Shown: piece after piece, positions 1 to 45,721 of the stretch
How positions within the stretch are numbered: the stretch's first letter is position 1
Layout of the letters: each line of letters starts with the position of its first letter
The notes under the pieces: generated by a model
What the model was told of the DNA's origin: nothing
Database searches by the model: none
The model's input: the letters and a program-made list of their open reading frames with translations, nothing else
DNA from: Hydrogenophaga sp.
Lineage (GTDB): Bacteria > Pseudomonadota > Gammaproteobacteria > Burkholderiales > Burkholderiaceae_C
Reading direction: 5' to 3'
Assembly: GCA_020723845.1 (NCBI GenBank)
Contig: DYIC01000011.1
Location: 1-45,721 of the forward strand
Length of the DNA stretch: 45,721 nt
Translations under genes and position numbers: made by a program

Positions 1-996
1 CAGGCCGGCTGGCTCTATGGCGGTGGTCTGGCCGCGACCAACGTCGCCGACTACGGCACCTACGAAAAGGTGCCTTACGATTCGAGCACACAACAGTTGC
101 CTGGAGGGGTGATTCTGGGTGGCAATTGGGACGAGATCCATGAGATCGACCCGCGTGATCCCGAGCAGGTGCAGGAGTTCGTTGCCCACAGCTGGTACAA
201 GTACGCCGATGAGACCAAGGGATTGCATCCCTGGGACGGTGTGACAGAGGCTGACTTCAAACCCGAGGGGCCCAACTTCAAGGGGTCGCGAACGAAGATC
301 GAGAGGGTCGACGAGTCGGCGAAATACTCTTGGATCAAGGCCCCACGCTGGCGTGGCCATGCGGTGGAGGTGGGGCCGCTGTCGCGCTACATTCTGGCTT
401 ATGCCCACGCCCGGCGGGGGAACAAATATTGCCAGCGCGTCAAAGAGCAGCTGGAATACTCCGCGGAGATGGTCAACAGCGCGTTGCCCAAGGCGTTGGG
501 TCTGCCAACTACGCAATACACCCTGAAGCAGTTGTTGCCCACCACCATCGGCCGTACATTGGCTCGCGCACTGGAGAGTCAATACAGCGCTGAAATGATG
601 ATGGACGATTTCAAGCAGCTGGTCGCCAACATCAAGGCCGGAGATACGAGCACCGCCAACGTCGAGAAATGGGACCCAGCCACGTGGCCGAAAGAGGCCA
701 AAGGCGTGGGCACCGTGGCCGCGCCGCGTGGCATGTTGGGCCACTGGATCAAGATCAAAGACGGCAAGATCGAGAACTACCAATGCGTGGTACCGACCAC
801 GTGGAACGGCTCACCGCGAGACGTCAAGGGTCAGATCGGGGCCTTCGAGGCCTCTTTGCTCAACACACCGATGGTCAATCCGGAACAACCTCTCGAGATT
901 TTGCGTACGCTGCATAGTTTCGATCCTTGCTTGGCCTGCTCTACCCATGTGATGAGCCCCGACGGTCAGGAGATGGCCAGGATCACCGTCCGCTGA
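1..996 (+). CDS. hoxG: Membrane-bound [NiFe]-hydrogenase large subunit HoxG (5' partial)
   Basis: Catalytic large subunit of the periplasm-facing membrane-bound hydrogenase, which oxidises H2 at a Ni-Fe(CN)2(CO) centre. The reading frame is open from the first base, so the N-terminus, including the first CxxC nickel ligands, lies outside the window; 331 C-terminal residues are visible. The C-terminal nickel motif DPCLACSTH is present, followed by a 15-residue extension ([15 protein letters not shown]). In this family HoxM removes such a tail after the His once nickel is inserted. The next genes, hupE and hoxZ, follow on the same strand with short gaps. Placement in group 1d (oxygen-tolerant) is inferred from gene order, because the diagnostic cysteines are in the small subunit upstream. 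Confidence 0.96.
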
Positions 997-1020
997 ACGT
1001 CCCCGCAGAAGGAGAAACCC

Positions 1021-1623
1021 ATGCAAGCCACAAGCATCCGCCAAATCTCCGCCGCCGTGCTGCTGGTCAGTCTGGCCGGTGTTGCGCAGGCTCACACCGG
1101 CCACGGCACCCACAGCCTGATGGAGGGTCTGCTGCACCCGTTCGGGCTGGATCACCTGCTGGCCATGGTGGCCGTGGGCGTCTGGTCGGTGTCCGCCTTG
1201 CCGCAGGGCAAAGCCTGGCAGGGGCCGGCCACCTTCCTGCTCGCGCTGGTCATCAGCGCCGCCCTGGGCGCGGCCGGTGTCACCGTGCCGTACCTGGAGC
1301 ACGCCATCTCCCTGAGCGTGGTGCTGTTCGGCCTGATGCTGGTCGTTGCCCAGCGCACGATGCCGGCGGCGCTGGGTCTCGTGCTGATCGCCGCAGCCTC
1401 GTCGCTGCACGGCCTGGCCCACGGTGCCGAAACGCCCGAAACCGGCTTCGCTGGTTACGCCGCTGGTTTTCTGCTCACCACCGCCGCGTTGCACATCAGC
1501 GGCGTCGGTGTCGGCCTGGCCATCCAGCGCTGGCTGGCCGAGCGCCGTGGCGCCGTGCTGGGCGGGCTGGGTGCTGCCGTCGGCGCCGCAGGGCTCTACC
1601 TGTTCGGCCAGTTGGCCGCCTGA
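1021..1623 (+). CDS. hupE: HupE/UreJ-family probable nickel permease
   Basis: A 200-residue membrane protein of the HupE/UreJ family, implicated in nickel uptake for hydrogenase or urease. It starts with a Sec-type signal peptide ending near VAQA, then a His-rich stretch (HTGHGTH) and the family signature HPFGLDHLLAMVAVG. About six further hydrophobic segments follow. A good ribosome site (GAAGGAG) precedes the ATG. It sits between hoxG and hoxZ; in the Cupriavidus locus hoxZ follows hoxG directly and nickel uptake is by the unrelated HoxN. Leucine codons by hand count are 27 CTG, 3 TTG and 4 CTC, a stronger CTG bias than in hoxZ (14, 5 and 1). The nickel role is inferred from family and context. 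Confidence 0.88.
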   Translation: MQATSIRQISAAVLLVSLAGVAQAHTGHGTHSLMEGLLHPFGLDHLLAMVAVGVWSVSALPQGKAWQGPATFLLALVISAALGAAGVTVPYLEHAISLSVVLFGLMLVVAQRTMPAALGLVLIAAASSLHGLAHGAETPETGFAGYAAGFLLTTAALHISGVGVGLAIQRWLAERRGAVLGGLGAAVGAAGLYLFGQLAA

Positions 1624-1659
1624 TGCTTCCCCTCCCCCTCGCACAGGAAGGAGTGCTCC

Positions 1660-2406
1660 ATGTCTACCTTGCCTGCCGACCAACGGACCCGGCAACGCCT
1701 GGCCGATGTCACTGGGACCGACACCGAAGCCGTCTCGCATGGCCAGATCACCAAGTCGGTGTATGTGTATGAAGCGCCAGTGCGCATCTGGCATTGGGTC
1801 AATGCCTTCGCCATCACCGTGTTGTGCATCACGGGCTACTTCATTGGTGTGCCGCTGCCGACCATGCCGGGTGAAGCCAGCGACCACTATGTGATGGGGT
1901 ATGTCCGGTTTGCCCACTTTGCGGCCGGCTACATCATGGCCGTGGGGCTGTTGGGCCGGGCCTACTGGGCGCTGGTTGGCAACCACCATGCGCGCGAGCT
2001 GTTTTGGGTGCCGTTGTTTCAGAAGGCCTATTGGACCGAGGTGTTCAGGATGCTGCTGTGGTACCTGTTCATCATTCCCAGGCCCAACCAGTACGTTGGC
2101 CACAACCCACTGGCGCGGCTGGCCATGTTCAGCGGCTACCTGATGCTGTCGATTTTCATGATCGTCACCGGCTTTGCGCTCTACAGCGAAGGCGCGGGTG
2201 CTGGCTCGTGGCAGGACTGGCTGTTCGGGTGGGTGATTCCGCTGTTTGGTCAAAGCCAGGATGTGCACACGTGGCACCGGATGGGGATGTGGGCGATGGT
2301 CATCTTCGTGATGTTGCATGTGTACGTGGCGATTCGCGAGGACATCATGGGGCGTCAGTCGATCGTCTCGACGATGATCTCGGGCCACCGCACGTTCAAG
2401 GACTGA
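1660..2406 (+). CDS. hoxZ: [NiFe]-hydrogenase b-type cytochrome subunit HoxZ (HyaC/HupC family)
   Basis: Integral membrane dihaem cytochrome b that anchors the HoxKG dimer and passes its electrons to the quinone pool. It has 248 residues, the normal family length, with four hydrophobic segments. Candidate haem-ligand histidines lie in RIWHWVNA (helix 1), RFAHFAAGYI (helix 2) and DVHTWHRMGMW with MLHVYVAIRE (near helix 4). AAGGAG lies just before the ATG. It follows hupE by 36 nt and precedes the maturation genes, so the structural operon continues straight into maturation functions. Confidence 0.95.
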   Translation: MSTLPADQRTRQRLADVTGTDTEAVSHGQITKSVYVYEAPVRIWHWVNAFAITVLCITGYFIGVPLPTMPGEASDHYVMGYVRFAHFAAGYIMAVGLLGRAYWALVGNHHARELFWVPLFQKAYWTEVFRMLLWYLFIIPRPNQYVGHNPLARLAMFSGYLMLSIFMIVTGFALYSEGAGAGSWQDWLFGWVIPLFGQSQDVHTWHRMGMWAMVIFVMLHVYVAIREDIMGRQSIVSTMISGHRTFKD

Positions 2407-2481
2407 TGCCCCATGGCATCCGTCTGCAGCTAGCGCCGGTTTGCACCGCTTGCCATCGATTTCTGATGGGTAACGATCGCC

Positions 2482-3150
2482 ATGGACTTCGCGACGCCCG
2501 CATCGACTTGCCACCCCGGGTCGGACAGCCCGCAACACCGTATCGTCGTGCTGGGGATCGGAAACCTGCTGTGGGCCGACGAAGGTTTCGGGGTGCGGTG
2601 TGTCGAGGCGCTGCATCAACGCTACACCTTTGCCGACCACGTCCATGTGATCGATGGTGGCACGCAGGGGTTGTACCTGTTGCCGTATGTCCAGGAAGCC
2701 GATCGGCTGTTGATCTTCGACGCCATCGACTACGGGCTCGCGCCGGGCACGCTGCGGCTGGTGCGTGACGACGATGTTCCGCGCTTCATGGGGGCCAAGA
2801 AGATGAGCCTGCACCAGACGGGTTTTCAAGAGGTTCTGTCGCTGGCACAGCTCACGGGGAAATATCCCTCGCAGGTTCTGCTCATTGGCTGTCAGCCGCA
2901 AGAGCTCGAAGACTATGGCGGGAGTCTGCGGCCGGTCGTGCGGGCGGCGGTGGAGCAAGCGCTCGCGTTGGCGCTCGTCGAGCTGCAGCGCTGGGGAGCT
3001 GACCCGGCGCCCCGCCCCTTGCGGCCGGTACCGGCCGAGTCCGTCACGTGCGCAGAGCTGGCTCTGGCCACCTATGAGGCGCAGCGTCCCGGGCCCGACG
3101 CCGCGTGCCGCACTGGCGACGAGCGCTTTTTCGCGCCTGCGGGAGGGTGA
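2482..3150 (+). CDS. hoxM: Hydrogenase maturation endopeptidase HoxM (HyaD/HupD family)
   Basis: Peptidase that removes the C-terminal extension of HoxG after nickel insertion. The N-terminal motif GIGNLLWADEGFG supplies the first acidic nickel ligand. The central D of DAIDYGLAPG and the H of MSLHQTGFQE match the other two ligands of the HybD fold. At 222 residues it is longer than HybD (about 160); the extra length is a low-complexity Arg/Pro/Ala tail after the conserved core. No strong ribosome site is visible before this ATG, so the exact start is less certain than the identity. Confidence 0.93.
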   Translation: MDFATPASTCHPGSDSPQHRIVVLGIGNLLWADEGFGVRCVEALHQRYTFADHVHVIDGGTQGLYLLPYVQEADRLLIFDAIDYGLAPGTLRLVRDDDVPRFMGAKKMSLHQTGFQEVLSLAQLTGKYPSQVLLIGCQPQELEDYGGSLRPVVRAAVEQALALALVELQRWGADPAPRPLRPVPAESVTCAELALATYEAQRPGPDAACRTGDERFFAPAGG

Positions 3151-3153
3151 TGC

Positions 3154-3480
3154 ATGTGTATCGGCGTACCCATGCAAGTCCTTCAGGTCGACGGCGCGTT
3201 TGCGTTGTGCCACGGCCGTGGCGAGCGGCGGCGTATTCGCACCGTGCTGGTCGATGAGGTGTCGGCGGGCGATTGGCTCCTGGTATTTCTGGATGATGCG
3301 CGAGAGCGCATCGACGCCCAGCGTGCCGCCGAAGTAAACGCGGCGCTGGATCTGCTGGAGGCCGCCATGCAGGGGCATCGTCGACCCCACCAGCATGCCG
3401 ACTTCGTGCTTCCGTCGCAGATGAGTGCCGAAGAGATGCGCGCCTTGACGGGCGCCCCCTATCGTCCGGAGAACCGATGA
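3154..3480 (+). CDS. hoxL: HypC/HupF-family hydrogenase chaperone HoxL
   Basis: Small chaperone of the HypC/HybG/HupF family, thought to bind the immature large subunit and carry or protect the Fe(CN)2(CO) unit. It starts MCIGVPMQV with the essential Cys2, has the beta-barrel core of HypC, and at 108 residues includes a C-terminal extension typical of HupF/HoxL. It begins 3 nt after the hoxM stop and its stop overlaps the hoxO start (ATGA), which suggests coupled translation. A second, shorter family member (hypC) lies at 9311-9550. The division of labour, HoxL for the membrane-bound enzyme and HypC general, is known from Cupriavidus and inferred here. Confidence 0.93.
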   Translation: MCIGVPMQVLQVDGAFALCHGRGERRRIRTVLVDEVSAGDWLLVFLDDARERIDAQRAAEVNAALDLLEAAMQGHRRPHQHADFVLPSQMSAEEMRALTGAPYRPENR

Positions 3481-3923
3481 TGAACGAAACACAGTTACAT
3501 GCCCCGCTGATCGAGCGGTTGGTGCAGGTCCACGGAGCAACCTGGGTCGATGAACACAGCGTTGGCGACTGGGTGGCCGGAGAGGGTGACCGGGTCCTAC
3601 TGCTGGCAGGGGACCCGGTGCGTTTTCCGGAGGGCGGCGATGTGGCCGTCGTGCTACCCGAGCTCATGAAGGCGTTCCCGGGTCGTTTCGTGATCGCGGT
3701 CGTGCCACAGGCACGGGAAGAAGCCGTGGCGCGTCGGTATGGCTCGCAGCGCTGGCCCACGCTGTTGTTTTTTCGCGAGGGTCAGTATGTGACGGCCATC
3801 GCCGGCATGCAGGACTGGGACGTGTATTTGGCCCAGGTGGCGGCTGCGCTGGCCATGCCTCCTTCTCGCCCGCCGAGCATCGGCATCCCCGTGGTCTCCC
3901 TCTCCGGGGCTCACTGTCATTGA
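3477..3923 (+). CDS. hoxO: Hydrogenase small-subunit chaperone HoxO (HyaE/HupG family)
   Basis: A 148-residue thioredoxin-fold protein of the HyaE/HupG/HoxO family, reported to bind the Tat signal peptide or precursor of the hydrogenase small subunit and delay export until assembly is complete. The fold is recognisable around QRWPTLLFF and the region before it, but the CxxC redox motif of thioredoxins is absent, as expected for a chaperone. The start overlaps the hoxL stop. A second ATG follows immediately (3480), so the true start is one of two adjacent codons. Confidence 0.88.
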   Translation: MMNETQLHAPLIERLVQVHGATWVDEHSVGDWVAGEGDRVLLLAGDPVRFPEGGDVAVVLPELMKAFPGRFVIAVVPQAREEAVARRYGSQRWPTLLFFREGQYVTAIAGMQDWDVYLAQVAAALAMPPSRPPSIGIPVVSLSGAHCH

Positions 3924-3933
3924 AGGAGTGTCC

Positions 3934-4812
3934 ATGGTAGCGTTTCCCATTCCCGTCGTCGCGGAGGGTGCGGGCGTGTCGGCCGAGGACGAGGCGCTCG
4001 ACTATCTGCCGATGCCCAAGGGCATGCACACCTACGCCCCTCCCGTGCTGCCCCAGCCGCAAGAGCTGCTGGGCCTGGATCGGGCATGCCTGACCTTGCA
4101 GCAGGTATTGGGGCTGCTGCAGCGGGTTGCCGATACCGGTACCGCGGAACGGTTGCGGCTGGAGGGGCTCTCCGAGCGGGAGGTGGCCGTCCTCAATCAG
4201 GTGTTGGGTGAAGGTGAAACGAGCGTTGTGGTTCCGCTCGAGCCGGGGCGACTGGAGGTGCACGTCCAGGAAGCCATCTTTACCGGTGTCTGGCGGCTCA
4301 TGACCTGGCGCACCGGCGAGTGTGGCACGGTCGAGCTGGTGGACGATGCGATCGAAGTCGGTCCAGTGCCCTCGTTGTTTGGCGCGGTGGCGGCGCGAGA
4401 TGTCTGGGAGCGCTTCCCCGTTTGGGAGGGTGAGTTGCCACCCAACGTGCAAAACGCCCCGCTGTTGCTCACCGAAATTCGTGACCGGGTGGCGCGCTGG
4501 CAACCGGGGCAAGCGGCGCATGTGGTCAACCTGTCGCTGCTGCCCGTCTCGGCCGAAGACATTGCCTTTTTGGACCACCACTTGGGGACTGGCCGCATCC
4601 GTTTGTTGGCGCGCGGCTATGGCAACTGCCGCATCTCCAACACGCGGTTGCCGAACTGCTGGCGTGTCGTCTACTACAACTCGATGGACAAGGTCATTTT
4701 GAACACCGTCGAGGTGGTCGACATGCCGGCGGTGGCGCTGGCAGCGCCGGAGGATCTTCGGGATTCCCATGCGCGCCTCGCTGATGTCTTGTCGTATCTG
4801 GAGTCGGCATGA
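3934..4812 (+). CDS. hoxQ: Hydrogenase maturation protein HoxQ (HyaF/HupH family)
   Basis: A 292-residue protein of the HyaF/HupH/HoxQ family, a partner of HoxO in maturation of the small subunit under oxygen. The C-terminal half has the conserved stretch VARGYG-like LARGYGNCRIS and the VVYYNSMDK segment. The ATG at 3934 is preferred over an in-frame GTG at 3928, because the ribosome site AAGGAG (3923-3928) is correctly spaced only for the ATG. It lies 10 nt after hoxO and its stop overlaps the hoxR start (ATGA). Confidence 0.9.
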   Translation: MVAFPIPVVAEGAGVSAEDEALDYLPMPKGMHTYAPPVLPQPQELLGLDRACLTLQQVLGLLQRVADTGTAERLRLEGLSEREVAVLNQVLGEGETSVVVPLEPGRLEVHVQEAIFTGVWRLMTWRTGECGTVELVDDAIEVGPVPSLFGAVAARDVWERFPVWEGELPPNVQNAPLLLTEIRDRVARWQPGQAAHVVNLSLLPVSAEDIAFLDHHLGTGRIRLLARGYGNCRISNTRLPNCWRVVYYNSMDKVILNTVEVVDMPAVALAAPEDLRDSHARLADVLSYLESA

Positions 4813-5138
4813 ACCACAGTCCACTGGCATCCGGCGATGACTCGAGGGTCGTCGCAATGACGGCGGGAGATGCGCCGTCCGCCCCCATTGGTCAGGATGC
4901 CAGCGGTGGTCACGGCTTCGAGGGTAGCTACCTGGGGAAGCGGGAGCAGCTGCGGCCCTGGTCGCGGCTGGAGTGCAAGATCTGCTGGTGGGTCTACGAC
5001 CCCAACGAGGGCGATCCGCAATGGCAGATCCCGCCCGGAACCCCGTTTGCTGAGTTGCCGTCGCACTGGCGTTGCCCGCAGTGCGACGGGGATGCGCGAC
5101 AGTTTCTGCTCTTGCCCGATGAACGCGATGGCAACTGA
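4809..5138 (+). CDS. hoxR: Rubredoxin-like hydrogenase accessory protein HoxR (HupI)
   Basis: A rubredoxin of 109 residues. The iron-binding cysteines are in CKIC (C56, C59) and CPQC (C89, C92), with the usual WWVYDP and GTPF segments between them. The first 50 residues or so form an extension absent from plain rubredoxins. HoxR/HupI supports formation of the small-subunit Fe-S clusters under aerobic conditions. Start and stop overlap the neighbours hoxQ and hoxT, so it is embedded in the maturation block. Confidence 0.93.
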   Translation: MNHSPLASGDDSRVVAMTAGDAPSAPIGQDASGGHGFEGSYLGKREQLRPWSRLECKICWWVYDPNEGDPQWQIPPGTPFAELPSHWRCPQCDGDARQFLLLPDERDGN

Positions 5139-5685
5139 CGCCCACCCCTTCGGGCCGACGGCGGCCCTGCGGATATCGGCAACCGCGCGTGTTGGCGGCC
5201 CCGCCGGGCTGGCAAGCCGCGTCGAACAATTGGAGGCGTTTTACCGCTGGGTACACACCGAGCGCATGCAGGGGCTCCCGATCCTCAATCCTGCCCTTCA
5301 GGTGGAGGCGGTGGGTTTTCGGCTGCTCGATGGCGATGGCATGGTCGCGGGAGGGGTGCTCATCACACCGTGGTTCATGAGTCTGGTGTGTCTGCCCTTG
5401 ACATGGCAGGATGGCGGGCAGCGCATCGGTTGCAAGCGTGAGCGTGCGTTTGGTAACCAATGCTTCGAGTTCATCGGTGCGCACGACCCCGCGATCGGTT
5501 GGCACGAGGCATGCGCGTTGTTTTCACCCATGGGGGGATTCGATCGGCACGAACTGGCGCGCGAGACGGCGTGCGCGGTGTTGGCATCGCTGTTTGCCGA
5601 GGGCCAGAAGACCTCTGTGGCACCGGGTGATAGGGCGTCGCGCCGGGCGTTTTTGCTGGGGCGGCGCGCGGGTGCGTCGTCATGA
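5119..5685 (+). CDS. hoxT: [NiFe]-hydrogenase assembly chaperone HoxT (HybE/HupJ family)
   Basis: A protein of 188 residues in the HybE/HupJ family of hydrogenase assembly chaperones. Family features are the LEAFYRWVHTERMQGLPILNP-type N-terminal region, the hydrophobic FMSLVCLPL segment and the SPM-F region near the C-terminus. Two in-frame ATGs are possible (5119 and 5128) and neither has a clear ribosome site. Both overlap the end of hoxR, so translation is probably coupled. The C-terminus overlaps the hoxV start by ATGA. Confidence 0.87.
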   Translation: MNAMATDAHPFGPTAALRISATARVGGPAGLASRVEQLEAFYRWVHTERMQGLPILNPALQVEAVGFRLLDGDGMVAGGVLITPWFMSLVCLPLTWQDGGQRIGCKRERAFGNQCFEFIGAHDPAIGWHEACALFSPMGGFDRHELARETACAVLASLFAEGQKTSVAPGDRASRRAFLLGRRAGASS

Positions 5686-6842
5686 CTGCCATCGCCGGCA
5701 GCCTGGAGATGCGCCCGGGCGTTGCCGCCCCCCACAACGTGCGCAGCACGAGGCGGAATTGGGTGTCACCGCTGGTGCAGGGGCGGCCCATCGACCAAGT
5801 GCCGGGGCTGGTGGCCACTGTGCTGAGTCTGTGCGGGGCCGCGCATCGCTGCGCCAGCACGCTCGCCATCGAGGCGGCGGCGGCGATGCCCGGTTCGGCC
5901 AAGGGCACCATCGATACCATGCTGCATCGCGAGACGGTACGGGAGCATCTGTATCGGATTGCACTCGATTGGCCGCGATTGCTGGCCGGGGGCGACGGCG
6001 GTGCACTGGCAACGGCCGCACTGGCTTCGATGCAGCGCTGCCCGTTGGCTGGCGCGCGAGCATCGCCGGCGCAGCTCTGGCCAGCCCTGAGTCATTGGTT
6101 GCGGGACGAGTGGTTGCATACCGATCCCGCGCGCTGGTTGCAGGCATGGCTGGCCGAGGGTATCGATTGGTTCCACGCGTGGAGCCGGCGGCATACCGGG
6201 TGGCTGGGCGCGTTGCTGCGCACGGCCCGACAGGCGGACGTGGCGTGGCCGCGGGGAGTCGTCCTGCGCCCTTTGTTCGCGCACGGCAGCGAGGTCGAGC
6301 TGCGCCGGCTGGCGGCAGACATCGCGTCACGGCCGGGGTTCGACCGTCTGCCGCAGTGGCGGGATGCGCCCGCGAGCACGGGTTCGTGGGCGCGTTTGCG
6401 GCAGCCAGCCGAACCCGTGCCTCGGAGTGTTGGGGAATTGCTGGGTTATCGGCTTGCCGAGTTGGTGCGCCTGTGTTTGCCGGATGCTGGGGGTGAGTCA
6501 GGCGCGCAGTGGCTGGGTTGGGGGGTGGTTGCCGTTGGAGAGCGCCAATGCTTGGCCTGGGTGGAAATGGCGCGAGGGCTGCTGATCCACCTCGTGCGCC
6601 TCGGGCAGCCTCAGTCGGGAGCGGTGGCAACGGTGCTGGACTACCACGTCGTGGCGCCGACCGAGTGGAACTTTCATCCGGCGGGGTTGGCCGCGCAGGT
6701 GCTCGCCACGCTGTCGATCGACGATCCCGAAGTACGCGCTCGGGTGAATCTTCTCACCGCCGCGCTGGATCCTTGTGTGCCGGTTGAGATCTGCGCGCCG
6801 AACGAGGATACTGCAGGATACCAAGAGAGCAGTCATGCATGA
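5682..6842 (+). CDS. hoxV: Hydrogenase maturation scaffold HoxV (HupK family)
   Basis: A 386-residue HupK/HoxV protein, a degenerate paralogue of the hydrogenase large subunit thought to act as a scaffold for the Fe(CN)2(CO) unit before transfer to HoxG. Large-subunit remnants are visible: an LCGAAH motif near residue 47 in place of CGxCxxxH, the VVAPTEWNFHP block near the C-terminus, and a terminal LDPCVPVEIC in which the DPCxxC spacing is broken. It therefore cannot hold nickel normally. It overlaps hoxT at the start and hypA at the end. Confidence 0.88.
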   Translation: MTAIAGSLEMRPGVAAPHNVRSTRRNWVSPLVQGRPIDQVPGLVATVLSLCGAAHRCASTLAIEAAAAMPGSAKGTIDTMLHRETVREHLYRIALDWPRLLAGGDGGALATAALASMQRCPLAGARASPAQLWPALSHWLRDEWLHTDPARWLQAWLAEGIDWFHAWSRRHTGWLGALLRTARQADVAWPRGVVLRPLFAHGSEVELRRLAADIASRPGFDRLPQWRDAPASTGSWARLRQPAEPVPRSVGELLGYRLAELVRLCLPDAGGESGAQWLGWGVVAVGERQCLAWVEMARGLLIHLVRLGQPQSGAVATVLDYHVVAPTEWNFHPAGLAAQVLATLSIDDPEVRARVNLLTAALDPCVPVEICAPNEDTAGYQESSHA

Positions 6843-7188
6843 AGCAAGTTTGGCCGGTGGCGTGTTGCAGCTGGTGGAAGAGGTGGCGCAGCGCGAGGGT
6901 TTCCGACGGGTGCTCGAGCTGCGGCTGGAAGCCGGGCAGCTCTCGGGCGTCGATGTGCGGGCGCTGCGCTTTGCGCTCGAGAGCCTGGCGCCAGGCACCC
7001 TGCTCGAGGGCGCACAGATCCACATCGACGAGCCCGCGGGGCAGGCGTGGTGTTTGTCCTGCAGCCAAAGCGTGCCGTTGGCCCAGCGGGGCGAGGCTTG
7101 CCCCGTCTGTGGGGGTTACCAGCTGCAGCCAACGGGGGGGATGGAGTTGCGCGTCGTCGACTTGCGGGTCAGCGACGCGGATGCGTGA
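6835..7188 (+). CDS. hypA: Hydrogenase nickel incorporation protein HypA
   Basis: A nickel metallochaperone of 117 residues that works with HypB to load nickel into the large subunit. It begins MHEASL, with His2 and Glu3 as the known nickel ligands, which fixes the start at 6835 although the frame is open further upstream. The zinc site is formed by CLSC and CPVC around residues 64 and 86. The start overlaps the hoxV stop by 8 nt. Confidence 0.95.
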   Translation: MHEASLAGGVLQLVEEVAQREGFRRVLELRLEAGQLSGVDVRALRFALESLAPGTLLEGAQIHIDEPAGQAWCLSCSQSVPLAQRGEACPVCGGYQLQPTGGMELRVVDLRVSDADA

Positions 7189-7208
7189 TTTGACCAAAGG
7201 AGTGAACG

Positions 7209-8168
7209 ATGTGTGTCGTGTGTGGTTGCAGTGAGGGCGGCGCGGGGCACGCCCATCATGCGATGCTGGGCCAACAGGCGGACGCTGCTGCTGCCGAGAC
7301 GGCGCGCGATACCCTGCACTTTGGCACGGGGGTGGCCCGGGTGTCGGTGCCTGGCTTGAGTCAAGAGCGTGCCATTCGGCTCGAGCGCGATATCCTGGGT
7401 GCCAACGATCGGGTGGCGCAGCAAAACCGGGCCCACTTCCGGGCACACGGTGTGTCGGCGCTCAACCTGGTGTCCAGTCCGGGTTCGGGCAAGACCACCC
7501 TGCTGTGCGCCACCATCGAAGCGCTGCGGCAGCAGGGGCCGCAGTGGGAGGTGGCCGTCATCGAGGGCGACCAGCAGACCAGTTTCGATGCCGAGCGCAT
7601 CCGAGCCACCGGCGTACCCGCGATTCAGGTCAACACCGGCAAGGGCTGTCACCTCGACGCGCCGATGGTGGCGGAGGCGTTTGCGCGTCTGCACGCGCAC
7701 TTCCATCACCACGGGGACGGGCACGAGCATGGGCACGCAGCGGTGCGTCGTCTGTTGTTCATCGAAAACGTGGGCAATTTGGTGTGCCCCGCGATGTGGG
7801 ATCTGGGCGAGACGGCCAAGGTCGCGGTCCTGTCAGTGACCGAGGGGGATGACAAGCCCCTGAAGTATCCCGACATGTTTGCCGCCGCGCGGCTGATGAT
7901 CATCAACAAAGTCGACTTGTTGCCACATGTTCGGTTCGATGTCAATCGTTGCATCGAGATGGCGCGTCGCGTCAACCCCACCATCGAGGTCATCGCCTTG
8001 TCGGCCATCTCTGGCGAGGGGATGCCGGTGTGGCAGGATTGGCTGGCCCGGGTGGTTGACGGCGAGCACCGTCAGGCGTCAGAGGCCGACGCGGAGGCTT
8101 TGCGCGCGCGGATTTCGCGGCTCGAGGCCGAACTGGCGCAGGCCAGGGCCGCGCTGGCGGAGCGTTGA
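7209..8168 (+). CDS. hypB: Hydrogenase nickel incorporation GTPase HypB
   Basis: SIMIBI-class GTPase of 319 residues that delivers nickel with HypA. The N-terminal metal motif is CVVCGC (C2, C5, C7). Walker A is SSPGSGKTT near residues 89-97. The G-domain metal site uses C147-H148 (GKGCHLD) and C193 (NLVCP). The G4-like motif is INKVDLL. Unusually, the main His-rich stretch is not next to the N-terminal motif but inside the G domain at residues 162-176 (8 His in 15), just before LLFIENVGN. The last 35 residues form a heptad-like helix rich in Leu, Arg, Glu and Ala. AAAGGAG precedes the start. Confidence 0.95.
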
Positions 8169-8171
8169 GCC

Positions 8172-9320
8172 ATGGGGGCTTCGGTCTTGGCGGTCGGCGC
8201 CTGGCTCAAAAACCGGGCTTGCCGGATGGGCGACGACGGCGTCGAATGGTCCGAGCTGCACGGAGACCTGAGCGATCCGCAGGCCTGTGCGGCGCTGGAA
8301 TCGTCGGTGCAGGCGCTGATTCGCTCGGCGTCGAGCCGGGGTCGACCGGTGCGGGCCATCGCGCACGATTGGCATCCGGATTTTTTCAGTACTTGGCTGG
8401 CGCTGCGGATGGCTGACACGTTGGGGGTGGCTGCTGTGGGGGTCCAGCACCACCATGCGCACTTGGCGGCTGTCATGGCCGAGCACGGGATCGAGGCGCC
8501 CGCGCTGGGGCTCGCGCTCGACGGCGTAGGTCTCGGTACGGATGGCGCGGCCTGGGGGGGGGAGCTGCTCTGGACCGACGGGGCGACCTTCGAGCGCCTG
8601 GGCCACCTGCAGCCGCTGGCGCTGCCGGGGGGTGATCGCGCGGCGCGCGAGCCCTGGCGCATGGCCGCCAGCGTCTTGCACGCGCTAGGGCGTGGCGATG
8701 AAATCGTGCCGCGCTTCGTTCACGGCGTCGGCGCCGGGGTGGCCGCGGGTGTGCAGCAGCTGCTGCAGCGGGGGCTGAACTGTCCCACCACCAGCAGCGC
8801 CGGGCGCTGGTTCGACGCTGCCGCGGCAGCGCTGGGGCTGTGCCTGCGACAAACCGACGAGGCCCAGGCGGCGGTGGCACTGGAGCGTGTGGCGGCCGCA
8901 GCGCTGGCGCAATGGCCCCAGGCAGTGCCTTTGCCGGGGGCGGTCGTTCACCCGGACGGGTGTGTCGACCTGCGCACGGTCGTCGCCCCATTATTCGACA
9001 TCCGCGATCCGCGGGACGTCGGTGTGGCCGCGGCGGGCTTTCATCTGGCGCTGGCCGATGCGCTGTGCGACGCGCTGCTGGCGGCGGCGCGGGTGCGCGG
9101 CGTGCGCCATGCGCTGCTCGGGGGCGGCTGCTTTTTCAACCGAATCCTGCGCGAGCGCTGCGTGCAGCGGCTGCAAGCGGCAGGGATGGACGTATTTCTG
9201 CCGGGCGCCATGGGGTGCGGGGATGCCGGTTTGGCCATCGGCCAGGCGTGGGTGGCCGCGCACCGGCTTGCCCTGCCCCGCCCTCGCAATGTGACCAAGG
9301 AGTTCATCGCATGTGTCTAG
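8172..9320 (+). CDS. hypF: Short-form carbamoyltransferase HypF (HypF1-like)
   Basis: A HypF with 382 residues instead of about 750. It consists only of the C-terminal Kae1-like carbamoyl-transfer domain: VQHHHAHLAAVMAEHG near residues 95-110, DGVGLGTDGAAWGGE near 116-130, and FNRILRERC near 325. The N-terminal acylphosphatase domain, the two zinc-finger motifs and most of the YrdC-like carbamoyl-adenylate domain are missing. A similarly truncated HypF1 in Cupriavidus is known to be functional. No frameshift remnant of the missing part lies upstream, since hypB ends 3 nt before. The last codons overlap the hypC start. Confidence 0.9.
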   Translation: MGASVLAVGAWLKNRACRMGDDGVEWSELHGDLSDPQACAALESSVQALIRSASSRGRPVRAIAHDWHPDFFSTWLALRMADTLGVAAVGVQHHHAHLAAVMAEHGIEAPALGLALDGVGLGTDGAAWGGELLWTDGATFERLGHLQPLALPGGDRAAREPWRMAASVLHALGRGDEIVPRFVHGVGAGVAAGVQQLLQRGLNCPTTSSAGRWFDAAAAALGLCLRQTDEAQAAVALERVAAAALAQWPQAVPLPGAVVHPDGCVDLRTVVAPLFDIRDPRDVGVAAAGFHLALADALCDALLAAARVRGVRHALLGGGCFFNRILRERCVQRLQAAGMDVFLPGAMGCGDAGLAIGQAWVAAHRLALPRPRNVTKEFIACV

Positions 9321-9550
9321 CCATACCCGCGCGCGTGGTCGAAAAACTCGACGGCGAACAGGCCGCGGTCGACCTGGGCGGCATACGCAAGACCATCTCG
9401 ACGGCGCTGGTGCCCGAGGCGCAGGTCGGCGACTATGTCATCGTGCACGTCGGCTATGCGTTGGGTCTGCTCGACCCAGAGGAGGCTCGCCAGACGCTGG
9501 CGATGTTTGCCCAGTGGCAGGCCATGGGCGATGCGCAGGGGGCGCCATGA
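9311..9550 (+). CDS. hypC: Hydrogenase maturation chaperone HypC
   Basis: A 79-residue HypC, partner of HypD in building Fe(CN)2(CO). It begins MCLAIPARV with the essential Cys2; the GDYVIVHVGYAL segment carries the conserved His. AAGGAG at 9297-9302 gives a good ribosome site, even though the start lies within the last 10 nt of hypF. The stop overlaps the hypD start (ATGA). Confidence 0.95.
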   Translation: MCLAIPARVVEKLDGEQAAVDLGGIRKTISTALVPEAQVGDYVIVHVGYALGLLDPEEARQTLAMFAQWQAMGDAQGAP

Positions 9551-10710
9551 AGTACGTGGATGAATTCCGTGACGGCCAGCTCGCGCGGCGCATCGCCGCC
9601 GCGATCCACGACGAGGTCGGCGAGCGGCACTACCATTTCATGGAGTTTTGCGGCGGACACACCCATGCGATCAGCCGCTACGGGGTGCAGGACCTGCTGC
9701 CGCCCAACGTGCACATGGTGCACGGGCCCGGTTGTCCGGTGTGTGTGCTGCCGATCGGCCGCATCGACCAAGCCATCCGGCTGGCGCTGGAGAGCGGTGC
9801 GATCGTCTGCGCGTATGGCGACACCCTGCGCGTGCCGGCCAGTGACGGGCTGTCGCTCGCCAAGGCCAAGGCGCGCGGTGGTGACATCCGCATGGTGTAT
9901 TCGGCCGCCGATGCGCTGGCCGTGGCGCGCGCGCACCCCGAGCGCGAAGTGGTTTTTTTCGCCATCGGTTTCGAGACCACCACCCCGCCGACGGCGTTGG
10001 TGATCCTGGAGGCACAGCGCGAGGGTCTGCCAAACTTCAGCGTGCTGTGTTGTCATGTGCTCACGCCAGCGGCCATCACGCACATCCTGCAGTCGCCCGA
10101 GGTACGCGAATTCGGCACCGTCCCGCTCGACGGCTTCATCGGACCCGCGCACGTGAGCATCGTCATCGGCACCGAGCCGTATGAGCATTTCAGCGAGGAA
10201 TACCGCAAGCCTGTCGTGATCGCCGGATTCGAGCCACTGGACGTGATGCAGGCCATCCTGATGTTGGTGCGGCAGGTCAATGAGGGTCGCGCGCAGGTGG
10301 AAAACGAGTTCACGCGCGCCGTCACGCGCGAGGGCAACCAGCGTGCACAGGGGATCGTGTCGCAGGTGTTCGAGCTGCGAGCGCAGTTCGAGTGGCGCGG
10401 TCTGGGCACGGTGCCCTACAGCGCGCTGCAGATTCGCGAGCGCTTTGCGGCCTTCGACGCGGAGCGGCGGTTCGGCTTGACATACCGACCCGTGCCCGAC
10501 AACAAGGCGTGCGAATGCGGAGCCATTCTGCGCGGGGTCAAGCGGCCGACGGATTGCAAAATCTTTGGCACCGTTTGCACACCGGAACACCCGGTCGGCT
10601 CGTGCATGGTGTCGAGCGAGGGCGCGTGCGCGGCGCACTACACGTATGGGCGCTTCCGGGACATCCCGATCGTGCATGCCGGCGCTGGTGTCGAGGAGAA
10701 CGTTTCGTGA
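9547..10710 (+). CDS. hypD: Hydrogenase Fe-cofactor assembly protein HypD
   Basis: Iron-sulfur scaffold of 387 residues on which the Fe(CN)2(CO) group is assembled with HypC. Conserved motifs are FCGGHTHAI (C35) and GPGCPVCV (C63, C66). The C-terminal cysteine-rich part (ACECGAILRG, DCKIFGTVC, GSCMVSSEGAC) contains the [4Fe-4S] ligands. The start MKYVDEFRD is the conserved family start and overlaps the hypC stop. Its stop overlaps the hypE GTG start. Confidence 0.96.
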   Translation: MKYVDEFRDGQLARRIAAAIHDEVGERHYHFMEFCGGHTHAISRYGVQDLLPPNVHMVHGPGCPVCVLPIGRIDQAIRLALESGAIVCAYGDTLRVPASDGLSLAKAKARGGDIRMVYSAADALAVARAHPEREVVFFAIGFETTTPPTALVILEAQREGLPNFSVLCCHVLTPAAITHILQSPEVREFGTVPLDGFIGPAHVSIVIGTEPYEHFSEEYRKPVVIAGFEPLDVMQAILMLVRQVNEGRAQVENEFTRAVTREGNQRAQGIVSQVFELRAQFEWRGLGTVPYSALQIRERFAAFDAERRFGLTYRPVPDNKACECGAILRGVKRPTDCKIFGTVCTPEHPVGSCMVSSEGACAAHYTYGRFRDIPIVHAGAGVEENVS

Positions 10711-11825
10711 CGGCGAATCTCCCCCTTTCCACAGCACCCGTGGCGCTCGATGCGCCGGCGGCCGACCCGACCCGAGCGTACAGCCGACCGCTGTCGATCC
10801 GCCACGGACGCATCGACGCCGCCCACGGCGCTGGCGGCAAGGCGGCCATGCAGTTGATCGAAGAGCTGTTTCTGGCCGCTTTCGACAACGAAGCGCTGCG
10901 CCAGGGCGACGATGGCGCGGTGTTGGCGTTGCCCGCCTTCGACCCCACACAGGGGCGGCTGGTCATGGCCACCGACGGGCACGTGATTTCGCCGCTGTTC
11001 TTCCCCGGTGGCGACATTGGCAGCCTGGCGGTGCACGGCACCCTCAACGACGTGGCCATGATGGGCGCGCAGCCGCTGTACCTGAGCGCGAGCTTCATTC
11101 TGGAGGAGGGCTTGGCGCTGGCGGACCTGCAACGCATCGTGTACAGCATGGGGGCGGCGGCGCGCGCGGCAGGGGTGCCCATCGTCACGGGCGACACCAA
11201 GGTGGTCGAGCGCGGCAAGGGTGACGGCGTCTTCATCAGCACCACGGGCGTGGGGGTGCTTGCCCCCGGCGTACACATCAGCGGGCGCAACGCGCGTGCG
11301 GGCGACGCGATCCTGCTGTCGGGCAGCATCGGTGACCATGGCGTAGCCGTACTGTCGCAGCGTGCCGGCCTGCAGTTCGAGACCACCATCGAGAGCGACA
11401 GCGCTGCCCTGCACACGTTGGTGGCGGCGATGCTGGCGGCGGCGCCAGGGGGTGTGCACGTGTTGCGGGATCCGACTCGTGGGGGCTTGGCCACCACGCT
11501 CAACGAGATCGCGCGCCAGTCCGGTGTGGGCATGGTGCTCCAAGAGGCCGCGATCCCGGTCAAGCCGCAGGTCGAAGCCGCCTGCGAGCTGCTCGGGCTG
11601 GATCCGCTGTACGTTGCCAACGAGGGCAAGCTCGTGGCCCTGGTGGCGCCGGAGGTGGCCGAGCGTGTGCTGCAAGCCATGCGTGCGCATCCGCTCGGAC
11701 GCGACGCCGCCTGCATCGGCCAGGTGATCGCCGATCCCCACCACTTCGTGCAGATGGCTACCCGCTTCGGCGGCCGCCGTGTGGTCGATTGGCTCAGCGG
11801 TGAGCCGTTGCCGCGTATTTGTTGA
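10707..11825 (+). CDS. hypE: Hydrogenase maturation cyanide-forming dehydratase HypE
   Basis: A PurM-like ATP-dependent dehydratase of 372 residues. HypF carbamoylates its C-terminal Cys and HypE dehydrates this to a thiocyanate, the source of the CN ligands. The C-terminus is PRIC, the obligatory ending. ATP-site segments include DGHVISPLFFPGGDIG and GTLNDVAMMGA. The start is GTG at 10707, overlapping the hypD stop (GTGA); the frame is open further upstream but that part lies inside hypD. The first 25 residues are a poorly conserved extension. Confidence 0.95.
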   Translation: MTANLPLSTAPVALDAPAADPTRAYSRPLSIRHGRIDAAHGAGGKAAMQLIEELFLAAFDNEALRQGDDGAVLALPAFDPTQGRLVMATDGHVISPLFFPGGDIGSLAVHGTLNDVAMMGAQPLYLSASFILEEGLALADLQRIVYSMGAAARAAGVPIVTGDTKVVERGKGDGVFISTTGVGVLAPGVHISGRNARAGDAILLSGSIGDHGVAVLSQRAGLQFETTIESDSAALHTLVAAMLAAAPGGVHVLRDPTRGGLATTLNEIARQSGVGMVLQEAAIPVKPQVEAACELLGLDPLYVANEGKLVALVAPEVAERVLQAMRAHPLGRDAACIGQVIADPHHFVQMATRFGGRRVVDWLSGEPLPRIC

Positions 11826-11850
11826 AGGGCAAAGCAACGGTTGGTTCGTC

Positions 11851-13593
11851 ATGGCGCTGCGTATTTTGTTGCTGTGCCACGGCTTCAACAGCCTGAGCCA
11901 GCGGCTGTATGCCGAGCTGCGCGCGCGCGGCCATACCGTGAGCGTCGAGCTCGATATCGCCGACCGAGTGACCGAAGAGGCGGTGTCCCTGTTTGCGCCC
12001 GACCTGGTGCTGGCGCCGTTTTTGAAGCGGCGTATTCCCGATACCGTCTGGCAACGCGTGCCGTGTTTCGTGGTCCATCCGGGGCCACCCGGAGACCGCG
12101 GGCCGAGCGCATTGGACTGGGCGGTGCGGGAACGGCTCTCCCACTGGGGGGTCACCGTGTTACAGGCGAACGGAGAATTCGATGCAGGCCCGGTGTGGGC
12201 CCATGCCGATTTCGCCACGCGAGCGGCCACCAAGAGCAGCCTCTACCGGCGCGAAGTGACCGAGGCGGCGCTGCAGGCGACGTTGGCTATGTTGGCCCGA
12301 TTCGAGTCTGGCGTGCGCACGCCGCCCGCAGGGCCGTCCCCCACGATGCGTTGGCAGCCAGCGATGCGGCAAGCCGACCGTGCCATCGACTGGGAGTGCG
12401 ACGACACCGCGACCGTGATGGCCCGCTTGCGCTGCGCTGACGGGCAGCCCGGGGTTCTCGACGCCCTCTGGGGGCAACCTTGCTATCTGTATGACGCGCA
12501 CGAGGCCAGTGCCGCCACCATGGCGGCGTTTACCAATCATCGGCCCGGGCGCGTGTTGGCAGTGCGCGACGGCGCGCTGTTGCGGCGCACGGTCGATGGC
12601 GGTGTCTGGATTGGGCACGTGCGTTTGGCCGATCCGCCCGGCACCGCGGCGGGACTCGGGCATGTCAAGCAGGTGGCGGCGGACGTATTTGCCGAGCAGG
12701 TGCATGCCCTTGCGCACTCCCCCGCGCCGCTGACGCGACCCGACGACGAGTGGGGTGAATTGCGCTACCGGGAACATGGCCCCGAGGACGCCCGAGTGGG
12801 TTGCCTGTCGTTCGACTTCTACAATGGAGCAATGACCACCGTGCGCTGCGAGCGCTTGCTCCGGGCGTTGCAATGGGTGCGCCAACGGCCGCTGCGGGTG
12901 CTGCTGTTGTTGGGCGGTGAAGATTTTTTCAGCAACGGCATCGATCTCAACGCCATCGAGGCGGCGGCGCAGTGTCCCGGAGACAGTGCGGCCGATGCGT
13001 CATGGCGCAACATCCAGGCCATCGATGACGTGGCGCTGGCCATTTTGCAGATGACCGACCGCGTCACGGTCAGCGTGATGCGTGGCAATGCAGGGGCGGG
13101 AGGTGTCTTTTTGGCGCTGGCGGCCGATCTCGTGTGGGCCCACGAGGCCGTGGTGCTCAACCCACACTACAAGAACATGGGCAATCTGTATGGATCGGAG
13201 TATTGGACCTACGCGCTACCGCGTCGCTTGGGGGATGATGGCGCGCGTGCCCTCATGGCGACTCGGCTGCCGATGCGGGCCCGTGATGCCTGGCAGATGG
13301 GGTTGATCGATGCCTGCGTTGAGGGGCCGCGGCATGTGCTGGAATCCGAGGTGTTGGCACGAGCGTTGGCGCTGGCGGCCGCCGCGGATCACGTCGAGCG
13401 CATAGCGGCGAAACAACGGCAGCGGCAGGCCGACGAGGCGATTCGACCGCTATCGTGGTACCGTGAACAAGAGCTGCAGCGCATGCATCGCAACTTTTAT
13501 GGATTCGATCCCAGCTACCACGTGGCCAGGCACCATTTCGTGCACAAGTTACCTCCCGCATGGACGCCGCGCCATCTGGCCATACACCGCTGA
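11851..13593 (+). CDS. hypX: HypX/HoxX, aerobic CO-ligand synthesis protein
   Basis: A two-domain protein of 580 residues. The N-terminal half resembles formyltetrahydrofolate-dependent formyltransferases (CHGFNSLSQRL near residue 10, HPGPPGDRGPSA near 78). The C-terminal half resembles crotonase/enoyl-CoA hydratases (GGEDFFSNGIDL near 355, GNAGAGGVFLALAADL near 410, NLYGSEYW near 447). In Cupriavidus HypX makes the CO ligand of the hydrogenase active site from a formyl donor under air. Its presence implies hydrogenase maturation under oxic conditions. The ATG at 11851 is chosen because upstream in-frame codons lie within hypE. Confidence 0.94.
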   Translation: MALRILLLCHGFNSLSQRLYAELRARGHTVSVELDIADRVTEEAVSLFAPDLVLAPFLKRRIPDTVWQRVPCFVVHPGPPGDRGPSALDWAVRERLSHWGVTVLQANGEFDAGPVWAHADFATRAATKSSLYRREVTEAALQATLAMLARFESGVRTPPAGPSPTMRWQPAMRQADRAIDWECDDTATVMARLRCADGQPGVLDALWGQPCYLYDAHEASAATMAAFTNHRPGRVLAVRDGALLRRTVDGGVWIGHVRLADPPGTAAGLGHVKQVAADVFAEQVHALAHSPAPLTRPDDEWGELRYREHGPEDARVGCLSFDFYNGAMTTVRCERLLRALQWVRQRPLRVLLLLGGEDFFSNGIDLNAIEAAAQCPGDSAADASWRNIQAIDDVALAILQMTDRVTVSVMRGNAGAGGVFLALAADLVWAHEAVVLNPHYKNMGNLYGSEYWTYALPRRLGDDGARALMATRLPMRARDAWQMGLIDACVEGPRHVLESEVLARALALAAAADHVERIAAKQRQRQADEAIRPLSWYREQELQRMHRNFYGFDPSYHVARHHFVHKLPPAWTPRHLAIHR

Positions 13594-13602
13594 CCGATCG
13601 TC

Positions 13603-15063
13603 ATGTCTCGTCCCCTAGCGCAGCCTGCGATGCCTACGGTTTTGATCGTGGATGACGAGCAGCGTTCGCAGGAAGCGCTGCGTCGCACGCTTGAGGATGA
13701 CTTCACCGTCATCACCGCCAGCAGTGCGGACGATGCCCGCTGCCTCTTGGAAGAGCACCCAGTCCACGTCATTCTGTGTGATCAGCGCATGCCGGGACAG
13801 ACCGGTGTGCAGTTTCTGCGCGAGGTACGCGAGCGCTGGCCCGACGTCGTGCGCATCATCATTTCGGGATATGCCGACAGCGAGGAAATCATCGCTGGCG
13901 TCAACGAGGCGGGCATTCACCGCTACATCCTCAAGCCTTGGTTGCCGGATCATTTGCTGGAGTCGGTGCGCAGTGCGGTCGAGGCACTGGCGCTGCAGCA
14001 GCAGACCGCGCGCCTGGACTTGGAGCTGCGCACCAGTACACGTGCGCTGCGGCAGCGCATAGCGACACAGCTGTCGCTGGTGCAGCAGCAGTTTGGTTTC
14101 GATCGCCTCGTGCGCATGCCAGGCAGCCCCCTCGATGGCGTGTGCGCCATGGCCGAACGTGTCGCGCGCTACGACATCTCGGTGTTGTTGCAGGGCGAAT
14201 CCGGGACGGGTAAAGAGTTACTGGCGCGTGCCATCCACTACGCGAGCCCGCGTTGTGCAGGGCCTTTCGTGGTCGAAAACTGTGCCGCCATTCCGGATAC
14301 CTTGCTCGAGTCGGAACTGTTCGGTCACAAGCGCGGGGCTTTTACGGGGGCCTTCGAGGACCACGTCGGCCTGTTCCAGCGCGCCAACGGTGGCACGATA
14401 TTTCTCGACGAGATCGGCGAAACGTCGCCGGCTTTTCAGGTCAAGTTGCTGCGCGTCTTGCAGGAAGGGGAGGTGCGCCCGGTGGGCGCGGCACGACCGG
14501 TACCGGTCGATGTGCGCATCATTGCGGCCACGCACCGCGACCTGGAGCAAAGGGTGCGCGAGGGATTGTTTCGCGAGGACTTGTATTACCGCATCGCTGC
14601 CGTCACGCTTACTTTACCCCCGTTGCGCGAGCGCGTGGGAGACATTCCGGCCATCGCGCGCCAGATCGTGCAGGACGTGGCCGCCGAGTTGGGTCATCCC
14701 GGTGTGCAGCTCTCCGACGAGGCGCTGGCGTGTCTGCTTGCTTACCCCTGGCCGGGCAACATCCGCGAGTTGCGCAACGAGTTGGCGCGCGCGATGACGC
14801 TGCATGACGGCGCGGTATTGTCCTCGGATGTGTTTTCGCTTCGCGTGCGTCAGGGGCGGGGGAGTGGTGCCGGTGGGCGCGGCTGGATCACCGAGCCCGG
14901 CAGTGGTACCCTTAGCGAGCGGCTCGAGGTGGTCGAAGCCATGATCTTGCGAGACGCTTTGCTGCGGCATCGCTGGAACAAGACCCGTACGGCTGCCGAG
15001 CTGGGACTGTCGAGGGTCGGTTTGCGCGCCAAGATGCGCCGCTTTGGGTTGGATCACCCATGA
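13603..15063 (+). CDS. hoxA: NtrC-family response regulator HoxA
   Basis: Sigma54-dependent activator of hydrogenase genes, 486 residues. The receiver domain (about 12-130) has DD at 17-18, phospho-acceptor Asp60 (ILCDQRMPG) and a conserved Lys in ILKPW. The AAA+ domain has Walker A GESGTGKE, the sigma54-contact loop GAFTGA and the Walker B-like FLDEIGE. A Fis-type helix-turn-helix ends the protein (TRTAAELGLSRVGLRAKM). In Cupriavidus HoxA is active when unphosphorylated and is switched off by HoxJ without H2. It begins 9 nt after hypX and leads the regulatory block. No convincing -24/-12 target promoter was found in the window; the expected one is upstream of hoxK. Confidence 0.94.
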   Translation: MSRPLAQPAMPTVLIVDDEQRSQEALRRTLEDDFTVITASSADDARCLLEEHPVHVILCDQRMPGQTGVQFLREVRERWPDVVRIIISGYADSEEIIAGVNEAGIHRYILKPWLPDHLLESVRSAVEALALQQQTARLDLELRTSTRALRQRIATQLSLVQQQFGFDRLVRMPGSPLDGVCAMAERVARYDISVLLQGESGTGKELLARAIHYASPRCAGPFVVENCAAIPDTLLESELFGHKRGAFTGAFEDHVGLFQRANGGTIFLDEIGETSPAFQVKLLRVLQEGEVRPVGAARPVPVDVRIIAATHRDLEQRVREGLFREDLYYRIAAVTLTLPPLRERVGDIPAIARQIVQDVAAELGHPGVQLSDEALACLLAYPWPGNIRELRNELARAMTLHDGAVLSSDVFSLRVRQGRGSGAGGRGWITEPGSGTLSERLEVVEAMILRDALLRHRWNKTRTAAELGLSRVGLRAKMRRFGLDHP

Positions 15064-15120
15064 AGGCCGAGCCTGGTGCATCGTGTCTCGGCACGCCGGA
15101 TGAGCTGAGGAGAGTTGCCC

Positions 15121-16116
15121 ATGAACGTGTTGTGGCTGCAATCTGGCGGCTGTGGGGGATGCAGCATGTCGCTGTTGTGCGCGAATACGGCCGATTTCGA
15201 TGGACAGTTGCGCGCCGCGGGCATCGATCTGTTGTGGCACCCCTCGCTGTCGTTGGCCAGTGGTGAGGAGGTCCGTGCGCTGCTGCAATCGGTGCTCGAC
15301 GGTGCGACACCACTCGATGCACTTTGTGTAGAAGGCGCCCTGCTGCGCGGTCCAAACGGCACCGGCCGCTTTCACGTGCTCGCCGGCACCGGGCGACCAA
15401 TGATCGATTGGGTGCGCGAGCTCGCGACGCGGGCGTCTTATGTATTGGCCATCGGCAGCTGTGCCGCCTGGGGTGGCGTCACCGCTGGTGGGCCCAACCC
15501 CACCGACGCCTGTGGCCTGCAGTACGACGACGAGATCCCCGGTGGTTTGCTGGGTGCGGAGTTTCGATCCAGCAGTGGACTGCCGGTGATCAATGTTGCG
15601 GGTTGTCCCACGCATCCCGGTTGGGTGATCGACACCTTGATGGCCCTGGCCGCGTCCGAAATCGCGGCGCAAGACCTTGATGCCTACGCGCGCCCGCGGT
15701 TTTACGCCGATCATTTGGTGCACCACGGTTGCACACGCAACGAGTACTACGAGTTCAAAGCCAGTGCCGTCAAACCATCGGACCTGGGCTGCCTGATGGA
15801 GCACCTTGGCTGCAAGGGTACACAGGTCCACGCCGACTGCAACACCCGGCTCTGGAATGGCGAGGGTAGCTGCACTCGTGCCGGTTACGCCTGCGTGGCT
15901 TGCACCGAGCCGGGTTTTCAAGAGCCTGGCCATCCCTTCCATCAAACACCCAAGATCGCCGGCATTCCGGTTGGCCTGCCCACGGACATGCCCAAGGCGT
16001 GGTTCGTCGCGCTGGCCTCGCTGTCCAAGAGTGCAACGCCCAAGCGCGTTCGGGTCAACGCCGTGGCCGATCACTTGGTCGAGAAACCTGCCATCCGGCG
16101 GACCCGGCTCACATGA
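15121..16116 (+). CDS. hoxB: Regulatory hydrogenase (H2 sensor) small subunit HoxB (HupU)
   Basis: Electron-transfer small subunit of the cytoplasmic H2-sensing hydrogenase, 331 residues. It starts directly with the mature-type sequence MNVLWLQSGGCGGCSMS and lacks a Tat signal peptide, the hallmark of sensor hydrogenases. Cysteines for three Fe-S clusters are visible, in SGGCGGC, GSCAAWGG, GCPTHPG, HHGCTRNEY and the CNTRLWNGEGSC to CVAC region. ATG 15121 is preferred to an in-frame TTG at 15115, because GAGGAG (15107-15112) is spaced 8 nt from the ATG. Confidence 0.94.
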   Translation: MNVLWLQSGGCGGCSMSLLCANTADFDGQLRAAGIDLLWHPSLSLASGEEVRALLQSVLDGATPLDALCVEGALLRGPNGTGRFHVLAGTGRPMIDWVRELATRASYVLAIGSCAAWGGVTAGGPNPTDACGLQYDDEIPGGLLGAEFRSSSGLPVINVAGCPTHPGWVIDTLMALAASEIAAQDLDAYARPRFYADHLVHHGCTRNEYYEFKASAVKPSDLGCLMEHLGCKGTQVHADCNTRLWNGEGSCTRAGYACVACTEPGFQEPGHPFHQTPKIAGIPVGLPTDMPKAWFVALASLSKSATPKRVRVNAVADHLVEKPAIRRTRLT

Positions 16117-17573
16117 CATCGCGCCTGTTGGTCGGCCCCTTCAATCGTGTCGAGGGGGATTTGGAGGTGGCGCTGCAAATCAGCGATGGGCGTGTGCAGG
16201 ACGCACGCGTCAACGCGCCGATGTTCCGAGGGTTCGAGCAGATCCTGCGCGGCAAGGTGCCACAGGACGCCTTGGTATTCGTGCCCCGCATCTGTGGGAT
16301 CTGCTCGGTATCCCAGTCGGTGGCGGCAGCGCACGCCTTGGCCGAACTGGCCGGCGTGGCGATGCCCCCCAACGGTCGACACACCATCAATCTGATGTTG
16401 GCGACCGAAAACCTGGCCGACCACCTCACGCACTTCTACCGGTTTTTCATGCCGGATTTCACGCGCCCCGTGTATGCTGACAGACCCTGGCACGCAGAGG
16501 CAGTGCGGCGCTTTGCGCCCGATGGGGGGCAACAGATTCGCGCGGCGACGGCAGCGCGCCAGCGTTGGCTGACTATTTTGGGCACGCTCGGTGGTCGGTG
16601 GCCGCATACACACAGTGTTCAGCCTGGTGGATCGACGCGCGCGATCGACAACGCGGAGCGACTCCGCCTGCTGGCCACGGTACGCGAATTTCGTTTTTTC
16701 GTGGAGCGGGAGTGGATTGGCGACTCACTGGACGCCTTCATCCACCTGGACAGCGAAGCCGCGCTTTGGTCTTGGCATGCGCGGGCGCCCCTCGGGGGGG
16801 ATCTGCGGTTTTTTCTGACACTGGCGAGCGAGTTGGGTTTGCAGAACCTGGGGCCGGGCCCCGGTCGTTACCTGAGTTTCGGCGCCTACCCGCAGCCCGA
16901 TGGTTCGTTCGCGTTACCTCGCGGTGTATGGCGCCAAGCGCAACACCGGCTCGACACCGTCGATGTCGGCTCGATTTCGGAGGACGCCACCTGTGCCTGG
17001 CTCGAGCATGGGAATGGCGCCCTGCATCCGTGGCAGGGTCGTACCGAGCCGGACGCGGACAAAGCCGGCGCGTATACCTGGAACAAGGCCCCTCGGCTGG
17101 CTGGAGAGGTGGTGGAGACCGGTGCCATTGCCCGGCAGGTCGTCGACGGTCACCCGTTGCTGCGTGATGCACTGGCTCGCCACGGCGGCACGGTATTCAC
17201 CCGGGTCTTGGCGCGCGTGCTGGAGCTGGCGCGGGTGATTGGGTGGATGGAGGCTTGGTTGCACGCGTTGCGCCCGGGGCAGCCGTATTGCGTGCCAGCC
17301 AATCTGCCCGCGGAGGGTCGCGCGGCCGGATTGTCCGAAGCCGCGCGCGGCGCTTTGGGTCACTGGCTGGTGGTGCGTGACGGCAGGATTGCCAACTATC
17401 AGATCGTCGCACCGACGAGCTGGAATTTTTCGCCTCGCGACGCGCAGGGAACGCCTGGCGCGCTCGAGCAGGCGCTGGTCGGGGCACCCGTCGTGCCGGG
17501 CGAGACGACGCCGGTGGCGGTTCAGCACATCGTGCGCTCGTTCGATCCCTGCATGGTCTGTACCGTCCATTAG
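16113..17573 (+). CDS. hoxC: Regulatory hydrogenase (H2 sensor) large subunit HoxC (HupV)
   Basis: Nickel-containing large subunit of the H2 sensor, 486 residues. The N-terminal ligands are in RICGICS (C61, C64). The C-terminal motif is DPCMVCTVH and the protein ends at that His, so no endopeptidase processing is needed, as in all HupV/HoxC sensors. The two bulky residues that narrow the gas channel in Cupriavidus HoxC (Ile and Phe) appear here as Ile63 and Phe111 (HFYRFF), which supports an oxygen-insensitive sensor. The start overlaps the hoxB stop. Confidence 0.94.
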   Translation: MTSRLLVGPFNRVEGDLEVALQISDGRVQDARVNAPMFRGFEQILRGKVPQDALVFVPRICGICSVSQSVAAAHALAELAGVAMPPNGRHTINLMLATENLADHLTHFYRFFMPDFTRPVYADRPWHAEAVRRFAPDGGQQIRAATAARQRWLTILGTLGGRWPHTHSVQPGGSTRAIDNAERLRLLATVREFRFFVEREWIGDSLDAFIHLDSEAALWSWHARAPLGGDLRFFLTLASELGLQNLGPGPGRYLSFGAYPQPDGSFALPRGVWRQAQHRLDTVDVGSISEDATCAWLEHGNGALHPWQGRTEPDADKAGAYTWNKAPRLAGEVVETGAIARQVVDGHPLLRDALARHGGTVFTRVLARVLELARVIGWMEAWLHALRPGQPYCVPANLPAEGRAAGLSEAARGALGHWLVVRDGRIANYQIVAPTSWNFSPRDAQGTPGALEQALVGAPVVPGETTPVAVQHIVRSFDPCMVCTVH

Positions 17574-17594
17574 AAGACGAGAGAGGGTCGAATC

Positions 17595-18944
17595 GTGAGT
17601 AGAGATCGCTCCCGCATCGAGGCGCCTGCCGCGACGCTCGACGGCGTGGACGAGTCGACCTGGCTGGATGTGATCCAGAAAATGGACGAGGTCTACACCC
17701 GTCTGATCGCCGACGAGGTCGAGCTGGAGAAAAAGAACGCCGAACTGGAACAGTCGCAGCAGTTCATCCTGAGCGTGCTCGGTGCCATGTCGGACGTGTT
17801 GATCGTCTGCGACGGGCAGGGGCGTATCGAGCAGGTCAATGCCGGGCTGTGCCAACTGGTGGGTAGGTCCGAAGAGAGTCTGTGCGGTGTGCGGTTCGTG
17901 GAGCTGCTGGCTGACGACGGCAGCGCCGCCATGGCTCGCGCTGCCATGGCCCAGGTCGATGGCGTGAATGCCCGACAAGGGATCGAGCTGCAGTTGTTGG
18001 ATCGGACAGGGCAAGCGGTTCCCGTAGATGCGAGTTGTGCGCCGCGTCTTGGGGGCAACGGAAAACGACTGGGCACGGTCTGGGTGGGCCGGCCAATGGC
18101 CGAGCTCAAGCGTGCCTACCATGAGCTGCGCTCTGCACACGAAGCTCTCAAGCGCACCCAGCAACAGCTGCTGCACTCCGAGAAAATGGCGTCATTGGGG
18201 CAACTCGTGGCCGGGGTGGCGCACGAGCTCAACAATCCCATCAGCTTCGTGCTTGGCAATGTGCACGCGCTGCGCAAGTACTGCGAGCGGCTGCAGGTGT
18301 ATCTACAAGCCCTGCAAGACCGGGTGCAGGACGACGAGATCGATGTCCTGCGCCGGCGGCTGCGTGTGGAGCATCTGTTGTCGGATTTGCCTTCGTTGAT
18401 CGAGGGTACGCTGGAGGGTGCGCAGCGTACCGCCGATATCGTGCAAGGTCTCAAGCGCTTCTCGGCCATGGATTCCGAGGAGCGCCGGCCCGTCGATCTG
18501 GTGCCGGTCATCGAGCGCGCCATTCATTGGGTGCAAAAAGGGCGGCCTTCACCCGTGCAAGTCCACTGGGCTCCTCAGTGTGGTTGCACGGTGTTGGGTA
18601 GCGCGGGGCAGCTGCAGCAGGTGATGATGAACCTGCTGCAAAACGCGTTCGACGCGGTGGCGGGTGTGCCTCAGCCGACCGTGTGGGTCGAGCTGCGAAG
18701 CATCGACGATGGGCCGCCACGGGTGCAGGTGACCGTCCGCGACAACGGTCCAGGCATCGCCGCGGAGCATCTACTGCGCATCTTCGACCCATTCTTCACC
18801 ACCAAACCGATCGGCAAGGGCACTGGCCTGGGGTTGTCGATCAGCTACGGCATCGTCGAGCAGCACGGCGGGCGACTGAGCGCGGCGAATGCCGAGGGAG
18901 GCGGCGCTCTCTTCGTGCTCGAGTTGCCGTGCGCTCGCACCTGA
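17595..18944 (+). CDS. hoxJ: H2-signalling sensor histidine kinase HoxJ (HupT)
   Basis: A soluble kinase of 449 residues that receives the H2 signal from HoxBC and phosphorylates HoxA. It has an N-terminal coiled coil (about 35-58), a PAS domain (about 58-170) that binds the regulatory hydrogenase in homologues, and an H-box with His210 ([10 protein letters not shown]). The ATPase domain carries an N box ([12 protein letters not shown]), [14 protein letters not shown] and the Gly-rich [11 protein letters not shown]. No membrane segment is seen. All catalytic motifs look intact. It starts at GTG 17595, 21 nt after hoxC, and closes the hydrogenase cluster. Confidence 0.94.
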
Positions 18945-18961
18945 AGGGATAGGGGTTGCGT

Positions 18962-18993
18962 CGGCGGGGTTTTTGGTCCTGCTACCCCCGCTG
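18962..18993 (+). terminator. Weak hairpin after hoxJ
   Basis: Inverted repeat CGGCGGGG (18962-18969) with CCCCGCTG (18986-18993), 8 pairs including one G-T, loop of 16 nt. There is no T-run after the stem, so it is at best a weak or Rho-assisted end to the hydrogenase transcript. It is the only stem-loop seen between hoxJ and the permease gene. Confidence 0.3.
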
Positions 18994-19055
18994 CCGCAGT
19001 TGCAGGCAGAATCGTGCCCCGTTTTCAGCCACATTGACGAGGAGTGAGAGCCATC

Positions 19056-20342
19056 ATGTTCCAATGGACCCCCAAATCCGACGCGGCGCTGGCCGCCGGC
19101 GGCGTCATCGGCCCCGACGAGCGGCTGCCTTGGCCGCAGACGGCGATGCTGGGCGTGCAGCACCTGATTGCGATGTTCGGCGCCACGGTGCTCGCGCCCA
19201 TTCTGATGGGGTTCGACCCCAACGTCGCCGTGCTCATGAGTGGCATTGGCACGCTGCTGTTCTTCCTGTTCACCGGCGGCAAGGTGCCCAGCTACCTTGG
19301 GTCGAGCTTTGCCTTCATCGGCGTGGTGATCGCGGCCACCGGTTACGCCGGGCCGGGGCCCAATGCCAACATCGGCGTGGCGCTGGGCGGCATCATTGCC
19401 TGCGGGCTGCTGTACTTCATCATCGGTGCCATCGTGCAGGCGGTGGGCACGGGCTGGATCGAGCGCTTGATGCCCCCCGTCGTCACGGGCGCGGTGGTGG
19501 CCGTGATCGGGCTCAACCTCGCGCACATTCCGGTCAAGAACATGGCTCCCACGCCGTTCGATGCCTGGATGCAGGCTGTCACTTTCGTTTGCGTCGGGCT
19601 GGTCGCGGTGTTCACGCGCGGCATGGTGCAGCGCTTGCTCATCCTCATGGGCCTGATCGTGGCCAGTGTGGTGTACGCGGTGTTGGCCAACGGCTTGGGG
19701 TTGGGCAAGCCGCTCGATCTGTCGGGGGTGGCCAACGCGCCGTGGTTTGGGCTGCCCCAGTTCAGCACGCCGGTGTTCAGCGCCCACGCCATGCTGCTGA
19801 TCGCGCCGGTGGCGGTCATCTTGGTGGCCGAAAACCTGGGCCACATCAAGGCGGTGACGGCGATGACCGGCAAGAATCTGGACGTCTACATGGGCCGTGC
19901 CTTCATGGGCGACGGCGTGGCCACCATGGTCGCTGGCAGTGTCGGTGGCACGGGCGTGACGACCTACGCCGAAAACATCGGCGTCATGGCGGCGACCAAG
20001 ATCTATTCGACCGCGATCTTCGTGGTCGCGGGCCTGATGGCCATTCTGTTGGGCTTCAGCCCCAAGTTCGGCGCGCTCATCCAGGCCATCCCGCTGGCGG
20101 TCATGGGCGGGGTGTCGATCGTGGTGTTCGGCCTGATCGCAGTCGCGGGCGCCAAGATCTGGGTGGACAACCGGGTGGACTTCTCCGACAACAAGAACCT
20201 GTTGGTCGCGGCCATCACGCTGGTGCTGGGCACGGGTGACTTCACGCTGAAGTTTGGCGACTTTGCCTTGGGCGGCATCGGCACCGCGACGTTTGGTGCC
20301 ATCGGGCTGTACGCGCTGCTCAACCGCCGGCGTTCGGCGTGA
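19056..20342 (+). CDS. NCS2-family nucleobase permease (UraA/RutG-like)
   Basis: An inner-membrane nucleobase:proton symporter of 428 residues in the NCS2 (NAT) family, about 12-14 membrane segments. Family features are GVQHLIAMFGATVLAP near the N-terminus, the VVAVIGLNLA region, and the substrate-site segments VAENLGHIKA and GVTTYAENIGVMAATK. The TTYAENIG motif fits the uracil/pyrimidine branch (UraA/RutG) better than the xanthine branch. The ATG at 19056 is preferred to GTG 19044, which overlaps the ribosome site GAGGAG (19039-19044). No pyrimidine-degradation genes are adjacent, so the exact substrate is open. Confidence 0.9.
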   Translation: MFQWTPKSDAALAAGGVIGPDERLPWPQTAMLGVQHLIAMFGATVLAPILMGFDPNVAVLMSGIGTLLFFLFTGGKVPSYLGSSFAFIGVVIAATGYAGPGPNANIGVALGGIIACGLLYFIIGAIVQAVGTGWIERLMPPVVTGAVVAVIGLNLAHIPVKNMAPTPFDAWMQAVTFVCVGLVAVFTRGMVQRLLILMGLIVASVVYAVLANGLGLGKPLDLSGVANAPWFGLPQFSTPVFSAHAMLLIAPVAVILVAENLGHIKAVTAMTGKNLDVYMGRAFMGDGVATMVAGSVGGTGVTTYAENIGVMAATKIYSTAIFVVAGLMAILLGFSPKFGALIQAIPLAVMGGVSIVVFGLIAVAGAKIWVDNRVDFSDNKNLLVAAITLVLGTGDFTLKFGDFALGGIGTATFGAIGLYALLNRRRSA

Positions 20343-20444
20343 CGCCACGTGGCGCGCCGGGCCTGGGCGTGGCGTGCCTGCGGGGTGTGCCGCCGTTCGT
20401 CGGGAGCGCGCGCGTTGGCGAGGCGGCGGGACTACACTGCCGCC

Positions 20445-20741
20445 ATGGACGTGATCTCGACCACGCTGTCGGGCCTGCGCGCCGCCCAGGTGCGGCTGGA
20501 CAGTGCAGCCCACAACATCGCCAATGCCCAGACCGAGGGCTTTCGGCGCCAGCAGGTGCGCGCCAGCGCTGATCTCGCAGGCGGCGTGCGCACGCAAATC
20601 GACCGGCTGCCCACGCCCGGCGCAGATCTGGCCGCCGACCTGGTGGCGCAAAAGCAGGCCGCCAACGCGTTTGCCGCCAACTTGCAGGTCTTCAAGGCCG
20701 CCGATCAGGCCTTGGGTCGGCTGCTCGATGCCCGCTCGTAG
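20445..20741 (+). CDS. Very small flagellar rod-family protein (FlgB/FlgC/FlgG N-terminal type)
   Basis: A 98-residue protein combining the N-terminal flagellar rod/hook signature (TTLSGLRAAQVRLDS, then HNIANAQTEGFRR) with a short C-terminal helix (NLQVFKAADQALGRLL) like those that close axial proteins. The central domain of FlgG or FlgE is missing. No other flagellar gene is in the window. It may be an accessory axial protein or an orphan remnant; both terminal helices look intact, so a functional minimal protein is more likely than decay. A TACACT hexamer ends 6 nt before the ATG and no Shine-Dalgarno is present. Confidence 0.72.
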   Translation: MDVISTTLSGLRAAQVRLDSAAHNIANAQTEGFRRQQVRASADLAGGVRTQIDRLPTPGADLAADLVAQKQAANAFAANLQVFKAADQALGRLLDARS

Positions 20742-20772
20742 CAGGCACGCTCAATAGTCGGCGCCGCAATAA

Positions 20773-20795
20773 AAACACCGGGCTCGCCGGTGTTT
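20773..20795 (-). terminator. Terminator-like hairpin in convergent intergenic region
   Basis: A perfect 9-bp stem AAACACCGG / CCGGTGTTT with a 5-nt loop (GCTCG). On the minus strand it is followed by TTATTG after the stem's own T-run, a usable rho-independent tail. On the plus strand the T-run is shorter, but the hairpin could work both ways between the rod-like gene (+, ends 20741) and the GMC gene (-, ends 21021). The rest of 20742-21020 contains nothing else I can support. Confidence 0.6.
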
Positions 20796-21020
20796 GTAAT
20801 TGCGGCCCTTTGACGGCGCGTGCTCGTGATGCCAATGGTGTCTCCACCCTGACGTGGATGGTCTGCTTGCCGTCCTCTGGCACGGTGGGGCTGTCTCCTC
20901 GGCCCTCTTGGAGCCGCCGTTGCCGCGAGCGCGGCGCGCGACGACCGAATATGCCCATTCTAGAGGCGCACTGGGCCGCACGGGCATGGGACTAACCCGA
21001 ACCCCACCGGTCCGCGGCGC

Positions 21021-22691
21021 TCATTGGCCGGCCAGGATCCAGCGCGCGGCCTTCTCCGCGATCATGAGGGTTGGGCTGTTGGTGTTGCCGCTGGTGATGG
21101 TGGGCATGATGCCCGCATCCACCACGCGTAAGCCAGCGATGCGTCCCCCACGCCCGTCGCGCACGCGCAGGTGCGGGTCCGTCACGGCCATGGGGTCGCC
21201 GTCGCGGCCCATGGCCGTGGTGCCCACGGGGTGGAAGATGGTGGTGGCGATGTCGCCCGCCAGTTTGGCCAGGTCCTCGTCGCGCTGGTACTGCACGCCA
21301 GGTTTGTATTCCTGGGGCTGGTACGGTGCCAGCGCCGGTTGCGCGACGATGCGCCGCGTCAGGCGCAGGCTCTCGACCGCCACCTGTCGGTCTTCGTCGG
21401 TGGACAGGTAGTGCGGCGCGATGGCCGGGGCCTCTTGAAAGTGCGGGCTGCGGATGCGTACCGTGCCGCGGCTGGTGGGATTGAGGTTGCACACGCTGGC
21501 CGTGAACGCGGGGAAAGAGTGCAGCGGCTCGCCGAACGCATCGAGGCTCAAGGGTTGCACGTGATACTCGATATTGGGCCAGGGCCGATCCGGCGCGCTG
21601 CGTGTGAAGGCGCCGAGCTGGCTGGGGGCCATGCTCATCGGCCCGCTGCGCGTGAGCAGGTATTGCAGGCCGATGCGCGCCTTTCCCCACAGGCTGTGCG
21701 CCAGGGTGTTGAGCGTGGGCACGCCGTGCACCTTGAATACGGCGCGGATCTGCAAATGGTCTTGCAGGTTGGCGCCCACCCCCGGCAGGTCGGCCAGCAC
21801 GTCGATACCCAGCGGCTGCAGAACGGAGGCGGGCCCGATACCCGACAGCTGCAGGATTTGCGGACTGCCGATGGCGCCGGCGCTGAGCACCACCTCGCGC
21901 GCAGCGTGGGCGGTCACCGTCCCATCGCGGGTCCAGACCTCGACGCCGCGGCAGCGCAGCGCGCCATCCGCGCCTCGCTCGAAGAGCAGCCGTTTGACTT
22001 GCGCCTGCGTCCAAAGGGTGAAGTTGGGGCGGCGCTCACACGCCGGGCGCAAAAACGCCTTGGCCGCGTTCCAGCGCCAGCCGCGCTTTTGGTTGACCTC
22101 GAAGTAGCCCACCCCTTCGTTGTCGCCGCGGTTGAAGTCGTCGGTGGCGGGAATGCCCGCTTGCTGCGCCGCGCGGGCAAAGGCGTCCAGGATGTCCCAG
22201 CGCAGGCGTTGTTTTTCGACCCGCCACTCGCCGGTGCTGCCGGTGCGGCGATGGCCATGCAGCGCGGCGAACGCAGGGTCGGTATCGGCGTCCAGTCGGT
22301 AATGATCCTCGTGCGCCTTGAAGTCGGGCAGGCAGCGCGCCCAGCTCCAGTCGTCGTCGCCCGTCAGGCGTGCCCACTGGTCATAGTCGCGCGCTTGCCC
22401 GCGCATGTAGATCATGCCGTTGATGCTGGAGCAGCCCCCCAGCACCTTGCCGCGCGGGTAGCGCAGCCGCCGACCGTTGAGGCCGGCGTCGGCTTCGGTT
22501 TGGTACAACCAGTCGGTGCGCGGGTTGCCGATGCAGTACAAGTAACCCACCGGGATGTGCACCCATGGGTAGTTGTCGCGCCCGCCGGCTTCGATCAGCA
22601 ACACCCGGTGCTGGGGATCAGCCGACAGGCGGTTGGCCAGCAGGCAACCCGCGGTGCCTGCCCCGACGACGATGAAGTCGAACGTGTTCAC
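21021..22691 (-). CDS. GMC-family FAD-dependent oxidoreductase (choline/alcohol dehydrogenase type)
   Basis: A flavoprotein of 556 residues in the GMC family, which oxidises alcohols or choline to aldehydes. It starts with the FAD-binding [15 protein letters not shown], followed by GMC signature 1 ([21 protein letters not shown]) and signature 2 ([17 protein letters not shown]). The C-terminal active-site region is HPVGTTAMG plus [15 protein letters not shown]. The GTG start at 22691 overlaps the stop of the aldehyde dehydrogenase upstream (GTGA), so the two are co-translated. Pairing with an acyl-CoA-forming aldehyde dehydrogenase suggests catabolism of an alcohol to an acyl-CoA. The substrate cannot be read from the sequence. 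Confidence 0.9.
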
Positions 22692-24205
22692 TGCGCGGTC
22701 GGCATGGCGAATTCGGCGCCCTTGGGCGTGCTCTCGGGCCAGCGCTGCATCACGCTCTTTTGCGCGGTATAGAAGCGCACGCCCTCCTCGCCATAGGCGT
22801 GCAGGTCGCCAAAGAGGCTCTTTTTCCAGCCGCCGAAGCCGTGCCACGCCATCGGCACAGGGATCGGCACGTTGATGCCGACCATGCCCACACGCACGCG
22901 CCGGGCAAACTCGCGCGCGATGTGGCCGTCGCGCGTGAAGCACGCCGTGCCATTGCCGTATGGATGGTCGTTGACGAGCTGCAGCGCGGCCGCGAAGTCC
23001 GGCACGCGCACGCACGACAACACTGGCCCGAAGATTTCCTCGCGGTAGATCGACATCGACGGCGTGACATGGTCGAACAGCGTGCCGCCCAACCAGAAGC
23101 CACGCTCGCACCCCGGCCCCGCGCGCCGCGCGTCGAAGTCGCGGCCGTCCACCCGTAACAGTGCTCCCTCGCGCACGCCGGCCTCGATGTAGCCGGTGAT
23201 GCGCTGGCGCGCGCTGTCGGTCACGATCGGGCCCATCTCCGCCTGGGGATTCATGCCGTCGAGGACCTGCAGCGCGCGCGTGCGCTCGACCAGCCGCGGC
23301 ATGATGCGCTCGGCCACGTCGCCCACCAGCACGGCCACGCTGATGGCCATGCAACGCTCGCCGGCCGAACCGAACGCGGCGCCGATCAGCGCGTCGACTG
23401 CCTGGTCCAGATCCACATCGGGCATGACCACCATGTGGTTTTTGGCCCCGCCCAGCGCTTGCACCCGTTTGCCGTGGCGCGCGCCCGTCTCATAGATGTG
23501 CTGCGCGATCGGGGTGGAGCCGACGAAGCTGATGGCGCGCACATCCGGGTGTTCGAGCAGCGCATCGACCGCCACCTTGTCGCCCTGCACCACGTTGAAC
23601 ACCCCATCCGGTAGGCCCGCTTGCTGCAGCAGCTCGGCCAGGCGCAGCGACGGCGAGGGATCGATCGGGCTGGGCTTGAGCACGAAGGTGTTGCCGCACG
23701 CCAGCGCGATCGGAAACATCCACATCGGCACCATCACGGGGAAGTTGAACGGCGTGATGCCCGCCACCACCCCCAGCGGCTGGCGCAGCGTCCAGTTGTC
23801 GATGCCGGTGGAGACCTGCTCGGTGTAATCGCCCTTGAGCAGTTGCGGGATGCCGCAGGCGAATTCGACGATCTCGATGCCGCGCGTGACCTCGCCTTGC
23901 GCGTCGGCGAAGACCTTGCCGTGCTCCGCGGTGATCAGGCGCGCCAGCTCGTCGCGATGCTGGTGCAGCAACTCCAGAAAGCGAAAGAGGATGCGCGCGC
24001 GGCGCAATGGCGGCACCTCGGCCCAGGCAGGGAAGGCGGCGTGGGCGGCGGCCACCGCGGCGTGCACCTCGGCCGCATCGGCCAGGGCGACCCGTCCGGT
24101 GACGGTGCCCGTGGCGGGGTTGAAGACGTCTTGTTGGCGACCGCTGTGGCCAGCGAGCAGGCGACCGCCGACATAGTGGCCGATCGCGGTGGGGGTGGCA
24201 TGCAT
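22688..24205 (-). CDS. mmsA: CoA-acylating methylmalonate-semialdehyde dehydrogenase
   Basis: Aldehyde dehydrogenase of 505 residues in the MmsA class, which oxidises (methyl)malonate semialdehyde to propionyl- or acetyl-CoA with NAD. Seen directly: NAD-site segment [13 protein letters not shown] (about 227-239), [13 protein letters not shown] typical of MmsA (about 251-263), catalytic Cys285 in [11 protein letters not shown], and EEIFGPVLS near the C-terminus. ATG 24205 matches the usual MmsA start; longer in-frame upstream sequence is AT-rich intergenic DNA and not conserved-looking. Valine, myo-inositol or beta-alanine breakdown are the usual contexts, but no other gene of those pathways is adjacent. 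Confidence 0.9.
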
Positions 24206-24315
24206 ATCGAGGATAAAAAAAACTGATGACAAAGAACCCACTGTAGCGAAAGCCATTGCGCTCGACCAGCGAGTTTTTCTAAAGTAAGGCATAACGCCAT
24301 CTAATATCCAAAACC
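24206..24315. promoter_or_regulatory. Divergent mmsA/lysR promoter region
   Basis: An AT-rich 110-nt gap, clearly richer in A and T than the flanks. It contains TAATAT at 24302-24307 (possible -10 for lysR), TACAGT on the minus strand around 24240 (possible -10 for mmsA), and a short dyad CGCTCGACCAGCGAG near 24259-24273. Clear -35 boxes were not found, as often in activator-dependent promoters. The LysR operator is presumably here but cannot be fixed by eye. Confidence 0.4.
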
Positions 24316-25227
24316 ATGGATCACACTGCATTGCGCGCCTTCGTCACCGTGGCCCGCGAGGGCAGCCTGTCGCGCGCGGCCCAGCGGCTGCACCTGACGC
24401 AGCCGGCCGTGAGCCTGCAACTCAAATCGCTGCAGGAGCGCCTGGGCGTGCGCCTGTTCGAGCGCACCGCGCGCGGCATGCGGCTCACGCCCGACGGCGC
24501 CGCTTTGCTGCCGTTGGCCGATCGCGTGTTGGCGGCGCAGCGCGAGTTCGACGGCGCCGCGCAGCGCCTGCGCCAACAGGTGCGGGGCGAACTGGCCATC
24601 GGCACCATCCTGGATCCGGAGTTCACACGGCTCGGCGCCTTTTTGCGCGAGTTGGTGGAGACGGCTCCGCACGTGCAGACCGCGCTGCGCCAAGGCATGA
24701 GCGGTGAGGTGCTGCAGCGGCTCGACGCCGGCGAGCACGACGTGGGCTACTACCTGGGTGACCCCAACACTGACCGTGGCGTGCCGGATCGCTACCGCGT
24801 GCGGTCGCTGACCCCGTTTACCTACCGCGTGTTGGCCCCGGCAGGCTGGGGGCCGCAGGTGCATGGCAAGGGCTGGCCCGAGCTGGCAGCGCTGCCGTGG
24901 ATCGAAACCCCGCCAGCGTCGGCCCACCACCGGCTGCTCGCGCGCGTGTTGCAACCGCTGGGCGTGCGCGTGCGGCGTGTGGCCCTGGTGGACCAAGAGG
25001 CGTCGATGCTCGACCTCGTACGCTCGGGCGTGGGGCTCAGCCTGGTGCGTGACGCGGTGGCGATTCGCGAGGCGCAGGCGCGCGGGCTGGTCGTGGCCGA
25101 CCGGGTGTCGCTGCCGTGCGAGCTGACCTTCGTGAGCCTAGCCGAGCGCGCGGCCGAGCCGGTCATTGCGGCGGCGTGGTCGGCACTGGGGCGCGTGTGG
25201 GGGGAGCCGCAGATGGAAAAAACTTGA
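24316..25227 (+). CDS. LysR-family transcriptional regulator
   Basis: A LysR regulator of 303 residues, transcribed away from mmsA across a 110-nt AT-rich gap, so it probably controls the mmsA-GMC pair and itself. The winged helix-turn-helix is at residues 16-50 ([27 protein letters not shown]). A type-2 periplasmic-binding-like effector domain follows. No Shine-Dalgarno precedes the ATG; instead a TAATAT hexamer (24302-24307) lies 8 nt upstream, which would place transcription start at or next to the ATG. Confidence 0.92.
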
Positions 25228-25236
25228 CCCCGCGAA

Positions 25237-25566
25237 TCACCAGTTTTTGGGCAGCTTGATTGAGTTTGCGCGGGTTGCCGGCTGATCCGTGACAGCCTTG
25301 AACAGCGGGTCGCGCGGCAAAATCTCTTCCCGAATGCGTGTGAACTCGTCCAGTCGTACCATCAAATCGTGTTTGATGTCCATCAACGCCGCTGCCGTCG
25401 TGAAGTCGAAACCACGCCGCGTGCCGCCGCGGGTATCGAGGAAGAGGTGGTTGACGTAATCCAGCATGGCCTGGGGATCATCGCGCAGCTGCAACAGCCG
25501 CTCGCGAATGTGCGGATAGGCGATCTGCTCGAGTCGGCCCTCGAGAACATCGGGCAGGCGGTCCAT
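25237..25566 (-). CDS. Uncharacterised 109-residue protein
   Basis: I do not recognise this family. The predicted protein is soluble, without signal peptide or membrane segment, and mostly helical, with charged amphipathic stretches such as IRERLLQLRDDPQAMLDYVNHLF and ALMDIKHDLMVRLDEFTRIREEIL. It ends 9 nt from the convergent lysR stop. Codon use looks like that of real genes nearby and the residue composition is balanced, not the Arg/Ala/Pro-rich kind produced by frames antisense to GC-rich genes. No ligand-binding motif is visible and its neighbours give no functional hint. Confidence 0.65.
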   Translation of the reverse strand: MDRLPDVLEGRLEQIAYPHIRERLLQLRDDPQAMLDYVNHLFLDTRGGTRRGFDFTTAAALMDIKHDLMVRLDEFTRIREEILPRDPLFKAVTDQPATRANSIKLPKNW

Positions 25567-25650
25567 GGTGGCTCAGCGGACGAATGGACGATGGATGCAT
25601 GCAATCGTAGCAGCCCGGATCGATTTCGGCCATCAGGGCCGCCCCGGTAT

Positions 25651-26406
25651 TCAGCCGCGCCAGAAAAACACCGCGCTCATGGCCAGTCCCGTGGCGATGA
25701 CGATCCCGCGCACCGCCGCCGCCGGCAAGCGTTGCGCCCAGCGCGCACCCGCGTAGCCGCCCATCGTCGCGGCGGCCATCATCAGCAGCGCCGGTGTCCA
25801 GGCGACGGCCCCGGCCACGGCAAACGTGGCCACTGACAGCAGCGACAGCACCAGCGAGTTCAGGTTTTTGAGCGCGTTGGCGGTGTGGATACGCGACTCG
25901 CCCGTGACGGTGTAGAGTGCCATCAACAAAATACCCAGGCCGCCGTTGAAGTAGCCGCCGTAGATGGCCACGGCCAGCAGACCTCCGTGGCGGGCGGCGG
26001 CGGCGCTCGTGCCCGGGCGGTGTGTAGCCAGCCAGCGCACGGCATACGGTCCGGCCAGGAAGACCGCGGTGGCAAACAAGAGCAGCCAGGGCACCAGCGC
26101 GCGAAAGGCGCTGGCGGGCGTCACCAGCAGCAGCGCTGCGCCCAGCACGCCACCGGCGGCGGCGATGCCGGCTTCGACGAGCAGCCGCCGGCGCGGCAGC
26201 GCCGCCAGCTCGCGACGAAACCCCAGGGTGCTGCCGAGATATCCTGGACTGACCGCCACCGCGCTCGTGGCGTTGGCTACGATGGGCGGAATGCCCGTGA
26301 AGACGAGCGCGGGAAACGTCAGAAAACTGCCGCCACCGGCGATGGCATTGAGCACGCCCGCCGCAAAGGCCGCCACGGCCAGGAGTGGCGCGTCGGCGGG
26401 CGTCAT
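25651..26406 (-). CDS. TauE/SafE-family membrane permease
   Basis: A permease of 251 residues with about eight membrane segments, in the TauE/SafE family, whose studied members export sulfite or sulfonates. The N-terminal half has the signature AGGGSFLTFPALVFTGIPP followed by ANATSAVAVSPGYLGS. The second repeat contains GGYFNGGLGILLMALY. It is the last gene of a five-gene operon and starts 1 nt after the stop of the SLAC1-family gene, so translation is coupled. A sulfur-anion role is inferred from family and partners. Confidence 0.85.
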   Translation of the reverse strand: MTPADAPLLAVAAFAAGVLNAIAGGGSFLTFPALVFTGIPPIVANATSAVAVSPGYLGSTLGFRRELAALPRRRLLVEAGIAAAGGVLGAALLLVTPASAFRALVPWLLLFATAVFLAGPYAVRWLATHRPGTSAAAARHGGLLAVAIYGGYFNGGLGILLMALYTVTGESRIHTANALKNLNSLVLSLLSVATFAVAGAVAWTPALLMMAAATMGGYAGARWAQRLPAAAVRGIVIATGLAMSAVFFWRG

Positions 26407-26407
26407 G

Positions 26408-27424
26408 TCAGTTCGATGCCGGCACGATGGGGGCTACCGGCTCGGGCGCGAGCAGCGTGCCCTCGCGCAGGCCCTTGACGGTGGCCAGCAGCAGCGCCGC
26501 GATCACCACCGACGTCAGCGCCAGCAGTACCAGCGCCACCATGCGCAGTGGGGGCAGCGCCAGCGCCTCGGCCAGCCGCACGGTCAGGGTGGTGAAGGCC
26601 GCCAGCGGAAACGAAACGCTCCAAAACGGCACGCCGAACGGCTGCGCAAAGAAGCGCCGTGCCTGCGTGCCGACCCACAGCAAGGTGAATAGACCCACAC
26701 CCCACACGGCCACGGCCACCAGTGGCGCTGCGCCATAGCGCAGCAGGCACAACCCCACCACGGACACCGGTGCCAGCGTGATGAACCAGGTGGGATGCAG
26801 CCGCGGAGGGATGGGCCCATGCGCCAAGCGCCGCGCCACCAGCAGCGCAAACACCACCGGCCAGAAAAAGACGCCAATACCGAGGTGGATGGCCGACCAC
26901 ACGTCGTGGCCGAACCCGACCCCGGCCAGCGGTGCGACCACATTGCCCACCACGGGGATGTAGAGCACCGGGGTGATGCCGTTCCAGAGCGATTGCGCAT
27001 CTGGCGCGTGGGCCACCGTGGGCGCGAGCCAGCGCCCCAGTACCCATACCGTGACGGCCAACTGGCCCAGCGCGCCCAGCCACCACAGCCCGTGCGCACC
27101 GTCCCGCCACAGCTCCATGGCCTGCATCCACGTCGCCAGCAGCAGCGCCGACACCGGCAGCGCTGCCACAAAGGTGTGGCGCACCGGGTGACGCAGGTCT
27201 TCCGCCAATGCTGGCGGGTGGCGTTGTGCCCGCACGGCCGAGCCCACCAGCAGCACCCCGAATACCGCGGCCGCCAACACGCCCAACACGAGCGACGCGC
27301 CCTGCGCCCACTCACCCAGCCAGTGACCGGCGGCGTGCCAGGCCAAGGCCAGACCCGTCAGTCCCATGACGATCGAAAACCAACCCGGGTGCAGATATTT
27401 CAGCGGTGTGGCAGAAGGTGTCAT
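26408..27424 (-). CDS. SLAC1/TDT-family anion channel or exporter
   Basis: An integral membrane protein of 338 residues with about ten hydrophobic segments, of the tellurite-resistance/dicarboxylate (TDT, SLAC1) family that includes bacterial TehA, plant SLAC1 and the yeast sulfite pump Ssu1. Family features are the N-terminal LHPGWFSIVMGLTGLALAW and the PTWFITLAPVSVVGL and PFWSVSFPLAAFT segments. It lies between the DUF2892 gene (30 nt away) and the TauE/SafE gene (1 nt). The anion cannot be named from sequence alone; sulfite is the inference suggested by the neighbours. Confidence 0.85.
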   Translation of the reverse strand: MTPSATPLKYLHPGWFSIVMGLTGLALAWHAAGHWLGEWAQGASLVLGVLAAAVFGVLLVGSAVRAQRHPPALAEDLRHPVRHTFVAALPVSALLLATWMQAMELWRDGAHGLWWLGALGQLAVTVWVLGRWLAPTVAHAPDAQSLWNGITPVLYIPVVGNVVAPLAGVGFGHDVWSAIHLGIGVFFWPVVFALLVARRLAHGPIPPRLHPTWFITLAPVSVVGLCLLRYGAAPLVAVAVWGVGLFTLLWVGTQARRFFAQPFGVPFWSVSFPLAAFTTLTVRLAEALALPPLRMVALVLLALTSVVIAALLLATVKGLREGTLLAPEPVAPIVPASN

Positions 27425-27454
27425 GGGGCACCGTGTGGCAAGAGGGCGAACGAA

Positions 27455-27682
27455 TCAGCAAGCTTTGCAGGGCAGGGCGCTCTCAGGCACGCCCAGCTTT
27501 TTGAGGATGATGGCCAGCGGGCAGAAATTGGTAAACCCAAATTGGAACAGATTCAGCCCCACGAACGCGGTGAAGGCCAAAAACCACTCGCTGACGAACA
27601 GCGGGCTGGAGGGCGCCCCCAGCGCCACCGACACGAATACGAACAGACCAGCGATGATGCGGATATAGCGTTCGACCGTCAT
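27455..27682 (-). CDS. DUF2892 small membrane protein (YgaP C-terminal-like)
   Basis: A protein of 75 residues with two hydrophobic helices, matching the DUF2892 pattern (short Arg-containing N-terminus, a small-residue helix, then GFTNFCPLAIILKKLG). The same domain forms the membrane part of the rhodanese YgaP. Cysteines occur in FCPL and in the C-terminal CKAC. The ATG at 27682 has AAGGAG upstream on the minus strand; an in-frame ATG further upstream lacks one. It sits 54 nt after the RND permease. Confidence 0.8.
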   Translation of the reverse strand: MTVERYIRIIAGLFVFVSVALGAPSSPLFVSEWFLAFTAFVGLNLFQFGFTNFCPLAIILKKLGVPESALPCKAC

Positions 27683-27736
27683 GATGAAAGACTCCTTGAC
27701 AGGGTTGGACAAGAAACAGCAGTGGGGTGGCAGCAA

Positions 27737-30700
27737 TCAGGCGTTGCCCGCCGCCTGCGCCGCGTAGCGGCGACGGTAGACAGCGTAATACAACACCGGA
27801 ATCACCACCAGCGTCAGCAAGGTGGAGACCGCGATGCCAAAGATCAAGGACACGGCCAGGCCGTTGAAGATGGGGTCGTCCAGGATGAAGAACGCCCCCA
27901 TCATCGCGGCCAACGCGGTGAGTGCGATCGGCTGCGCGCGCACCGCCGCCGACTGCACCACCGCCTGCGCAAACGGCACGCCCTTGGCGGTCTCCAGCTC
28001 GATGAAATCGACCAACAGGATCGAGTTGCGCACGATGATGCCCGCCAGCGCGATCATGCCGATCATGCTGGTGGCGGTGAACTGTGCCCCCAACAGTGCG
28101 TGCCCGGGCATGATGCCGATCAGGGTCAACGGGATCGGAGCCATGATGATGAGCGGGGTCAGGTAGCTCTTGAACTGGGCCACGACGAGCAGGTAGATCA
28201 GCACCAACCCGACGGCGTAGGCCGCCCCCATGTCCCGGAACGTTTCGTAGGTGATCTGCCACTCGCCGTCCCACTTGATGGCGTATTGCCGCCACGGGTC
28301 GGTGGGCTGGCGAATCCAGTATTCACCTAGCGCGCCCGCGTCGGGCAGGGCGGCCTGCGCCAGTTGCGGGCGAATGCCGAACAGCCCGTACAGCGGCGAG
28401 TCGGTGCGGCCTGCCATGTCGCCCAGCACGTACACCACCGGCAGCAGGTCCTTGCTGAAGCGCGGCGTGTCGATGACGCCGTGTTCGACGCGCACCAGCT
28501 CGGACAGGGGCACCATGCGCCCGTTGGCGGCGCGCAACGGCAGCGCCAGCACCGCATCCAAGCCCACCTGCGCCTCGCGCGGCAGCTGCAGCCGCACCGG
28601 CACGGCGAACTTGGCGTAGCCGTCGTGCAAATAGGCGGCGTCCATGCCCGACAGGGCGGTGTAGACGGTTTGCGCGATCACCTGCGCCGGGATGCCCAGC
28701 GCCTCCGCGCGCGCGCGCTCGATGCGCAGGAAGGTGCGCGGCGCGTCTTCTTTGAGCGTGGTGTCGATGCCAACAATGTCCGGGGTGGCGGCAAACGCCT
28801 GGGCCACGCGGCGGGCCAGCTCGGCGCGACCGGCCTCATCCGGGCCGTAGACCTCGGCCACGATGGGCGCAAGCACCGGCGGGCCCGGGGGCACTTCCAC
28901 CACCTTGATGCGGCCACCGTGCGCCTGCGCAATCGCTTCCAGGCCCGGGCGCAGGCGTTGCGCGATGGCGTGGCTCTTCTCATGCCGGTGGCGCGCATCG
29001 ACCAGGTTGACCTGCAGGTCGCCTTGCTCCGGGTCGGCGCGCAGGTAGTACTGCCGCACCAGCCCGTTGAAGGTGATCGGGCTGGCCGTGCCCGCGTAGC
29101 CTTGCACGTGCGTGACTTCGGGCTGCTGGGCCAGAAAGGCCGTCATGTCCTGCAAGGCGGCCGCGGTGTCTTCCAGCGCGCTGCCGGCGGGCATTTCCAG
29201 CACGACCTGGAATTCGCTCTTGTTGTCGAACGGCAGCATCTTCAGGATCACCGCCTGCACCACCACCAGCCCGACCGACAGCACCAAGCCGGCGAGCACC
29301 CCGGCCGCGAGCAGCCAGCGGTGGCGCGCGCTGTGCAAAAACGGTGTCAGCGTGCGGGTAAAGAACGCTTGCAGCCCGCGCGTCAGGCGCGAGGGGGCGT
29401 GCGCGGCGTGCCCGTGCGAGCGCGTCAGGTGCAGCGCCAGCCAGGGCGTGACCGTGAAGGCGATCGCCAGCGAAATCGCCATACCCATGCTGGCGTTGAT
29501 GGGGATGGGGCTCATGTACGGCCCCATCAGGCCGGTGACGAACGCCATTGGCAGCAAGGCGGCGATCACGGTCAGCGTGGCCAGGATGGTGGGTCCACCG
29601 ACCTCGTCGACCGCGCGCGGGATGATCTCGGTCAGCGGGGCGTCGGGCGTGAGTTGCCGGTGGCGGTGGATGTTTTCCACCACCACGATGGCGTCGTCCA
29701 CCAGAATGCCGATGGAGAAGATGAGGGCAAAGAGCGAAACACGGTTGAGCGTGAAGCCCCACGCCCAAGAGGCAAACAGCGTGGCGGTCAATGTCAGAAT
29801 GACCGCGGCGCCCACGATGACGGCCTCGCGCCGCCCCAAGGCCACGCCCACCAACACGATGACGCTGGCGGTGGCAAAGATGAGTTTTTGGATCAGCTTG
29901 TTGGCTTTGTCGGCCGCGGTGGCGCCGTAGTCGCGGCTGATGGTGACCTCGACGCCCTCGGGGATGAGGGTGTTGCGCAAGCGCTCGATCTGGGCGCGTG
30001 CCGCTTGCGCCACATCCACCGCGTTTTGGCCCGGTTTTTTGGTCACGATGACGGTGACGGCCGGGTACGACTGCCCGACCTGAGCCCCGGCGGGCAGCGC
30101 GTCACCCGGCCCTGGCGTGTGCCACACGTAGCGGCGGGGCAGCTGGGCCCCTTCCTCCACGCGGGCGACCTCGCGCAGATAGACCGGCTTGCCGTCGTGC
30201 ACGCCCACCACGATGTCGCCCACCTCCTGCGCCGAGCGCAGGAATTCGCCCGTCTCCACCGTCAACAAGCCGGGTTGCCCCGGTTGGCCCGCTTGCGGGT
30301 TGGCCACCGTGCCCGCCGGCAGTGCCTGGTTGGCCGCCTGGATGGCCTGGTACAGTGCCTGCACTGGCACGCCGCGTGCGCGCAACTGGGCAGGGTCGAG
30401 CCAGACATGTACCGCCCGGCCCGGGCCACCGATGGTTTGTACTTCGCGCGTGCCCGGCACGCGCTTGAGTTCGGTTTCGATGGCATGTGCCACGCGTTCG
30501 ATATCGAGCGCGCTGCGCCCGTCCGGGCTCCAGAGTGTGGCCGCCAGCACGGGCACGTCATCGATGCCTTTGGGCTTGACGATGGGTGGCAGCACCCCGA
30601 GCCCTTGCGGCAGCCAGTCCTGGTTGGCGTTGAGCACGTCGTACAAGCGCACCAGCGCCTCGGTGCGCGGCACGCCCACCTGAAACTGCACGGTCAGCAC

Positions 30701-31006
30701 CGCCACGCCCGGGCGCGAGACGCTGTACGTGTGCTCGATACCGTGGATCTGCGACAGCACATGCTCCGCGGGCTGCGCCACCATCTTTTCCACGTCCGCG
30801 GCCGACGCGCCGGGGAAGGGGATGATGACGTTGGCCATGGTCACGTTGATCTGCGGCTCTTCCTCGCGCGGGGTGACCAGCACGGCAAACAGCCCCAGCA
30901 GCAGCGCCACCAGCGCCAGCAGCGGGGTGATGGCATTGGCCTGGAACAGGCGCGCCACCGCGCCGGAGAAGCCCAGGCGTTCGACGGAATCCGATTTGGG
31001 TGTCAT
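27737..31006 (-). CDS. RND-family efflux pump permease subunit
   Basis: A proton-driven inner-membrane RND transporter of 1089 residues, with the usual two halves of six membrane segments and large periplasmic loops. The N-terminal segment is followed by REEEPQI, and the fourth membrane segment holds GILVDDAIVVVENIHRH with the adjacent aspartates needed for proton relay. A C-terminal ALAGIIVRNSILLVDF repeat is present. It follows the adaptor gene by 21 nt. No outer-membrane channel gene is in the operon, so a TolC-type partner must be encoded elsewhere. The substrate is unknown; it does not show an obvious heavy-metal methionine cluster. Confidence 0.92.
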   Translation of the reverse strand: MTPKSDSVERLGFSGAVARLFQANAITPLLALVALLLGLFAVLVTPREEEPQINVTMANVIIPFPGASAADVEKMVAQPAEHVLSQIHGIEHTYSVSRPGVAVLTVQFQVGVPRTEALVRLYDVLNANQDWLPQGLGVLPPIVKPKGIDDVPVLAATLWSPDGRSALDIERVAHAIETELKRVPGTREVQTIGGPGRAVHVWLDPAQLRARGVPVQALYQAIQAANQALPAGTVANPQAGQPGQPGLLTVETGEFLRSAQEVGDIVVGVHDGKPVYLREVARVEEGAQLPRRYVWHTPGPGDALPAGAQVGQSYPAVTVIVTKKPGQNAVDVAQAARAQIERLRNTLIPEGVEVTISRDYGATAADKANKLIQKLIFATASVIVLVGVALGRREAVIVGAAVILTLTATLFASWAWGFTLNRVSLFALIFSIGILVDDAIVVVENIHRHRQLTPDAPLTEIIPRAVDEVGGPTILATLTVIAALLPMAFVTGLMGPYMSPIPINASMGMAISLAIAFTVTPWLALHLTRSHGHAAHAPSRLTRGLQAFFTRTLTPFLHSARHRWLLAAGVLAGLVLSVGLVVVQAVILKMLPFDNKSEFQVVLEMPAGSALEDTAAALQDMTAFLAQQPEVTHVQGYAGTASPITFNGLVRQYYLRADPEQGDLQVNLVDARHRHEKSHAIAQRLRPGLEAIAQAHGGRIKVVEVPPGPPVLAPIVAEVYGPDEAGRAELARRVAQAFAATPDIVGIDTTLKEDAPRTFLRIERARAEALGIPAQVIAQTVYTALSGMDAAYLHDGYAKFAVPVRLQLPREAQVGLDAVLALPLRAANGRMVPLSELVRVEHGVIDTPRFSKDLLPVVYVLGDMAGRTDSPLYGLFGIRPQLAQAALPDAGALGEYWIRQPTDPWRQYAIKWDGEWQITYETFRDMGAAYAVGLVLIYLLVVAQFKSYLTPLIIMAPIPLTLIGIMPGHALLGAQFTATSMIGMIALAGIIVRNSILLVDFIELETAKGVPFAQAVVQSAAVRAQPIALTALAAMMGAFFILDDPIFNGLAVSLIFGIAVSTLLTLVVIPVLYYAVYRRRYAAQAAGNA

Positions 31007-31027
31007 GGTACGGCGCGTCCCTCGAGG

Positions 31028-32134
31028 TCAGCGTTGGGCCGGTTGGGCGCCCGCCAGACCGGCGCGCACGGGGTCCAGGGCCACGCGCTCGCCGGGCTGC
31101 ACGCCGGACAGCACTTCGATGTCGTCGCCGTGATCGGTGCCCAGGCGTACCGCCCGCAGCACGAAGCCGCTGGCCGCCCCGGCGGGAGAGGCGACGTAGA
31201 CGGCGGTCAACTCGCCGCGGCGCAGCACCGCGCGCGCCGGTACCACCAGGCGCTCCTCGGCGCTGGCCACGAAGCGTACCTTGACCGCCTGCCCGGGCAC
31301 GTGCGAGGCCGTGTCCGCCGGGGCCAAATCCAGTCGCCACTCCACGGTTTGCGCCACCGGGTCGGCCGCGGGCAGCCGAGTCTGCGCCTGCGGCGCGACC
31401 CAGCGTCCATCCGGCAAGCGCACCTGCACCTGGCGCGCCGCCCCGGCAAGCGCTGCGCGCGAGGCCGGGACGTGTACGACCGCGCGCAGCGGCTGCGGCG
31501 CGTGCAGCGTCAGGATGGGTCGGCCTGGTGCCGCCAGGTCGCCTACTTCGGCATGGGTGGCCAACACATACCCGTCGTACGGTGCCGTCAGGCGCGTAAA
31601 CCCTTGCGCCAGCGCCGACTGGGACTGCGCCGCGCGCGCTTGCGCGAGCGCCGCCCGCGCGGCGTCGGCCTGTGCCTGGGCGGTGTCCAGTGCTGCCTGT
31701 GACACGAACCCCTGCGCCCGCAGCTCGCGCGTGCGCTTCAGGTGGGCGTCGGCGTTGCGCGCCTCGGCCTCGGCCTGCTGTACCGCGGCCTGTGCGCGCT
31801 GCACGCCCGCACTGGTTTCGCGGTCGTCGATCACGGCCAGCACCTGCCCGGCGCGCACCCGGTCACCGGCCTTGACAGGCAGCTGGACGATGCGGCCGGC
31901 GGCCTGCGCCGCCAGCGTGCTTTGCTGCACCGCCTGCAGCGTGCCGTCCAGCACCAACCCCTGCGCCACGGGCTGACGGCTGACGGTGTGCACCTCGACC
32001 CGCGGGCCCTCGGCGGCCCAGGCGGCAGGCAGTGCGGCGGACAGTGCCACGGCGGCAGTGGCCAGCCAGTGGCGGCGCCCCAATGGTCGCGGGGCGGTGG
32101 TGTCGGCACGGAGGGGCGGACGCGGCATGGACAT
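31028..32134 (-). CDS. RND efflux periplasmic adaptor subunit
   Basis: A membrane-fusion protein of 368 residues linking the RND permease to an outer-membrane channel. It has a cleavable signal peptide (RRHWLATAAVALSAALPAAWA), two lipoyl half-motifs (AAGRIVQLPVKAGDRVRAGQVLAVID near 68-93 and YDGYVLATHAEVGDLAAPG further on) and an Ala/Gln-rich coiled-coil hairpin between them. ATG 32134 is favoured over 32149 and 32128 because GAGGAG lies 7 nt upstream. It is the first gene of the operon and is read from the promoter at about 32157-32185. Confidence 0.9.
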   Translation of the reverse strand: MSMPRPPLRADTTAPRPLGRRHWLATAAVALSAALPAAWAAEGPRVEVHTVSRQPVAQGLVLDGTLQAVQQSTLAAQAAGRIVQLPVKAGDRVRAGQVLAVIDDRETSAGVQRAQAAVQQAEAEARNADAHLKRTRELRAQGFVSQAALDTAQAQADAARAALAQARAAQSQSALAQGFTRLTAPYDGYVLATHAEVGDLAAPGRPILTLHAPQPLRAVVHVPASRAALAGAARQVQVRLPDGRWVAPQAQTRLPAADPVAQTVEWRLDLAPADTASHVPGQAVKVRFVASAEERLVVPARAVLRRGELTAVYVASPAGAASGFVLRAVRLGTDHGDDIEVLSGVQPGERVALDPVRAGLAGAQPAQR

Positions 32135-32156
32135 GGACGGACTCCTCATGCTAATC

Positions 32157-32185
32157 AGTATACCAACATACCCCAGGGAGTACAA
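32157..32185 (-). promoter_or_regulatory. Sigma70-like promoter of the RND-DUF2892-SLAC1-TauE operon
   Basis: On the minus strand, TTGTAC (32185-32180) is separated by exactly 17 nt from TATACT (32162-32157). Both boxes match sigma70 consensus at four or five of six positions. The region lies in the 58-nt gap between the alr stop and the adaptor start, so the operon need not depend on alr transcription. Confidence 0.6.
32168..32183. promoter_or_regulatory. CsoR/CstR-like imperfect palindrome in the promoter spacer
   Basis: The sequence ATACCCCAGGGAGTAC is an imperfect dyad (left arm TACCCC, right arm GGGAGTA). It sits in the spacer and overlaps the -35 box of the promoter above. Its GC-rich core flanked by ATAC/GTAC resembles the published operator style of the CsoR family (copper-sensing CsoR, persulfide-sensing CstR). 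Binding would block RNA polymerase, fitting repression relieved by metal or persulfide. No CsoR-family gene is present in the window. Confidence 0.35.
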
Positions 32186-32192
32186 GGGGCCA

Positions 32193-33356
32193 TCAATCAC
32201 CGTCCACGCGCACCGGCACACGCGCGGCCAGTGCACACAACAGTTCGTAGGCGATGGTACCCGCGGCGCGCGCTACCTCGTCGACGGCCAGCACGGGCCC
32301 GTGCACGCTGCGCCCCCACAGCACCACTTCGTCGCCCAGCTGGCACGGGCCGCCGGCGGCTTCGACCGGGGTGAGGTCAACCGCCAGCATGTCCATGCTG
32401 ACGCGCCCCACCAGCCGCGTGCGCACGCCGCGCACCAGCACCGGGGCGCCGTGGTCTTGGCCCTGGCTGGCGTGGCGGGGATACCCATCCGCGTATCCGC
32501 AGGCCACGATCCCCACCCGCATGTCGCGGGGGGCCGTGTAGGTCGAGCCGTAGCCCACGGTTTCCCCGGCGCGCACGTCCTGGATGGCGATCAGGCGGCT
32601 GGTCAGCGTCAGGGTGGGCTGCAAATCCCAGTGGGCAGTGTCGTGATGGGGGTGGTCCGGTGCGCTGCCGTACAGGGCGATGCCCGCGCGTACCCAATCG
32701 GCAGCCAAGGCCAGGGTGTCGTTCGGCCCCAGCAGCCGCGCCGACTGCGCATGGCGCAGCAGCGCGGCGCTGTTGCACAGGCTGCGCTCGCCGGGCAGGT
32801 CGGCCGTGGCGCGCACGAACGCCTCGACCTGATGCGCGATCCCCTCGCGCCCCCAGCGCAGGCCATCGGCGTCGCTGAAGTGCGTCATGAGGCTCACCTC
32901 GTCGACCTGCGGCAGCGCTTGCAACCGCGCCCAAGCGGCGCGAAACGCCTCGGGCCGAAAGCCGAGCCGGTTCATCCCCGAGTTCATTTTCAAAAAGACA
33001 CGGTGGGGTTGGTGGGTTTTGTGCGCCCCCAGCCACTCGATTTGTTCCTCGCAATGCACCACGTGCCACAGGTTCAGTCGCGAGCAGACCTCGAGGTCGC
33101 GCGGCTCGAAACACCCTTCCAACAGCAGGACGGGGCCCCGCCAGCCGAGCGCGCGCAGGCGTTCGGCTTCGGCCAGGTCGAGCAGTGCAAACCCGTCGGC
33201 CGCGCGCAGGGCATGGAAGACGCGCTCGATGCCGTGCCCGTAGGCGTTGGCCTTGACCACGGCCCACAGGCGAGCCGATCCCGCTGCGGCGCGGCAACGC
33301 TGCAGGTTGTGGCGCAGGGCATCGAGATGGACGGTGGCGTGGATGGGACGGGGCAT
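32193..33356 (-). CDS. alr: Alanine racemase
   Basis: A PLP enzyme of 387 residues interconverting L- and D-alanine for peptidoglycan. The PLP lysine is K35 in [10 protein letters not shown]. The second catalytic base is the Tyr of [10 protein letters not shown], and substrate/PLP-contact segments [11 protein letters not shown] and [12 protein letters not shown] are present. ATG 33356 (MPRPIHATV) is a typical Alr start; in-frame sequence further upstream runs into the divergent lplT start region. It is transcribed divergently from lplT across 82 nt. Confidence 0.95.
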
Positions 33357-33438
33357 GGCAAGACGGCGTGCTATAAACGCGCGCACTTTCGCACAAAATG
33401 CGCCGCTGGCGCAGCGCCTACGATCCTCTTTCACCGGC

Positions 33439-34719
33439 ATGAAGCGCGGCTTCTACACCATCATGACGGCGCAGTTTTGCAGCTCGTTGGCCGACAACGC
33501 GCTGTTCGTGGTGGCGGTCGAGCTGCTGCGCAGCCGCGGCGCGCCCGAGTGGCAGGCGGCCGCGCTGGTGCCGATGTTCGCGCTGTTCTACGTGGTGCTG
33601 GCGCCGTTCGTCGGCGCCTTTGCCGATGCCCGGCCCAAGGGCCAAGTCATGTTCATCAGCAACGCGATCAAGGTGGTGGGCTGCTTGCTGATGCTCACCC
33701 CTGTGCACCCGCTGCTGGCCTACAGCTTGGTTGGGTTGGGGGCGGCGGCGTACTCTCCGGCCAAGTACGGCATCCTCACCGAGCTGCTGCCGCCGTCGCA
33801 ACTCGTCAAGGCCAACGGCTGGATCGAGGGGCTGACGATCGCCTCCATCATCCTGGGCGTGGTGCTGGGGGGGCAGCTCGTGGGGCCCACCGTCTCAGGC
33901 TGGTTGCGTGCACTCGACATCCCGCTCATCGGGCACACCGCCTCAGCACCCGAGGCGGCCATCATCGGGCTGGTTTTCGTGTATGCGCTGGCGGCCGCGT
34001 TCAACCTGCGCATCCCGCGTACCACTGCGCCGTTGCGCCATCTGCCGGCCAACCCATTGGCGTTGCTGGGCGACTTCTGGCGCTGCAACCTGCGCCTGTG
34101 GCGCGACCACTTGGGCCAGATCTCGCTGGCCACGACCACGCTGTTCTGGGGGGTGAGCGGCAACCTGCGCTACATCGTGCTGGCCTGGGCGGCGGCGGCG
34201 CTGGGCTATGGCACGACGCAGGCGTCGTCGCTGGTGGGGGTGGTGGCCATCGGCACCGCGTTGGGGGCCGTGGTGGCATCGCTGCGCATGCGGCTGGAGC
34301 GTGCCCCGCGCGTCATGCCGCTGGGCATCGCGATGGGGGTGCTGGTGATCGCCATGAACGCCATCGACAACGTCTGGGTGGCTGCGCCGTTTCTGATGCT
34401 GCTGGGGGCGCTAGGGGGCTTTTTGGTGGTGCCGATGAACGCGCTGCTGCAACACCGCGGCCATAACCTGATGGGCGCGGGGCGCTCCATCGCAGTGCAA
34501 AACTTCAACGAACAGGCGTGCATCCTGGGCCTGGGCTTTCTGTACACCGCCGCCACCGGGGTGGGGGTGTCGGCGTTCGGCGCCATCGCGGCCTTCGGCG
34601 CCTTGGTGGCGTTGGTGATGTGGGGGATTCAGCGATGGCACGCCGCCAACCTGCGCCGCTACCCGCATGAGTTGCAACGGCTGTTCGAGATTGCGCGGCG
34701 CGACGATTTGCACGGGTGA
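33439..34719 (+). CDS. lplT: Lysophospholipid transporter LplT
   Basis: A major-facilitator protein of 426 residues with about 12 membrane segments, matching LplT, which flips lysophospholipids inward for re-acylation. Seen directly: [23 protein letters not shown] at the start, [27 protein letters not shown] in the first half, and [29 protein letters not shown] in the second half. In many gammaproteobacteria lplT is fused or adjacent to aas; no acyltransferase gene lies next to it here. The frame is open upstream, but MKRGFY is the family start. Confidence 0.93.
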
Positions 34720-34799
34720 GCGGGGAGTCCGGCGCTTAGCCGGAGAGACGCGCCACATGCGCCCACCCGGTCTGGCGGCTTGGGTACAGCAAAGGCCGC

Positions 34800-36077
34800 C
34801 TAGACTGTTGGGCCATGTGGCGGTGCTGACGCCAGCGCGGCGTCCACCAGCTCGACCCAGTGGCGCACCGGGGTGTCGGTGCCGCTCTGCAGGTGGGTGA
34901 TGCAGCCGATGTTGGCCGAGACGATCACCTGCGGCGACTCGGCCTGCAAGTGGGTGAGTTTGCGGTCGCGCAGCTGCTGGCTCAGCCCGGGCTGCAGCAC
35001 GCTGTAGGTGCCGGCCGAGCCGCAGCACAGGTGCGACTCCTGGCGCGCCAGGGTCACCGTGAACCCCAGCTCACCCAGATACCGCTCGACGCCGCCACGC
35101 AGCTTTTGCCCGTGCTGCAGCGTGCAGGGCGGGTGAAAGACGACCCGGCGCGCGATCCCGTCGGGCAGCGTGTCGCCCAGCCGGGCTTTCCAGGCCGGTA
35201 CCAGATCGGGCAGCAGCTCGCTCAGGTCGCGCGTCAGCTCGCTCACCCGGCGCGCCTTGTCGGCGTAGTCGGGGTCATGACGCAGCGCGTGCGCGTAGTC
35301 TTTGACCATCACGCCGCAGCCAGAGGCGTTCATCACGATCGCTTCCACCCCGGGACTGCCGTCGGTCGGTGCGATCCATGGCCACCACGCATCGATATTG
35401 GCGCGCATGTCGGCCAGCGCGCCGACCTGGTCGTCGAGGTGAAAGCGCAGCGCCCCGCAGCAGCCCGCCTTCGGCGCGATGAGGGTCTGGATGCCGGCCG
35501 CGTCCAGCACCCGTGCCGTGGCAGCATTGATGTGGGGCAGCATCGCGGGCTGCACGCAACCGGCCAACAGCAGCACACGCCGCGGGTGCGTCGTCGTGGG
35601 CCAGACGCCAGGGTCGCGCCGCTCGGGTACCTTGGCGCGCAGGGTCTCGGGCAGCAGGGCGCGCACACTTTGCCCTAACCGCATGGCGGGCGCAAACAGC
35701 GGCGACGTCAAGCCCTCGCGCAGCAGCCAGCGCACGGCGCGCTCACCCACGGGGCGCTCGACGCGCGTCTCCACCACCTTGCGGCCGATGTCGAGCAGGT
35801 GTCCGTATTCGACGCCGCTGGGGCAGGTGGTTTCGCAATTGCGGCAGGTCAGGCAGCGATCCAGGTGGCGCTGGGTGGCGCGCGTCGGTGGCGCACCTTC
35901 GAGCACCTGCTTGATCAGGTAGATGCGGCCACGCGGGCCGTCGAGCTCGTCGCCCAGCAGTTGGTAGGTGGGGCAGGTGGCGGTGCAAAAGCCGCAGTGC
36001 ACGCAGCGGCGCAAGATCGCCTCGGCGGTCTGGCCATCGGGCGTGTCTCGAAATTCGGCAGCGAGTTGGGTCTGCAT
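34800..36077 (-). CDS. glcF: Glycolate oxidase iron-sulfur subunit GlcF
   Basis: The electron-transfer subunit of glycolate dehydrogenase, 425 residues. Two [4Fe-4S] motifs are visible: CVHCGFCTATCP (about 25-36) and CLTCRNCETTCP (about 74-85). Two CCG domains follow, with GCCGALRFH and LCCGSAGTYSVLQP. The start MQTQLA is 2 nt after the glcE stop. The downstream GGCGGC...GCCGCC repeat (34774-34800) has a long loop and is not a convincing terminator. Confidence 0.93.
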   Translation of the reverse strand: MQTQLAAEFRDTPDGQTAEAILRRCVHCGFCTATCPTYQLLGDELDGPRGRIYLIKQVLEGAPPTRATQRHLDRCLTCRNCETTCPSGVEYGHLLDIGRKVVETRVERPVGERAVRWLLREGLTSPLFAPAMRLGQSVRALLPETLRAKVPERRDPGVWPTTTHPRRVLLLAGCVQPAMLPHINAATARVLDAAGIQTLIAPKAGCCGALRFHLDDQVGALADMRANIDAWWPWIAPTDGSPGVEAIVMNASGCGVMVKDYAHALRHDPDYADKARRVSELTRDLSELLPDLVPAWKARLGDTLPDGIARRVVFHPPCTLQHGQKLRGGVERYLGELGFTVTLARQESHLCCGSAGTYSVLQPGLSQQLRDRKLTHLQAESPQVIVSANIGCITHLQSGTDTPVRHWVELVDAALASAPPHGPTV

Positions 36078-36079
36078 CC

Positions 36080-37234
36080 TCAGTATCCCCAGATGCCGGG
36101 CTGAAAAATCCGGTGCGGGTCGAACGCGGCGCGCACGCGCTGCTGCAGGGTGCGCAGCGTGGCCTCGGGCGGCGTGAAGCGCTCGCGCGCTTCGGGCTGC
36201 GCCGCGGGGGCGCGAAACAGCGTGGCGTGCCCCCCGCCCTGGCGGGCCAGGGCGCGCAGCGCCTCGGCCGCCGACACCGGGGCCCAGACCCAGCGCTGGC
36301 CACCGAACCATTCGATCACGGTATCACCGGGCCAGGCCAGCATCGGTGTGGTGGGTGCGACGGACAGCCGCCACAGCCCGTGCTCGTCTGACAGCGGCTG
36401 GGCGAAGAAGTCCGACGTCTGCTCGCGCGCGGCGTGCCAGACGGTCGTCGCCGCAGCGGGTTCCAGGCGCTGGCCGCCGGTTTCGCGCAGCAGCCGCTCG
36501 CTGGCGGCCTCCACCGCCGCAGCGGCCCCGCGCAGCCGCAGCCACAGCGTGCCGCCGGCGTGGGGCGACCAGAGGCTGGCATTGAGCGGCAGGGGCTGGC
36601 TGCGCCAGTGCGCCAGGCGTTCCAGCGCGGCGTCGGCGGGCAGCGCCGCGCACAGGGTGGCCTCCCCCGCGGCCACCGGCAGCACCTTCAGCGACACCTC
36701 GGTGATGACGCCCAGCGTACCCAGGCTGCCAGCCAAGGCGCGGCTGACGTCGTAGCCCGCGACGTTCTTCATCACCTGACCGCCGAAGTGCAAGTCCTCG
36801 CCCCGGCCGTCGAGCAAGCGCACGCCCAGCACATAGTCGCGCACGGCGCCCACCGCGGCGCGTGCCGGGCCGGCCAGCCCCGCCGCCACCATGCCCCCCA
36901 CGGTGGCGCTGGGTCCGAAGTGCGGGGGCTCGAACGGCAGGCGCTGGCCGTGGCGGGCGAGCACGGCTTCCAGCTCGGCCAGGGGGGTGCCGCAGCGTGC
37001 GGTCACCACCAGCTCGGTCGGCTCATGGTTGACGATGCCGGCGTAGGCCCGGGTGTCGAGGACTTCGCATTCCGCGTCTAGGGGGTTGCCGTAAAACGCC
37101 TTGCTGCCACCGCCGCGGATGCGCAAGCGCGGTCCGCCGGCGGCCGCCGCGCGGATGCGCTCGGCCCATGCCTGCAGCAGGGCATCATCGCCGGCCGGCG
37201 TGTCGGCGCGTGAAAGGGGCTGGGATTCGACCAT
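36080..37234 (-). CDS. glcE: Glycolate oxidase FAD-binding subunit GlcE
   Basis: An FAD-binding subunit of glycolate dehydrogenase, 384 residues. It has the PCMH-type FAD fold: IRGGGSKAFYGNP (about 37-49), GPSATVGGMVAAGLAGPARA (about 107-126), then QVMKNVAGYDVSRALAGSLGTLGVITE. The C-terminal FDPHRIFQPG is typical of the family. The catalytic subunit gene glcD, normally immediately upstream, is absent; the next gene upstream is an SMP-30 family gene. The complex must use a GlcD encoded elsewhere, if glycolate is the substrate. Confidence 0.92.
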   Translation of the reverse strand: MVESQPLSRADTPAGDDALLQAWAERIRAAAAGGPRLRIRGGGSKAFYGNPLDAECEVLDTRAYAGIVNHEPTELVVTARCGTPLAELEAVLARHGQRLPFEPPHFGPSATVGGMVAAGLAGPARAAVGAVRDYVLGVRLLDGRGEDLHFGGQVMKNVAGYDVSRALAGSLGTLGVITEVSLKVLPVAAGEATLCAALPADAALERLAHWRSQPLPLNASLWSPHAGGTLWLRLRGAAAAVEAASERLLRETGGQRLEPAAATTVWHAAREQTSDFFAQPLSDEHGLWRLSVAPTTPMLAWPGDTVIEWFGGQRWVWAPVSAAEALRALARQGGGHATLFRAPAAQPEARERFTPPEATLRTLQQRVRAAFDPHRIFQPGIWGY

Positions 37235-37319
37235 GGGGGCAATGGTAGCCCGCCCCGGCAGGCGCCGTGTGAAGAATTTGAATGATCGCTGTGAACGGCG
37301 ACGGCGCGGCCCCTGCCGT

Positions 37320-38270
37320 TCAATCCCCGTACAGTGGGGCCGGCAGCCCGGGTGCGTCCAGCGGATGCGCGAGCACGGCACCGCTGTCGGGATACTGCGC
37401 CAACTCGTCCGCCGGGCGGTGCTGCCGGGCGGTGGTGACGAACAGCGTGCGCAGGCCGGGCCCGCCAAAGCACAAGCCGGTCGGGCACTGCGCGGGCAGT
37501 GGCCATTCGCTGGCGATCTGCCCCTCCGCCGTCAGGCACACCACGCGCGCACCACCCTCCAGGGCCAGCCAGTAGCGGCCGGCCCGGTCCACCGCCGCGC
37601 CCGCGGGATGCTCGCCGCCGCCGGGCGCAGGAGAGGCCAGGCGCCGCAGGGGCAATCGCACACCCAATTCCGGCGGCCACCGACCGGCGGTGTGCATCGG
37701 CTGGGTGTACACGATGCGCGCCACGCCATCTGCGCTGTACAGCAGCGTGCCGTCGGCTGACCAAGCCAGCCCGGCGCAGGCTGCCGCAGCCGGTCCGATC
37801 CGGGCGAGCTCGGCCCGGTGGCGCTCGCCCGTGCGCAGGCAATACAGCGTGGCTGCCGGGTCATCGCCGGTTTCGGCGCACGCGGCCAGCCACAGTCGTC
37901 CCCAGGGGTCGCAAACGCCATCGACGAAGCACACCCGCCGCGTGTCGTAGGGGGCATCGATCACGCGTTGCAGCGGCAGGTTCCAGTCGGGCAGGTGGAA
38001 GATGCCGTCGCGCAGCGCGATCAACCAGCCGCCGCGCCGGCACGGCACGAGCGCCGCGGGTGTTTGCGGCAGCTCCATGGCCTCGCTGCGCCCACTGGGC
38101 ACATGCATGCGCCACAGGCGCTGCAGGCCCTGGTCGATCCAGTACAGCCGATCTTCCAGCCCGCGCCACACGGGTGCCGCCCCCCGGGCGCTGACCGGGG
38201 GCGTCACGGGCGCCCAGCCCCCTGCCGCAGGGGGCTCCGGCGGGCGCGATGGGGTCGCAGGCTCAGCCAT
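37320..38270 (-). CDS. SMP-30/gluconolactonase/LRE-family protein
   Basis: A six-bladed beta-propeller protein of 316 residues in the SMP-30/gluconolactonase family, metal-dependent hydrolases of sugar lactones. Visible signatures are LEDRLYWIDQGLQRLWRM, the metal-region DGVCDPWGRLWLA, SADGTLLYSADG and CPTGLCFGGPGLRTLFVTT. No signal peptide is seen. It precedes glcE on the same strand by 85 nt, so co-transcription is possible. The natural lactone is unknown. Confidence 0.88.
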   Translation of the reverse strand: MAEPATPSRPPEPPAAGGWAPVTPPVSARGAAPVWRGLEDRLYWIDQGLQRLWRMHVPSGRSEAMELPQTPAALVPCRRGGWLIALRDGIFHLPDWNLPLQRVIDAPYDTRRVCFVDGVCDPWGRLWLAACAETGDDPAATLYCLRTGERHRAELARIGPAAAACAGLAWSADGTLLYSADGVARIVYTQPMHTAGRWPPELGVRLPLRRLASPAPGGGEHPAGAAVDRAGRYWLALEGGARVVCLTAEGQIASEWPLPAQCPTGLCFGGPGLRTLFVTTARQHRPADELAQYPDSGAVLAHPLDAPGLPAPLYGD

Positions 38271-38316
38271 GGCCCCATCTTATGCCATCCCCGCGGGTGT
38301 GGCATACACTGCGCGC

Positions 38317-38745
38317 ATGCTGTGGGTCAAAACCTTTCACATCGTCTTCATCGCCAGTTGGTTCGCTGGGTTGTTTTACCTGCCGCGCATCTTCGTCAAC
38401 CTGGCGATGGTCGATCCGGGCAGCGTCGCCGAGCGCGAGCGGTTGCTGCTGATGGCGCGCAAGCTGCTGCGCTTCATGACGCTGCTGGCCGTGCCCGCCT
38501 TGGGGCTGGGGCTGTGGTTGTGGCTGGGCTATGGCATCGGCCTGGGGCCGGGCAACGGCTGGATGCACGCCAAACTGGCGGTCGTGCTCGTGCTCATCGG
38601 CTATCACGTGGCGTGCGCGCGTTTGCTGCGCGCGTTCGAGGCGGGGGCCAACCGCCGCAGCCACCGCTGGTACCGCTGGTTCAACGAAGTGCCGGTGATC
38701 CTCATGGTCGTGGCGGTGGCGCTGGTGGTCATCAAGCCCTTCTAA
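38317..38745 (+). CDS. hemJ: Protoporphyrinogen IX oxidase HemJ
   Basis: A membrane protein of 142 residues with four hydrophobic segments, matching HemJ, the quinone-linked protoporphyrinogen oxidase of haem synthesis. Typical features are MLWVKTFHIVFIASWFAGLFYLPR with the conserved His8 and the GWMHAKLAVVLVLIGYH segment. Length and start agree with the family. It is divergent from the SMP-30 gene by only 46 nt. TACACT (38305-38310) lies 6 nt upstream of the ATG with no Shine-Dalgarno. Confidence 0.9.
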   Translation: MLWVKTFHIVFIASWFAGLFYLPRIFVNLAMVDPGSVAERERLLLMARKLLRFMTLLAVPALGLGLWLWLGYGIGLGPGNGWMHAKLAVVLVLIGYHVACARLLRAFEAGANRRSHRWYRWFNEVPVILMVVAVALVVIKPF

Positions 38746-38755
38746 AGGACGGCGG

Positions 38756-39916
38756 GTGGCGCGTACGCGGCAGGCGGTGGCCATGGGCGCGCAGCGGCAC
38801 GGCTCGCTCGCGTGGCCGCTGTTGCTCAGTTACGCGGTCCTGGTCGTCTATGCCAGCCTGTTTCCCTTCGAGGGGTGGCGCTCGCAGGGCGTGGCGCCGT
38901 GGGCGTTTCTGCTGGCGCCGTGGCCGCGTTATTGGAGCGGTTTCGATATCCTGGCCAATCTGCTGGGCTACGCGCCGCTGGGCGCGTTGTTGACCGTCGC
39001 GCTGACGCGCACGGGCTGGCCCCGGCTGGCGCCTGTTTTGGGGGTCGCGGTCCCGACGCTGCTCTCGCTGACCATGGAGGCGCTGCAAACCTACTTGCCG
39101 CAGCGGGTGCCTTCACAGCTGGATGCGCTGCTCAATGCCGCGGGTGCGCTGCTCGGCACGGGGGTGGCGCTGCTGCTGTTGCGCTGGCGTTGGCTGGGGT
39201 CGTGGGGGCAGTTTCGCGCCGAGTGGCAGCAGCCCGGCGCCCAATGGGCATGGGGTGTGTTGCTACTGTGGCCGTGGGCGGTGCTGTACCCGACCTCGGT
39301 GCCTTTCGCGACGGGGCAGTTCTGGCCCCGCCTAGAGGCGGCGTTGTGGCGGGCCGCCGAGGGCTCGCCCCTGCAAGCCTGGTTGCCGCAGAGCGCCCCG
39401 CTGTCGCCACCCAGCCCGTTGACCGAGGCGCTGCTGGTCGCGCTGAGCCTGTGGTTGCCCGTGCTGCTGGGCTACGCCAGCCTGCGCCGGGTCGGCCAGC
39501 GCGTGCTGTTCGCGCTGCTGTTTGGTGCGGCGGCGTGGGGCGTCGGCACCTTGTCGGCGGTGCTGACCTTCGGCCCCTCCCACGCCTGGGCGTGGTTGAC
39601 CCCGCCCGCCCAGTTGGGCTTGGCCGCCGCCGCGGCCATGTCGCTGTTTGCGCTGCCGCTGGGCGCGCGGGCGGCCGCGTTGCTGGTGGTGCTGATCGGG
39701 GGCCTGATGCTAGGGCTGGTCAACCGCGTTCCCGATCCCGCGTATCTGGATGTGGCGCTGCAGACCTGGGAGCAGGGGCGCTTCAGTCGCTTCCATGGCG
39801 TATCGCAGTGGCTGGGCTGGATCTGGCCCTGGGCGGCGCTGGTGGTGGCCGCCCGGTTCGCGTTGCGCCGCGACGGCCACGCGGGGCGCGGCCCATCCTA
39901 CAATCGCCGCCCATGA
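38756..39916 (+). CDS. VanZ-family membrane protein
   Basis: A polytopic membrane protein of 386 residues with an N-terminal VanZ domain (about 18-120; YASLFPFEGW, FDILANLLGYAPLGALL, LQTYLPQRVPSQLDALLNAAGALLG). About six more membrane segments of unknown function follow. The GTG start at 38756 is chosen because AAAGGAC lies a few bases upstream; a later in-frame ATG (MGAQRH) is possible. VanZ itself confers low teicoplanin resistance, but most proteobacterial members have no known role and no resistance function should be assumed. The stop overlaps the ferredoxin gene start (ATGA). Confidence 0.85.
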   Translation: MARTRQAVAMGAQRHGSLAWPLLLSYAVLVVYASLFPFEGWRSQGVAPWAFLLAPWPRYWSGFDILANLLGYAPLGALLTVALTRTGWPRLAPVLGVAVPTLLSLTMEALQTYLPQRVPSQLDALLNAAGALLGTGVALLLLRWRWLGSWGQFRAEWQQPGAQWAWGVLLLWPWAVLYPTSVPFATGQFWPRLEAALWRAAEGSPLQAWLPQSAPLSPPSPLTEALLVALSLWLPVLLGYASLRRVGQRVLFALLFGAAAWGVGTLSAVLTFGPSHAWAWLTPPAQLGLAAAAAMSLFALPLGARAAALLVVLIGGLMLGLVNRVPDPAYLDVALQTWEQGRFSRFHGVSQWLGWIWPWAALVVAARFALRRDGHAGRGPSYNRRP

Positions 39917-40275
39917 CCGACGCTGTCGCCAACGATCCCAACCCCACCGCGCCGTACTACCGCCGGCACATCTTTTTTTGCCTCAACCAGCGCGACAACG
40001 GCCAAGCCTGTTGTGCGCAGCACGCCGCACAGGCTGCCTTCGAGCACTGCAAGGCCCAGGTGCGCGCGCTCGGCCTGGCCGGACCCGGCCGGGTGCGGGT
40101 CAACAAGGCGGGCTGTCTGGACCGCTGCGCCGGCGGGCCGGTCGCGGTGGTGTACCCGGAAGGGGTCTGGTACACCTACGTCGATTTGGCCGATATCGAC
40201 GAGATCGTCACCTCGCACCTGCGCGACGGCGTGGTCGTTGAGCGGCTGTGTCTGCCGCCCGACGTGGGCCGCTGA
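39913..40275 (+). CDS. Thioredoxin-like [2Fe-2S] ferredoxin
   Basis: A ferredoxin of 120 residues with the thioredoxin-like [2Fe-2S] fold related to NuoE and cyanobacterial or clostridial small ferredoxins. Cluster-ligand cysteines fit FFCLNQ and ACC near residues 25-35, then NKAGCLDRCAGGP near 70-82. The C-terminal VVYPEGVWYTYV is usual for the group. It is followed closely by an alpha/beta hydrolase, a pair I recall from other Burkholderiales. A TACAAT hexamer at 39899-39904 lies 8 nt before the ATG inside the vanZ-like gene. Confidence 0.88.
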   Translation: MTDAVANDPNPTAPYYRRHIFFCLNQRDNGQACCAQHAAQAAFEHCKAQVRALGLAGPGRVRVNKAGCLDRCAGGPVAVVYPEGVWYTYVDLADIDEIVTSHLRDGVVVERLCLPPDVGR

Positions 40276-40297
40276 GGCGGCGCCGCTGTTGTCGGCG

Positions 40298-40933
40298 ATG
40301 AACGCGCAAACCACCTTTATCACCATCCCGGGCCCCGCCGGCGCGCTGGAGCTGGCCATCGACCGGCCCGCGCTCGCGCGGCCCGGCGGGGGCGTGGCCG
40401 TGATCGCCCACCCGCACCCGCTGTTTGGCGGCACGCTGCACAACAAAGTCGTGCAGACGCTCGCGCGCGCCTGTGTGCAACAGGGCTGGGAGGCGGTGCG
40501 CTTTCACTTTCGCGGCGTCGGGGGCAGCGCTGGGGTGCACGACCATGGGGTGGGCGAGGTCGATGACCTGCTGGCCGTGGTGGCGGCGCGCGGCCTGGGG
40601 GCGCCGCTGGTCTTGGCGGGGTTTTCCTTCGGGGGCTATGTGGCCGCGGCTGCTGCGGCCCGCTTGTGGCTGCAGCAGCCGGCGCACGCCTTGTGCCTGA
40701 TCGCGCCCGCGGCGAGCCGCTTCGAATTGCCCCCGTTGCCCGAGGAACTCCAGGCGCGCACGATGGTCGTGCATGGCGAGGCGGACGACACCGTGCCACT
40801 GGCCGCGGTGCTCGACTGGGCGCGCCCCATGGGGTTGCCGGTGACCGTGGTGCCGGGGGGCGAGCATTTTTTTCATGGCCGCCTGCCGCTGCTGAAGTCC
40901 CTGACCCTGCGCCATTTGCGCGCGCTGGATTGA
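40298..40933 (+). CDS. Alpha/beta hydrolase
   Basis: A soluble alpha/beta hydrolase of 211 residues. The nucleophile elbow is GFSFGGY (Ser near 111), the acid Asp is in HGEADDTVP and the catalytic His in GGEHFFHG. The N-terminal AVIAHPHPLFGGTLHNKVV with RFHFRGVGGSAG places it in the group annotated as dienelactone hydrolase-like or acetyl xylan esterase-like small hydrolases. The substrate is unknown. It is 22 nt downstream of the ferredoxin gene on the same strand. Confidence 0.88.
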   Translation: MNAQTTFITIPGPAGALELAIDRPALARPGGGVAVIAHPHPLFGGTLHNKVVQTLARACVQQGWEAVRFHFRGVGGSAGVHDHGVGEVDDLLAVVAARGLGAPLVLAGFSFGGYVAAAAAARLWLQQPAHALCLIAPAASRFELPPLPEELQARTMVVHGEADDTVPLAAVLDWARPMGLPVTVVPGGEHFFHGRLPLLKSLTLRHLRALD

Positions 40934-40973
40934 CGGCCGCCCCGGCCTGGGTGGCTCGCAAGGAACGATCGAC

Positions 40974-42206
40974 GTGTCTGTACTGCAACGAATCCGAATC
41001 CTGATACAAGCCTGTGCCCGCCGCACCGGGCGCCGAACGGGCGCGACCGCGTGGCTCGTCGCGCTGATGCTGGCGTGGATACCGATGGCGCATGCCCAGG
41101 CGCCGCAGCCGCCCGAGATCGCGGCGCGCGCCTGGCTGCTGCTGGATGCCACCAGCGGGCAGGTGCTGGCGGCCAAGGACCCGGATGAGCCGGTCGAACC
41201 TGCCTCGCTGACCAAGCTGATGACCGCCTATGTGGTGTTCGATGCGCTCAAGGCGGGCAAGCTCACGCTGGACCAAAAGCTCACCGTCAGTGAGCGCGCG
41301 TGGCGCATGCCCGGCTCGCGCATGTTCATCCAGCCCAATCAGCAAATCCCGGTAGAGGACCTGCTCAAGGGCATGATCGTGCAGTCCGGCAACGACGCGA
41401 CCGTGGCGCTGGCCGAGGGTGTGGGGGGCACGGTCGAGCGCTTCGTGGAGCTGATGAACCAGCAGGCCAGGGCGCTGGGGTTGACGCGCACGCGTTACCA
41501 GAACCCCGAGGGGTTGCCCGCGCCGGGCCACACCACCACGGCGCGCGATTTGGCCACCCTGGCGCAGCGGCTGATACAGGATTTTCCGCAGTACGTGGGG
41601 TACTACGCCATCCAGCGCTACCGCTACCCTGGCACGCCGGCAGCCAACGACACCAACCGCAACCTGCTGCTGTTTCGGGATCCCACGGTCGATGGCCTCA
41701 AGACCGGCTACACCGCCGCCGCGGGCTACTGCCTGGTGGCCACGGCGCGCCGCCCCCAGCCCGGGTTGGGCGAGGGTCCGGCGGGGCAGCGCCGCCTGAT
41801 CAGCGTCGTGCTGGGTGCGGCCAGCGAAAACGCGCGCGCGGCCGAGAGCCAGAAACTGCTCAACTGGGGTTTCAGCGCCTTCGAGGCCGTGCGCCTGACG
41901 GCCCCGGGCCAGCCCATCGCCACGCCGCCGGTGTGGAAGGGACGCACGAGCGACGTGCGGCTGGGCCGCCCGGAGGGCATCGTCGTGTCGGTGCCGGCTG
42001 GCACGGCCAAGGGCCTGCGCACCGAGGTCGTGCGCCCCGATCCACTGGTGGCGCCGCTGCTCAAAGGCCAGCCGCTGGGCACGCTGCGCGTGCTCTCGGC
42101 GGGCGGCGTGACCCTGGCCGAGGTGCCGCTGACGGTGCTGGAGCCGGTGGAAGAGGCGGGGCTGCTCGGCCGCCTGTGGGGCGCGTTGCGGTTGTGGATC
42201 CGGTGA
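40974..42206 (+). CDS. D-alanyl-D-alanine carboxypeptidase (PBP5/6 type)
   Basis: A low-molecular-mass penicillin-binding protein of 410 residues, trimming D-Ala from peptidoglycan stem peptides in the periplasm. A signal peptide ends near MAHAQA (about 41). Active-site motifs are SLTK (S78, K81), SGN (VQSGNDATVAL, about 136-138) and KTG (GLKTGYT). A C-terminal PBP5-type beta domain and an amphipathic anchoring helix (GRLWGALRLWIR) complete the protein. The GTG start has AAGGAAC upstream. It lies immediately before the str operon. Confidence 0.93.
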   Translation: MSVLQRIRILIQACARRTGRRTGATAWLVALMLAWIPMAHAQAPQPPEIAARAWLLLDATSGQVLAAKDPDEPVEPASLTKLMTAYVVFDALKAGKLTLDQKLTVSERAWRMPGSRMFIQPNQQIPVEDLLKGMIVQSGNDATVALAEGVGGTVERFVELMNQQARALGLTRTRYQNPEGLPAPGHTTTARDLATLAQRLIQDFPQYVGYYAIQRYRYPGTPAANDTNRNLLLFRDPTVDGLKTGYTAAAGYCLVATARRPQPGLGEGPAGQRRLISVVLGAASENARAAESQKLLNWGFSAFEAVRLTAPGQPIATPPVWKGRTSDVRLGRPEGIVVSVPAGTAKGLRTEVVRPDPLVAPLLKGQPLGTLRVLSAGGVTLAEVPLTVLEPVEEAGLLGRLWGALRLWIR

Positions 42207-42235
42207 TTGCATCCCGGGACGTGTCGTGCTACAGT
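42207..42235 (+). promoter_or_regulatory. str operon promoter
   Basis: TTGCAT (42207-42212) and TACAGT (42230-42235) separated by 17 nt, with an extended -10 TGC directly before TACAGT. This starts right at the end of the carboxypeptidase gene, about 60 nt before rpsL, and fits a strong sigma70 promoter for the ribosomal operon. Confidence 0.65.
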
Positions 42236-42294
42236 AGAGGGCTTTTCGGGTCTGCCCGAGGGCGGATCGTTCACTTTTGACGTTTAGGGACGTT

Positions 42295-42672
42295 ATGCCA
42301 ACCATCAACCAACTCGTGCGCCACGGGCGGACGGTCGAGAAGGACAAGTCCAAGAGCCCGGCGATGCAAAACTGCCCCCAGCGCCGGGGCGTGTGTACGC
42401 GTGTCTACACCACGACGCCCAAGAAGCCGAACTCGGCGCTGCGTAAGGTCGCCAAGGTGCGCCTGACCAACGGCTTCGAGGTCATCTCCTACATCGGCGG
42501 TGAAGGCCACAACCTGCAGGAGCACTCGGTGGTGCTCGTGCGCGGCGGCCGCGTCAAGGACCTGCCGGGTGTGCGCTACCACATCGTGCGCGGCTCGCTC
42601 GACCTGCAAGGGGTCAAGGACCGCAAGCAAGCGCGCTCCAAGTACGGCGCCAAGCGGCCCAAGAAGGCCTGA
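42295..42672 (+). CDS. rpsL: Ribosomal protein S12
   Basis: S12 of the 30S decoding centre, 125 residues, near-universal sequence ([12 protein letters not shown] at the start, [28 protein letters not shown]). Lys43 and Lys88, the positions most often changed in streptomycin resistance, are both wild type, and Asp89, the beta-methylthiolation site in E. coli, is conserved. The ATG at 42295 is the standard start; an in-frame upstream codon is not used in the family. First gene of the str operon. Confidence 0.98.
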
Positions 42673-42707
42673 GCCGCGCCCGCGAAGCGCGTTTTCGCGT
42701 GGGCGGC
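42673..42707 (+). other. Intercistronic hairpin after rpsL
   Basis: A strong inverted repeat directly after the rpsL stop: GCCGCGCCCGCGAA (42673-42686) pairs with TTCGCGTGGGCGGC (42694-42707) at 12 of 14 positions, 7-nt loop. No T-run follows, so it is not a typical terminator. In E. coli the rpsL-rpsG gap carries the S7 autoregulation site, and this element is in the corresponding gap. Confidence 0.5.
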
Positions 42708-42829
42708 CGTCATCGGCCTGTCACGCATCGGTGTCGAAATGCCTGGCTGGCGGGTGTTTCGGCAGTGTGGCCCCGGACGCCCTTGGTGCGCCGGTGGTCG
42801 AGTAAGTGGGGGTCCCCGTCGGCCCTCGC

Positions 42830-42845
42830 GGCACCCAGTGGTGCC
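42830..42845 (+). other. Short perfect hairpin upstream of rpsG
   Basis: GGCACC (42830-42835), loop CAGT, GGTGCC (42840-42845), 24 nt before the rpsG ATG. A second candidate structural element in the 197-nt rpsL-rpsG gap, close enough to the ribosome site to influence S7 translation. Confidence 0.4.
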
Positions 42846-42869
42846 AACTGAAGCAAAAAGGATACGAAC

Positions 42870-43340
42870 ATGCCACGTCGTCGCGAAGTCCCTAAACGTG
42901 AAATCCTGCCGGATCCCAAGTTCGGCAATGTCGAGCTCTCCAAATTCATGAACGTCATCATGGAGAGCGGCAAGAAAGCGGTGGCCGAGCGCATCGTCTA
43001 CGGCGCGCTCGAGCACATCGAGAAGAAAACGGGGAAGGACCCGCTCGAGGTGTTCACCACCGCCATCAACAACGTCAAGCCGCTGGTCGAGGTCAAGTCT
43101 CGCCGCGTCGGTGGCGCCAACTACCAAGTGCCGGTCGAGGTGCGCCCCGTGCGTCGTCAAGCCTTGGCCATGCGCTGGGTCAAGCAAGCCGCGCGCAAGC
43201 GCAGCGAAAAATCGATGGCGCTGCGTCTGGCCAACGAGCTGATCGAGGCCACCGAAGGCCGCGGCGGCGCGATGAAGAAGCGTGATGAAGTGCACCGCAT
43301 GGCCGAAGCCAACCGCGCGTTCAGCCACTTCCGTTTCTGA
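42870..43340 (+). CDS. rpsG: Ribosomal protein S7
   Basis: A 30S head protein of 156 residues that initiates assembly of the 3' domain of 16S rRNA. It begins [19 protein letters not shown] and contains [17 protein letters not shown], both diagnostic. AAAAAGGA precedes the ATG. Length is normal for a proteobacterial S7. Second gene of the str operon, and probable translational repressor of the operon if the gap hairpins act as in E. coli. Confidence 0.98.
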
Positions 43341-43381
43341 CGCTGCGACTGCTCGTCCAGGCCGCGTCCCCCGTTCCCTCG

Positions 43382-43415
43382 AGCCCGCCACCCCCACACA
43401 CGAGGTCGGCGGGCT
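43382..43415 (+). other. Intercistronic hairpin between rpsG and fusA
   Basis: AGCCCGCC (43382-43389) pairs perfectly with GGCGGGCT (43408-43415), 18-nt loop, then TTTGCCC. The short T tail could give weak termination or mark an RNA-processing site. The fusA start is 28 nt downstream. Confidence 0.45.
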
Positions 43416-43442
43416 TTGCCCATCCGAATCTGGAGTTTTTTC

Positions 43443-45545
<2,103 letters not shown>

Positions 45546-45587
45546 GCCGCGTCGCGCATCCCTCCGGTCTGAGGCGCCCTTCGGGGT

Positions 45588-45611
45588 GGGCCCGCTGCCC
45601 GTGGCGGGCCC
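45588..45611 (+). other. Intercistronic hairpin between fusA and tuf
   Basis: A perfect 8-bp stem GGGCCCGC (45588-45595) / GCGGGCCC (45604-45611) with an 8-nt loop, 42 nt after the fusA stop. No T-run follows, so transcription presumably continues into tuf. It is the last of the hairpins that occupy the gaps of this operon. Confidence 0.45.
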
Positions 45612-45666
45612 GTGCCGCAGACGTAAAACCCACACGGGCATCGTTCTTTGATTGAAGGAATCCATC

Positions 45667-45721
45667 ATGGCAAAAGAGAAATTCGAGCGGACCAAGCCGC
45701 ACGTCAACGTGGGCACGATTG
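45667..45721 (+). CDS. tuf: Elongation factor Tu (3' partial)
   Basis: Only the first 18 codons are inside the window (MAKEKFERTKPHVNVGTI), which is the universal EF-Tu start; the rest runs off the right edge. GAAGGAA upstream is a good ribosome site. It follows fusA by 121 nt, as in the standard str operon. Confidence 0.97.
   Translation, partial: MAKEKFERTKPHVNVGTI

Follow-up and report, generated by a model that had tools for sequence, protein, structure and literature searches.

The window analysed here, 45,721 nt of Hydrogenophaga sp. (GCA_020723845.1, contig DYIC01000011.1, positions 1–45,721 of the forward strand), carries five genes on its minus strand at 25651–32134, separated in operon order by gaps of 21, 54, 30 and 1 bp. 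They encode an RND periplasmic adaptor, or membrane fusion protein (31028–32134; RND_mfp TIGR01730, 195.2 bits, cut-off 94.9), an RND permease (27737–31006; ACR_tran, 502.9 bits, cut-off 28), a 75-residue DUF2892/YgaP-like membrane protein with one cysteine (27455–27682; PF11127, 47.8 bits, cut-off 25.3), a SLAC1/TDT-family anion channel or exporter (26408–27424; PF03595, 161 bits, cut-off 27.9) and a TauE/SafE-family permease (25651–26406; PF01925, 125 bits, cut-off 32.6). PF11127, listed as YgaP-like_TM, is what we take to be the former DUF2892. With every family above its Pfam or NCBIfam cut-off, the five-gene order and short gaps described in an earlier note on this DNA are confirmed. A possible sixth gene, a same-strand open reading frame of 109 residues 3′ of TauE (25237–25566, minus strand), has no Pfam or NCBIfam match, and its relatives come after TauE in the window genus.

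Adaptor and permease are encoded together, as expected of a tripartite RND pump, and the earlier note was right that the operon supplies no outer-membrane channel: none is encoded inside 25651–32134. At 21 of 80 other pump loci a TolC-type gene stands no more than 4.5 kb from the permease, so a channel provided in trans is plausible. The permease belongs to a subfamily without an equivalog model and scores below all NCBIfam RND cut-offs, with 449.9 bits for RND_permease_2, 301 for HAE1 and 240.5 for the heavy-metal (HME, CusA/CzcA) model TIGR00914, whose cut-off is 701. The TM4 Asp-Asp proton-relay pair is kept (VDDAIVVVEN), in a pattern matched by 88 of 91 permease relatives and missed by three, and an arginine (IIVRNSILLVDF) stands at the place of an AcrB relay residue that we take to be lysine. 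Because 18 of 20 control RND permeases could not be matched with the TM10 arginine pattern, no comparison of pump and controls is claimed for it. Cysteine is absent from the permease in 57 of 79 relatives and from the adaptor (after residue 40) in 66 of 72; avoidance of cysteine as a trait of this pump was nevertheless dropped, and nothing is drawn from it, because cysteine is scarce in the genus's other RND pumps too, many having 0 to 3; for several of these, over-long reading frames inflated the counts.

The single cysteine of the DUF2892 protein is invariant in a profile alignment of 71/71 pump-linked relatives. The SLAC1 gene is the sole SLAC1 match in the genome; its product shares the fold family of H. 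influenzae TehA and plant SLAC1, and alignment shows that it keeps the SFPLA stretch of TehA, which presumably holds the gate phenylalanine. It differs from TehA in falling below the cut-off of the tellurite/dicarboxylate exporter equivalog NF008032 (138 against 342 bits). The TauE permease gave no PDB match at E values up to 1.

The promoter, its operator and candidate CsoR regulators

Between alr and the adaptor gene stands a predicted sigma-70-like promoter (32157–32185, minus strand), with a −35 element TTGTAC (32180–32185), a 17-nt spacer and a −10 element TATACT (32157–32162), a layout that is the same across the window-genus promoters. Overlapping the −35 element and the spacer is a putative CsoR/CstR-type operator, TACTCCCTGGGGTA (32169–32182, minus strand), present in 9/9 window-genus promoters scanned and found with at most one mismatch in 17 of 83 promoter regions, against 0.1% of shuffles. 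A predicted CsoR-type operator at the promoter is a trait of cst-type operons; the SQR and persulfide dioxygenase that are also part of that type are absent from the window operon and from 10 genus loci. Within its own genome the operator is not enriched (5 sites with at most one mismatch against 6 for the motif reversed as a control); the case for it is therefore built on its conservation at the operon promoter and at CsoR-1, not on counts.

Two candidate regulators, CsoR-1 and CsoR-2, are encoded on another contig than the operon. Each has two cysteines and no histidine at the second site, and in alignments neither has His or Cys at the second and third places expected of the Cys-His-Cys site, which we take to be the copper-sensing triad of CsoR. 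The spacing is not that of CstR either, as the second cysteine follows the first by 24 residues against 29 in CstR; in the chain 7mq3, titled a copper-sensing csoR in its record and in our understanding a CstR, the second cysteine aligns five residues later than in CsoR-1 and CsoR-2. CsoR-1 fits no NCBIfam equivalog. Two-cysteine orthologues of CsoR-1 (57–83% identity) occur in 6 of 8 non-genus genomes bearing the operator and in 0 of 17 scanned genomes lacking it (Fisher p 1.2e-4, computed with 0/18 in the latter group), and the CsoR-1 gene has an operator of its own, with no more than two mismatches, in 9/9 genus loci where the upstream sequence is long enough. The window operator resembles the CsoR-1 and CsoR-2 sites about equally well, so the binder may be either protein. 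CsoR-2 goes together with a persulfide dioxygenase-rhodanese in the same genome as the operon. Against the function preferred below we count the lack of genome-wide enrichment, the cysteine spacing of CsoR-1 and its fit to no equivalog, the equal closeness of the two CsoR sites, and two further observations: L018 and L030 have the operator and no CsoR-1 orthologue was found in them, and the CsoRs of the L223 and L224 operons keep one cysteine only.

Neighbourhoods of the pump in related genomes

The pump is found in 11/11 genomes of the window genus, and the gene order is kept within the genus, a conservation that is more than chance; in 7 of the 8 stretches that reach past SLAC1 the very next gene is TauE. 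For linkage we compared 80 pump loci farther out and 10 genus loci with 20 other RND loci of the genus as controls. Beyond the genus the core is adaptor-permease-DUF2892, with DUF2892 at 63/80 pump loci and 0/20 control loci. At least one of SQR, BigR, persulfide dioxygenase, rhodanese and CsoR lies nearby at 50 of the 80 pump loci against 3 of the 20 controls; singly, SQR was found at 26/80 against 0/20, BigR-like regulators at 37/80 against 2/20 and rhodanese at 17/80 against 0/20, with CsoR likewise at 0/20 controls. The remaining 30/80 show none of the five families in the available DNA, some of it on short contigs, and are also counted against the preferred function. SQR is part of the pump cluster itself in several relatives: L229, L230 and L237 have pump-SQR-DUF2892-(OsmC)-SLAC1-CsoR as one cluster (in L229 also by Pfam), and L023, L059 and L072 the order MFP-SQR-RND-DUF2892. 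SLAC1 was found at 7/80 pump loci, a further point against the preferred function, and TauE within 4.5 kb at 9/80; among 20 close non-genus loci SLAC1 occurs at 13, and L223 and L224 alone have TauE next to it, separated by CsoR. A TauE gene immediately adjacent to SLAC1 is mainly a feature of the window genus.

In that genus, none of SQR, ETHE1, rhodanese, CsoR and BigR was found beside the operon (0/10 loci). An operon-type SQR was not found in the window's own genome, where the query gave matches of 24–26% identity only; the better of these, scored with a type III SQR model, reached 159.8 bits, below the cut-off of 525. The bacterium has thiosulfate-oxidation genes, and in the window genus soxB is over its cut-off in 9/11 genomes and a fragment in one more. 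Across the window's family the pump subfamily occurs in 144/299 genomes and 69/126 genera, 8 of the 144 at only 40–42% identity. With these 8 placed among genomes without the pump, 88/136 pump genomes are soxB-positive against 73/163 without it, in raw counts that ignore kinship; within pump clades, kinship again ignored, the figures are 43/51 at identities of at least 71% and 45/85 at 61–67%.

The earlier note had proposed a module moving sulfite, thiosulfate or a persulfide product outwards, and would have taken the absence of conserved linkage elsewhere as its refutation. Conserved linkage was found, in that sqr, persulfide dioxygenase, rhodanese, BigR and CsoR genes lie near the pump in relatives; for the window genus the proposal falls short, with no sulfur enzyme adjacent and the candidate regulators on another contig. 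As a whole the module reading gains partial support, from the linkage, the CsoR-type operator and soxB in the genus, and loses ground where the TauE-SLAC1 pairing proves mainly genus-specific.

Likely function of the operon

A linkage of RND pumps to sulfur is already in print (PMC12423496, PMC5358917; both covered in excerpt). The Azospira suillum PS operon Dsui_3440-3443 (MFP-SQR-RND-unknown) is alike in gene content, with an RND permease, its adaptor, SQR and one gene whose function is unknown, in the same order as in L023, L059 and L072; it shows fitness effects and high expression under H2S, its deletion left the H2S oxidation rate unchanged, which we count against the preferred function, and the excerpts describe no SLAC1, TauE or CsoR there (PMC5358917). 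In CstR/FisR/BigR-type operons (S. aureus cst, A. baumannii), reactive sulfur likewise controls TauE, which putatively exports sulfite/thiosulfate, in S. aureus through a CsoR-family repressor; but these operons carry SQR and PDO, and the excerpts name no RND pump, DUF2892 or SLAC1 (PMC7315123); in the window genome a PDO-rhodanese lies instead outside the operon, under the second CsoR. RND efflux pumps and TauE exporters are stated to be among the genes linked to sulfane-sulfur regulators of the sHdrR/SoxR/SqrR type; control there is ArsR-type rather than CsoR-type, and the term DUF2892 is absent from the excerpted text (PMC12423496). Thermus thermophilus TTHA1953, a two-cysteine CsoR-family repressor of sox genes whose authors consider it nearest to CstR, is similarly tied to sulfur oxidation, but has cysteines 29 apart (C39, C68) against 24 in CsoR-1 and CsoR-2, and its operator, TACNNTACNNNNGTANNGTA, is without a G/C run, unlike that of the window (PMC10318464, in excerpt). 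Papers on Rhodoferax sediminis (PMC7074706) and on selenite in Pseudomonas putida (PMC10128140) do not, in their excerpted parts, describe the operon. In the literature searched, which covered few subscription papers, we found neither a CsoR-controlled RND-DUF2892-SLAC1-TauE system nor an RND pump described as a dedicated sulfane-sulfur exporter; the earlier note, too, knew the combination as no described system.

Because the operator is conserved and of the CsoR type, a repressor family with sulfur sensors among its members, and the core pump often stands beside sulfide-oxidation genes in relatives, the operon probably clears reactive sulfur, and on this genomic evidence we lean towards the five genes forming a reactive-sulfur-inducible export module. 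Alternatively, the core pump alone could belong to sulfide or persulfide stress, with SLAC1 and TauE as clade-specific passengers that carry unrelated anions; their scarcity at the 80 loci and their rare adjacency in close non-genus loci speak for this, and we still think it rather unlikely, given SLAC1 within the SQR-DUF2892-CsoR clusters of L229, L230 and L237 and a window operon with one promoter and nearly touching genes.

Metal or metalloid efflux, in which copper export would be under a CsoR-type regulator and a TehA-like channel would serve tellurite, could draw on the classical copper link of CsoR-family operators (PMC10318464, in excerpt). SLAC1 relatives also bear the name of tellurite-resistance TehA, and CopA was found at 6/80 pump loci, but also at 1/20 controls, and the SLAC1 protein scores far under the TehA cut-off. 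With the permease matching RND_permease_2 and HAE1 better than the heavy-metal model, and both CsoRs lacking what we assume to be the copper triad, this is quite improbable. RND pumps are often polyspecific, and the closest solved relatives of the permease are multidrug pumps, so a general drug or organic-solute pump lying by chance in a sulfur-rich neighbourhood might be considered; it is a very unlikely reading when the permease is under the cut-off of every multidrug model and the 20 other RND loci of the genus show no DUF2892, SQR, rhodanese or CsoR.

In the export module that we prefer, CsoR with reduced cysteines would keep the promoter shut until persulfide or polysulfide from sulfide or thiosulfate oxidation modified those cysteines and released the protein. 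TauE and the SLAC1 channel would then let out sulfite and/or thiosulfate made by the cytoplasmic persulfide dioxygenase-rhodanese. Together with a TolC-type channel encoded outside the operon, the RND pump would collect sulfane sulfur (polysulfide, organic persulfide or S0) in the periplasm or at the outer face of the inner membrane and release it to the outside, and DUF2892 may present membrane-bound sulfane sulfur through the invariant cysteine. More tentatively, as a possibility we would not yet call probable, the RND subfamily and its one-cysteine DUF2892 may constitute a dedicated envelope sulfane-sulfur exporter, placed repeatedly under sulfur-linked repressors of different types, ArsR/BigR-type in many lineages and CsoR-type in this operon, where SLAC1 and TauE would be additions that let sulfite and thiosulfate out of the cytoplasm.

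The proposal offers a function that can be tested for a pump subfamily common in the window's family, names an operator and candidate regulators, and would link both DUF2892 and the SLAC1/TDT channels with sulfur oxidation. Bacterial exit routes for sulfane sulfur and sulfite are poorly known; if the pump does export sulfane sulfur, this would bear on the origin of extracellular sulfur and on possible effects of sulfur stress on efflux.

The operon and its conservation

The minus-strand operon has a promoter, a conserved operator, a co-occurring CsoR and conserved linkage. Its genes stand in the order that the earlier note had claimed and all exceed their Pfam cut-offs: an RND adaptor (MFP, 31028-32134, also above the NCBIfam RND_mfp cut-off), an RND permease (27737-31006), a DUF2892 protein (27455-27682), a SLAC1 protein (26408-27424) and a TauE permease (25651-26406), with successive intergenic gaps of 21, 54, 30 and 1 bp. 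The RND permease and SLAC1 protein fall below every NCBIfam equivalog cut-off, and, as had also been noted, no outer-membrane channel is encoded among the operon genes. The window (contig C32, 67.5% G+C) belongs to a 2.27-Mb genome with no other SLAC1 match. Downstream of TauE, on the same strand, lies a 109-residue ORF of no known family (25237-25566), with relatives in all seven sufficiently long genus stretches (L103-L108 and L110, the L110 match being weak at 44 bits). By pattern match, 88 of 91 copies of the permease subfamily, the window's included, carry Arg in the place of AcrB's relay Lys. In the L033 record the permease (L033:4359-7640) occupies two neighbouring reading frames, owing either to a sequencing error or to a broken gene.

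Seven of the eight genus stretches that reach past SLAC1 have TauE immediately after it; in L108, TauE lies about 1 kb further on. Linkage of the operon families was borne out in other genomes: across 20 close loci from outside the genus (19 top-ranking, the other partial, drawn from the 139 non-genus genomes that gave a match), DUF2892 is found in 20, SLAC1 in 13, CsoR in 12, TauE in 9 and sulfide:quinone oxidoreductase (SQR) in 8, one of them weak. Three of these loci (L229, L230 and L237) have the order pump-SQR-DUF2892-SLAC1-CsoR, with OsmC before SLAC1 in two, and in L229 Pfam confirms SLAC1, CsoR, a flavoprotein, DUF2892 and OsmC. In L223 and L224 TauE adjoins SLAC1 with CsoR in between. 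L225 and L237 are probably the genomes of L005 and L006 again, so that this set overlaps with the 80 loci considered below.

Sulfur genes beside related pumps

The 80 loci are the best of 593 confirmed in a permease search of named genomes, and profiles built from them were used to count neighbours both there and at 20 control loci of other RND pumps, all from the window genus, where the window operon itself scores 0/10 for the five sulfur families. DUF2892 lies near the pump in 63/80 loci (control 0/20), SQR in 26 (0), TolC in 25 (3), rhodanese in 17 (0), TauE in 12 (0), the persulfide dioxygenase ETHE1 in 11 (1), CsoR in 10 (0) and SLAC1 in 7 (0). BigR-like ArsR regulators lie near 37 (2), although their representative, which fits the BigR model best, is under its cut-off (103 vs 155 bits). 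At least one of BigR, CsoR, SQR, ETHE1 and rhodanese is present at 50/80 pump loci vs 3/20 controls, a comparison limited by the single-genus origin of the controls. The proposed link to sqr and CsoR-type sulfur genes was seen among relatives but not at the genus's own operon. DUF2892 has one cysteine in 71/71 aligned copies. In the genus, soxB exceeds the cut-off in 9/11 genomes; of the other two, one has a fragment and the other, 73% complete, has no match. Thiosulfate oxidation is reported for strains of Tepidimonas (PMC7386788), probably the same genus.

Operator and candidate regulators

Between alr and the adaptor gene we read the promoter TTGTAC-17 nt-TATACT, whose -35 element and spacer are spanned by a predicted CsoR-type operator, TACTCCCTGGGGTA (32169-32182). 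CsoR-family sites are described as typically pseudo-palindromes with a G or C run of at least 4 nt, often across the -10 or -35 element (PMC10318464). The scan covered 83 promoter regions, 9 from the genus and 74 from pump loci (six of the 80 not being scannable). With at most one mismatch, 17 of these contain the motif TACCCCNNGGGGTA, vs 0.1% of shuffled regions. The bearers are all nine genus promoters, where it keeps the same promoter layout throughout, and L002, L003, L004, L005, L009, L015, L018 and L030.

Two CsoR-family genes are found in the window's genome, both on contig C30, locus L084. CsoR-1 stands alone, with a site, TACCCTAGGGGGTA, upstream toward a divergent DUF302 protein (L084:15275-15901, minus strand); the site is kept with at most two mismatches in 9/9 genus loci with enough upstream DNA, and also in L194, L195 and L196 outside the genus. 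A DUF302 motif lies beside CsoR-1 in 7/10 genus loci and in L194-L196. CsoR-2 adjoins a persulfide dioxygenase-rhodanese fusion (the pair at L084:5286-6797, minus strand), and a motif scan places the metallo-beta-lactamase motif of the latter close to CsoR-2 in 10/10 genus loci; this pair has a distinct conserved upstream site of the form TACCATNNGGAGTA. Orthologues of each regulator occur in 10/11 genus genomes, the exception being the 73%-complete one. Each has two cysteines 24 residues apart, and their alignments lack His at the second position. The CsoRs lying between SLAC1 and TauE in L223 and L224 retain the first cysteine only, so they may sense by other chemistry or have lost the ability to sense. 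Because the window operator differs at two positions from the site of each regulator, as we read those sites, either could bind it.

CsoR-1 was searched for in 26 of the 80 pump genomes. Orthologues (57-83% identity) occur in 6/8 genomes with the operator vs 0/17 scanned without it (Fisher p 1.2e-4, the operator-less set counted as 18 by including L068, which has no promoter to scan and gave no match in the CsoR search). The two operator-bearing exceptions are L018, whose other CsoRs include one with a single cysteine, and L030, with only a 41% relative.

Known systems and a proposed mechanism

The mechanism proposed below finds functional support in Azospira suillum, where an operon of order MFP-SQR-RND-unknown affects fitness and is strongly expressed under H2S (PMC5358917). 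The window operon contains no SQR. Deletion of the Azospira operon left the H2S oxidation rate unchanged, a result that makes a part in the oxidation as such less likely while still allowing for tolerance or export; the authors instead suggest metal sulfide export (PMC5358917). Another DUF2892 gene in that study is up about 10-fold. RND pumps and TauE are among the genes linked with sulfane-sulfur-responsive ArsR regulators (PMC12423496), and in A. baumannii and S. aureus TauE, beside SQR and PDO, is a proposed sulfite/thiosulfate effluxer (PMC7315123). The link of RND pumps and TauE to sulfane-sulfur regulators is already known; the variant that combines a CsoR-type operator with DUF2892 and SLAC1 was not described in the literature searched and is apparently new.

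The earlier note had envisaged outward movement of sulfite, thiosulfate or a persulfide product. In the mechanism we propose, persulfide or polysulfide would release CsoR, TauE and SLAC1 would let out sulfite and/or thiosulfate, DUF2892 may hand over membrane-bound sulfane sulfur, and the RND pump, with TolC supplied in trans, would rid the membrane or periplasm of sulfane sulfur.
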